Shown: piece after piece, positions 1 through 42,453 of the stretch
How the letters are laid out: each line of letters begins with the position of its first letter
Numbering within the stretch: the first letter of the stretch is position 1
Source: an uncultured Spirochaetales bacterium
GTDB lineage: Bacteria; Spirochaetota; Spirochaetia; Sphaerochaetales; Sphaerochaetaceae
Direction: 5' to 3'
NCBI GenBank assembly: GCA_949285145.1
Contig: CASDXQ010000006.1
Coordinates: 1-42,453 of the forward strand
DNA length: 42,453 nt
Translations under genes and position numbers: made by a program
Notes under the pieces: model-generated
The model's database searches: none
The model's input: only the letters and a program-made list of their open reading frames with translations
What the model was told of the DNA's origin: nothing

Positions 1-442
1 GCAAAGCAGGGTTTGGGGAAGGCACTCCCCAACAAGTTTCCCGCGAGGGGCAAAACCGCAGAATTGCGGATTTTGGCACCGTGGTAGAAACTTGCTCTGA
101 AAAACTGCCGCTTTCCCTCTGTGCGGCTGCTCTCAATATCTACAAAACCGAAGCCGGGCAAAAAGACGGAAAATCCGGCGGCTTTTTTCTTTTGCCATTC
201 CTGCAATTCACAAGGGCGGCTTGGCTGGCTTCCGTCAATATAGCGATTGCGGCGGCGTGTTCTGCCCGCTTTTGTTCCCCTCCACGGATAGAAACGGAAA
301 ATGCCAAACGCTCCTTTGAATTTCTTCATCACTACTACGGTAGACAAGTGCCGTTCTGCTAAATCCGGCAAAACTTTTTAGGGCAAACTTCCCCGTCACT
401 CCCTACTACAACGGGAATGTGCTTTTTGCCAAAAATGGACGC
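1..442. other. Non-coding end of conjugative element, candidate oriT region
   Basis: I see no convincing gene here. Two inverted repeats are visible: TTGGGGA (13-19) pairs with TCCCCAA (26-32), and CCGCA (56-60) pairs with TGCGG (65-69) inside a longer imperfect arm of about 50-76. A minus-strand reading frame is open from an ATG at 329 off the left edge, but it has no recognisable domain and a second minus frame overlaps it, so I do not call it. The position beyond the orf8-like gene of a Tn916/Tn1549-type element, together with stacked hairpins, is compatible with an origin of transfer or a pre-mobC leader. That role is inference. Confidence 0.35.
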
Positions 443-476
443 AAAAAAAGCAGCAAATCTTTTCAGACTTACTGCT
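443..476 (-). terminator. Intrinsic terminator of the orf8/sigma operon
   Basis: Read on the minus strand, a 12-bp stem (AGCAGTAAGTCT against AGATTTGCTGCT, two G-T wobbles) closes on a GAAA tetraloop and is followed directly by seven T. It lies 37 bases downstream of the stop of the small helix-turn-helix gene, so it should end the transcript carrying the sigma-factor-like gene and that gene. Confidence 0.85.
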
Positions 477-512
477 TGTATGCCGCTGTGATTGGCGGCG
501 GGTATTCAGTTG

Positions 513-710
513 TTAGCGGTCAAAGCGAAACTTGAACAGGCTTTCTATCAGTTTTTGAACGATATACTCCTGCATTTCCACATTGATGTGACCGTCCATT
601 TTGGAATAAGTGCGGATATATCCGGCATAATGGGAAAGGACAGCGGCAACGGCTTCCGGGTCGCCCTCGCTTGCCTTGACTATCGTTTCATAGGGGAGTA
701 GCTGGCTCAT
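513..710 (-). CDS. Small helix-turn-helix conjugative-element protein (orf8-like)
   Basis: This 65-residue protein resembles the small helix-turn-helix proteins encoded next to the sigma-like gene in Tn916/Tn1549-type elements. These are thought to act with the sigma-like protein in control of element excision and transfer. The family resemblance is recalled from sequence character (MSQLLPYETIVKASEGD start, a central YI-Y-K segment, QEYIVQKLIESLFKF end). A GGAGGG ribosome-binding site lies 8 bases before the ATG. Its 5' end overlaps the 3' end of the upstream sigma gene by 23 bases, which implies translational coupling. It is cytoplasmic, with no signal peptide or membrane segment. Confidence 0.8.
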   Translation of the reverse strand: MSQLLPYETIVKASEGDPEAVAAVLSHYAGYIRTYSKMDGHINVEMQEYIVQKLIESLFKFRFDR

Positions 711-1146
711 GGTGTATGCCCTCCAACTCTGCCCGTAGCTGCTGCAAGATAAGCCGTATGCGCCGCCCTGTGGTGCTGCGTGTCCGTCCGTACCGCTTGC
801 CGATTTCCTTATGGGTCAGGCGTTGGAAGTAGTACAGAAAAATGATTTCCTGCTCTGTTTCCGGCAGAGAGGACAGGGCGGCGGCAAGGCTCGGATTTTC
901 TAATAGAATGGTCTGACCGCAAGCTGTAAATGGGTATTCATCACTTGTCGGCGGCTCGGCAAAATATTCATCTGTGGTACTGAATGGATAATGCTTTTCG
1001 CCTATCAGATAGTCAAGGGATATTTCCCGACTGCGGCGGCTGCGTATGCTCCGGGCTGCGTCTATGGCAGCGTGGCGAATGACAATCCGGCAAAAGGCAT
1101 TGTGCGTGTGTCTGATATGCTCTTGATATTTTTCGTATTCAGTCAT
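688..1146 (-). CDS. Sigma-70-family-like regulator of conjugative element (orf7-like)
   Basis: This 152-residue protein has the layout of a short sigma-70-family protein of Tn916/Tn1549-like elements. A conserved N-terminal CRIVIRHAAIDAARSIRSRR segment resembles region 2, and a C-terminal helix-turn-helix (LPETEQEIIFLYYFQRLTHKEIGKRYG split over region 4) carries the QRLTHKEI recognition part. I chose the ATG at 1146 rather than the longer frame because GGGGGA sits 7 bases upstream. In the family it activates element genes needed for excision and transfer. It is cotranscribed with the downstream orf8-like gene and overlaps it. Confidence 0.85.
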   Translation of the reverse strand: MTEYEKYQEHIRHTHNAFCRIVIRHAAIDAARSIRSRRSREISLDYLIGEKHYPFSTTDEYFAEPPTSDEYPFTACGQTILLENPSLAAALSSLPETEQEIIFLYYFQRLTHKEIGKRYGRTRSTTGRRIRLILQQLRAELEGIHHEPATPL

Positions 1147-1173
1147 GGAAAATCCCCCTTTCTGAATAATGGC

Positions 1174-1206
1174 AGAGGGCGGCAGCACTCCTTGCTGTCG
1201 CCCTCT
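1174..1206. other. GC-rich 13-bp hairpin upstream of the sigma-like gene
   Basis: AGAGGGCGGCAGC (1174-1186) pairs with GCTGTCGCCCTCT (1194-1206), with one G-T wobble and a 7-base loop. On the minus strand it lies between the KTR gene and the start of the sigma-like gene. No T-run follows, so a simple intrinsic terminator is unlikely. It may be an attenuator-like leader structure or a readthrough barrier. Confidence 0.5.
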
Positions 1207-1244
1207 TGATTACCGAACAGCAAAGACAGGCTCGGCTGGGTTTG

Positions 1245-1445
1245 CTATTGGCTCTGCGTCTTTGTGGATGGCTCTGATATAATTTTAATTTTCAATTCTT
1301 CAACTTCTATCAGACTTTCCTTTTTGCATTTCGGACAGAACAGAGGAAAGTATTTTAATACTGTATCTGCCCTTATCTTATTTCTTGTCTTGTTACCACA
1401 AACAGGGCATAATATCCATTTTTCTTGTTGTTCCATTTCAGGCAC
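1245..1445 (-). CDS. Cysteine-rich KTR domain protein
   Basis: The 66-residue product has two paired cysteine knuckles (CPVCGNKTR and FCPKCKKE) expected to hold one zinc ion, plus the KTR-type NKTRNKIRADTVLKYFPLFC core. It matches the cysteine-rich KTR proteins carried as cargo in Tn916-like elements of Firmicutes. Their function is unknown. The likely start is a GTG, with GGAG 7 bases upstream inside the last codons of the flavodoxin gene; an in-frame ATG at 1436 is the alternative. It is the last gene of the TetR-flavodoxin-KTR operon. Confidence 0.85.
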   Translation of the reverse strand: MPEMEQQEKWILCPVCGNKTRNKIRADTVLKYFPLFCPKCKKESLIEVEELKIKIISEPSTKTQSQ

Positions 1446-1449
1446 ATTG

Positions 1450-1968
1450 TTACTCCAAACACTTCAAAATAGGCTCAATATATTTCTTATCTGAAATATC
1501 ATAAGACGAAGATATAATTTTTATCATTTCTTCATCTTCTTCCGTTTTATCTTTCTTTGCCTTGAGCGATTTAATGAATATCTTCATCATAAGTCTTGAT
1601 GGGGCAGACATTTTTTCATAATTAAAGCCACCCGGACAATAGAACACATTTACTCTATTTAATTCTGATTCGCTGAAATTCTTTTTAAGTGCGGGTTCAA
1701 TTTCTGGATTATCTAATGGACTTCCACCAACACAAAACGCAATTAGCTTTTTGTCTGTCCATTTATCTATATTGTTTTTGAACCAACTGAGCTTACTAAT
1801 GCTTCCTGCACACGCCCAACCTCCAAACACGATTGCTCCATATACGGACAAATTTTTCTTTTTTGCTTCGGATAGTTCAAAACAATCAGCGTCTGTTGCT
1901 TCTGCTATCCACTCGGCATAACGCTTTGTAAAACCTGTTTGTGAATTATATATTACTGCTGTTTTCAT
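1450..1968 (-). CDS. Flavodoxin domain protein
   Basis: The 172-residue protein begins with a flavodoxin-type FMN-binding loop (IYNSQTGFTKRYA, residues about 6-18). It continues with the second flavin-contact region (FGGWACAGSISKL, about 48-60) and a CVGGSP segment, as in the HemG-like flavodoxin family. It would bind FMN and act as a cytoplasmic electron carrier or oxidoreductase. Its start codon follows the TetR stop codon directly (TAAATG), so the two are translated together and likely share repression by TetR. It is element cargo of Firmicutes type. The substrate is unknown. Confidence 0.85.
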   Translation of the reverse strand: MKTAVIYNSQTGFTKRYAEWIAEATDADCFELSEAKKKNLSVYGAIVFGGWACAGSISKLSWFKNNIDKWTDKKLIAFCVGGSPLDNPEIEPALKKNFSESELNRVNVFYCPGGFNYEKMSAPSRLMMKIFIKSLKAKKDKTEEDEEMIKIISSSYDISDKKYIEPILKCLE

Positions 1969-2541
1969 TTATTCGCTTTCCTTTCTTTCTAACGCTGCTT
2001 TCAAAAACGCGTGATAGGCTTGCTCCTGCTGAAAATAGATTTCATCTGTTGATATTCCCGGCGTTGATACAGAAAAAATTGTTCCAATACCAATGGTATA
2101 AATCAGCATATTCAAATGTAATTGCTTTGCGCTTTCCAAACTGATTTTTAGCTTTTCCGATATACTTCTCGCTACCTGCGGATTTGCTTCTGCTTGGTAT
2201 AAATCTTCTAAAGACGCTATGTTTTTTCTTTCTTGCAGAATGAAGATTTTCAAAATATGCGGCTCATCTTTTGCAAGCTGTATATATGCCTGTCCGGTGC
2301 TGCGAAACAAATCATTTTTATCAATGTGCGAAGCTATATACCCTTGTATAAAATTCCTTACTTTATCACATACATCATTCCGTAGCCCGTCCATATTGTT
2401 ACAGTAACTATAAATCGGCTGCACGGAACAACCTATCTTCTGTGCAATACTCTTTACAATAACCTGTTCCATTCCACCTTGTCGTGCAAGTTCAAAAGCG
2501 GCATTGACTACCATTTCTTTTGTAATTCGTTGTTTTGGCAT
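1969..2541 (-). CDS. TetR/AcrR family transcriptional regulator
   Basis: The 190-residue protein has an N-terminal TetR helix-turn-helix (ITKEMVVNAAFELARQGG, then VKSIAQKIGCSVQPIYSYC, residues about 6-47) and a helical C-terminal ligand/dimer domain. AGGAGGT lies 6 bases before the ATG. Immediately upstream is a perfect 39-bp palindrome, the obvious operator for autorepression and for control of the flavodoxin and KTR genes behind it. The ligand cannot be read from the sequence. The Firmicutes-type ribosome-binding site is stronger than those of most resident genes in the window. Confidence 0.9.
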   Translation of the reverse strand: MPKQRITKEMVVNAAFELARQGGMEQVIVKSIAQKIGCSVQPIYSYCNNMDGLRNDVCDKVRNFIQGYIASHIDKNDLFRSTGQAYIQLAKDEPHILKIFILQERKNIASLEDLYQAEANPQVARSISEKLKISLESAKQLHLNMLIYTIGIGTIFSVSTPGISTDEIYFQQEQAYHAFLKAALERKESE

Positions 2542-2556
2542 TTTCTACCTCCTTGC

Positions 2557-2595
2557 ATAATGTAGTTATATAAATAATTTATATAACTACATTAT
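2557..2595. promoter_or_regulatory. Perfect 39-bp palindrome, TetR operator/promoter
   Basis: Arms at 2557-2575 and 2577-2595 are perfect inverted repeats around one central base (2576). Each arm contains AATGTAGTTATATAAAT. Read on the minus strand, the right part offers -10-like TATAAT/TATATA sequences, so bound TetR would block the promoter of its own operon. It lies only 16 bases upstream of the tetR start codon. Confidence 0.85.
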
Positions 2596-2623
2596 AATTT
2601 AGGGACTGCTTGTATGTCAATAG

Positions 2624-2794
2624 GCTTCAAAGAAAAGTTACAAATATGAGAAATTGGAGCATGGGCTTAATGCTGCTCCAATTTCGTATGGTAATATTTT
2701 GTTGCTCGGAATAGCGGCGGGGCTGGCTGTCCTTGTCTTGTTTTGTTGTGCTTCTTTATTAACCATGAGCATTTTCTGGCGGCATATCTTATAA
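2624..2794 (+). pseudogene. Possible C-terminal fragment of an element membrane protein
   Basis: This open stretch of 56 codons lacks an early start codon and encodes KYEKLEHGLNAAPISYG followed by one hydrophobic segment (NILLLGIAAGLAVLVLF). That looks like the tail of a membrane protein cut off at an insertion or deletion point. The stretch also contains a 12-bp hairpin (GAAATTGGAGCA 2650-2661 with TGCTCCAATTTC 2674-2685) with no T-run. It marks the boundary zone between the conjugative element and the resident MFS gene. I do not recognise the parent gene, and it may be chance coding. Confidence 0.3.
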
Positions 2795-2830
2795 ATGGAG
2801 ACTGTTTCAGCTATGCTGACGGCAGTCTCT

Positions 2831-4033
2831 TCATTTTTCTGATTCCTTCTGCCGGTTCTTTATCACCGCATGTACACCGATCTGTATCAAAAGAAGAAAG
2901 AATGCAAGGGAAGCAAGGAACAGAAGCACATTTGAGTATCCCAGCTTCTGGTATATCCCGCCTCCGAATGATGCACCTGTGACCTGCCCTACAGTGAGAA
3001 CACACTCATGAATGACCATTCTTCTTCCCCTGTCAAGCGCACCTGCTGCACTGTGGAAGATGGAGAAACTGTAACACTGTGCAAACAGAACTCCGAAAAG
3101 AATGAAGAAAAGCGCAATTGACAAAACGCTTCTGCCTGCAGAGAAAACAAATGCGAGCATCACGAAAATTGCCTGACAAAGATAAATATACCAGGCCTTG
3201 AACTGCCAGAAGCGCACCCTTCCAAGCGCCATGAAGGCAAAACAGGTTGCAAGACCCCGCAGGAGAAGCAGGAAGCCGCTTGTCTTCTCCGTAAGAAAAA
3301 GTTCTTCCTGTGCATACATCGGAAAAATGTTCAGGACAACGGATAGTGCCGAATAGACAATGAAAACAGCAATCCAGGAATCATAGCGCAGCGGCGTGCT
3401 GTGATCGCTTCTCTCTTCATCTTTTTCATTTGTCTTTATATATTCCCTCTCTGGCACAAGGGCTCTTACTGATGGGCAGGATGCAGCCAGAAGCTGAAAA
3501 ACAATGGCAATGAGCACAAAAAGCACAGCAGCTCCCGCAAGTGCGGCAGATGGTGAATAAGTCACAAGAAATGCCGTCACGTAAGGAGAGATGCCGGTAC
3601 CGAAAGACCATGAGAAATTGAATGCGCTTGTAAGTCTGTTAAGCCGGCTTCCTTCCGCTCCCCTTGTAATCCATGCCTCGATCTGAGGCCACAGCATGCT
3701 CATGAAAAACCCGTAAAGAATGAGAAAAAAGAAAACCAGCGGAATGCCTGCTGTTCTTGTTATCAGAAAAGAAGACAGTGCCATCCCGAGAACTGAAACG
3801 GTCACAACCTTGTACGGCCTGAATCTCTGATAAAAGCCGCCCAGTGCAAGACAGCAGATCAGATAAACACTTGTATAAGTGCTTGCCGCCGCACCGACAA
3901 CAGCTGCGGATGCCTCAAGCGTATAACGCAGGTAGTAGACCAGAGCCAGATTCACCATGCTTATCGTAAGCTGCCCCAGCAGCGATGCTGCATTAAGTGC
4001 CCAGAACTGAGCCTTCTCTTCTCTTTCTTTCAT
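2831..4033 (-). CDS. MFS transporter
   Basis: The 400-residue protein is hydrophobic throughout, with about 12 membrane segments in two halves separated by a charged loop (residues about 195-215, EREYIKTNEKDEERSDHS). This is the major facilitator layout. A GGFYQRFRPYK loop after the second helix sits where MFS motif A is found. The transported compound cannot be deduced. No Shine-Dalgarno is visible; TACAGT lies 7 bases before the ATG. It is the first resident gene after the foreign element and diverges from the small coiled-coil gene with only 46 bases between them. Confidence 0.85.
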   Translation of the reverse strand: MKEREEKAQFWALNAASLLGQLTISMVNLALVYYLRYTLEASAAVVGAAASTYTSVYLICCLALGGFYQRFRPYKVVTVSVLGMALSSFLITRTAGIPLVFFFLILYGFFMSMLWPQIEAWITRGAEGSRLNRLTSAFNFSWSFGTGISPYVTAFLVTYSPSAALAGAAVLFVLIAIVFQLLAASCPSVRALVPEREYIKTNEKDEERSDHSTPLRYDSWIAVFIVYSALSVVLNIFPMYAQEELFLTEKTSGFLLLLRGLATCFAFMALGRVRFWQFKAWYIYLCQAIFVMLAFVFSAGRSVLSIALFFILFGVLFAQCYSFSIFHSAAGALDRGRRMVIHECVLTVGQVTGASFGGGIYQKLGYSNVLLFLASLAFFLLLIQIGVHAVIKNRQKESEK

Positions 4034-4037
4034 AAAA

Positions 4038-4048
4038 CGTACTGTACG
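4038..4048. promoter_or_regulatory. Short palindrome in divergent MFS/coiled-coil promoter
   Basis: CGTAC-T-GTACG is a perfect 11-bp palindrome within the 46-base divergent spacer. It overlaps the presumed minus-strand -10 (TACAGT) of the MFS gene. It could be an operator, but its short length makes chance possible. Confidence 0.3.
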
Positions 4049-4079
4049 CTTTTCCCTGTTATTATGCTAGAATGCAGGT

Positions 4080-4334
4080 ATGGAAGAGATTGAAAAACTT
4101 GCGAAGGAAGTCATTGAGAAGAAGCTTGATCTCATAGAAACGGCAATAGAAAACCGCATTGATCCTCTGCTTCTTGAATACCATACCGCATTGCTGGGCG
4201 GGGACATGCAAAAAGCTGAAAGATTGAAAACCGGAATTGATGAGAAGGAAAGGAGCAGAAAGGAGCTTGAGGATGAGCTCCGGAGACTGGGGGATGAAAT
4301 TGGAAGCAGGAAAAAGCATCCTTGCATGACATAA
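4080..4334 (+). CDS. Small coiled-coil protein of unknown function
   Basis: The 84-residue product is highly charged and predicted to be almost entirely helical (EKLAKEVIEKKLDLIETA, then KAERLKTGIDEKERSRKELEDEL in pieces), with a heptad-like pattern suggesting a coiled coil. I recognise no family. TAGAAT lies 6 bases before the ATG and the only purine-rich stretch (GCAGG) is too close to act as a ribosome-binding site, so a leaderless transcript is possible. It is transcribed away from the MFS gene. The glycosyltransferase starts 108 bases downstream, with a weak TATAAA in between. Confidence 0.6.
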   Translation: MEEIEKLAKEVIEKKLDLIETAIENRIDPLLLEYHTALLGGDMQKAERLKTGIDEKERSRKELEDELRRLGDEIGSRKKHPCMT

Positions 4335-4442
4335 TCGGTGATTTTTCAAAAGAAAACCGGTTACTGGCAGTTTCCCTATTTAAAAAAACACAGTTTTAAG
4401 GTTAAAATCAACTGATATAAAAGCAAAAACAGGTAGACGAAT

Positions 4443-5660
4443 ATGAAGATACTGCTGTGCACTGACCGTTATTACCCTGCAATAAGCGGTGTTGTCACTT
4501 CAGTGATGACACTCAGAAAGTACCTTGAAGCAGCCGGTCATGAAACACGAATCCTGACACTTTCAGACACTGTCTCTTCACATGTGTGCAATGATATCGT
4601 CTATATCGGCAGTTTTGATGCGGAGAAAATCTATCCGGATGTCAGGATAAAACACCCGGTAAACAAAGCCAATCTTGACTCTCTCATCAAGTGGCATCCT
4701 GATATAATACACTGCCACACGGAATTTTCGACATTTTTCCTGGCAAAGCACATATACAGAGCCTGCCGCTGTCCGATGGTGCTTACCTACCATACGGACT
4801 ATGAGGACTATGTTCACTATGTCGCCCTGAGCCGGAAATTCGGCCGCAAACTCGTGATGAGATACATACGCTATGTATGCAAATACATGACCCGTGTGAT
4901 CTCCCCTACGGAAAAAACCGCGGAAATCCTGCGCAGCTACCGCATTCCATCTCAGATCAGCATCATTCCCACTGGGCTTGACCTGGAACGTTTCACCCGC
5001 AAGGGAAGCGAAGAGGAACTGGAGAGAATCAGAAAGCATCATGGTATAAGAAATGATATTCCCACCATGATTTATGTAGGCAGACTCGGCAAAGAGAAAA
5101 ACCTCACTGAAATAGTCGACTTCCTGGTAAAATATGAAAAAGAAGATTTCCAGTTTGTGATTGTAGGTGACGGGCCGGACAGGGCTGAGATAGAAGCACA
5201 TGTGAAAAACAGCAGGATAGCTTCCAGGACAATCTTCACAGGAATGATCAGACAGGAGGAGATAGGAATCTATTACCAGCTCGGGAACCTGTTTCTTTCC
5301 GCTTCAACCAGCGAAACACAGGGGCTTACATACATCGAGGCAATGGCATCAGGAACCCCCCTGCTGTGCCGCAGGGACAAATGTCTTGACGGTGTTGTCG
5401 AAGACGGTGTGAACGGATTTCTTTTTGAGAATGAAAGTGAGTTCCGCAGCAAGATAGAGTACTTCTTCTCGCACAAAGAAGAATGGCCGTCAATAAAGAA
5501 AAAGGCTCAGGATAAAGTCATGGAAAGATACGGAGCCGTGAAATTTGCCTCGGATATACAGAAGCTTTATGAAGAAGCCGTGAGGGATTTCCGCCCTTAT
5601 AAGCCAAGTCTGCTGCACTTTATCTATATAAAGCTCGTGGAAAGTCTGCCGTGGGTGTGA
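4443..5660 (+). CDS. GT4 family glycosyltransferase (diacylglycerol glucosyltransferase-like)
   Basis: The 405-residue enzyme has the GT-B fold signature. An N-terminal MKILLCTDRYYPAISGVVTS acceptor domain contains the HTDYEDYVHY region typical of diacylglycerol alpha-glucosyltransferases. The C-terminal GT4 domain has GRLGKEKNL and the EX7E motif (ETQGLTYIE, residues about 290-298) for nucleotide-sugar binding. It probably adds a hexose to diacylglycerol or a related lipid at the inner membrane face; specificity is inference. The protein is a clear paralog of the GT4 at 18472-19635. The ribosome-binding site is weak. Confidence 0.85.
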   Translation: MKILLCTDRYYPAISGVVTSVMTLRKYLEAAGHETRILTLSDTVSSHVCNDIVYIGSFDAEKIYPDVRIKHPVNKANLDSLIKWHPDIIHCHTEFSTFFLAKHIYRACRCPMVLTYHTDYEDYVHYVALSRKFGRKLVMRYIRYVCKYMTRVISPTEKTAEILRSYRIPSQISIIPTGLDLERFTRKGSEEELERIRKHHGIRNDIPTMIYVGRLGKEKNLTEIVDFLVKYEKEDFQFVIVGDGPDRAEIEAHVKNSRIASRTIFTGMIRQEEIGIYYQLGNLFLSASTSETQGLTYIEAMASGTPLLCRRDKCLDGVVEDGVNGFLFENESEFRSKIEYFFSHKEEWPSIKKKAQDKVMERYGAVKFASDIQKLYEEAVRDFRPYKPSLLHFIYIKLVESLPWV

Positions 5661-5712
5661 CAACTCTCCAAGCTGAAGGCAGCTTTCCTTTCCGGGAGAT
5701 TTTCCTGCTTCC

Positions 5713-6168
5713 TTAAGAACAGGGAACAGGCTCATCAGCACAGTCCAGCGCATCAAGCAGGTAATCCATCATATAAGGAAGCACATATTCATCCCTGAGC
5801 TCTACTGACAGACCTTCCATTTCTTCTTTCTCACCATTGCCGTAGATCACGAGTCTGGCAGGAGAGAGAAATCCTCTGGTGCCGTATTCCCTCTGGATTT
5901 CCTTTACTGATTCGCCAGTTGAGGATGCAAGGGAACGCAGGTCAATGGATTCCAGAGAGACAACACACACTGTGTCACCGCCATGCTTTGCAATAAGAGA
6001 ATAATGTATATAGACAATGTCCTCGCCGGAAGCCGACGGCGGCATTTTCTCGAACAGGATATCAATATCGCCGGCAGTGAACCGTCTGACAATATTCACA
6101 CCTTCTCCGGGCAGCGACGGAAAATCATGACGGGTTAACGGAATACAGGACGAAATATCGACAAGCAT
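5713..6168 (-). CDS. Hypothetical protein coupled to YihY gene
   Basis: The 151-residue protein is not recognised. It is soluble with a mixed alpha/beta composition, no signal peptide and no membrane helix. I place the start at the ATG one base after the YihY stop codon (TGATATG), with GGAG inside the YihY tail as ribosome-binding site; an earlier ATG at 6195 would overlap. It is the third gene of the hydrolase-YihY operon, so it may act with YihY at the envelope. It converges with the GT4 gene, 52 bases away. Confidence 0.7.
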   Translation of the reverse strand: MLVDISSCIPLTRHDFPSLPGEGVNIVRRFTAGDIDILFEKMPPSASGEDIVYIHYSLIAKHGGDTVCVVSLESIDLRSLASSTGESVKEIQREYGTRGFLSPARLVIYGNGEKEEMEGLSVELRDEYVLPYMMDYLLDALDCADEPVPCS

Positions 6169-6169
6169 A

Positions 6170-7462
6170 TCACACACGCTCCAGAAGATTCTCAAGTGTC
6201 AGGGAGGCAAATGCCTCTTCCGAACAGTTTTTCACCTGCTCGGCAACAGCCTGACCTGCCGTTGTGATCTCAGAATGAGCATCAAACCCATATATGGCAT
6301 CAAAAATTTCCCTGAGATATATCTGATCGAGAGGACGGGCAGGTACATAGCTGGCGCTTTTGCCTTTATTGATCTCTATGATCAGGTGATTTTCACTGAG
6401 AAGTCCGATGTATCCTCCAAGAACGGATGGAGTGATTGCCAGCTTTCTTGAAAGATTCTTGCGTGTTATCGCTCCGTTTCCTTTTTTATATCTGTCACCA
6501 ATGACCATCATCATGTTTACGGCATCCGTGAGCTGGCGCGATGGGGTCTCCGCCTCACCTGACAGCTGGCTTGATTCCGGCTTGAACTGATGAACGTAAA
6601 TCACTTCCGCACTCACCAGGATGATATACCAGCAGGCATAAAGGAAGACAAGAAGGAAAAGCACAGCGGCAAGGGAACCGTATATGACAGAATATCCCAC
6701 GGTACGGGACACGATGGTTTTGAATACCGCGAAAAGGACAACCAGGCAGACAGCCCCGGTTATCGATCCGAGCAGAGCCGAACGGGAGCGGATCTTTGTA
6801 TTCGGCACAAAATAATACAGCAGGAACAGAACAGCTGTGATACCGATGAAACTCACCAGTGAGGAAAGCATATCCTTAAGCACATTCGCAGGTTTTGCCT
6901 GTCCGTCATTCACGACACTGACTGCATAGCTCATAAAGGAAGTGTTGAATGAAATGATGACGGCAAGAAACACCACGCCCACAAGCAGGAATGTAAGGAA
7001 TGCAGTGAAGCGCCTGAAATTTCCGCTGCTGGGTTCCGTCCTGAAAATCTGATTTATCACCATGTATACTTTATTGACAAGAAAAGTCGCTGTTATGATG
7101 AATGAAACAAGACCGAAGACGCCAAGTCCCATCGCATTTGTCGAGAACTGCTGGATGAGAAGAAGCAGCTGATCCCCCATTGTCGGGCCGAAAATATCCT
7201 CAAGAAGAGCCTCAAGGACGGACATGAAAGGCTGAAGCAGATTGAATACTGTCAGAAATGCGATGAAGAAAGTGACACACGGCACAATAGCCACAAGCGT
7301 GGAATAAACCAGCCCTGATGCCATTATCGTGACATTGCTCTGGCCAATGCCCTGCACTGCCCTGATGATTACAAATCCGATGTCCTCCATCAGATCCATG
7401 AACCTTCCTTTAGGTTCGCTCTTATGTCCGTTTTCCTCTGGAATACCTGTACTGTCACTCAT
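6170..7462 (-). CDS. YihY/BrkB family membrane protein with winged-helix-like tail
   Basis: The 430-residue protein has the YihY/virulence factor BrkB core: a first helix region with MASGLVYSTLVAIVPC, then about six membrane segments through residue 275. In the family this core is an inner-membrane protein of unclear transport role. A cytoplasmic C-terminal part (about 290-430) looks like a winged helix (ITRKNLSRKLAITPSVLGGY followed by LSENHLI). Its start overlaps the hydrolase stop by four bases (ATGA), and the next gene begins one base after its stop, so the three form one operon. Confidence 0.9.
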   Translation of the reverse strand: MSDSTGIPEENGHKSEPKGRFMDLMEDIGFVIIRAVQGIGQSNVTIMASGLVYSTLVAIVPCVTFFIAFLTVFNLLQPFMSVLEALLEDIFGPTMGDQLLLLIQQFSTNAMGLGVFGLVSFIITATFLVNKVYMVINQIFRTEPSSGNFRRFTAFLTFLLVGVVFLAVIISFNTSFMSYAVSVVNDGQAKPANVLKDMLSSLVSFIGITAVLFLLYYFVPNTKIRSRSALLGSITGAVCLVVLFAVFKTIVSRTVGYSVIYGSLAAVLFLLVFLYACWYIILVSAEVIYVHQFKPESSQLSGEAETPSRQLTDAVNMMMVIGDRYKKGNGAITRKNLSRKLAITPSVLGGYIGLLSENHLIIEINKGKSASYVPARPLDQIYLREIFDAIYGFDAHSEITTAGQAVAEQVKNCSEEAFASLTLENLLERV

Positions 7463-8388
7463 GAGCCGAATCTTCGCGCAATCTCCGTAAGATATGAGCC
7501 AATATAATCATAAACATCCATCTTATCAAGTTCATTGAGGATTTCATGACGGTCATCATGAAAGAGTCTGACCTTGACCTCCCTCACTCCGGCACTGCGG
7601 TACATATCGGCAGCTTTCAATACTCCTTTTCCATATCCGCCAACAGGATCTGCATCACCCGAGACGATCAGCATCGGCAGATCAGACCCTATTTCCTTTG
7701 CTTCATCCTTATCATTTGCCTTCTCGATGAGAGTGATCAGATCTATGAAGAACTGGGATGAACAGACAAAGCCGCAAAGCGGGTCATCAATATATTTCTG
7801 CACCTCGCTCTCATCACGTGTAAGCCATTCAAGCCCGGTTCTGACAGGAGCAAAACGCTTGTTATATGAACCGAAACTGAGCTTATTTAGAAGATGATCC
7901 GGCATCCTGGAACCGTTTTTTTCCGCATTCCGCCGCGCAATGGCTTTTCCGATACTGCCTGCAATACCTTTTCCGGCACCGGAGCCCATGATAACAGCCG
8001 CAGCGAAATAATCAGGAACACGAGTCAGTTCACAGCGGGTGATGAAAGACCCCATGGAGTGACCCAGGATGAAATGGGGAAGCAATTCATGCTCATTCAT
8101 GATAAGCTGATCCACCGCAATGGAATCCTTTACAACGATATCCCATCCGTTTGAAGGAGCGAACCATCCTCTCTCCTCTTCTTCCATCGTAAAACCGTGT
8201 CCCCTGTGATCCTGTGCATATACTATGAAACCGAGAGAATTCATATAGCGGGCAAAATCATCATAGCGCAGAGAATGCTCAGCCATACCGTGGTTGATAT
8301 GCAGCGTACCGGCAGGCTTTTCAACATCATTCCACATCCTGACAAAAAGGCGATGCCCGTCCTTCATTTCCAAAAAGCGCTCAAGCAT
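7459..8388 (-). CDS. Alpha/beta hydrolase, monoacylglycerol lipase-like
   Basis: The 309-residue protein has the serine hydrolase fold of lysophospholipase/monoglyceride lipase relatives. It shows NHGMAEHS for the oxyanion region (about 31-38), YAQDHRGHG (about 57-65), the nucleophile elbow GHSMGS (about 107-112), an acid in SGDADPVG and a catalytic His in HDDRHE. I use the ATG at 8388, with AAGGGG 8 bases upstream, rather than an upstream TTG. TATAAT lies in the divergent spacer. It probably hydrolyses lipid esters in the cytoplasm and leads the YihY operon. Confidence 0.85.
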   Translation of the reverse strand: MLERFLEMKDGHRLFVRMWNDVEKPAGTLHINHGMAEHSLRYDDFARYMNSLGFIVYAQDHRGHGFTMEEEERGWFAPSNGWDIVVKDSIAVDQLIMNEHELLPHFILGHSMGSFITRCELTRVPDYFAAAVIMGSGAGKGIAGSIGKAIARRNAEKNGSRMPDHLLNKLSFGSYNKRFAPVRTGLEWLTRDESEVQKYIDDPLCGFVCSSQFFIDLITLIEKANDKDEAKEIGSDLPMLIVSGDADPVGGYGKGVLKAADMYRSAGVREVKVRLFHDDRHEILNELDKMDVYDYIGSYLTEIARRFGS

Positions 8389-8445
8389 ATGAAAACCCCT
8401 TGAATTCTGATACAATTATAATATCGGAAAAACGGAGGACGGGCA

Positions 8446-9000
8446 ATGGAGAAATTCACATATTTTGCCGTATCAGACATTCATGGGAACATGGAAGCAC
8501 TGGAAGCAATCCTCGCCCTGGCGGAAAAGGCAGAAGCTGACAGACTGTTAATCGCAGGAGATCTGTGTCCCGGGAAGCTGTCCTTTGCACTGAGACTCCT
8601 GAATGCATCTTTTCCATATGTCGCGGTAAAAGGCAATTGCGACCGTATCTGGGATTTCATGGACTGCGGACTGCCTGTTCCAAAAGAAAGCGTTTATTTT
8701 GAAATGCCGGATGGCCGTCACATAGGCATGACACACGGTCACAGCATTTATTCACCTGAAGATTTTCCATTTCCGCTGGTAAAAGGAGATGTTTTCATAC
8801 AGGGACACTCACATGTTCCATCTCTTTTCACAGATGAGAGAGGCATAATCCATCTCAACCCGGGATCCCCTTCACGCCCGCGGAGCATGGACGGCGCGAC
8901 ATGTGCCGTAATAAGGGGAACAGGAATCGAAATACACAGAATCAGCGGATGGAAGAAAATAAGCTCGCTTTCCTTCTCTGCCAGTATTTCAAGAACATGA
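8446..9000 (+). CDS. yfcE: YfcE-like metallophosphoesterase
   Basis: The 184-residue protein carries the calcineurin-like metal-binding motifs in order: SDIHGN (residues 10-15), GD (about 38-39), KGNCD (about 63-67), THGH (about 95-98) and GHSH (about 119-122). This is the YfcE/MJ0936 phosphodiesterase pattern, with two divalent metals in a cytoplasmic enzyme. The natural substrate is uncertain. GGAGG stands 8 bases before the ATG. It is transcribed divergently from the hydrolase and converges on the oxidoreductase-like gene. Confidence 0.9.
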   Translation: MEKFTYFAVSDIHGNMEALEAILALAEKAEADRLLIAGDLCPGKLSFALRLLNASFPYVAVKGNCDRIWDFMDCGLPVPKESVYFEMPDGRHIGMTHGHSIYSPEDFPFPLVKGDVFIQGHSHVPSLFTDERGIIHLNPGSPSRPRSMDGATCAVIRGTGIEIHRISGWKKISSLSFSASISRT

Positions 9001-9044
9001 AACAGCCATGCATGCATATTCTGCATTATCTGTCTGACAAAACC

Positions 9045-10628
9045 TCAGCAGCCTGCCTTTCTCCTGATATACTCCATTTCAGAAAGATATCCGCTCTTTA
9101 ACTTCACGCTGTTCACCTCATCCGTATATCCGCTTCGTCCGGGAAGAAGAAATATGGAAGGGATGGCGGAAGGCTCCGGATTCAGGCTGTCCAGCCGGGT
9201 TACAGATTCAAGGCCTTCAGCAATCAGGTCGTCATTCTTCATCTTTCCGATTGAAAATCCTCTCATCACCGTACGCAAGAGGACAATACTGTTAAAAACA
9301 GAAAAAGGAACTGAATCAAAATAAAGAGGGAGCATAAAGAAAGCAGGTATTCCCATATCCTCCATAGCATGCGTATAAATCCTCAGATACGCAGCCGCCC
9401 GCCCGGTGAGCTCGCCTGCGAGCTTTCCTCTGAGGTTTTTCACAAGATCAGCATAGCATGGCGTATTCTCTCCATATATGGAAAAAAGAGCCTGTGCATG
9501 CGCGCCTCTGAAATCATAAACGCACGGCTGCCCATCAATGGAAGGAGCATCAGGGAATTCATCAAAACCGCGGGAAACAATTTCACCTGCTCCCTTGCGC
9601 GAGGCAATGAGAGAAAGTATCCTGCATTTTTCCTCAATGGAAGTGTTCTTCACAGCCGGAATCGTGTAGACAGGATTATCAATAGTGTTCAGGTAGGAAA
9701 GCATCTCTCCCGCCGAGCACGGATCAAGACCCAGATTCAGACAATGATGAAGAAGTGCCGTCACTTTCTCAAGTGAGAAAATTCCGAGATTGCTGCCCAG
9801 ACACATGGCTTCCTTCCAGGACGGAAGCCTCCTTGCCGTCGCAGCGTCTACAAGCGAACAAGGAAGGGGACATAAAGGGCATCCTGTCTTCTCGACCTTG
9901 TATTCACGGCTCTGGCTTTTTCCATCAAGCGCCTTCAGACGCGGATCATAATAAGGGCTGAATGCATTTTTCGGTGCCCAGCCATAAGAAGAACCGTAAT
10001 CAAGCAGAACCGCCGAACCATAGAGAGCCATATCCGCCATGAGAGTACTTCTGTTCTTCTTTCTTAGAGTACAGGCAGGCTTTTCATCATCTTCAAGAAC
10101 AGAATGTGAGATGATCCCCTTGAAATTCATCTTCCCCATCAAAGGGGCAAGTCCGCCATGTCCGGTCGTTATGCCGCTGTCGCAGCAGCATATTGAAAGC
10201 GGGCTCTGTTTCTCTCCGGCCTCTCCTATCGCCATGAAGCCGTCATCAGGAGAGGAAAGCAGAACCTCGGCAAAGCGGTAAGGCGAAGAGAAACGTATAT
10301 TCTCGCAGTGATAAACAGCAAGAGTGTCGTCACTGATGTAAAGATAGGAGAGTTTTGAGGAAACACCGCTCACGATGATGGCTTTTATGCCGTTTCTCTT
10401 CATATGGAGGGCAAGTACAGGCTGGGCATAATCACGGCAGATTCTTCCTTTTGCATTCTTATATAAGGCAATCATGCCGCACAGGTTGAATTCATTACAG
10501 GGGAAAGCCAGAACAAATGATGAATCATCCGCACTCCCATAAAGAGAGGAAATTGAGAAACCATCGTCAACGGGTTCTTCCCTTATGCTCTCATCATTCA
10601 GTGAAATGTAGACTATCCTGCTGTCCAT
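9045..10628 (-). CDS. Divergent aldehyde ferredoxin oxidoreductase-like protein
   Basis: The 527-residue protein follows the aldehyde ferredoxin oxidoreductase layout but is shorter than the usual 600 residues or so. GHGGLAPLMGKMNFKGI (about 160-176) matches the conserved cofactor-domain segment that normally reads G-R-G-G-L-G-x-V-M-G. CPLCPLPC (about 247-254) keeps three cluster cysteines. The usual fourth cysteine (D-S-L-G-x-C) is replaced by proline (EDMGIP, about 424-429). A functional tungsten enzyme with a normal [4Fe-4S] cluster is therefore doubtful. The start at ATG 10628 has no ribosome-binding site but has TATCTT 7 bases upstream; a TTG at 10646 is an alternative. Confidence 0.75.
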   Translation of the reverse strand: MDSRIVYISLNDESIREEPVDDGFSISSLYGSADDSSFVLAFPCNEFNLCGMIALYKNAKGRICRDYAQPVLALHMKRNGIKAIIVSGVSSKLSYLYISDDTLAVYHCENIRFSSPYRFAEVLLSSPDDGFMAIGEAGEKQSPLSICCCDSGITTGHGGLAPLMGKMNFKGIISHSVLEDDEKPACTLRKKNRSTLMADMALYGSAVLLDYGSSYGWAPKNAFSPYYDPRLKALDGKSQSREYKVEKTGCPLCPLPCSLVDAATARRLPSWKEAMCLGSNLGIFSLEKVTALLHHCLNLGLDPCSAGEMLSYLNTIDNPVYTIPAVKNTSIEEKCRILSLIASRKGAGEIVSRGFDEFPDAPSIDGQPCVYDFRGAHAQALFSIYGENTPCYADLVKNLRGKLAGELTGRAAAYLRIYTHAMEDMGIPAFFMLPLYFDSVPFSVFNSIVLLRTVMRGFSIGKMKNDDLIAEGLESVTRLDSLNPEPSAIPSIFLLPGRSGYTDEVNSVKLKSGYLSEMEYIRRKAGC

Positions 10629-10708
10629 AATGGAAAAGATACTCAATAAGCATGGATGATAGCAATAACAGAGAGAAAATATTTTAATCCATTCTTCACA
10701 GCCGCCTT

Positions 10709-10897
10709 TCAGCTTTCCTGCATGAACCGGTACATCCTTTCCCTTCTTTCGTCAGGATATAAAGTGAAAGAAATACCGGTGTCATCCTGATCAGATACAG
10801 CGCCTGCTAACTCATTGATGATGCAGAAAAGACAGCCCAGCCCAATGAGTTTCCATTGACGCAGTATGGAAATTCCTTTACCCTCACCCGTTTTCAT
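10709..10897 (-). CDS. Possible small protein divergent from nucleoside kinase
   Basis: A 62-codon frame lies in an otherwise empty 285-base gap. It has a hydrophobic stretch (LIGLGCLFCIINELAGAV) and a charged C-terminus. No family is recognised. TAAAGT lies 6 bases before its ATG and overlaps the promoter of the kinase on the other strand. It could be a real small gene or chance. Confidence 0.3.
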   Translation of the reverse strand: MKTGEGKGISILRQWKLIGLGCLFCIINELAGAVSDQDDTGISFTLYPDERRERMYRFMQES

Positions 10898-10913
10898 CCT
10901 TATACTTTAAGGT

Positions 10914-12578
10914 ATGAACAAAGTAACTGTCTGCTATAATGGGAAAACAGCTGAAACCGAAAGAGGAATCATGGTAAAAGACTTTCTAAGGCTTGAAGGC
11001 AAGCAGAGATATGAAGACAATCCTGTTGCCGGAGTTCTTGTCAACGGAGAATTCAAAAGTCTCAGTTTCTCCATAATCCACCGGTACACCAGAATTGAAC
11101 CGGTAATGCTGTTCTCTACGCTCGGCAAAAGGATATACAGACATTCCCTGTGCTTTCTCCTTTCATATGCCTGTGCAAAACTGTATCCGCAGCATCATCT
11201 TGAGATCGGGCACAGTCTCGGAGACGGCTTTTATTTTCATTTCACCGATAAACAGATCTGCGACAGAGATGTGGAGAACCTTTCTTCATTCATGCAGGAA
11301 ACAGTCAGTGCCGACAAACCTGTCCACCTTGAGAAAATCCCTTACACTGAAGCTCTTGAAAGATTCAGCACACGCAATTTCAAACATACTTTCCAGCTTC
11401 TCAATTCCCGTAATGATGGAGACATAACAACATATTCAATAGATGATTACATTGATCTGTCCTATGAACCTCTTGTAACAAATACAGGGATTCTGTCCGT
11501 GTGGAAGCTGCAGAAATACAATGACGGGCTTCTCCTGCGTTACCCGCAGTCCAGAGATTTTACAAAAATACACGAATTCAAAGACAATCAGCTGCTTTTT
11601 TCTGTTTTCCAGAATACTGAAAAGGAAAACAAAATCCTTCATGCAGAAGCACTGGGAGAACTTAACGATATTGTTTCCAGAGGCCGTTCTTCTGCTCTCA
11701 TACAGATGGCAGAACTCATGTTCAACAACAGGATAATGGAAGTTGCAAAAAGCATAAAAGCGAAAGGCAGTGTGAAAATAGTATATATTTCAGGCCCGTC
11801 ATCATCCGGAAAGACCACATTCTCTCTTAAACTCGGCATGCAGCTTAAGGCACTTGGTTATCAGCCGCTGAAAATCTCTCTTGATGATTACTACCACCCA
11901 AGAGACAAAGTCCCTGTAGACAATGACGGCAATAAGGATTATGAAGCACTTGAGGCTCTTGATCTGGATTTTTTCAGAGAAAACCTGAATGAACTGCTAA
12001 ATGAAGGGCAATGTTTTCTGCCTCGTTTTTCTTTCATCGAAAATAAAAGAAATATGTCAGAGGAACCGGCAGTGATGAATGAAAACACCATATTGCTGGT
12101 CGAAGGCATACATGGACTTAATCCGTCACTTGCTCCTGATATTGATGAAGGGCTCACTTTCAAAGTCTATATTTCAGCACTCACATCAATGATCATTGAT
12201 GACCATAACCGTATAAGCACAACCGACAACCGCATGATAAGACGTCTTGTAAGGGATCATCGAACCAGAGGCGTGAAAACAGAAGAAACACTCGGCATGT
12301 GGCCTTCAATTGAGAGAGGAGAGAAAAATTACATCTTCCCATATCAGAATGAGGCAGATGTGATGATCAACAGTGCAATGCCATATGAGCTTGCAGCTCT
12401 TGCACCACAGGCCATCAACCTGTTGCGTTCTGTAAAACCTGATACGGATTATGCTTATGCAACGGCAAGAAGGCTGCTGAAATTCCTGGAACTCATATAT
12501 ACAATACCAATGGACAATATTCCTAAAGATTCCATTACAAGGGAATTCCTCGGAGGTTCAGTTTTTGATGCGGGGTGA
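10914..12578 (+). CDS. Nucleoside kinase with TGS/ThrRS-like N-terminus
   Basis: The 554-residue protein joins a TGS-like ubiquitin fold (residues 1-60), a threonyl-tRNA-synthetase second-additional-domain-like part (HHLEIGHSLGDGFYFHF, about 95-111) and a uridine kinase-type phosphotransferase domain. The kinase P-loop is GPSSSGKTTF (about 294-303), followed by SLDDYYHPRD (substrate/Mg region) and LVEGIHGLN. This architecture is typical of the 'nucleoside kinase' family of spirochaetes and Firmicutes, which phosphorylates uridine/cytidine or related nucleosides. TATACT lies 7 bases before the ATG without a usable ribosome-binding site. Confidence 0.9.
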   Translation: MNKVTVCYNGKTAETERGIMVKDFLRLEGKQRYEDNPVAGVLVNGEFKSLSFSIIHRYTRIEPVMLFSTLGKRIYRHSLCFLLSYACAKLYPQHHLEIGHSLGDGFYFHFTDKQICDRDVENLSSFMQETVSADKPVHLEKIPYTEALERFSTRNFKHTFQLLNSRNDGDITTYSIDDYIDLSYEPLVTNTGILSVWKLQKYNDGLLLRYPQSRDFTKIHEFKDNQLLFSVFQNTEKENKILHAEALGELNDIVSRGRSSALIQMAELMFNNRIMEVAKSIKAKGSVKIVYISGPSSSGKTTFSLKLGMQLKALGYQPLKISLDDYYHPRDKVPVDNDGNKDYEALEALDLDFFRENLNELLNEGQCFLPRFSFIENKRNMSEEPAVMNENTILLVEGIHGLNPSLAPDIDEGLTFKVYISALTSMIIDDHNRISTTDNRMIRRLVRDHRTRGVKTEETLGMWPSIERGEKNYIFPYQNEADVMINSAMPYELAALAPQAINLLRSVKPDTDYAYATARRLLKFLELIYTIPMDNIPKDSITREFLGGSVFDAG

Positions 12579-12690
12579 ACTTCATTGACAGACCTGCATT
12601 TTATTGCTGAATCTGCAATCAGAGTTCCATCATATGATGAAGCGCCTCCTCGCTCCCATAAAGGAATCAGAACAGCACTTTTACCTGTCA

Positions 12691-13563
12691 TCAATGTTTC
12701 CTGTATTTAAGTTTTTTACGCTGGACATCTTCAATCGGAAGGATTTCTTCTTTCTTGAAAGTCAGAGCAGCATGTACATCTTTCAGATCCTGGGCAAGTT
12801 TTGCCATATCAGAAGGCTCAAGGGATGCTGCATGGTCAGTCCCTTTCCATGTCCTGTCCAGAGTGAAATGCCTCTCTATGATATGTGCGCCAAGAGTGTA
12901 TGCTGCAACATCAACAGCAATGCCGAGGTGATGACCGGAAAATCCTATGGCTTTTACTCTGGATTCATACTTTTCCATCAGTCTGCTGATTTCAAGCAGA
13001 CATATATCCTGATATGGAACAGGATAGCCCGATGTGCAGTCGAATATGACAAGATCCTCTGCTCTTCCGTTGGATTCAAAAAGAGAGACAATCTTCTCTT
13101 CTTCCTCATGCGTTGTCATTCCGAATGAAAGCTGAATCTCTCCTTTATAGTTGTCACAAAGCCACTGCAGCATTTCATAATGGGTATTGCAGGCTGAAGG
13201 AATTTTAATGAACTTCGGCTTGAGAGATGCGATTTCCTTTGCACTCGTCATATCCCAGACGGAGGTGGAGTAGATTATTCCGGCCTGTTCGCACCATTCT
13301 TTGAGCTGGGCATGCTGGTCAACTGTGAATTCCAGAGCCTCCCTGTGTTCTCCATATGTCTTTCCATATGAGTTTTCCGGATGTGGGTGCGGTGCATTGT
13401 ACTGCTCTTGAGTCAGCAGTTCTTTCGGACATCTTTTCTGAAATTTAATCGCATCCGCCTTGCAGAATATCGCGGCTGTGTTTATGAGTTCATGTGCAAT
13501 CTCCATTTCTCCTTTATGATTGCACCCGGCTTCAGCTATTAAAAATGGTTTTCTGTATTCCAT
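12691..13563 (-). CDS. NeuB-family sialic/nonulosonic acid synthase, short form
   Basis: The 290-residue protein has the NeuB TIM-barrel motifs: FLIAEAGCNHKGEMEIA (8-24), DAIKFQK (about 37-43), STSVWD (about 97-102), IKIPSAC (about 117-123), FDCTSGYP (about 173-180), GFSGHHLG and IIERHFTLDR (about 227-236). Such enzymes condense phosphoenolpyruvate with an N-acetyl sugar. The protein ends after the barrel and lacks the antifreeze/SAF domain that normally completes NeuB at about 340-350 residues. It is followed on the same strand by the cytidylyltransferase gene's neighbourhood, so it probably makes an activated acid sugar for the surface glycan. Confidence 0.85.
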   Translation of the reverse strand: MEYRKPFLIAEAGCNHKGEMEIAHELINTAAIFCKADAIKFQKRCPKELLTQEQYNAPHPHPENSYGKTYGEHREALEFTVDQHAQLKEWCEQAGIIYSTSVWDMTSAKEIASLKPKFIKIPSACNTHYEMLQWLCDNYKGEIQLSFGMTTHEEEEKIVSLFESNGRAEDLVIFDCTSGYPVPYQDICLLEISRLMEKYESRVKAIGFSGHHLGIAVDVAAYTLGAHIIERHFTLDRTWKGTDHAASLEPSDMAKLAQDLKDVHAALTFKKEEILPIEDVQRKKLKYRKH

Positions 13564-13619
13564 GACATGAAAAGAATAGCAGATGACGGAAACAGGAACA
13601 ACAGAAATGTAGGAAAAGC

Positions 13620-14342
13620 TCAGATATCTTTGTCGACAATATCCTGCTTGTATCTTATCAGGGCTTTCAGCTGATAATAATCCTTAGGTGTCGTGACCTT
13701 TATATTGTCATTGGAACATGGCACGATATGCATCTTCATTCCGTAATGGTTCATCATCGTACAGGAATCGATGAAACCGGTAATACCGTCCGCAAGAGCT
13801 TTCCTGTGACACGAAAGGATGTCTTTCAGGAAGAAAGACTGCGGCGCTTTTGCATAAAAACTTACAGATCTGTCCTCAAGCTGCTTCACCTCTCCTCCCT
13901 TATCGCAAAGGATGACAGTTTCAATTGCAGGCGCACTGGAAATACCGTTTGAGAATTTCCTGACAGACTCGATATTGGCACTTATGAGCTCATCATCGAT
14001 AACAGGCCTCACTCCGTCATGAATCAGGACAATATCATCATCCCTGTCCTTATGTTTCTCTGCCTCGCAAAGTCCATTGTATATGGAAAGCTGCCCGCTT
14101 TCCCCGCCTTCGACAATTGAGAGGACTTTGTCAAGAGAATATCTGGAAACAAGCTCTTTCATATAAGAAATCCAGTCTTTATGGCATGCAACATATATCG
14201 CATCTATTTCTGGATGATGCTGAAATTTCTCTATCGTATAGATGATAATCTCCTTGTCATCTACCTTCAAAAACTGTTTCGGGCAGTTGCCGATTCCCAT
14301 TCTGGAACCGATTCCGCCGGCAAATATCACGACATGATTCAT
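13620..14342 (-). CDS. TarI/IspD-type cytidylyltransferase
   Basis: The 240-residue protein has the IspD/TarI nucleotide-binding start (FAGGIGSRMG, then CPKQFL), the acidic IHDGVRPVIDD (about 124-134) and the closing NIKVTTPKDYYQL (about 211-223). The spacing and the HKDWISY segment look closer to TarI-type ribitol-phosphate cytidylyltransferases than to MEP-pathway IspD. I use the ATG at 14342, where AGGG lies about 9 bases upstream. It likely makes a CDP-polyol or CDP-sugar for the LicD enzymes in this locus. A housekeeping IspD role cannot be excluded. The epimerase gene diverges from it. Confidence 0.85.
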   Translation of the reverse strand: MNHVVIFAGGIGSRMGIGNCPKQFLKVDDKEIIIYTIEKFQHHPEIDAIYVACHKDWISYMKELVSRYSLDKVLSIVEGGESGQLSIYNGLCEAEKHKDRDDDIVLIHDGVRPVIDDELISANIESVRKFSNGISSAPAIETVILCDKGGEVKQLEDRSVSFYAKAPQSFFLKDILSCHRKALADGITGFIDSCTMMNHYGMKMHIVPCSNDNIKVTTPKDYYQLKALIRYKQDIVDKDI

Positions 14343-14435
14343 CAACTCATCCCTGTCACTTTCAATTTTTCCATGCCCAGTATACAATATATCCATCTGT
14401 TTTTACAGCTGAGATGTCTCTGGAGCAATTTTACC

Positions 14436-15503
14436 ATGGTACTGCAAAATAATGATAAATGGATAAATCAGATTGATTACGTTCTTTCTTCTTTCACTCT
14501 TATCGACGAAATGAAAGGCAAAAGCATATTGATCACAGGAGCGAGCGGACTGATCGGTTCTTCAATAACGGATCTGCTGATCAGATTCAATGAAACCCAT
14601 GAAACGAAAATAGAAATATATGCATGCGGCAGGTCTTGCGGAAAAATGAGGGACCGGTTCGGCGAGTATGCAGGAAAAGATTACTTCCATTTTGTTCAGT
14701 TCAATACCGCAGACAGCGTTTATTCGGATCTGCCGTATTCGGATTTCATCATTCATGGTGCCGGCAATGCAACTCCTGACCTTATATCAGCCCAGCCGGT
14801 GGAAACAATGGTGAGCAACTTCCATGGAATGTATTCACTTCTGGAACATGCAAAATCCAAACATGTCGGCAAGATCTGTTATATAAGTTCAAGCGAAATC
14901 TATGGTGAAAGAAAGGAATGCACAGACAAGCCGTTTAAAGAATCAGACAAAGGTTCAATAGATCACATGAATACAAGAAATTCATATTCCATCAGCAAGC
15001 TTGCAACGGAAACATTGTGCCTATCTGCCGTAAAAGAATGGAATATGAATGTTGTCATAGCCCGCCCCGGACACATTTACGGCCCGTGTATAAGTCCTGA
15101 AGACAAACGTGTCTCGGCACAATGGATAGTCAATGCCGCACAGGGTGAGAAGATCATCATGAAAAGTTCCGGAACAAAAATCAGAAGTTATTGCCATTGT
15201 CTTGATTGTGCAACAGCCCTGCTGACGATTCTGTTAAGAGGCAGCAAAGGAGAAGCATATAACATTTCGAATCCGGATTCGGTAATAAGCATAAAAGACA
15301 TGGGAATGTATCTGGCCAGGGCGGGAAGAGCAGATTTTCTCATTGAAGAGGAAAAACAGGAAAATGAGATGTACAACACCATGACAAATTCTTCTCTTGA
15401 CAGCGGAAAACTGCTTGCGCTGGGATGGAAAGGATGTTTTGATGCGGAACATGGCTTCCAGTGTGCTGTCGATGTACTGAAAAACGGAACAAAATCTTCC
15501 TGA
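14436..15503 (+). CDS. NAD-dependent epimerase/dehydratase (extended SDR)
   Basis: The 355-residue enzyme has a Rossmann start GASGLIGSS (residues about 34-42) and the catalytic ISSSEIYGE then YSISK (about 187-191) of extended short-chain dehydrogenases. RPGHIYGP follows, as in sugar-nucleotide 4,6-dehydratases and epimerases. I place the start at the ATG at 14436, with GGAG 10 bases before it; the longer frame reaches into the divergent cytidylyltransferase. It probably modifies a nucleotide sugar in the cytoplasm. The juxtaposition with a TarI-like gene recalls CDP-ribitol synthesis pairs, but this protein is not of the TarJ type. Confidence 0.85.
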   Translation: MVLQNNDKWINQIDYVLSSFTLIDEMKGKSILITGASGLIGSSITDLLIRFNETHETKIEIYACGRSCGKMRDRFGEYAGKDYFHFVQFNTADSVYSDLPYSDFIIHGAGNATPDLISAQPVETMVSNFHGMYSLLEHAKSKHVGKICYISSSEIYGERKECTDKPFKESDKGSIDHMNTRNSYSISKLATETLCLSAVKEWNMNVVIARPGHIYGPCISPEDKRVSAQWIVNAAQGEKIIMKSSGTKIRSYCHCLDCATALLTILLRGSKGEAYNISNPDSVISIKDMGMYLARAGRADFLIEEEKQENEMYNTMTNSSLDSGKLLALGWKGCFDAEHGFQCAVDVLKNGTKSS

Positions 15504-15591
15504 GAATGTAACTTCGGAACAATCCACTTGTTATATCTTTGCTTATTGGTTATGATGTCACAAGTGCTTGAGGGAGGAGACTGGATTTACA

Positions 15592-16725
15592 ATGCGCGGA
15601 GCAATGTTATACGTCAATGCGGGAAAAGGACATTATATCCCGGCAGTAGCATTGGCAGAGAGTTTCAATAATGCAGGGCACAGCGCAATCGTAGAAGACC
15701 TTTTCATAGTAATGGGAACTCCTTTCTGGGAATGGTTCTGTAAATATGACTGGCGTTTTCTCCTCCACCACCCCAGACTCGAAGGTGTTGTCCACAGCTT
15801 CACAGATACATCCCTAAGCGCTTTTCTCATAAAGAACCAGGGACTGACAAAAGCCCATCTGTCAAGTCTGAAAGCATGGTATGTGAAATATAAACCGGAA
15901 TTCATCATATCGACCAACTTTCTTGGCGGAATCATTCTCCCGCCTGCCCTGAAGAAACTGGGCATTGACATTCCGGTTTTCCAGTATGCCGCAGATGTTT
16001 TTGACACTCCGCGCTCCGGAATCTGCAAAGACCTTACGAAAATGTATCTTCCCACTGAGATAGGATGCAGGAATGCGATCAGAAAAGGACAGCCGGAAGA
16101 AACTGTCTCGCTCTGTCCTTTTCCGCTTCAGTCCTATATAAAGAATTACAAGCCTGCCGGGCAGAAGGAAATAAGGGAGAAGCTCGGGCTGAAAGACAAA
16201 TTCACAATACTTTTCGCCCTCGGAGGAGAAGGTATCGGACATCCCGATTTTCTCTACAAAATGGTTGACAGGGGATACAACTGGCAGATAGTCGCCATCG
16301 GCGGAATGAGCAAATCGACAAATGCCGCATTTGATAAATTCTGCAGAGAATTCCCGTATGTGGATTTTCACCGGCCCGGTTTTGTCAATAATGTGAATGA
16401 ATACCTGGAAGCATGTGACATCCAGATAGGCAAGGCAGGAGCAAATGCGCTGATGGAATCGATTTATCTGCACAGACCCTGCATTATTTCTGATATCCTG
16501 TATGCGGCAAGGGCCACAAAAGCCTTCTTTGCGGAAAATGAAGTCGGCTGGTGTGAAGACAAGGTATCGAAACAGGTCAGCATAGCAGAGTCATATTTCA
16601 ACAACCATTCATTATTGGATGACATGGCAAGCCGTTATGCAAGACTTCCGATTGAATTCAGCTCGGATGCCTTCATGGAACTTATCATAAAGGACACAGA
16701 CGAATTTTACGCAAAGAAAAAATAA
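15592..16725 (+). CDS. MGDG synthase-like glycosyltransferase (GT28)
   Basis: The 377-residue protein starts with the MGDG-synthase N-terminal motif (LYVNAGKGHYIPA, residues 5-17) and ends with a GT28-like donor domain containing FALGGEGIGHP (about 206-216), GFVNNVNEYLEACDIQIGKA (about 263-282) and NALMESI. It should transfer a hexose from a UDP-sugar to a diacylglycerol-type lipid on the cytoplasmic membrane face. I use the ATG at 15592; GGAGGAG lies 12 bases upstream, and an upstream TTG is less likely. It follows the epimerase by 88 bases and converges on the Wzi-like gene. Confidence 0.85.
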   Translation: MRGAMLYVNAGKGHYIPAVALAESFNNAGHSAIVEDLFIVMGTPFWEWFCKYDWRFLLHHPRLEGVVHSFTDTSLSAFLIKNQGLTKAHLSSLKAWYVKYKPEFIISTNFLGGIILPPALKKLGIDIPVFQYAADVFDTPRSGICKDLTKMYLPTEIGCRNAIRKGQPEETVSLCPFPLQSYIKNYKPAGQKEIREKLGLKDKFTILFALGGEGIGHPDFLYKMVDRGYNWQIVAIGGMSKSTNAAFDKFCREFPYVDFHRPGFVNNVNEYLEACDIQIGKAGANALMESIYLHRPCIISDILYAARATKAFFAENEVGWCEDKVSKQVSIAESYFNNHSLLDDMASRYARLPIEFSSDAFMELIIKDTDEFYAKKK

Positions 16726-16748
16726 TCGTAATATTTCTTCTGTTTCAT

Positions 16749-18434
16749 TCATTCTGTCCTGGCAAATTGCATGGGATCAAAAGAGAAGCCTACTGAGACC
16801 TGAAGATTATTCCAGGGGTTGTTCTCAATATTGTTGTAGTTGATCCTGTACTGATATGTCATGCAGCATGTCATGGTGAAAGACGGATGCGGCATCCATT
16901 TCAAAGAAAGATCCGCAAGCAGGGTATGTTCAATTACACCTGTCAGGGCAAAATCATAGAAATGGTCTTTGTCATTGCCAGTCGACTGCGGATTCTGGTT
17001 CTGTCCTGCAGAATACTTTATTCCCCTGTCTCCGTGTGCTCTGTACATCAAAGCATAAGAGAAATCAATGCATCCGTCGTACATCAGATAATTTCCGCCA
17101 TAGGATACCGCTATTGTGTCAGGACCGTATTTATACCCTGAATAAGAAATGTCTGATTTATCTCCAAGATAATAGCCTAGAATGAAATCCTGATTCTCAC
17201 TATCTCCACCTTCCAGATAATTCAGATAAAGATAAGGGCTGGTATATACAGCCTCAAGATGATTTTCCCAGAAACCGTTCACTCCCGCATATACATGGCT
17301 TAAATTCACAAGACCTCCCATTGCATTCGGGAAGGCATTGCTGCCTGATGCTGCTTCATTCGGAAGCATGAACTGGTCAAGGACAAACTGTGCATGTATT
17401 CTCACTCCGGCTCCGGGGGCTGCCGACAATGTGAAGCTTGTGATGTTGTTTTGCCAGTAACCGGATGAAGAGCTGAAGCCGTTCCAGTTGTGGATGAACA
17501 TGAAAGGATTGAACATCCTGAGATCAACAGCAGTACACGTCTGGATGATGGCACCCTCATTCAGTGACACGGATACCCTGTCATTGAAATCAAAACTATA
17601 TGAATGCGTTATCCTGACCTGGTGTTTTCCATCAAATGACATCTCCCCTTCAAGGCTGTTGATGTCATCAGCATCATTTCTTTTCTTCTCCTGGTCAAAA
17701 TGCGTATAGGTGAAATCATATGAAAAGAAATCATCATAAAAGGAAAGCTTTGCAAAATCCTGATACTGGAAATTGTCCGCAACAAGCAGATTTCCCGTAT
17801 ATCCGCTGCCCATATTCAGCTTTCCCCTTCCGATATAGAAATTCATGAATGATGCACCAAGAGAAACCCCTGCTTCAAACGGCATCCGCCTCTGATAGCT
17901 CTCACCACTTCCTTCTATGAATATATTCTGGGAGAATGCTTCATCATACTGCCTGTCATAATATTTGATCTTATATGGAAAGCTCAGTATTCCATAAACA
18001 TATTCAGCCCACTCGAAATCAAAGTCAAGAGAGAGGAGAGAAAGCCTGTCTTTGTATCCTTCAAACCAGTCCTGTGCTTCAGCATGATCACCAGCCTTGA
18101 AATAAAGCTGGGGACTTATGACAGTATCCAGATCAAACATCATTGTCTGCGATCTGTATACAGCGGGCGGCAGTGCAACTGATGAGAGGACATCGTCATA
18201 TACCCTCTTCACTCTGACAGGCAATGCGGTGCTGTCTATATCTGAAAGTGTCTTTTCAAGTGCACTTCCTGTAACCGGCGTGACTTCATGCGGCCCCGTG
18301 ATATTGGAAACCTGAGCCAAGTATCTCACCATTTTATACTGTATGTCATCATGGTTATATGTTTTCTGACCTGCAGAAAGCGGAATGACACAGATCAGCA
18401 TGATCAGAACTGACAAAATTATTTTCCTGTTCAC
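16749..18434 (-). CDS. Capsule assembly Wzi-like outer-membrane barrel 1
   Basis: The 561-residue precursor starts at a GTG (GGAG 7 bases upstream) and has a signal peptide (VNRKIILSVLIMLICVIPLS). The long body is rich in aromatic, beta-strand-forming repeats, with GYKYGPDTIAVSYGG near the end and a terminal SVGFSFDPMQF strand. It matches the capsule assembly Wzi family, barrels that anchor polysaccharide at the cell surface. It is a paralog of the protein at 21673-23469: both share a K-T-Y start, an ITGP/IGPS segment and the G-Y-x-Y-G-P-D-T-I motif. It follows the GT4 gene by 37 bases. Confidence 0.85.
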   Translation of the reverse strand: MNRKIILSVLIMLICVIPLSAGQKTYNHDDIQYKMVRYLAQVSNITGPHEVTPVTGSALEKTLSDIDSTALPVRVKRVYDDVLSSVALPPAVYRSQTMMFDLDTVISPQLYFKAGDHAEAQDWFEGYKDRLSLLSLDFDFEWAEYVYGILSFPYKIKYYDRQYDEAFSQNIFIEGSGESYQRRMPFEAGVSLGASFMNFYIGRGKLNMGSGYTGNLLVADNFQYQDFAKLSFYDDFFSYDFTYTHFDQEKKRNDADDINSLEGEMSFDGKHQVRITHSYSFDFNDRVSVSLNEGAIIQTCTAVDLRMFNPFMFIHNWNGFSSSSGYWQNNITSFTLSAAPGAGVRIHAQFVLDQFMLPNEAASGSNAFPNAMGGLVNLSHVYAGVNGFWENHLEAVYTSPYLYLNYLEGGDSENQDFILGYYLGDKSDISYSGYKYGPDTIAVSYGGNYLMYDGCIDFSYALMYRAHGDRGIKYSAGQNQNPQSTGNDKDHFYDFALTGVIEHTLLADLSLKWMPHPSFTMTCCMTYQYRINYNNIENNPWNNLQVSVGFSFDPMQFARTE

Positions 18435-18471
18435 ACAATTTCTCCAGACATGAAAAATACAGCAGGACAGA

Positions 18472-19635
18472 TCAGACCGTCTGCTGCTTTTCCCTTGCAG
18501 CTCTGCTGAAAACTTCAAGCAGATTCGATGCAAAGTTTTCAAGAGAGTACTTATCAACACTTTTCAGCGCAGCTTTCCCCATTCCGGTTCTCATCTCCTC
18601 ATCATCAATCAAAGGTATGAGTGCTGCCTTGAACTCCTCATCAGTTGTGAAATCAAAGCCGTTCACCCCCGGAATCAGGGACATATCAAGCGCAGAGTCT
18701 CTTCTGCATACTATGGGAAGTGAACAGGCAAGAGCCTCAATATATGTCAGTCCCTGAATTTCACTCATGGAGCTACTTATATAGATATCTCCGGCTTTGT
18801 AATATTTCCACACCTCGCTCATTGCAACATTTCCCGCGAACCTCACGCAGCCGGAAAGCCCAAGATCAGCAGCCATCTGCTCAAGGATTTCCTTCTGATT
18901 TCCGTCCCCCACAATCAGCAGCTTCACTGCCGGCCTGTCATTGATCAGGGATCTGAAATGAGTGATGCTTTCGCCGACATTCTTTTCCTCGCTCAGCCTG
19001 CAGACAGAAACAAGAACGACATCATCAGGGGAAAAACCGTATTCAGCACGTATGCGGTTTCTCTCATCCGCTTCCAGAACTTTCTCAAGATGTGCAAGAT
19101 CAAGCCCTACAGGAATGATTTTCATCGGGTTTTTCACATCATATCGAGAAAGCAGTTCATAAACTTTGCCTGTCGGACAGATTATGAAATCGGCTTTACT
19201 GAGGATTTTCGGAATAAAAGTGCTTGTGGCCCATTTCCATACACGTGTGCTCTTCGTGAAATGCACGCCGTATGAATCAAAATCAGTATGGCAGGTATGG
19301 ATCAGCGGAATATGAAGCTTCCGTGCAGTCTTTTTTGCATAGACCATTGTGAAAAATTCACATTGTGAATGAACTATGTCAGGCCTCCACTCATAAATAT
19401 CTTTCAGAAACGGATCATTGAATGCGATTGTCGCATACGAATCCTTATACAGCTGAGGAAAATTGCTCCGGATATAATATACACCGTCTTCATACCGGGA
19501 TTCGTTATCTTCATTGATAGTCAGTATGCGTACTTCATGGCCCTTGCTCTCAAGACACTTGCGCTCATTCAGAACAGCAGTCGTAACCCCGCACTGGAAA
19601 GGCAGATAAAACTCTGTCGTAATAAGTATCTTCAT
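18472..19635 (-). CDS. GT4 family glycosyltransferase, paralog 2
   Basis: The 387-residue enzyme has the same architecture as the GT4 at 4443: MKILITTEFYLPFQCGVTTA at the N-terminus, HTCHTDFDSYGVHF in the acceptor domain, CRLSEEKNVGES and the EX7E motif EIQGLTYIE (about 287-295) in the donor domain. It resembles diacylglycerol alpha-glycosyltransferases. I use the ATG at 19635, with GAGG 6 bases upstream. It lies in a minus-strand block with the GT2 gene upstream and the Wzi-like barrel downstream, so it likely builds the lipid-linked part of the glycan. Confidence 0.85.
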   Translation of the reverse strand: MKILITTEFYLPFQCGVTTAVLNERKCLESKGHEVRILTINEDNESRYEDGVYYIRSNFPQLYKDSYATIAFNDPFLKDIYEWRPDIVHSQCEFFTMVYAKKTARKLHIPLIHTCHTDFDSYGVHFTKSTRVWKWATSTFIPKILSKADFIICPTGKVYELLSRYDVKNPMKIIPVGLDLAHLEKVLEADERNRIRAEYGFSPDDVVLVSVCRLSEEKNVGESITHFRSLINDRPAVKLLIVGDGNQKEILEQMAADLGLSGCVRFAGNVAMSEVWKYYKAGDIYISSSMSEIQGLTYIEALACSLPIVCRRDSALDMSLIPGVNGFDFTTDEEFKAALIPLIDDEEMRTGMGKAALKSVDKYSLENFASNLLEVFSRAAREKQQTV

Positions 19636-19724
19636 CCATATCCTCTGTATTATCAAAGCTTAATCGAGATTATGATTAACAGCAAGCATATTTTTCTTCT
19701 GTCTCAGGCCGGAGAGAGACATTG

Positions 19725-20777
19725 TCATGACAGTACGAATTTTGCGATAAGCGGTCTGGCCAGTCTGATAAAAGACCCGATTCCCATAAGCAGTCCCAGC
19801 CGGCCTTTCATCAGACATGATACGATCAGGCTGCCGGGAAACTTCACCTCCCTCAGGCTGATCTGCCTCAGTGCGCACGCAAGAACCGGATCACTGCATA
19901 TCATGGAAACGGTTTCTTTCTTTTCTGCACCCGTTTTTGCGCTGATATAGAAAAACTCATTGTAATAGGCTGAAATGGCAAAAAAAGCCCGTTCATAACA
20001 TATTTGCCTGCGGTACCTCTCATCAGCAGAAAGCCCTTCCAGATATTCACATAAAAAAGAAGTTTCCCTGAATACATTTTCCTTGTAATTGTTCATTATC
20101 GAAGAACTGTTTGTAAGATAATTATAATAAGGCTTGTGAGGAAGCACGGAGACAGATGAGGCATTCATGATGACAGAAGCAGACAATGCAAGATCCTCTC
20201 CTATTATGATTCTTTTTCCTTTCAGCGAAGCTGTACTGGAAATGAAAAGATCTCTTCTGAATACTTTTGTCCACACATTGGGAATTATATCCCTGTTTCC
20301 ATACAGATCATGCGTACAGAAAAGTTTTGTAATTATCCTGTCTTCAACCTCTTTCCTGCCATAGAGTCCGCTTTCCACCCTGTTCTCGATTCCAACCGGT
20401 CTCCGGTTATCAGGAAAGACACGGCGGGCATCAAAAAGAATGACATCAGGTCTGTTTTCCTCAAGTTCATGCGGAATGTCATAAAAGAAATCATCATTCA
20501 GGCTGTCATCCACATCCATGAAGTAAAGATACTCTCCTGATGCAACGACAACACCTTCAATACGCGATCCGGGCAACCCGATATTTTCTATATGAATGCC
20601 TCTGACTCTGGAATCAGTCAGCATCGCATTTTCAATGAGTTCCCACGTATTGTCTGTCGAGCCGTCATCAACCACGACAAGCTCCATTTCATCAGTCAGT
20701 CTTTCCCTGACAGATCTGATACATGACTCAACAAATTCTTCCCCGTTATAAACCGAAATAATTATAGAAAGCAGCAT
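19725..20777 (-). CDS. GT2 family glycosyltransferase
   Basis: The 350-residue protein opens with the GT-A fold GT2 signature (MLLSIIISVYNGEEFVESCI, then VVVDDGSTDNTWE, residues about 34-46) and the metal-binding FMDVDDS (about 84-90), the DxD equivalent. A C-terminal helical region follows. It transfers a sugar from a nucleotide sugar during surface-glycan assembly. I use the ATG at 20777, preceded by GGAAATA. It diverges from the LicD gene with 77 bases between them. Confidence 0.88.
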   Translation of the reverse strand: MLLSIIISVYNGEEFVESCIRSVRERLTDEMELVVVDDGSTDNTWELIENAMLTDSRVRGIHIENIGLPGSRIEGVVVASGEYLYFMDVDDSLNDDFFYDIPHELEENRPDVILFDARRVFPDNRRPVGIENRVESGLYGRKEVEDRIITKLFCTHDLYGNRDIIPNVWTKVFRRDLFISSTASLKGKRIIIGEDLALSASVIMNASSVSVLPHKPYYNYLTNSSSIMNNYKENVFRETSFLCEYLEGLSADERYRRQICYERAFFAISAYYNEFFYISAKTGAEKKETVSMICSDPVLACALRQISLREVKFPGSLIVSCLMKGRLGLLMGIGSFIRLARPLIAKFVLS

Positions 20778-20854
20778 TATTTCCAATCCTGTCTCAGTAA
20801 GAGTACAATGCAATCAAGCTTTATGAAAAGAGGATTTTATGTTATCGTGATCTC

Positions 20855-21676
20855 ATGGTTAAGATGTCTATTGCAGAAAGGCAGCAGGCCGGACTTGGAA
20901 TTCTTGCAGAAATAAAACGGGTGTGTGCTGATCTTGGCATAAATTTCTACCTTGCCTACGGGACTCTGCTCGGAGCTGTAAGGCACAAAGGCTATATTCC
21001 ATGGGATGATGATATCGACATATGGATGTTCCGCAATGACTATGAACTGTTTCTCAGCCGCTTTAATGAACTTTCCTGTGAGCAATATAAAGCATACTCA
21101 ACCCTGAACATTGAAAATTATCCTTATCTTATGCCGAAAATAATTGATACACATACTCATGTAAGGGAAAAGTTCTTCTCGGAATGTCCTTATCTGGGGG
21201 TATGGGTTGACCTGTTTCCTGTTGATTATCTTTCACAAGAAGGCAAAGAAAATACAGAAAAGCTTGTGAAACTCGAGCATAAGCGCTGGTGTTCTTTGTT
21301 CAGACAGTCAACAGCAGTCGGCAAAGCAAAGCTCATCGGATACAATTTTATCCAGACAGATACCAGGCTGTCCGATTTTTCCGTGAACCCTGCATATTAT
21401 GTCAATCTGATTCATGAAATGCACAGATGCACGGACTACCATGATGAAGTGAGAAGCCCAACAAGTGAAAACAGTTTCCGGTTGTTTTACGATACAAATG
21501 ATTTTGACAGCATCATCTATGCACCGTTCGAGAACCTTGAACTTCCTATCCCTTCCGGTTACGACAATCTGCTGAGAAAAGTCTATGGCAATTATATGCA
21601 ACTGCCCCCTGCAGCAAAAAGGAAATTCGATGGTCATCTTATATATGCATGCAAGAAGGATGAATATACAAAATGA
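20855..21676 (+). CDS. LicD family phosphotransferase 1
   Basis: The 273-residue protein has the LicD signature FYLAYGTLLGAVRHKGYIPW followed by DDDIDIW (residues about 31-57), holding the acidic residues of the nucleotidyltransferase-like fold. VWVDLFPVDYL follows at about 115-125. LicD enzymes, and the related fukutin/FKRP proteins, move phosphocholine or phosphoribitol from CDP-linked donors to glycans. The nearby TarI-like gene could supply such a donor. No Shine-Dalgarno is seen; TATCGT lies 6 bases before the ATG. Its stop overlaps the Wzi-like 2 start (ATGA). Confidence 0.9.
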   Translation: MVKMSIAERQQAGLGILAEIKRVCADLGINFYLAYGTLLGAVRHKGYIPWDDDIDIWMFRNDYELFLSRFNELSCEQYKAYSTLNIENYPYLMPKIIDTHTHVREKFFSECPYLGVWVDLFPVDYLSQEGKENTEKLVKLEHKRWCSLFRQSTAVGKAKLIGYNFIQTDTRLSDFSVNPAYYVNLIHEMHRCTDYHDEVRSPTSENSFRLFYDTNDFDSIIYAPFENLELPIPSGYDNLLRKVYGNYMQLPPAAKRKFDGHLIYACKKDEYTK

Positions 21677-23469
21677 AAAGATTTCTGATTTGCTTTCTGA
21701 TCTTCACTTCCGCCGTATGCCAGCTGTTCTCTTCCAACCTTCAGAAAACATACACTGTGAATGACGAAATATATAAAAGAGTTGACCGGCTTACACGGGA
21801 AGCCGGGGTAATAGGGCCTTCGAGCTTTTCCCCAATGCCCGGCAGAGTTCTTGAAATGGCATTAGAAAGAATAGATAAAGCAAACCTCACTGCAGGACAG
21901 AGAAAAGAATATGATTATTTATACAGAGAAATAATAAATAATGAAGAGAACAATGCCATATTCTATTCAGATGATTTCGGATTTGATTTAGGTCTCGGTG
22001 CCAATCTGCAAGTCAACCTCGAAGACTATGACAAGTTTGAGTATAGAAGCCAGAAAACAGATCATAGAAACGATAATATGATTCCATATAGGTATCAGGA
22101 TGCGCTTTTCACTCTGTACCCTAAACTGTATTTCGGCCCATACTTTTTCACTGAAGCAAAAGTCGAAGTCAAAAACAATAACAACAGGAATTATGAAAGT
22201 TCGCTTGGGTGGCTTATTACCAGAGCAAATGGGACAATGGCCGTATTCGGAAACGGATATGCGAATGCACTGGCGCCGGAAATCCCATATAGAGCAGGAC
22301 TTTCAGCCGGCAATGATTATTTCAACCTGATTTTAGGGCGGTACCCGCACAGTATAGGAAGCGGAATCACTGGGAATCTCGGTGTTGGTGATAACTTCCT
22401 ATATCAGGAGATATCAAACATTTCACTTATCAGTAATTACTTCACTTATAACATATCCATTACTCGCTTCGACCAGATGAATACGGACAAAAATGGAAAA
22501 ACATACATGTCCAGAAGCGAGTTTGACGGAATGCAACAATACCGTGTCGTGCACAGATTTGATCTGAATCTTTTCAACAGGATTCGCTTTGCAGTTGATT
22601 TGTCAACGATTTACAATTCACACTACGGATTTGACTTGCGGTTTCTTTATCCATTTGTAATAGCCCACAATTATTTCAATTACACAAATGAGATTGAGAA
22701 AACATATTTTGATGAAGCCAACAATCTGATTACATTTCATCTTGAGTTCATACCTGTAAAAGGACTATCCGTCAATGCGCAATTTGTACTTGACCAGTTT
22801 CAGGTATACTTTGAAGACAAAACAAGCGTTCCCTCAGCATGGGGAGGACTTATAAATATGAAATATACAGCTCCACTCAAAGAAGCAGGACACCTGGACA
22901 GCTGGATTGAGTTTGTTTACACCAATCCGTTCCTGTATCTCAACGGCAAGCAGGATGACAAAGGAAATATTGATTATAACCTTGATTATATTGTGGGATA
23001 TCATACAAGGCACGTTCCTGAATACGGATATTCAGGATATCAGTATGGTCCTGATACCATTCTTTTTGCACTGGGTTTTGAATATACAGACAATTCAGGC
23101 TGGGATATAGGGTTGAAAACCATGTTCCGGGTTCAGGGGCGGAACAGGCTCAGTCACCAGTTTTATTATAACAGCCAGAATGGCGAACGATATACTTATA
23201 TTGATATGTCAGATTCGGTTATCACAAAGAGCCCGGAAGGCTATGACAAAATAAAGACTCCAACAGGCGGATGGGAGAATGCGGAATACCTGATTCAGCC
23301 GATTATATATGGAAGCTATAGATTTGACGATACAAATCTTGAAATATATGCATCTTCAGCATTCAGCACATACATCAACTATAACTTCAGCCAGGATACC
23401 CAATTCCTGCCCCAGCTATCCATTGGAATCAAATGGACTGGAATAAACACCTCATGGTTTGAAAACTGA
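21673..23469 (+). CDS. Capsule assembly Wzi-like outer-membrane barrel 2
   Basis: The 598-residue precursor has a signal peptide (MKRFLICFLIFTSAVCQLFS) and an aromatic-rich beta-barrel body of the Wzi capsule-attachment type. The motif YSGYQYGPDTILFALG is at about 454-469, and LSIGIKWTGI forms the closing strand. It is coupled to LicD 1 by a four-base overlap, tying phosphoryl decoration to surface display. It is a paralog of the barrel at 16749-18434. It converges on the O-antigen ligase gene with a 5-base gap. Confidence 0.85.
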   Translation: MKRFLICFLIFTSAVCQLFSSNLQKTYTVNDEIYKRVDRLTREAGVIGPSSFSPMPGRVLEMALERIDKANLTAGQRKEYDYLYREIINNEENNAIFYSDDFGFDLGLGANLQVNLEDYDKFEYRSQKTDHRNDNMIPYRYQDALFTLYPKLYFGPYFFTEAKVEVKNNNNRNYESSLGWLITRANGTMAVFGNGYANALAPEIPYRAGLSAGNDYFNLILGRYPHSIGSGITGNLGVGDNFLYQEISNISLISNYFTYNISITRFDQMNTDKNGKTYMSRSEFDGMQQYRVVHRFDLNLFNRIRFAVDLSTIYNSHYGFDLRFLYPFVIAHNYFNYTNEIEKTYFDEANNLITFHLEFIPVKGLSVNAQFVLDQFQVYFEDKTSVPSAWGGLINMKYTAPLKEAGHLDSWIEFVYTNPFLYLNGKQDDKGNIDYNLDYIVGYHTRHVPEYGYSGYQYGPDTILFALGFEYTDNSGWDIGLKTMFRVQGRNRLSHQFYYNSQNGERYTYIDMSDSVITKSPEGYDKIKTPTGGWENAEYLIQPIIYGSYRFDDTNLEIYASSAFSTYINYNFSQDTQFLPQLSIGIKWTGINTSWFEN

Positions 23470-23474
23470 TGAGA

Positions 23475-24773
23475 TCAATCATCCGGTTTTGTCTTTCCAT
23501 CAGGTGCATATTTACTGATCAGATAAATCATATAACTTGTGATGATTATGAAAAAAACATTGCCAGAACCATAGCCACTAAGGAATATGTACACATCGAA
23601 CAAATGCTGAACAAGCATTCCTACAAGCATCGAGAAACAGAAACAAAACAGTACAATATCCTGCTTTTCAAAATCCAGATTTTTGCTTTTCTTTATGAGT
23701 TTTAATGAAAACCATATCAATGATACAATAAAAACAAGGAAAAAAGCCAAAGACGGCAATCCGTATCTGGCGAATAAGTCTATATACAGATTATGAGCCA
23801 TTGTAACCGTAGCATACTGTTCAGAAAGATACGAATAAGAATTTCCAAACAGAGGAGAATCAAATCCAGCATTTATCCCTTTCACAAACAAATTTAATCT
23901 ATTGGATGAAAGCTTGTTAAGCATTTGATACCCATTTAATGAAGTATCAACACCTCTTGATAATGTAATTAATAAAATTCCACATATTCCTATCAGGGAA
24001 ATCACTATCAAACTACCCCAAAAAATTTTTCGAGAATATTTTCTGTTAACATAGATAAGAAATAAAATTAAATATGAGGTTAAAAGAAAAATCTGAGCAT
24101 TCCTGCAACCAGTCATAACTAAAATGACAACATCGAACAGCAAACAGAATATTGCAAAAATCTTTCTACTTCTTTTTTTTTCATTGATACACATAAAGCT
24201 TGCCCAGAAAATTGCCATAGATGAAAAATATGCAAGTCTGTTGGGGTTTTCCGAAATACCGCTGAGCCTCACAGCACCATTTAAAATTCCGCCGAATCCT
24301 TCTGTAGAGGCTTGTATTATGACCAGCACAATATTCCATAGAGTGGAACACACAAGAAAACTATAAATCGTAATTAAAACTTCATTACGCCGCTGTTCAA
24401 ACTGCAGATCTGTACGGGGGAGGCCGAAGGCAAGAAAATTTATGAATATCATGCAGACCACACTCAATGCATAAAAAGAATCTCCGCGGTCGACAACCAG
24501 ATAAGATAATAAATTATACAAGGCAAAACAGATGAACGGTATGATTATCAGCCGTTTTCCCTGTTTCAACCGTCCCATAAAAACATTGAAAACAGCCAGC
24601 AATGAAGCATAAATGGTAATAAAAACCTGTGTGAAAGGCTGAATATTATGCTGGTAAAAGGGACTTGTCCATAATATTGAATTGACAATATATATAACCA
24701 TTATCGGCAACATGCTGTTTAAAAAATATATGTTGCCAAGTTTATCCTTAATACTGCGTATATTCATACTCAT
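23475..24773 (-). CDS. O-antigen ligase/polymerase family protein
   Basis: The 432-residue protein has roughly 10-12 membrane segments and a large periplasmic loop (residues about 275-320, with GINAGFDSPLFGNSYSYL and TMAHNLYIDLFARYG). The NxxL-type AHNLYIDLFARYGL stretch is typical of WaaL/Wzy-like O-antigen ligase-polymerases. It would polymerise lipid-linked glycan repeats or transfer the chain at the outer face of the inner membrane. Two starts are possible: ATG 24773 (TATGAT 7 bases upstream) and ATG 24767 (AAGG 7 bases upstream). It is the last gene of the MMPL-flippase-LicD-GTD run. Confidence 0.85.
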   Translation of the reverse strand: MSMNIRSIKDKLGNIYFLNSMLPIMVIYIVNSILWTSPFYQHNIQPFTQVFITIYASLLAVFNVFMGRLKQGKRLIIIPFICFALYNLLSYLVVDRGDSFYALSVVCMIFINFLAFGLPRTDLQFEQRRNEVLITIYSFLVCSTLWNIVLVIIQASTEGFGGILNGAVRLSGISENPNRLAYFSSMAIFWASFMCINEKKRSRKIFAIFCLLFDVVILVMTGCRNAQIFLLTSYLILFLIYVNRKYSRKIFWGSLIVISLIGICGILLITLSRGVDTSLNGYQMLNKLSSNRLNLFVKGINAGFDSPLFGNSYSYLSEQYATVTMAHNLYIDLFARYGLPSLAFFLVFIVSLIWFSLKLIKKSKNLDFEKQDIVLFCFCFSMLVGMLVQHLFDVYIFLSGYGSGNVFFIIITSYMIYLISKYAPDGKTKPDD

Positions 24774-24781
24774 ACCTTAAA

Positions 24782-25600
24782 TCATAACCCCACTCTCGCT
24801 ATTATCTGTGATTCATAGTCACCAAGCTCTCCGACTTCCCGGAAAGTATTATTCCCCCCTGCTTCATTGACATATTTCCCGGGAATGGCGACCTTGCCAT
24901 CGCTTCTGAGCTTAAACCATTCATACTCTATATCCATATGCCCCAGATCATATGACATGAAGCCAGCTTTGAACAGCCGGTAAGAAAGGATACTGGCAGT
25001 TGGCCCCAGCGCAAGAACGAATATGACCGATTTATCCTGCCTGACAGCTTCGTCAAAAATCCTGTCAATGACTGAGAAGGCATTATGAGTAGGACAGATG
25101 ATCCTTTTTACTGTCTGAGCACAGTCAAGAAGGTCATTATTGCACCCCAGTCTTGTTTTATCGCCCTCTATGATGACAACGTCTTTGTTCTCCCACAGCT
25201 TTTTCAGAAGTTCGAAGGATTTCACGGCTTTCTCAACATCGAGAAAAGACATCCACGGACGTGAGATAAAAGCATCCCCATATATTTTTCTTTTATCTTT
25301 CACATAGTATTTCCACAGAGGCTTTGTCCACAGCAGCTGCTCGCGATACCATTTTCTGGAATCAGGCTTAAGGCCGTCCAGTGTGACAAGCTGATGAGGA
25401 AGACATACGAGAAAACCTTCATCTTTTACATTCACGACTTCTATCAGCTGTTTCTTGAGGTTTTTGTCATGTTTTTGAAACCCTTCACGGCCAAACCACA
25501 TTTGCATCAGCTCCCCATCACCGAAGCGTGCAATTGACACCTTGTTTTCCAATATGTATTCAAGTGTCTCAATCCTATCCATGATTCTGAATTTTGCCAT
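24782..25600 (-). CDS. GT-D fold glycosyltransferase (DUF1792 family)
   Basis: The 272-residue protein has the hallmark SIARFGDGELMQMWFG near the start (residues about 22-37), matching the GT-D/DUF1792 family first described for a streptococcal serine-rich-repeat glycan enzyme. FVLALGPTAS (about 190-199) follows. It should add a hexose during glycan assembly. The start follows the LicD 2 stop directly (TGATATG), which argues for the ATG at 25600 rather than the longer frame that overlaps LicD 2. It lies 8 bases upstream of the ligase. Confidence 0.85.
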   Translation of the reverse strand: MAKFRIMDRIETLEYILENKVSIARFGDGELMQMWFGREGFQKHDKNLKKQLIEVVNVKDEGFLVCLPHQLVTLDGLKPDSRKWYREQLLWTKPLWKYYVKDKRKIYGDAFISRPWMSFLDVEKAVKSFELLKKLWENKDVVIIEGDKTRLGCNNDLLDCAQTVKRIICPTHNAFSVIDRIFDEAVRQDKSVIFVLALGPTASILSYRLFKAGFMSYDLGHMDIEYEWFKLRSDGKVAIPGKYVNEAGGNNTFREVGELGDYESQIIARVGL

Positions 25601-25601
25601 A

Positions 25602-26429
25602 TCAGTCCACCCACCTTGCGTAAGCAATATGCTGCTTGATTCTTCTGTGTCTTTCATCAGGAGGAGTCTGCCAGTCTCCATATATTGTCTCAAGAATTTC
25701 TCTCCATCCTGATGGAATCAGATATTCCCTGTTCTCATATTCATGCTTTTCCGCTTTATCAAACCAGAGCGATGAAAAACTGAAGCTTCCGTGCAGAAGA
25801 TGATCGACAGGCATGAGGAATTCTCCTTCATCATAACTGCCCATTTCACTGTAAAGCATCTTTGTATATCCGGCAGGCCTGCGTATGATCGCTTTCAATG
25901 CCCCTTCACCTCTGTTATGGAATATCATACGCAGTATGTCGCATTTGCTGAAAAAACACATATATCGGAACTGTGCTGCCCTGCGGCACAGTTCTGCAGC
26001 GTGCATTTTCTGCCTGAGCCCGTTTTCCCATACAGCACTAGGAATATTATTCAAACAGAACACATCCACCCATATTCCAAGATCCTTCACACGTTTTCTG
26101 AACCACCGTTCGCGCACTTCGGTTTTAAGATAAACAACCTTCGGTACAAAAAAAGGGTAATTCTCATCATTCTGCCACGAAATAAGTCTGAAATCCGGCT
26201 TGCAGAGAGAATTGAACTTTTCCATGAAAAGACGGAAATCATCTCTCTTCATCCAGATATCGACGTCATCATCCCAGGGAATGAAACCGTTATGCCTTAT
26301 TGCACCGAGCAGAGTACCGTATGCAAGAAAATATTCAATACTAAGCATCTGCGACACTCTTGAAATCTCATCAAGTATAATAAGTCCCGCATTCTTTCTT
26401 TCTGCTTCGCTAAGAATTTTTCTCTCCAT
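25602..26429 (-). CDS. LicD family phosphotransferase 2
   Basis: The 275-residue protein repeats the LicD signature (YFLAYGTLLGAIRHNGFIPW, then DDDVDIW, residues about 32-58) and IWVDVFCLNNIPS at about 118-130. It is a paralog of the LicD at 20855 but has a longer middle part with many arginines. I use the ATG at 26429, with GGAAG 7 bases upstream inside the flippase gene; the genes overlap by 20 bases. It probably transfers a phosphoryl-linked group from a CDP donor to the glycan flipped by the neighbouring protein. Confidence 0.9.
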   Translation of the reverse strand: MERKILSEAERKNAGLIILDEISRVSQMLSIEYFLAYGTLLGAIRHNGFIPWDDDVDIWMKRDDFRLFMEKFNSLCKPDFRLISWQNDENYPFFVPKVVYLKTEVRERWFRKRVKDLGIWVDVFCLNNIPSAVWENGLRQKMHAAELCRRAAQFRYMCFFSKCDILRMIFHNRGEGALKAIIRRPAGYTKMLYSEMGSYDEGEFLMPVDHLLHGSFSFSSLWFDKAEKHEYENREYLIPSGWREILETIYGDWQTPPDERHRRIKQHIAYARWVD

Positions 26430-27990
26430 CCGCACTCTTCCGTCCCCGCTTTTCCATCATCGATCTGATAATCGATTTCACAGCTTTTTTCGTGATCATG
26501 AAATCCTTGTTCCTGAAATATACCAGATAATATACCATAAAACACAGTACAATGGATACGATAATTGAATAAACAAGGGAAATGAGCGCATTCCCATCAT
26601 ATAAAGAACAGACAAAATATGCTGTCAGTGATAACGTCAGGGTGAACAGCAGGCGCACGCAGTATTTAAGCAGATAGCGGAGCGGAGAGCGCACGAATAC
26701 ATTGCTGAATACAACATTGACTTCAATCAGGAATCCAGTAATATTGCACACAAGCGTTCCGATGAAGATCCCGTCAATTCCAATCTTTCTGCCAAGAACA
26801 AATGAAACCACAAGGTTTATCACAGCTTCGAGCACTCTTTTATACTTATCTGCCCAGAAAAGACCACATGCATCATGATAATTCAGAACCATGCGTCTGT
26901 TGGAATCTATGTAGAATACAAGGGAAATAAGCAGTACAGTGGATGTATCCAGAGTAAAAGATGGCCCGAACCATAATGTCATGACGCTCTGGAAAAGAGA
27001 GAACATCATTACAGTGATGACTGACGAGATGAAATAATTCGCAAAGTCAAGGGAAACGAAACTGGAATAGACATGCTCATCATCCTCAGTTGCATATAAA
27101 TTCCCTATGCTTGCGCTGATTGATGAATAAAACACACGCATCGCGCTCAGAAGAGCGTTTGTGATTATCTGGTAATTCGCGTAAAGCCCGAGAGTTCTCA
27201 GATCCACAAGTGCGGAAATGAGGATGGAATCAATGCTGTTTATGGCAACTTCTCCGAACTTATGCAGGCTCATGGCTTTTATGTTTCTTGTGACAGCTTT
27301 CCTTTCTTCCTTTTCAAGCGGCCTGATTTTCTTTTCCCTGAGATACGGATAGAGCCTGTCTGCCCAGAGGGCAAGTACGAAATTCTTTCCAACGTTGAAC
27401 ACAAGATAAATGACAATGTAGATTCCGTAATCTCTTGTTATATACACAGCGGCAAGCTGGAAAAGGATTCTGAGAATCGAACCCAGACAGATGACTATCT
27501 GGTTTATGTATTTTTTCTGATCCGCATCGATGAGTATCTGCTTGTAGGAATAGAAATATGTGAGACCAACTCCGAAAAGGTACACAAGGAAATACTGCTG
27601 GACGCCCGAAATATCCGTCTCGCCGCCAAGAAAATACCCTACAAACGGACTCAGGCATATTCCCAGCACAAGAATCAGGCAGCCTATTATCTGATATGCC
27701 TTTCTGAAAAAAGACATATATGAGCATATCTGTGCGGTGTTTTTTTCCGCGATTGGCTTATACAAAGCGAAGGCAATGGCAGATGACATGCCGAGCTCTG
27801 CCATGGAAAGAACATTGAGGATATTTGAGAACAGAGTGTTCAGCCCGAGGTATTCCAGACTCAGGCAGTGTATGAATATTGTCCTGTCGACAAAAGACAG
27901 AATGCCCAGCACTGTCTGAAGAACAGCCGAGGTTGCGATATTACGCATGCTGTTCAGCACACGTATCTCATTCCTGTCATGAGTTTCCAT
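26410..27990 (-). CDS. Wzx-like oligosaccharide flippase (MOP superfamily)
   Basis: The 526-residue integral membrane protein has about 14 predicted helices and resembles polysaccharide exporters of the MOP superfamily. It opens with a charged N-terminus (METHDRNEIRVLNSMRN) and has LSLEYLGLNTLFSNILNVLS in the first loop/helix pair. It should move a lipid-linked oligosaccharide to the periplasmic face. Its ATG follows the exporter stop codon directly (TAAATG), and its 3' end overlaps LicD 2, so it is translated as part of one operon. Confidence 0.88.
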   Translation of the reverse strand: METHDRNEIRVLNSMRNIATSAVLQTVLGILSFVDRTIFIHCLSLEYLGLNTLFSNILNVLSMAELGMSSAIAFALYKPIAEKNTAQICSYMSFFRKAYQIIGCLILVLGICLSPFVGYFLGGETDISGVQQYFLVYLFGVGLTYFYSYKQILIDADQKKYINQIVICLGSILRILFQLAAVYITRDYGIYIVIYLVFNVGKNFVLALWADRLYPYLREKKIRPLEKEERKAVTRNIKAMSLHKFGEVAINSIDSILISALVDLRTLGLYANYQIITNALLSAMRVFYSSISASIGNLYATEDDEHVYSSFVSLDFANYFISSVITVMMFSLFQSVMTLWFGPSFTLDTSTVLLISLVFYIDSNRRMVLNYHDACGLFWADKYKRVLEAVINLVVSFVLGRKIGIDGIFIGTLVCNITGFLIEVNVVFSNVFVRSPLRYLLKYCVRLLFTLTLSLTAYFVCSLYDGNALISLVYSIIVSIVLCFMVYYLVYFRNKDFMITKKAVKSIIRSMMEKRGRKSADGEKNS

Positions 27991-30489
27991 TTACTGCCGC
28001 TCTGCCCTTTTCTGTCTGATCCCCGCAATTCTCGTTTTCATCCTGCTGATCAGAATGGCAACAGGCGGCATGAATATAAGTGTTGATACCATACAGCCGA
28101 ACAGGGTGACACTCATGAGAAGTCCGAAATAACGGATCGGGGTATAGGATGCGAATGACAGCATCATCATGCCGCATACAATTGATACCGTTGTCAGGAT
28201 TATCGGACGGCCTGTTTCAATGATTGTCTCACTGACAAGCCTGTCAATTCCGGCGCTTCTGCCGTATTTGTTCTGCTTTGATTTCACTCTTATCATGAAA
28301 TGAATGGCATCATCGACTCCGCATCCGACTGCAATGGAAGAGAATGATACGGTTATTATGTCGAACGGGATATCTGATGCGAACATGAAACAGTAGTTGA
28401 TCATTATGCCGCACACAACAGGCACAATCGTAAGGAATCCCTGACGCAGTGAACGGGCCGTAATCCATACGAAAAGGAAAACAATCGCAAGCGAAAGATA
28501 TGTGCTCCTGTTCTGATCAGACATGAGGCGGTTGGTGAACTTGATGTTCGGAAGCGGACTGCCATTCACGCTCACGCTGGTTCCTTCCGGCAGCATGCCG
28601 AGATTAGATACAATATCCGTATAAGTTCTTGTGATGCTTTCCGCAGTCATGAGATCCTGCTCGGCCGAGTCCCAATGCTGCAATGTTATGCCTATCGTAT
28701 TTCCGTCAGAAGATATTATGCCGGAAAGCTCGCTGACCTGATTGCTCATCATCAGTATCAGACGATGAAGCATGTTTGTCAGTCCGGCATTTTCAGGAAT
28801 TTCATTGTCTCCCCCCATTATACTGTTTGCATATGCCACATAGGCAGAGAATGAAATGACCTGCAGGAAATCAGGATTGCCCATGAGTTTTTCCTCATAT
28901 GAGCGTACCTTCGCAAGATTTTCGCTTTGCAGGAAAAAGCGCTGGGATCCTTCCGGAGCCGTGATTGTGATGGTATAAGGAGTAGCACCGCCGAGTTCCG
29001 CGGCGAAATGCTTGGACTCACGGCCGAACTGATCAGATTCAGGAAAATAAGACATATAATTTGAATTAACCGGTATCCTGTCAGACACATATAAAAAGCC
29101 ACAGATAAGAAGGAAAAGCAGGATAATCAGCAGATACCAGTACCGCACAACGAAAATGGAAAGCGATCTGACAAACCTGGAAAGAAGTCCTGTACTGTAT
29201 CTCTTCACCTGCCTGTCTTTCGGCGGTCCAATGAGCGTAAAGACAGATGGAAGATAGAAGCAGGCAAGAAGTGCGCAGTATACAATACCAAAGGAAACGG
29301 AGATGCCGAATTCCTTCAGTCCGTCAGTCTGGGAAATGCACAGACAAAGAAATCCCGCTACAGTGGTAATGCATGCATATGCGACTGTTTTGAAGACCCC
29401 TTTTGTTCCGTCAATTGCCGACACATCAGGGTTTTCCCGCCTCTTTGCATAATACTCACTCACAATATGGACAGAATAGGCTGAGCCGAGAGTCAGCACC
29501 ATGCAAGGTGTGACGACATTCAGAATCGAAAGCGGAATATTGAGAAGGGACATCGTTCCAAGCGTCCAGACGAGGGCAATGACAGCAAGGGATGCTGTGA
29601 CTGCAACACTTTTCACAGATCTGAAGGACAGGTAGAACACAATCAGAATGACAACAAGACAAAGGGATACCAGCGTGACAAGATCCCTGTTGAGGTATTC
29701 CATGACTTTATCGTTTATCACAGCACCGCCATTCAGATAAACCTCAATGCCGTTTTCCCTGAGAAGCTCCAGAGTACTGTTTATCTCATCAAGCCTCTGA
29801 GGTGAAACATTTGAGATGGAGAACTGATACAGAAGGGAATCACCGGATCCGCCCACAAGATAGTATCTGACCACAGGATCCCGTGCAATTCTGTCTTTGA
29901 GGATGGCGGCCTCTTCCTCTGTCCACCACTGACCGCCGCGCGGGTCCATGGGAAGAACAGCCAGCCGGCTTCCATTTTTCTCTACAGTGACAAAATCGAG
30001 AACAGACTGCTTGTTGAATAATTCATTCATGTTCTCAAGTTCCGTCATCACATATTCAACAAGATTCAGCTTTTTGGCGGTAAACAGGTCATCTGCCTGG
30101 ACAAGCACAAGATAATTCGAACTGCGGCTGTAATCATCACCTTCCTGCGCTTTAACGGGAGGCAGGCTGGAAACATCCGCAACATCTTCATAAGCCACTT
30201 CCGGAACAGGAATGCTGTAGTCAGCTTTCTCAAGTACAACTGTCTTCCCCGTGTCCCTGTCCACAAGAGACAGACTTTCTCTTTCCGCTTTTTCAGTACC
30301 AAGTCTGGGAAGCTGGCCGGACACACCCCCTTCGTAGTAATCTGTGGATTCGCCCCATGGCATGAACGCCGAAAAACTCGCATTTATTCTTATGCTGGCT
30401 GCATGAAAGGCAAAGAACGCTGTCAGAAGCAATATGATAAACACCACAATGCCTGCATGTTTTGCAACGAAATCAAATATCTTGTTCAT
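27991..30489 (-). CDS. MMPL/RND superfamily exporter
   Basis: The 832-residue protein has the RND/MMPL two-fold layout: helix 1 (residues about 12-30), a large periplasmic loop (about 35-250), six helices, a second periplasmic loop (about 490-650) and six more helices. GCGVDDAIHFMIR (about 740-752) is the conserved helix-4 acidic pair typical of lipid-exporting MMPL-like proteins. It probably exports a lipid or glycolipid using the proton gradient. It leads the flippase operon. There is no clear ribosome-binding site, but TAGAAT lies 7 bases before the ATG. No partner adaptor or TolC gene is present here. Confidence 0.88.
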   Translation of the reverse strand: MNKIFDFVAKHAGIVVFIILLLTAFFAFHAASIRINASFSAFMPWGESTDYYEGGVSGQLPRLGTEKAERESLSLVDRDTGKTVVLEKADYSIPVPEVAYEDVADVSSLPPVKAQEGDDYSRSSNYLVLVQADDLFTAKKLNLVEYVMTELENMNELFNKQSVLDFVTVEKNGSRLAVLPMDPRGGQWWTEEEAAILKDRIARDPVVRYYLVGGSGDSLLYQFSISNVSPQRLDEINSTLELLRENGIEVYLNGGAVINDKVMEYLNRDLVTLVSLCLVVILIVFYLSFRSVKSVAVTASLAVIALVWTLGTMSLLNIPLSILNVVTPCMVLTLGSAYSVHIVSEYYAKRRENPDVSAIDGTKGVFKTVAYACITTVAGFLCLCISQTDGLKEFGISVSFGIVYCALLACFYLPSVFTLIGPPKDRQVKRYSTGLLSRFVRSLSIFVVRYWYLLIILLFLLICGFLYVSDRIPVNSNYMSYFPESDQFGRESKHFAAELGGATPYTITITAPEGSQRFFLQSENLAKVRSYEEKLMGNPDFLQVISFSAYVAYANSIMGGDNEIPENAGLTNMLHRLILMMSNQVSELSGIISSDGNTIGITLQHWDSAEQDLMTAESITRTYTDIVSNLGMLPEGTSVSVNGSPLPNIKFTNRLMSDQNRSTYLSLAIVFLFVWITARSLRQGFLTIVPVVCGIMINYCFMFASDIPFDIITVSFSSIAVGCGVDDAIHFMIRVKSKQNKYGRSAGIDRLVSETIIETGRPIILTTVSIVCGMMMLSFASYTPIRYFGLLMSVTLFGCMVSTLIFMPPVAILISRMKTRIAGIRQKRAERQ

Positions 30490-30629
30490 CAAAGCAATTC
30501 TAACCTATGCAACTCCATTAGTCTATAAGTACCATGACATGTCACAATCCAGTGTACGGAAACGGATTTCGTGAAGCCCGCCATATCCGGAACAATCTGA
30601 ATATCACTGCAGCTTGTCTTGAAAAAAAC

Positions 30630-31304
30630 TCAGATCCTCAGCCCTCCTCCGAGGATGAGGCCGTAACGGAATGAGAAATCAGCAGGAGATGCAAGATCAT
30701 AATAAAGATTCGCACCTACCTTGAAGAATGAATTGCTGTATTCAAGGTATGCCCCCAGGTTGGCATTCACGCCCCAGCTGTCAAAGTGAAAACAGACAGG
30801 TGCCGGCTTGCTGTTGGGTACGTTCGTAGTTGCCATGCGGTAGAAAGAATAGACAAGGCTGCAGTCAGTGAACAGTCCCCATGTGGGGCCGAAGGCCTGC
30901 TGGTAATAAAGTCCTGCGCCGAAATCCTGCCGGAAATCAAGTTCACGGCTGAAATACGATACATTTTCCCCACTGTCTGTCATATACCCTATTGTCAGAA
31001 GAGTGGTTGAAGAGATTCCTATTCCGAGCGGCAGTTTTTCAAACGGGAAAATAACGAGTTCAAACTTCGGGCCGAGCCCGTGAAGGGCGGAGACTCCTTC
31101 CCATTTCCCGTTATTATGGTATGCGGGGTAGTCTCCGGACAGCCCTGCCAGCATCCCCTCAATCTCATCCTGATTCGCCCTGGTCAGCCTGTTGACATCA
31201 TAAGTAAGATTGAGCCCTATATAAAGTCTCGGTGCAGCAGCAAGCGCAGAAGTAATGACAGCGGTAAATAATAATGCCAGCAGTACTCTTTTTATTCCCT
31301 TCAT
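30630..31304 (-). CDS. Outer-membrane beta-barrel protein, operon gene 4
   Basis: The 224-residue precursor has a signal peptide (MKGIKRVLLALLFTAVITSA, then LAAA). Its body alternates aromatic and glycine-rich strands (FGAGLYYQQAFG, GANLYYDLASP) and ends in LILGGGLRI, a typical small outer-membrane barrel. No specific family is recognised. I use the ATG at 31304, which follows the previous stop codon by one base, with GGAG 8 bases upstream. It is the last gene of a four-barrel operon. Confidence 0.75.
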   Translation of the reverse strand: MKGIKRVLLALLFTAVITSALAAAPRLYIGLNLTYDVNRLTRANQDEIEGMLAGLSGDYPAYHNNGKWEGVSALHGLGPKFELVIFPFEKLPLGIGISSTTLLTIGYMTDSGENVSYFSRELDFRQDFGAGLYYQQAFGPTWGLFTDCSLVYSFYRMATTNVPNSKPAPVCFHFDSWGVNANLGAYLEYSNSFFKVGANLYYDLASPADFSFRYGLILGGGLRI

Positions 31305-31305
31305 A

Positions 31306-31935
31306 TCATATACTCCACTTATAGCTGAAGCCCACATATGCTCCGGCACTCAGCATGAAAAAGTCCCAGGAATAGAAGTTTTCCTCATTTTCCAGGAGAA
31401 AATCATAAAAATGTGCGGTATAAAGCATACCCGCATTCATGAAGAACGAATTCCCTGCAACGGGATACATCACGTAAGGCTCTATCTGCAGTGACAGATT
31501 GAAACTTGAACTGAAATGTGAATAGCTGCCGATTGAAAGACGGACAGCGGTGCCGAAATCGGCCTTGCCGATCTGTGCGCGGAAAATCGGGCCGGCTGAA
31601 ATGAAGAATGCACTCTCCTGCTCATCTGTGGAATCATAAGCCTGTGAAGTGCTTTTATTTATTGTTTCCGCCCAGAAGGGAGATGAACAGAGAAATGAGA
31701 GAGACAGTCCTGTTCTCCCCTTATCTGAGAAGAAGAGGTCGGCATCAGCAAAAGCTCCCGCGTCAAGCCGCTTCAGGAGATCCGATGAAGGCGAATGCGG
31801 CAGGGGAGATGAGAATACATTTGTCGTGTACGATACAGGCACGCCCGCCCTGAGATAAACATCATAGCCCGCATAAAGCGGTGCAATACCTGCAAGCAGC
31901 ATTACTATTAAGGCGATTCTTCTGATACTTCTCAT
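31306..31935 (-). CDS. Outer-membrane beta-barrel protein, operon gene 3
   Basis: The 209-residue precursor has a signal peptide (MRSIRRIALIVMLLAGIAPL, cleavage near YAG). Beta strands rich in Phe, Tyr and Ser follow, ending with GAYVGFSYKWSI. Its ribosome-binding site (GGAG) lies in the end of the preceding gene, and it starts three bases after that stop. No known family is recognised. The shared operon and size suggest an outer-membrane barrel with the same role as its neighbours. Confidence 0.75.
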   Translation of the reverse strand: MRSIRRIALIVMLLAGIAPLYAGYDVYLRAGVPVSYTTNVFSSPLPHSPSSDLLKRLDAGAFADADLFFSDKGRTGLSLSFLCSSPFWAETINKSTSQAYDSTDEQESAFFISAGPIFRAQIGKADFGTAVRLSIGSYSHFSSSFNLSLQIEPYVMYPVAGNSFFMNAGMLYTAHFYDFLLENEENFYSWDFFMLSAGAYVGFSYKWSI

Positions 31936-31938
31936 ACA

Positions 31939-33078
31939 TCACACTCCGAAAGTGAATCCTATTGACATCTGAGCTCCCTCCACCTGATTGAGGGACGGGA
32001 ATTTCACATAACCGCACTGTACATAGAATTCTGCTATGCCAAGGAGGAGAAATTCAGCCTTGAGACCGAATATCGCACTGAAATCCCTGAAGTTCCTGTC
32101 ACTGCAGCTGTTGAGTGCCCTTCCCCCTGAAAATCCGAGATCGAGAAAGACGGAAAGTGCAGGATATGTATCGACAGTGAGCTGAGGTCCGTAGAATGTA
32201 AGGGAGAGAAGATTCGTGACAACATGCTGTGTGCTGATCATGAAATTGCCGTTCCACATATCCCCGCCCTGAATGTAATAAGGCACCTTCTCTCCCGCTA
32301 TGAAGCGGTATGTCGTACTGTTGTCCAGAACAACCGAGAACCAGCTGCGGCCCTCCTTCCACGGGACATCAATGAAAGTGAATGCAAGGTCCAGCGTATT
32401 GCGGCTGAGGATATAGTCCGAAGTTCCGTCATTGAGCGGGATCCATACAGGACCTGAAATCCTGAAATAGGAATCGAATTTCAGACCGTTCCTTCTGATG
32501 ACTTCATCAGACATGAAGTCAAGAGTCAGGGAAGCGGAAACGGATGTATTGAAAACAGATCTGTCCCCTTTAAGCTCAGGTGCTCCGGTAAAAGAAGAAG
32601 CCGCAAAGCGTTCGCTTCCATCTTCTGTCCAGAAAAGCCCCTCAGCATGGTCAGCATCATATTTGTAATCAAAAGTCTCGTAAGCATTCTCAAAACGGCC
32701 GTCAATATAGACACCCAGCGCCACATGATCATTCCAGAAACCTTGTCTGTAAAACAGATTGAACTCATCATACAGTACCATATATTCAAGAGGAAAGCCT
32801 GCATTGCTGTCATTGAGGAACCTGCCGTCATCAGGGTGCTGTCTGAGTTTTCTTATGTCAAGACCGTTGTCCAGCCGGAATGCAAGCTCGGTGGATGAGC
32901 CTTCAATGAAATCAGGAACAGGGAAATTGAACTGGTAATTGAGGGCGAGCGGGAAAATACCGGATGCAAAATCCGTCTCAGCCTTCGCTTCTATGATATG
33001 ATAGCCGAAGCCTATCGCGGAGGCAGAGGAAAGCAGCGCTGCAAAAAGAATGAGAATCAGGAAAACTCTTTTCTTCAT
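31939..33078 (-). CDS. Outer-membrane beta-barrel protein, operon gene 2
   Basis: The 379-residue precursor has a signal peptide (MKKRVFLILILFAALLSSAS) and a porin-like body with many aromatic strands, ending MSIGFTFGV. It appears paralogous to the first gene of the operon: both have IFPLALNYQ/LFPLGTSYE near residue 40, a long variable middle, and YGPQLTVDTYP/TGPQFLAGDCYP in the C-terminal third. GAGG precedes the ATG. The transported or bound ligand is unknown. Confidence 0.78.
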   Translation of the reverse strand: MKKRVFLILILFAALLSSASAIGFGYHIIEAKAETDFASGIFPLALNYQFNFPVPDFIEGSSTELAFRLDNGLDIRKLRQHPDDGRFLNDSNAGFPLEYMVLYDEFNLFYRQGFWNDHVALGVYIDGRFENAYETFDYKYDADHAEGLFWTEDGSERFAASSFTGAPELKGDRSVFNTSVSASLTLDFMSDEVIRRNGLKFDSYFRISGPVWIPLNDGTSDYILSRNTLDLAFTFIDVPWKEGRSWFSVVLDNSTTYRFIAGEKVPYYIQGGDMWNGNFMISTQHVVTNLLSLTFYGPQLTVDTYPALSVFLDLGFSGGRALNSCSDRNFRDFSAIFGLKAEFLLLGIAEFYVQCGYVKFPSLNQVEGAQMSIGFTFGV

Positions 33079-33091
33079 AATCTGCCCTCAC

Positions 33092-34282
33092 CTACAACGA
33101 AACATAGAAACCAAGCTGGGCACTCTGCCACCAGTTCGGGGATGCGGAATCAAAACCTTTCATGAAATCATAACCGAACGTGTAATTGACATGAATGAAG
33201 CCGAACAGGCGCAGATGGAACTCCCCGCTTATGCTGCTTCTGAACTCCCAGCCTTTTATGTTCCCTGTAATATCATTCTGGACTCTGCCGAAATAGCAGT
33301 TGTTGTTCAGCCTTATCTCGAAATACGGATAGCAGTCACCGGCAAGGAACTGAGGCCCCGTGAAGCGGAAAGCCAGAGTGTCGGTGAAATACCCTCTCAG
33401 TCTGTCTGTCTGTATCTTATGCTCAGGTATCACATCTCCGAAAGTATACCCCAAGGAATTCGAATGGGAAAGCATGAGTGTCAGCCAGTTCCAGCCGTTA
33501 TCCTGTATGACTGCAAAGATGGTCAGATATTCCGTTGCACTGCCTGAGGCCTTGAAATAGTCACTTGTGACTGTATCAGGCGAAACGGAATTGCCAAGCC
33601 ACCACGGCCCCCACTCAACGGACAGAGCGCAGCTCATGCCATCATAATTTCCGGCAGGAGCCGTCGTGCGGCGGAAATACCATGAAGAAGAAAGAACCAG
33701 ATTACTGTTCCACAGATTTCTGCTGCCGTACAGCCATGGATATGCCGGGATATCGTGGCCCTGCGTGAACACTTCATTTTCAAAAAAAGGAACTCCACCC
33801 CCCAGATTGAGTCTTTCCCTCGCAACTGCATAACGCGTATACAGTCCGATTGAAAGATCCATCATGGATCCGGATTCCTGTACAGGATTCACGCCGAACC
33901 CCTGAGTGAGTCTGAAATACATAGTGGCTGCAGGCCGGAAATACCTGCCGGAAAGCTTGTTCTCAGGATTTTCATTATTCCACCACGGCTCGCCGGTCTT
34001 CCAGTCATAACCGGAGCTTTCTGACAGACTGATTTCGGAAATGGAAAAAGAAGACTCTATTTCCAGATCAGCATCATAGATAAACGCATCTGAAAGAGGA
34101 AAGGAAGTATTGTATTCATAACTAGTGCCCAGTGGGAAAAGTCCCATGCCGAAACCGTCAGGCCCGCCGGAAACACCGTTTATCACAGTAGAAAGAGTGA
34201 ATGAATCCGCAAAGACAGAACCAGTGACTGTCAGCATCAGCACAATAACAAGAGCAAGGAATCTTTCCCCTTTTTTTTCCAT
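33092..34282 (-). CDS. Outer-membrane beta-barrel protein, operon gene 1
   Basis: The 396-residue precursor has a positively charged start and signal peptide (MEKKGERFLALVIVLMLTVT, then GSVFAD). A barrel-like body follows, ending SAQLGFYVSL. It is paralogous to the next gene. I use the ATG at 34282; the longer frame begins at a TTG inside the AT-rich promoter. TATCAT and TATAAA lie 10 to 30 bases upstream, and no Shine-Dalgarno is seen. As first gene it drives the four-barrel operon. Confidence 0.78.
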   Translation of the reverse strand: MEKKGERFLALVIVLMLTVTGSVFADSFTLSTVINGVSGGPDGFGMGLFPLGTSYEYNTSFPLSDAFIYDADLEIESSFSISEISLSESSGYDWKTGEPWWNNENPENKLSGRYFRPAATMYFRLTQGFGVNPVQESGSMMDLSIGLYTRYAVARERLNLGGGVPFFENEVFTQGHDIPAYPWLYGSRNLWNSNLVLSSSWYFRRTTAPAGNYDGMSCALSVEWGPWWLGNSVSPDTVTSDYFKASGSATEYLTIFAVIQDNGWNWLTLMLSHSNSLGYTFGDVIPEHKIQTDRLRGYFTDTLAFRFTGPQFLAGDCYPYFEIRLNNNCYFGRVQNDITGNIKGWEFRSSISGEFHLRLFGFIHVNYTFGYDFMKGFDSASPNWWQSAQLGFYVSL

Positions 34283-34321
34283 AACACTTTGTATGATATA
34301 TTCAAATTTATATGCTTTCAA

Positions 34322-34854
34322 TATTGATTGATGGAGAAATGCCGGATGTGAGCCTGATATGCAGAAAGTATCAGAAAGGTGTTATTCATGTAGTCATTTT
34401 AAAACAGACTGACTCGGATACATTTCGTTCCATGTCAAGCATGAATTATGCCGCCAGTATTGAGCGGAAGAAAAGAAAATACATACAAAAAGCCTTCTAC
34501 AAGACCATGTTGACAAGGAACGCATGGCATCGGGCCCGCTTTCGTCTTGCGAAGACTCCTGAACCCCTATCTTACTATCATTTGCCTCAGATGTCAGCCT
34601 ATTGAGTCTGTCCGCTGAATATTCATCAGCCACTCTATACTTAAAAAAACGCAGATTCCGTTTATCATTATTGCTTTTCTTGCAGAAACAAATGTATTCT
34701 TGATCAACAACGCTAACCACGCTTTCATCTTAAGCAGGCTTTCCAATTAATTCCATTGTATCAGGCTCACCCGTAAAATGCTGCTTCATGTTATCTTATC
34801 CTTCACACACAATGAGCCAGAAAATTCAGCTGTGTTTTTCCCTCGTGTCTTGTA
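34322..34854. other. Gene-poor stretch, probably decayed sequence
   Basis: I see no intact gene. Opposing frames of 97 codons (plus, 34312-34605) and 108 codons (minus, 34394-34720) overlap each other. The minus frame contains a protein-like stretch (CFCKKSNNDKRNLRFFKYRV then ADRLNRLTSEANDSKIG) that could be the remains of a larger gene, and the rest is random in character. No tRNA, integrase or clear repeat boundary is visible. This marks the edge of the accessory island. Confidence 0.4.
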
Positions 34855-35685
34855 TTATTCCTTCAGTGATTTTGAAATGAGAAAATCCGGAATGTAAATA
34901 TTCTGGATACCATCACGTGAGAAATCATGCTTGTCCATTGACAGTATGAGTTTCGGATAATTGTCTTTTATCTTCTCTAGTGCATTGAATTCCCGTTTCC
35001 TTGTATTCTCATCAATCAATGTCGCTGTGACCTGCATGTATATTTTTTCAGCCCCTCTGACTGCTATGAAATCAATTTCAGAACTGTCTCCATCGTTCTT
35101 GCCGACACTGACTTTAAACCCTTTTCTCTTCAGCTCCAGGAACACAGCATTCTCAAGAAGGGAACCATAATTCTCACTCATATTTCCTTTTGTCAGGGCT
35201 ATCAGTCCTGTATCGACGGGGTAATATTTATCTGTCTGCCCGAACCTGCCTCCTCCTTTTACAGTGTGGAACTCTGCATTGTAATACAGGAAAGAAGATC
35301 TGAAAGCCGCCATATATTTACTGATAAGCTCATGATACATTTTATATCCTGCGGACTTTATTCTATGTTCCAGATTGTTCATTGAAACAGGATATACGAC
35401 TGTATCATTGAGAAATGCAACAAGCCGTTTTATAGTCTCATTGTTGACAGCTGATCCAGCCTTTGGCCTGACATCATTGAAGAGTATGCTGTCAAGAATT
35501 GACTGGAGCATGCCTGTTTTCTGAGCCGGATCATCAAGCAGTGCTGTTATCGGAAAACCTCCATATAAATGGACTATCCTGCCTCTATATGTGAACAACG
35601 CCCTAAAAACACAGATTCCGGTTCGAGGCCAGGAGTTTGTACTGTTTCCAAACTCGATACCTGATGGAGAAAGCAATATCAACAC
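34855..35685 (-). pseudogene. Truncated ATP-binding protein, DUF4143 C-terminal half only
   Basis: From about residue 36 the frame matches the C-terminal part of AAA_14/DUF4143 proteins. It shows LYGGFPITALLDD, a winged-helix-like middle (NNLEHRIKSAGYKMYHELI), KYYPVDTGLIAL, LENAVFLELKRKGFKVSVG and the nuclease-like SSEIDFIAV. Those proteins normally have an N-terminal P-loop ATPase domain of about 200 residues, which is absent here. The first 35 residues of this frame are unrelated to the family. The gene is therefore truncated, with the break near 35580-35610. The 3' half is otherwise intact. Confidence 0.75.
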
Positions 35686-35776
35686 TGCCTGTATTGATAA
35701 TTACAACGACTTCATCAAGACAATCAAAGCTGTAATAAAAGAACAGGCAGCTGATGGCAAATTTCTGAAGCACTGA
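35591..35776 (+). pseudogene. Possible 3' remnant of a plus-strand gene
   Basis: A 61-codon frame overlaps the broken 5' end of the DUF4143 gene in the opposite direction. Its last 40 residues (ACIDNYNDFIKTIKAVIKEQ then AADGKFLKH) look like a genuine protein C-terminus. It may be the tail of a gene cut at the same junction. No family is recognised and chance is possible. Confidence 0.25.
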
Positions 35777-35789
35777 TAAACAAACACTA

Positions 35790-35809
35790 CTCTGTCAGTA
35801 AATGTCACA
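35790..35809 (+). promoter_or_regulatory. Candidate WYL-regulon operator, site 1
   Basis: CTCTGTCAGTAAATGTCACA contains TGTCA (35793-35797) and TGTCA (35803-35807), repeated one helical turn apart. It matches the reverse complement of site 2 at 17 of 20 positions. It lies 37 bases upstream of the Nudix start codon, in the only intergenic space before the Nudix-ankyrin operon. Confidence 0.55.
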
Positions 35810-35815
35810 CTAATT

Positions 35816-35862
35816 GCTTAAGCTCTAATCATCACGGGAGAGAAAGATGAAAGAGCTTAAGC
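35816..35862 (+). other. 11-bp inverted repeat enclosing the Nudix ribosome-binding site and start codon
   Basis: GCTTAAGCTCT (35816-35826) is perfectly complementary to AGAGCTTAAGC (35852-35862). The 25-base loop holds the GGGAG ribosome-binding site and the ATG at 35847. In RNA this could present or hide the start of the Nudix gene. Both arms also contain the palindrome GCTTAAGC. Confidence 0.5.
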
Positions 35863-36260
35863 CTAGACATTACTACGGTGCCGGAATGATTCTTTACACG
35901 AAGGATGGAAACGACGGCATCTCGGTTCTTCTTGAAAAGAGATCTGATAACCATACATGGGCAATCCCTGGCGGTGCCATCGAAGAGTGTGAGAAATACA
36001 TTAAAGCAGCCCAGAGAGAAACCTATGAAGAGACAGGAATCAAAGTCGATTCAGCATGGCCTGTAATGAACTATCATCTGCCATACTTCTCCTATTATGT
36101 TTTCGCATCAGAACTGAGCCATAAAACAGTTCCACGGAAGAATTGGGAATCAGATGCAATCGAATGGTTTTCCATGGAAGCTCTTCCAGAGGGGATGAAC
36201 TGGATGACAAGAATAGAGATAAAAGACTTCATCAGAAAGGAGAAGAAACATGTGGAGTGA
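35847..36260 (+). CDS. Nudix hydrolase
   Basis: The 137-residue protein has a full Nudix box, GX5EX7REUXEEXGU, read as GAIEECEKYIKAAQRE then TYEETGI (residues about 42-64). Only the hydrophobic position after RE is replaced by threonine. Nudix enzymes hydrolyse nucleoside diphosphates linked to another group, using magnesium held by the box glutamates. The substrate is not readable. GGGAG precedes the ATG. Its stop overlaps the next start by 11 bases, forming a Nudix/91-aa/ankyrin operon behind candidate operator site 1. Confidence 0.9.
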   Translation: MKELKPRHYYGAGMILYTKDGNDGISVLLEKRSDNHTWAIPGGAIEECEKYIKAAQRETYEETGIKVDSAWPVMNYHLPYFSYYVFASELSHKTVPRKNWESDAIEWFSMEALPEGMNWMTRIEIKDFIRKEKKHVE

Positions 36261-36525
36261 AGAATTGAAGAAAATGACAATCGAACATTTCGGAGATTTT
36301 GGTGAAACAATACTCAAGACTGTGGTGAAAGGCAAATATTCCTATGCTGTCGGGTTCGACAGGAATCTCTATATCACGGATGAGGCAGAATCCCTGATTC
36401 CTGAAAGCGAGAATAATAAGCGGTATTTCATTTTCACCATGGATGATTCAAGGAAACCGGTATCCTTTATCAAAGCATATGACTTCATAGAGGATCTCGT
36501 TGAAGACGGCTGGGCAATCGACTGA
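36250..36525 (+). CDS. Hypothetical 91-residue protein
   Basis: I do not recognise this small acidic protein (MWSEELKKMTIEHFGDFGET start, DFIEDLVEDGWAID end). It is soluble with no signal peptide or membrane segment. AGGAGAAG precedes the ATG inside the Nudix gene, so translation is coupled. It sits between a Nudix hydrolase and an ankyrin-repeat protein and may be a partner or regulator of one of them. Confidence 0.7.
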   Translation: MWSEELKKMTIEHFGDFGETILKTVVKGKYSYAVGFDRNLYITDEAESLIPESENNKRYFIFTMDDSRKPVSFIKAYDFIEDLVEDGWAID

Positions 36526-36531
36526 GGTAAT

Positions 36532-37839
36532 ATGAATAGAGAGATCAGCAACTACTACAGGGCATTAACAGGGAAAGAGCTTTCAGAAGAACTGGCTCTG
36601 GAAGCCCTATATGCTGCCATAAGGAACGAGGACATTCCTCTCATCAGGGCATACCGAGGCAATGCACCAACCGATGAGGATGAATGGGAGAAAAAGAAGT
36701 GTGAGGACATGTATCCCATGCGATTCGCCTTCCGTGAGATGGCACACGTTTCCGTACTTGAAGCCCTTCTTGATATCGGCTTCACTCTTCCTTCCGGTCC
36801 GGATGTCACACCGTTTTCAGGCACGCCGGAAGAGATAACAGCTTTTCTGATGAGGGCGAAAGGTATTGACTGGAAGGAAGCAGTGTCATATCTGCTGTTC
36901 AGCAGCAGCTACTATATTGATGTATTGCACAAGGACTCTTATTTCCAGATACCATTCCGTCTTAATCCTGATGATGTCTATGAGCCTGGCTTTATATCAT
37001 ATCTCAACTCCTGGATTGTAGATTTCGCACTGTTCCTGAAAAAAGAGGATATCGGACAGGGAAGGGAAGAAGCTTTCAATCTAGGCCAGATCTGCCGTGT
37101 GCTTGTGGAAGATGAGGAGCTTTTTAAGGCTCTTCAGGCTTGCATGTCCTTGGGAATATTCGATGAATACGATGAAGGCTGGATGATGAGCCGGGCTATC
37201 TGTCACGACAATGAAAAAGCATTTGATCTGCTTCTCTCAAGAGCTTCAGATGATTCTCTATGCGACATTAACAGCTATCCGAGAAAGAATATGAGAATAC
37301 TTGAAAAGATGTTTGCACATGAAATTCTCATTCCCGGGACAGACCAGGCCTTTGAGGCATTCGAGCATTTCATTTACCGCTTTAACAGCGAGCATGACAA
37401 CACAGAGATTATCAAACGGGTAATGCATCCTTCATATGTGAAAAGACGGGATGATAAAGGCAATCCGATATTGCTGCATGCTGCATTGGTCAACGATAAT
37501 TTCCCTACAGATTGCTACCCGATTCTTGCACCGTCAAGAGAAGACATCAACGCTCGGGATTCAAAAGGCAGAACCATACTCTACTACCATGCTAAGAGGT
37601 ATCCTTATTGTCTGGAAGACCTGATAAATGCAGGAGCTGATCCATATGATGTCGATGAAAACGGAAACACCGTGCTCCACATCATGATTGCCAATGGCAG
37701 ATACGACATCACAATGGAAGACTTCAAAGATGCAGCAAAGTTCCTTCCTGGAGACATCATTTACAAGAAGAACAATGACGGGAAGACTCCTGTTGATTTA
37801 TTCACAGAACTACTGACAAGGAAGGATGAGGCTGAGTAA
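36532..37839 (+). CDS. Ankyrin-repeat protein
   Basis: The 435-residue protein is helical. Its C-terminal third has clear ankyrin units: INARDSKGRTILYYHAKRYP (about 340-359), LINAGADPYDVDENGNTVLH (about 366-385) and YKKNNDGKTPVDLF (about 413-426). Weaker ankyrin-like helices occur in the N-terminal part (LEALLDIGFTLP). It is cytoplasmic with no signal peptide, and probably a protein-binding module. GAGG lies 5 bases before the ATG. It is the third gene of the Nudix operon and converges on the P-loop-less DnaB-like gene with a 6-base gap. Confidence 0.8.
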   Translation: MNREISNYYRALTGKELSEELALEALYAAIRNEDIPLIRAYRGNAPTDEDEWEKKKCEDMYPMRFAFREMAHVSVLEALLDIGFTLPSGPDVTPFSGTPEEITAFLMRAKGIDWKEAVSYLLFSSSYYIDVLHKDSYFQIPFRLNPDDVYEPGFISYLNSWIVDFALFLKKEDIGQGREEAFNLGQICRVLVEDEELFKALQACMSLGIFDEYDEGWMMSRAICHDNEKAFDLLLSRASDDSLCDINSYPRKNMRILEKMFAHEILIPGTDQAFEAFEHFIYRFNSEHDNTEIIKRVMHPSYVKRRDDKGNPILLHAALVNDNFPTDCYPILAPSREDINARDSKGRTILYYHAKRYPYCLEDLINAGADPYDVDENGNTVLHIMIANGRYDITMEDFKDAAKFLPGDIIYKKNNDGKTPVDLFTELLTRKDEAE

Positions 37840-37845
37840 TCGGCC

Positions 37846-38613
37846 TCAACTTTCCTTTTTAAGCAGAAGCACTTTTCTTCCTCTGATGCTGAAGCCGGCT
37901 ATGATACTGCTGTCATTATCGATGTGGAACCTGTACTGCTTTCCTCCGTTTACGGTGACTGTCACTTCCTCAGGCGGCGCAAGAATAAGCCTGTTTCTTT
38001 CTGGCCAGACCTTAAGCGTTGTCACTCCATTCAGCTTCTGTGGAAGAGATGATGTGAAGACTATCAGAGACAGGCCATATTTCACAGCAACCATCTTCAG
38101 TGCATCATAGTGATTCAAATACCCCTTCTCTCTTGATTCAGCATCAAGATAAGGAAAGCCTGAATCATAGGAGAGGATGACAACTCTGAATCCCTTTGAT
38201 GAGAGAACTTCAAGCTCATCTTCAACTTCGCAGAACCTTTTTGCCCTTAACCTTTTCGACAGGATTGCTCCTGCTGACAGGCGATCCATCATTATTTCAT
38301 CTGATTCAAATTCTCCACTCAGGAAGCTTAGCAGCATCCTGTTCTGGAAAGTATGGGATTCCTCATTGCAGGAAAGCATCACCAGTGGTGTGTAGTCCAA
38401 TATTGCAGGACGAAGCATGCCGAATAGAAACATGTATGAATAGTTGATGTCATTCATGTACACGACATCACCTGACGAGAGCTTATCCAGAACAGGCAAT
38501 GAAATGTCGATACTGCCACCATCCGGACATTTCCAACTTTCAAGATCTTCCGGGTATGTATAATCAATGAGTTCACACGCTTCTTTCCAATGTGGTGAAA
38601 ATCTGTCAATCAT
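37846..38613 (-). CDS. Unknown protein, possible P-loop-less RecA/DnaB-fold
   Basis: The 255-residue protein has no recognised domain. By eye it follows the order of a DnaB C-terminal RecA fold like that of the ATPase at 40696. LSSGDVVYMNDINYSYMFLF (about 45-64) takes the Walker A position but lacks GKT/S. CNEESHTFQNRMLLSFLSG (about 82-100) resembles the segment after strand 2, GFRVVILSYDSGF (about 141-153) the Walker B strand, and DALKMVAVKYGLSLIVFTS (about 170-188) the helix-strand before the sensor. I use the ATG at 38613 (GGAG 9 bases upstream); the longer frame starts at TTG. It diverges from the WYL gene. Confidence 0.6.
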   Translation of the reverse strand: MIDRFSPHWKEACELIDYTYPEDLESWKCPDGGSIDISLPVLDKLSSGDVVYMNDINYSYMFLFGMLRPAILDYTPLVMLSCNEESHTFQNRMLLSFLSGEFESDEIMMDRLSAGAILSKRLRAKRFCEVEDELEVLSSKGFRVVILSYDSGFPYLDAESREKGYLNHYDALKMVAVKYGLSLIVFTSSLPQKLNGVTTLKVWPERNRLILAPPEEVTVTVNGGKQYRFHIDNDSSIIAGFSIRGRKVLLLKKES

Positions 38614-38654
38614 AAATATAGTCTCCAAAATCCTTCACTATCCTATTATTAATC

Positions 38655-38674
38655 TGTGACACCTGCTGACAGAG
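38655..38674 (-). promoter_or_regulatory. Candidate WYL-regulon operator, site 2
   Basis: Read on the minus strand it is CTCTGTCAGCAGGTGTCACA, 17 of 20 identical to site 1 and again TGTCA-N5-TGTCA. It lies in the spacer between the divergent WYL regulator and the 255-aa gene and could control both. That would include autoregulation of the WYL gene. Confidence 0.55.
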
Positions 38675-38715
38675 TTTAAAAAACATCAGATAATCGTACT
38701 GGAGGAGATGAAGAA

Positions 38716-39738
38716 ATGGCTTCAGACAATCTGCCATCAAAGCTTGCGATTGCAACATACATCGGGAACGGAAACGGACGTTCGATCTATGATATTGCGG
38801 AACATTTCGGGATTTCGGTCAGGACTGCATACCGCTTTCTCGACAGGCTTCAGGCAGAAGGTTATCCACTTACAAATGAAGAAAGAAGAAACGGCAGGGA
38901 AAAACTCTGGACGATGCTTGATGTGCACAGTGACAAGTACGGCAACGCATTGCCATCTTCAGAGTTTTCACAAGAAGAATGCATTCTGCTTCACTACATA
39001 ATGGCAGAGCTGAAGAAGAATGAAGATGTTCTTCCTTCCTTTAAGTCTGTAAGAAACAAGCTTGCCTCGGTGCTGAGCCAGAAATCAGTGGCATTTCCTT
39101 CTCTCGATTATTCCAAAAGCATTTCCAGGAAGCTGTTTCCGATTGAGAATATCAGCACAATCAGCAAGATTGCATCAAAGGAAACGCAGCTTATTGTCAA
39201 ACAGCTATTGAAAGCTATAAGCGGACAGAACTGTGTATCAATGAAATACCATGTGCCAAACAAAGCATCAGCGCTCGAGGTGAAAAACATCTCGCCGGTT
39301 TTCGCATTCTTCTATGACGGAGGAATGTATCTGCAAGCACTTCTTGAAGATGGAACTTTAAGAACATATGCTATCGAAAGAATTGAAACAGTCTGCATCG
39401 TCAAGGACAGCATTGCCTTGAAACCGGATTTCGATCCTTATGGACTTCTCACAGATCCGTTCGGCCCTTTCATTGGCAAAGAGAAGATTGAAGCCAGGGT
39501 ATGGATAGCACCTTCCCAGGTGAAGTATGTGAAAGAAAGGAAATGGCCGGAGAGTGTCACAATCAGAGACAACGAAGACGGTTCTGCCATCTTCGAAGTG
39601 ACAACATATGGCGAATGGGAATTCGTGAACTGGATACTCTCAATGCGTTCCCAGGCAGAGCTGCTTGAACCAGAATGGCTGAGGAGCAAAGTCTCAGCCA
39701 TACTCGACCAGAGCGCTACTCTGTATCACACTCACTGA
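38716..39738 (+). CDS. WYL domain transcriptional regulator
   Basis: The 340-residue protein has an N-terminal DeoR-type winged helix-turn-helix (SIYDIAEHFGISVRTAYRFL then DRLQAEGYPL, residues about 23-52), a linker helix region (about 75-150) and a WYL domain. The WYL core strand reads GGMYLQALLEDGTLRTYAIE (about 197-216), with Met for the usual Trp. A WCX-like C-terminus follows (YGEWEFVNWILSM). WYL regulators commonly sense nucleic-acid or nucleotide ligands and control phage-defence loci. GGAGGAG precedes the ATG. Candidate operators lie upstream and at neighbouring units. Its 3' end overlaps the opposite gene by 23 bases. Confidence 0.88.
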   Translation: MASDNLPSKLAIATYIGNGNGRSIYDIAEHFGISVRTAYRFLDRLQAEGYPLTNEERRNGREKLWTMLDVHSDKYGNALPSSEFSQEECILLHYIMAELKKNEDVLPSFKSVRNKLASVLSQKSVAFPSLDYSKSISRKLFPIENISTISKIASKETQLIVKQLLKAISGQNCVSMKYHVPNKASALEVKNISPVFAFFYDGGMYLQALLEDGTLRTYAIERIETVCIVKDSIALKPDFDPYGLLTDPFGPFIGKEKIEARVWIAPSQVKYVKERKWPESVTIRDNEDGSAIFEVTTYGEWEFVNWILSMRSQAELLEPEWLRSKVSAILDQSATLYHTH

Positions 39739-40540
39739 TGATTTCTTCATTCAAAGATGTCTCCCAGGACTTGCGTATCAACCGGTCAGACCAGCCATAG
39801 GGATAAGCTTTGAAAAATTCCTCATAGTCCTGATATTCGGAAATCAGCATTTTACGCCTTTCATTATCACAAGCCTGGATGACATGAACCATAGCACCGT
39901 CCAGATCATCAGGTGCAATGTTTTTCGGATATGAGTCATACACCGCACTCATAAGGATACGGTTCACCTTTTCAACATTAGCCGGACTGGAATCAGATGT
40001 AGGAGCACTATCTCCTTTGTAGTGAAGCACAGAACGGGAGAGCAGATCTCTGACAAGGCCTTCTCTCTTATCCCATATGTACTGACAGGCATCGAAGTAC
40101 ACTCTTATACCATTATCCTTACTTTCGTACTTTTCAAAGGTAGCGACAATCCGGGCCAGTTTGTCTGCTTTGTTCAGAAAGTCCTCATCCTCTGGAATGA
40201 TTGAAAGCATTCGGCTGTCACTCTCATCAGATGCATTGAGCATAATCTGAAAAGGTCTGGCAAAACGTGACATCATGGATACCTCATCCATGAACTCTGA
40301 ATTCCAGTCAAGCGTGAATACAGGTGAAAACCGTGAGAGAAATGAAGCAAATCCCGGGTTCATGCCAGGTATCTCATTAACAAACATACCTCTCCTCGCA
40401 GAAGATACCGTGAGAATATCACGGGATATCCTCTCATTCCTGTCTTTTTGAGAAACGAAAGGGTCATTGGTTTCTGCCTGAGCAAGAAGGTAATGTCTGA
40501 GTGCATCAATATGAGTCTGAATCTTATCTGAATAATCCAT
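39716..40540 (-). CDS. Hypothetical 274-residue island protein
   Basis: I do not recognise this soluble, mostly helical, acidic protein. The ATG at 40540 has GGAGG 6 bases upstream and fixes the start. It has no signal peptide, no membrane segment and no visible catalytic motif. It includes YFDACQYIWDKREGLVRDLL (about 150-170) and a C-terminal SEYQDYEEFFKAYPYGW stretch. It converges on the WYL gene and diverges from the DnaB-like ATPase. The shared spacer holds two copies of the candidate operator, so it is probably part of the same regulon. Confidence 0.7.
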   Translation of the reverse strand: MDYSDKIQTHIDALRHYLLAQAETNDPFVSQKDRNERISRDILTVSSARRGMFVNEIPGMNPGFASFLSRFSPVFTLDWNSEFMDEVSMMSRFARPFQIMLNASDESDSRMLSIIPEDEDFLNKADKLARIVATFEKYESKDNGIRVYFDACQYIWDKREGLVRDLLSRSVLHYKGDSAPTSDSSPANVEKVNRILMSAVYDSYPKNIAPDDLDGAMVHVIQACDNERRKMLISEYQDYEEFFKAYPYGWSDRLIRKSWETSLNEEIISECDTE

Positions 40541-40579
40541 CTGTCGCCTCCATATATCAGCTATGGTAATGAATGAATA

Positions 40580-40594
40580 TGTCAAAAGCTGTCA
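40580..40594 (+). promoter_or_regulatory. Candidate WYL-regulon operator, site 3a
   Basis: TGTCAAAAGCTGTCA is a TGTCA-N5-TGTCA direct repeat like sites 1 and 2. It lies 40 bases upstream of the 274-aa gene start, in the divergent spacer shared with the DnaB-like ATPase gene. Confidence 0.5.
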
Positions 40595-40620
40595 GAACAA
40601 AACAAATTCCTGACTTTCAA

Positions 40621-40640
40621 CTATGACAGATTTTGTCACA
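40621..40640 (+). promoter_or_regulatory. Candidate WYL-regulon operator, site 3b
   Basis: CTATGACAGATTTTGTCACA matches site 1 at 14 of 20 positions. It has the inverted form TGACA-N5-TGTCA and the shared ending TGTCACA. It is 56 bases upstream of the DnaB-like start and 27 bases from site 3a. Confidence 0.5.
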
Positions 40641-40695
40641 TATTGTCCGTAATATTCATACACACTTGAAAACCAATGGATAGCAGGAGAAAAAA

Positions 40696-41610
40696 ATGGA
40701 CATGAGTGGAAAAAGAAAAGAAATAGAGATGAATAAAAAAAAAGAAATATTGGACGGATATTCCGGATCGACCCAAATATCTTGGCATCTTGAGTATATG
40801 CGAGAAAAAATAGCAGGAGCGGAACATCTTTCACCGATTTCAACAGGATTCGGTGATTTGGATTATTTTCTTAATGGAGGGTTGTATCCCGGACAATTGG
40901 TTGCAGTGGGAGCAATGCCTTCCGTTGGCAAGACATCATTTGTCGTATCATTGATTCGCAATATGCTTGAAAGAAACAAGAATATTCTGTTTTTCTCTCT
41001 GGATATGTTTTCTAGGGATATCATCAGAAGGTTACTTGCAGGAGCTTCAGGTATAAGTTTACGTGAAATCATTAAATGTGATCTCTCAACGGATGCATTT
41101 GAATACGTTATATCTGCAGCACAACAATTATGGGATCGAACCTTTTTTATTGTTGATACTCCGGGATTATCAATAGAGAAACTGGAGAAGATAGTCTTGG
41201 CTGCAGTATCCACGGAACAAATAGATTGTATTCTGATTGATTCTTTTAACCTGATTGAATGTTGTGCAAATTCTGAAACAGACCGGTATAAAAGAATTGC
41301 AAATGTGCTGAGAAGACTTGAGTGCCGCGATGCACCGATTGTCACAACATTTCAGTGCCCATACGACAAAAGCCAAAGAGAACCTTCCTTGGCTGATGTT
41401 CCTCATGATATATATCCACTTGTCAATGAAAGTGATGTTGTGTTTTTTCTTCACCGGACACGATTTGTAACCGACCTTGATCAGTACTATAATGATGATG
41501 CTATTGTCAAAGCTGCGCAGCCAGTAAAAATCATTGTTGAAAAAAACAGAAACGGAGATACAGGTGTGATCAATATTCGTTTTAATGGTTTTACAACATC
41601 ATTTGAATGA
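40696..41610 (+). CDS. DnaB C-terminal-like RecA-fold ATPase
   Basis: The 304-residue protein resembles the ATPase half of replicative helicase DnaB without the primase-binding N-terminal domain. ISTGFGDLDYFLNGGLYPGQ leads into Walker A GAMPSVGKTS (about 72-81). FFSLDM (about 100-105), the Walker B CILIDSFN (about 178-185) and VTTFQCPYD (about 215-223) follow. FLHRTRF and PVKIIVEKNRNGDTG near the end match the DnaB sensor and arginine-finger region. AGGAG lies 6 bases before the ATG. It may be a hexameric ATPase of the island rather than the chromosomal helicase. Confidence 0.85.
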   Translation: MDMSGKRKEIEMNKKKEILDGYSGSTQISWHLEYMREKIAGAEHLSPISTGFGDLDYFLNGGLYPGQLVAVGAMPSVGKTSFVVSLIRNMLERNKNILFFSLDMFSRDIIRRLLAGASGISLREIIKCDLSTDAFEYVISAAQQLWDRTFFIVDTPGLSIEKLEKIVLAAVSTEQIDCILIDSFNLIECCANSETDRYKRIANVLRRLECRDAPIVTTFQCPYDKSQREPSLADVPHDIYPLVNESDVVFFLHRTRFVTDLDQYYNDDAIVKAAQPVKIIVEKNRNGDTGVINIRFNGFTTSFE

Positions 41611-41639
41611 CTGTCTTGGAATTAATTGAGGAAATGTTA

Positions 41640-41675
41640 TTCGGGCATTCATACATCAAAAACACAAAGCCCGAA
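41640..41675 (+). terminator. Weak hairpin after the DnaB-like gene
   Basis: TTCGGGC (41640-41646) pairs with GCCCGAA (41669-41675) over a 22-base loop, 30 bases after the stop codon. There is no T-run, so its terminator role is doubtful. Confidence 0.25.
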
Positions 41676-41785
41676 CTCATGTGCAGCAAATCAGCTATCA
41701 AAACAGAAATAATGACAATATCAGCGCCAAGTTAAAAAACAAACTGCAGTTATAAAACTGTGAACCTGAAATTTCCGTATTTCAT

Positions 41786-42295
41786 ATGACAGCATATGTC
41801 ATACATGATATCTATTCTGCCGGTATATCAGAACTTGCAGCGGCGATTACCCTTTCTTTTCATTACGCCGAACCATTGTTTGGCATACTGGATATTGATG
41901 CATACATAAAAAAACAGAAAGTATTTGATCCGGTTCTGTCAGAAATACTGAAGGAAACAAACGGCCATATAATCTTTGAGGAACAGAAAGTCCATGCAAT
42001 CTCTGTTTTATTTGAATCTACTATTAATGAGGCATTATACGCTTTCAGAAGTATTTATGAAGGAAGTGAAAGCAGAATTGATGCACTCAAAAAGGAATAT
42101 ATAGAAAAAGCAGCTGAAAAAGGAATTGAACAGCAGTATGCGAAAAAGACATTTTATATTATTAAGTACATAATAAAATATAAAAAGATTCTGCCATTGA
42201 AAGCAGAGTGCATTTTATGTGCAATTGAAACATACCAGTTAGCCTATATCGCTGCATATTATCCAGAAGTGGCAGATGAAGTTTTCATTTTTTAG
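41786..42295 (+). CDS. Hypothetical 169-residue protein
   Basis: I do not recognise this mainly helical soluble protein (MTAYVIHDIYSAGISELAAA start; lysine-rich middle QQYAKKTFYIIKYIIKYKK). The ATG has no ribosome-binding site, and an in-frame stop lies 33 bases upstream, so this start is the only one available. TGACA-N5-TGTCA overlaps the start codon (41787-41801), which may tie the gene to the island's regulon. It is the last gene before an insertion sequence. Base composition is AT-rich, like the DnaB-like gene. Confidence 0.6.
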   Translation: MTAYVIHDIYSAGISELAAAITLSFHYAEPLFGILDIDAYIKKQKVFDPVLSEILKETNGHIIFEEQKVHAISVLFESTINEALYAFRSIYEGSESRIDALKKEYIEKAAEKGIEQQYAKKTFYIIKYIIKYKKILPLKAECILCAIETYQLAYIAAYYPEVADEVFIF

Positions 42296-42329
42296 TCGAA
42301 TTTTCAAAGAAAGATAAAAAAAAGAACCA

Positions 42330-42348
42330 AAATCGAACTGATTTTGAT
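42330..42348 (+). terminator. Possible weak terminator hairpin
   Basis: AAAATC and GATTTT form a 6-bp stem over a 5-base loop, 35 bases after the last island gene and just before the insertion sequence end. The T content after it is low, so confidence is modest. Confidence 0.3.
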
Positions 42349-42386
42349 TCTCTTGTGAGACTGTAAATAAAATTGTGGACATTTGA

Positions 42387-42428
42387 AAAAGCTCCTATGC
42401 TTGGAAGGAAGAAGGCATAGGAGTTTTT
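42387..42428 (+). promoter_or_regulatory. Hairpin sequestering the transposase ribosome-binding site
   Basis: CTCCTATGC (42392-42400) pairs with GCATAGGAG (42415-42423). The stem is lengthened by a G-T pair and A-T pairs to about 14 bp over a 14-base loop. The 3' arm contains the AGGAG ribosome-binding site of the transposase and is followed by TTTTT. It can act as an intrinsic terminator, as a translation block, or as both. Confidence 0.6.
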
Positions 42429-42431
42429 GGT

Positions 42432-42453
42432 ATGGCAAAGAAGTCAGTGAAAC
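42432..42453 (+). CDS. Transposase, 5' fragment (IS256 family)
   Basis: Only the first seven codons (MAKKSVK) are inside the window. The start follows AGGAG by 8 bases. The call rests on the adjacent IS256-like terminal repeat, not on the protein itself. Confidence 0.5.

Follow-up and report, generated by a model that had tools for sequence, protein, structure and literature searches.

Five copies of one short motif stand around the gene for a WYL regulator in an accessory island of an uncultured spirochaete. Do they make the island a single regulon, is the WYL protein its regulator, and are the genes switched on or off? The window that we analysed is a stretch of 42,453 nucleotides, in which the original prediction had marked TGTCA-N5-TGTCA, or the variant TGACA-N5-TGTCA, at five places. 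All five sites are present, one of them a single nucleotide from its predicted place (40624 rather than 40625), and the agreement reported between sites 1 and 2, 17 of 20 positions, is the same when recomputed. Operators 1–4 lie in spacers, as proposed, and operator 5 overlaps the first codons of a called 169-aa ORF (Table 1); together they stand ahead of all the transcription units of the island. The half-site, TGWCA, is nearly palindromic on its own. Because it is almost its own reverse complement, a single motif covers the direct (TGTCA..TGTCA) and inverted (TGACA..TGTCA) forms; both predicted sequences occur, but their division into separate forms falls away. Aligned flanks lengthen the palindrome to T-N-TGWCA-N5-TGWCA-N-A.

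Table 1 Features of the island in the window, with the mini-DnaE paralogues of related loci
Feature	Position	Strand	Remarks
Operator 1 (TGTCAGTAAATGTCA)	35793..35807	+	upstream of the Nudix operon; kept before Nudix orthologues of relatives
−10-like box TAAGCT	35819..35824	+	11 nt from operator 1
Nudix hydrolase gene	35847..36260	+	Pfam NUDIX 4.9e-17; first of operon
91-aa protein, no family assigned	36250..36525	+	overlaps the Nudix gene; conserved in relatives
435-aa ankyrin-repeat protein	36532..37839	+	Pfam Ank_2 7.8e-12
255-aa protein	37846..38613	−	DnaB-like fold suggested, without P-loop
−10-like box TAGGAT	38640..38645	−	255-aa gene; 11 nt from operator 2
Operator 2	38657..38671	−	common to the WYL and 255-aa genes, which diverge; the TGACA in it doubles as the WYL gene's −35
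WYL gene −10 box, GATAAT	38689..38694	+	17 nt from the −35 CTGACA within operator 2
WYL regulator, HTH + WYL + WCX, 340 aa	38716..39738	+	Pfam HTH_11 3.2e-6, WYL 9e-8, WCX 2e-15
274-aa protein	39716..40540	−	convergent with and overlapping the WYL gene
−10-like box TACCAT	40563..40568	−	274-aa gene; 11 nt from operator 3
Operator 3	40580..40594	motif match +, oriented − towards the 274-aa gene	upstream of the 274-aa gene; present in relatives
Operator 4	40624..40638	palindromic, + towards gene	upstream of the DnaB-like gene
−10-like box TAATAT	40650..40655	+	follows operator 4 at 11 nt
304-aa DnaB C-terminal (ATPase) domain protein	40696..41610	+	DnaB_C 9.2e-41; Walker A and B kept
169-aa ORF	41786..42295	+	DNA_pol3_finger 2.9e-7; aligns with the C terminus of mini-DnaE paralogues
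Operator 5	41787..41801	palindromic, +	covers the start called for the 169-aa ORF
−10-like box TATTCT	41813..41818	+	11 nt from operator 5, within the called 169-aa ORF
Mini-DnaE paralogues of relatives	L036:2665-4980, L039:9922-12273, L043:12394-14808

In the window, TGWCA-N5-TGTCA is matched exactly at the five operators and nowhere else. They give 7 strand-hits at 5 places, where 0.29 strand-hits are expected, and 0 of 100 shuffles reach 7. Pattern searches of the 2.06-Mb genome (61 contigs) return 15 such places, 5 of them within one 6-kb stretch that makes up 0.3% of the genome (Poisson p about 2e-10). The prediction had staked itself on the motif not being equally frequent elsewhere in the genome, and the count is 5 places in 6 kb against 10 in the 2.05 Mb outside the island, every one of these 10 within an ORF, a result that leaves the prediction standing. 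Off the island, a single match departs from this placement: it is 19 bp long, stands before an ATPase-like ORF (G000:C11:25331) and has no TANNNT at 11 nt. With this genome's off-island matches placed in this way, we rejected a genome-wide regulator.

The sites hold a fixed position relative to a promoter element. They were oriented towards the genes they precede before spacing was measured. Of 22 non-redundant target promoters, 16 then have TANNNT at exactly 11 nt past the downstream half-site, against 0.72 expected and a maximum of 5 in 5000 shuffles; the other 6 miss it. The resulting pattern, TGWCA-N5-TGWCA-N11-TANNNT (32 bp), has 5 matches in the genome of the window, which are operators 1–5, and 0 in a reversed control. 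A chance origin of the sites is ruled out by these enrichments in the window, in the genome and of the full pattern. As the target genes share no homology, the spacing does not reflect common descent of one promoter. A usable −35 was looked for in 20 target promoters at 15–19 nt spacing and none was found, the best match averaging 2.05 of 6 positions against 2.96 of 6 in shuffles. If the −10 is placed at −12 to −7, the half-sites centre near −26 (downstream) and −36 (upstream). The box at the same distance past operator 5 makes this site look like a promoter too, and the called start of the 169-aa ORF is accordingly doubtful.

Among the island genes, the WYL gene alone has a normal −35/−10 promoter, and an operator covers its −35. 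This promoter, CTGACA-17 nt-GATAAT with 5 of 6 matches per box, is the same in four relatives, one with ATGACA; in relatives L113, L114 and L118 the −35/−10 layout is not clear. Since the −35 lies inside operator 2, this one operator faces a complete promoter towards the WYL gene and, on its other side, a promoter that has no −35.

A search with the WYL protein finds eight loci in uncultured Spirochaetales, at 98 to 58% identity and including Candidatus Ornithospirochaeta stercorigallinarum. Counting the motif in related genomes, as the original prediction proposed, shows that it recurs before the same genes: before the Nudix operon, in the spacer between the WYL and 255-aa genes, before the 274-aa gene, and before DnaB-like and DnaE-like genes. 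The relatives with sites span two genera and WYL identities down to 58%; they share descent, and their sites are not fully independent of one another. Among 139 genomes of the order searched, the 255-aa and 274-aa proteins are found only in some genomes of two genera, and these loci have the same sites despite differing gene order and flanks. Relatives carry the island at differing places, with gene fragments, and in L037 a putative two-gene insertion resembling IS200/IS605 (L037:10029-11969) separates operator 4 from the DnaB-like gene.

The pattern follows the WYL gene. It is present in 14 of 14 genomes with a WYL orthologue (36 hits) and in 27 of 125 without (31 hits), an association across the 139 genomes with Fisher p 6e-9; G041, scored as lacking WYL, has three pattern hits and a 274-aa gene cut by the contig end and thus may carry the system. 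As the pattern was derived from the islands, only hits outside them form a held-out test, and 4 of 7 such hits in WYL genomes precede regulon families. These are a mini-DnaE gene and an AAA+/91-aa operon in G038, an Nmad gene (Nmad2-Nmad3 fusion) in G049:C1 (L138), and a Nudix-91aa-Ank-DnaE operon in G068. In WYL-less genomes, 1 of 15 pattern hits checked lies near a member of a regulon family, a GIY-YIG fragment (G066:C3, L142) that is possibly a remnant. The 274-aa gene is absent from G044 and G068, and the 255-aa gene from G073, while motif and WYL gene are present in all three; each is therefore dispensable for the motif, which supports the WYL protein as the binder. WYL is the island gene that could not be separated from the motif across genomes. 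That the island is one regulon governed by the WYL protein, as originally proposed, is well supported by the conservation, the genome counts and this inseparability; that the protein binds the sites, the other part of the proposal, is a prediction from sequence. Separately, bare TGWCA-N5-TGWCA is in excess in G009, G011 and G012 (33, 47 and 32 against 13, 12 and 4 in a reversed control), which have no WYL orthologue. We rejected these as instances of the same system, the extended patterns not being enriched there.

The WYL protein carries HTH_11 at residues 21-58, WYL at 161-226 and WCX at 257-331, the domain order of PafBC/SiwR/DriD-type activators. A single-sequence search found no characterised relative, and the best PDB match of the family profile is PafBC, colinear but weak (E 0.004). 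Residues R216 and R222 are invariant in ten orthologues, which is suggestive as regards ssDNA binding.

Several genes of the regulon resemble pieces of the replisome. The 304-aa protein corresponds to the C-terminal ATPase of the DnaB replicative helicase alone, without the N-terminal domain. For the 255-aa protein, the top Foldseek matches are DnaB (E 1.6e-3, from a low-confidence model), and a P-loop sought in the family alignment is absent; profile comparison by hhalign gave no significant support for a derivation from DnaB, which leaves a weak fold match. Family searches with the 274-aa protein, which occurs in two genera only, gave no match, and its predicted structure is unusable (mean pLDDT 38). 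The 169-aa ORF is probably a remnant, the C-terminal shard (finger domain) of a mini-DnaE of the kind that lost PDIDVDF. A shard with its start inside operator 5 is also found in G013 and, in a shorter frame, in G015. In relatives, the mini-DnaE proteins stop after the fingers, without the C-terminal part. The L043 protein (804 aa) keeps PHP, palm and finger domains and the catalytic Asp motif PDIDVDF, and the L036 and L039 paralogues have lost this motif. The best models for mini-DnaE are replicative DnaE, not DnaE2. Nmad2-Nmad3 fusion genes stand behind the same promoter motif at L036:682-2613 as well as at L138, hinting at a link to modified DNA.

A PADLOC scan of eight proteins, seven from the window and one relative's mini-DnaE, found no core anti-phage system; its generic or accessory matches were WYL models of CRISPR loci, the Nudix candidate PDC-S07 (1.8e-7) and ankyrin. 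A LexA-like gene lies elsewhere in the genome, with a score below the curated cut-off, so the WYL regulon would not be the sole damage response. Beside the island, window positions 34855-35685 encode a DUF4143 protein without its AAA part, and full-length DUF4143 ATPases adjoin the island in relatives L040 and L114. Four same-strand genes at 30630-34321 encode secreted, possibly outer-membrane beta-barrel proteins, and also lie beside the island in G015 (L087).

Taken together, the regulon is likely driven by a WYL activator of the PafBC/SiwR/DriD class, a reading favoured because the promoter geometry of that class, the domain order and the weak PafBC profile match agree. In this model, a dimer of the 340-aa HTH-WYL-WCX protein would bind the palindrome TGWCA-N5-TGWCA, with its halves near −26 and −36 and at the fixed 11 nt from the TANNNT −10 box. 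Because the target promoters have no −35, housekeeping RNA polymerase would need the bound WYL protein there. The WYL gene itself would be read at a basal level from its near-consensus −35/−10, whose −35 is an operator half, and the protein would probably limit its own basal expression. By analogy, the signal may be ssDNA from damage or from stalled or foreign replication. It would turn on the Nudix-91aa-Ank operon and the 274-aa, 255-aa and DnaB-like genes, together with mini-DnaE, Nmad and AAA+ genes in relatives, and the products might then serve the repair or bypass of replication, or interfere with it.

Repression would place the same sites in a different light: a protein of the BrxR/CapW kind could cover the promoters until released by a signal such as phage infection. 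We consider this unlikely, even though the sites overlap promoter regions, the −35 of the WYL gene is covered by an operator, and those WYL regulators that have been described from phage-defence islands are repressors (PMC9122601, PMC10693628). At the targets there is no −35 to block, and a complete promoter is covered only at the WYL gene. The distance from operator to −10 is invariant across unrelated genes, a constancy that a repressor does not need, whereas the repressor BrxR uses 11-bp inverted repeats downstream of the −10 (PMC9122601). Nor was a core defence system recognised among the eight proteins scanned. The likeness to BrxR and CapW drawn in the original prediction is thus not favoured as a mode of action, the sites lying at a fixed distance upstream of −10 boxes that have no −35.

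Constant spacing to a −10-like box would also be imposed by an alternative sigma factor, and the motif might be an element of such a factor, or of a regulator encoded elsewhere, with the WYL gene as a passenger. This we regard as quite improbable, since the motif is palindromic and a single copy serves divergent genes (L039:9865, L039:4130), it stands 17 nt rather than 11 from the −10 at the WYL gene, the −10 is of the housekeeping type, and the motif follows the WYL orthologue across the 139 genomes. Lastly, duplicated or mobile promoter cassettes might have carried the copies along, leaving them without present function. The varying location of the island, the IS-like insertions (L037) and the gene fragments would fit such a history, but it is very hard to credit when promoters of non-homologous genes are alike only at the half-sites and TANNNT, and when these elements are kept in two genera and, on other contigs, at loci with a single gene.

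The layout of the island suggests a regulator that switches genes on, as happens in mycobacteria when DNA is damaged, and not one that keeps them off, as in islands of phage defence. With such an activator, the PafBC-type code, a half-site TGTC(R/A), 11 nt and TANNNT, would extend to spirochaetes with a palindromic site and a probable homodimer, and sigma adaptation by WYL proteins would then be broader than Actinobacteria. It also suggests a rule by which WYL activators and repressors could be sorted from promoter sequence alone. The island would give a gut spirochaete DnaB and DnaE paralogues that are stripped down and inducible as a set. Far more tentatively, and with considerable doubt, we propose that these truncated, partly catalytically dead helicase and polymerase copies might be replisome decoys: triggered by ssDNA through a −26 code outside Actinobacteria, they could block foreign or damaged replication and possibly act against phage.

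We found no earlier description of this system in the literature examined, and it differs from each of its known counterparts. Like LexA/SOS with DnaE2/ImuB mutasomes, it would make accessory polymerase-like genes inducible, but the operator is another, the LexA-like gene is off the island, and the mini-DnaE ends after the fingers and has replicative DnaE, not DnaE2, as its best models. BrxR and CapW are likewise WYL regulators within accessory islands with inverted-repeat sites; they are repressors with another site placement, and here no core defence genes were recognised. DriD of Caulobacter is a homodimeric WYL activator whose sites overlie poor −35s at an unvarying distance from the −10, and whose own promoter is bidirectional, with only the divergent side activated (PMC12340889). 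Unlike the protein described here, it has about 914 aa with further domains, and its targets are didA, bapE, recJ, dnaG and others. SiwR of Mycobacterium smegmatis is a single-gene homodimer with local targets and a 19-bp palindrome beside its own gene, between −35 and −10, where the −26 region is required (PMC10693628); it differs in serving one operon of DinB/YfiT-like genes and in a conserved GGA at −26. In mycobacterial PafBC, the promoter reads tTGTCRgtg, 8 nt, TannnT, that is, TGTCR-N11-TANNNT (PMC5656591), and the protein is described as sitting between sigma domain 4 and the DNA at the −26 element and as activated by ssDNA (PMC11804915). PafBC and the present system share the HTH-WYL-WCX order, the half-site (TGTCR/TGWCA), the 11 nt to TANNNT, a site near −26 and a poor or missing −35. 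Whereas PafBC is a heterodimer that reads one half-site and governs core repair genes, here one gene of marginal sequence similarity (E 0.004) is paired with two half-sites 10 bp apart in an accessory island of a spirochaete.
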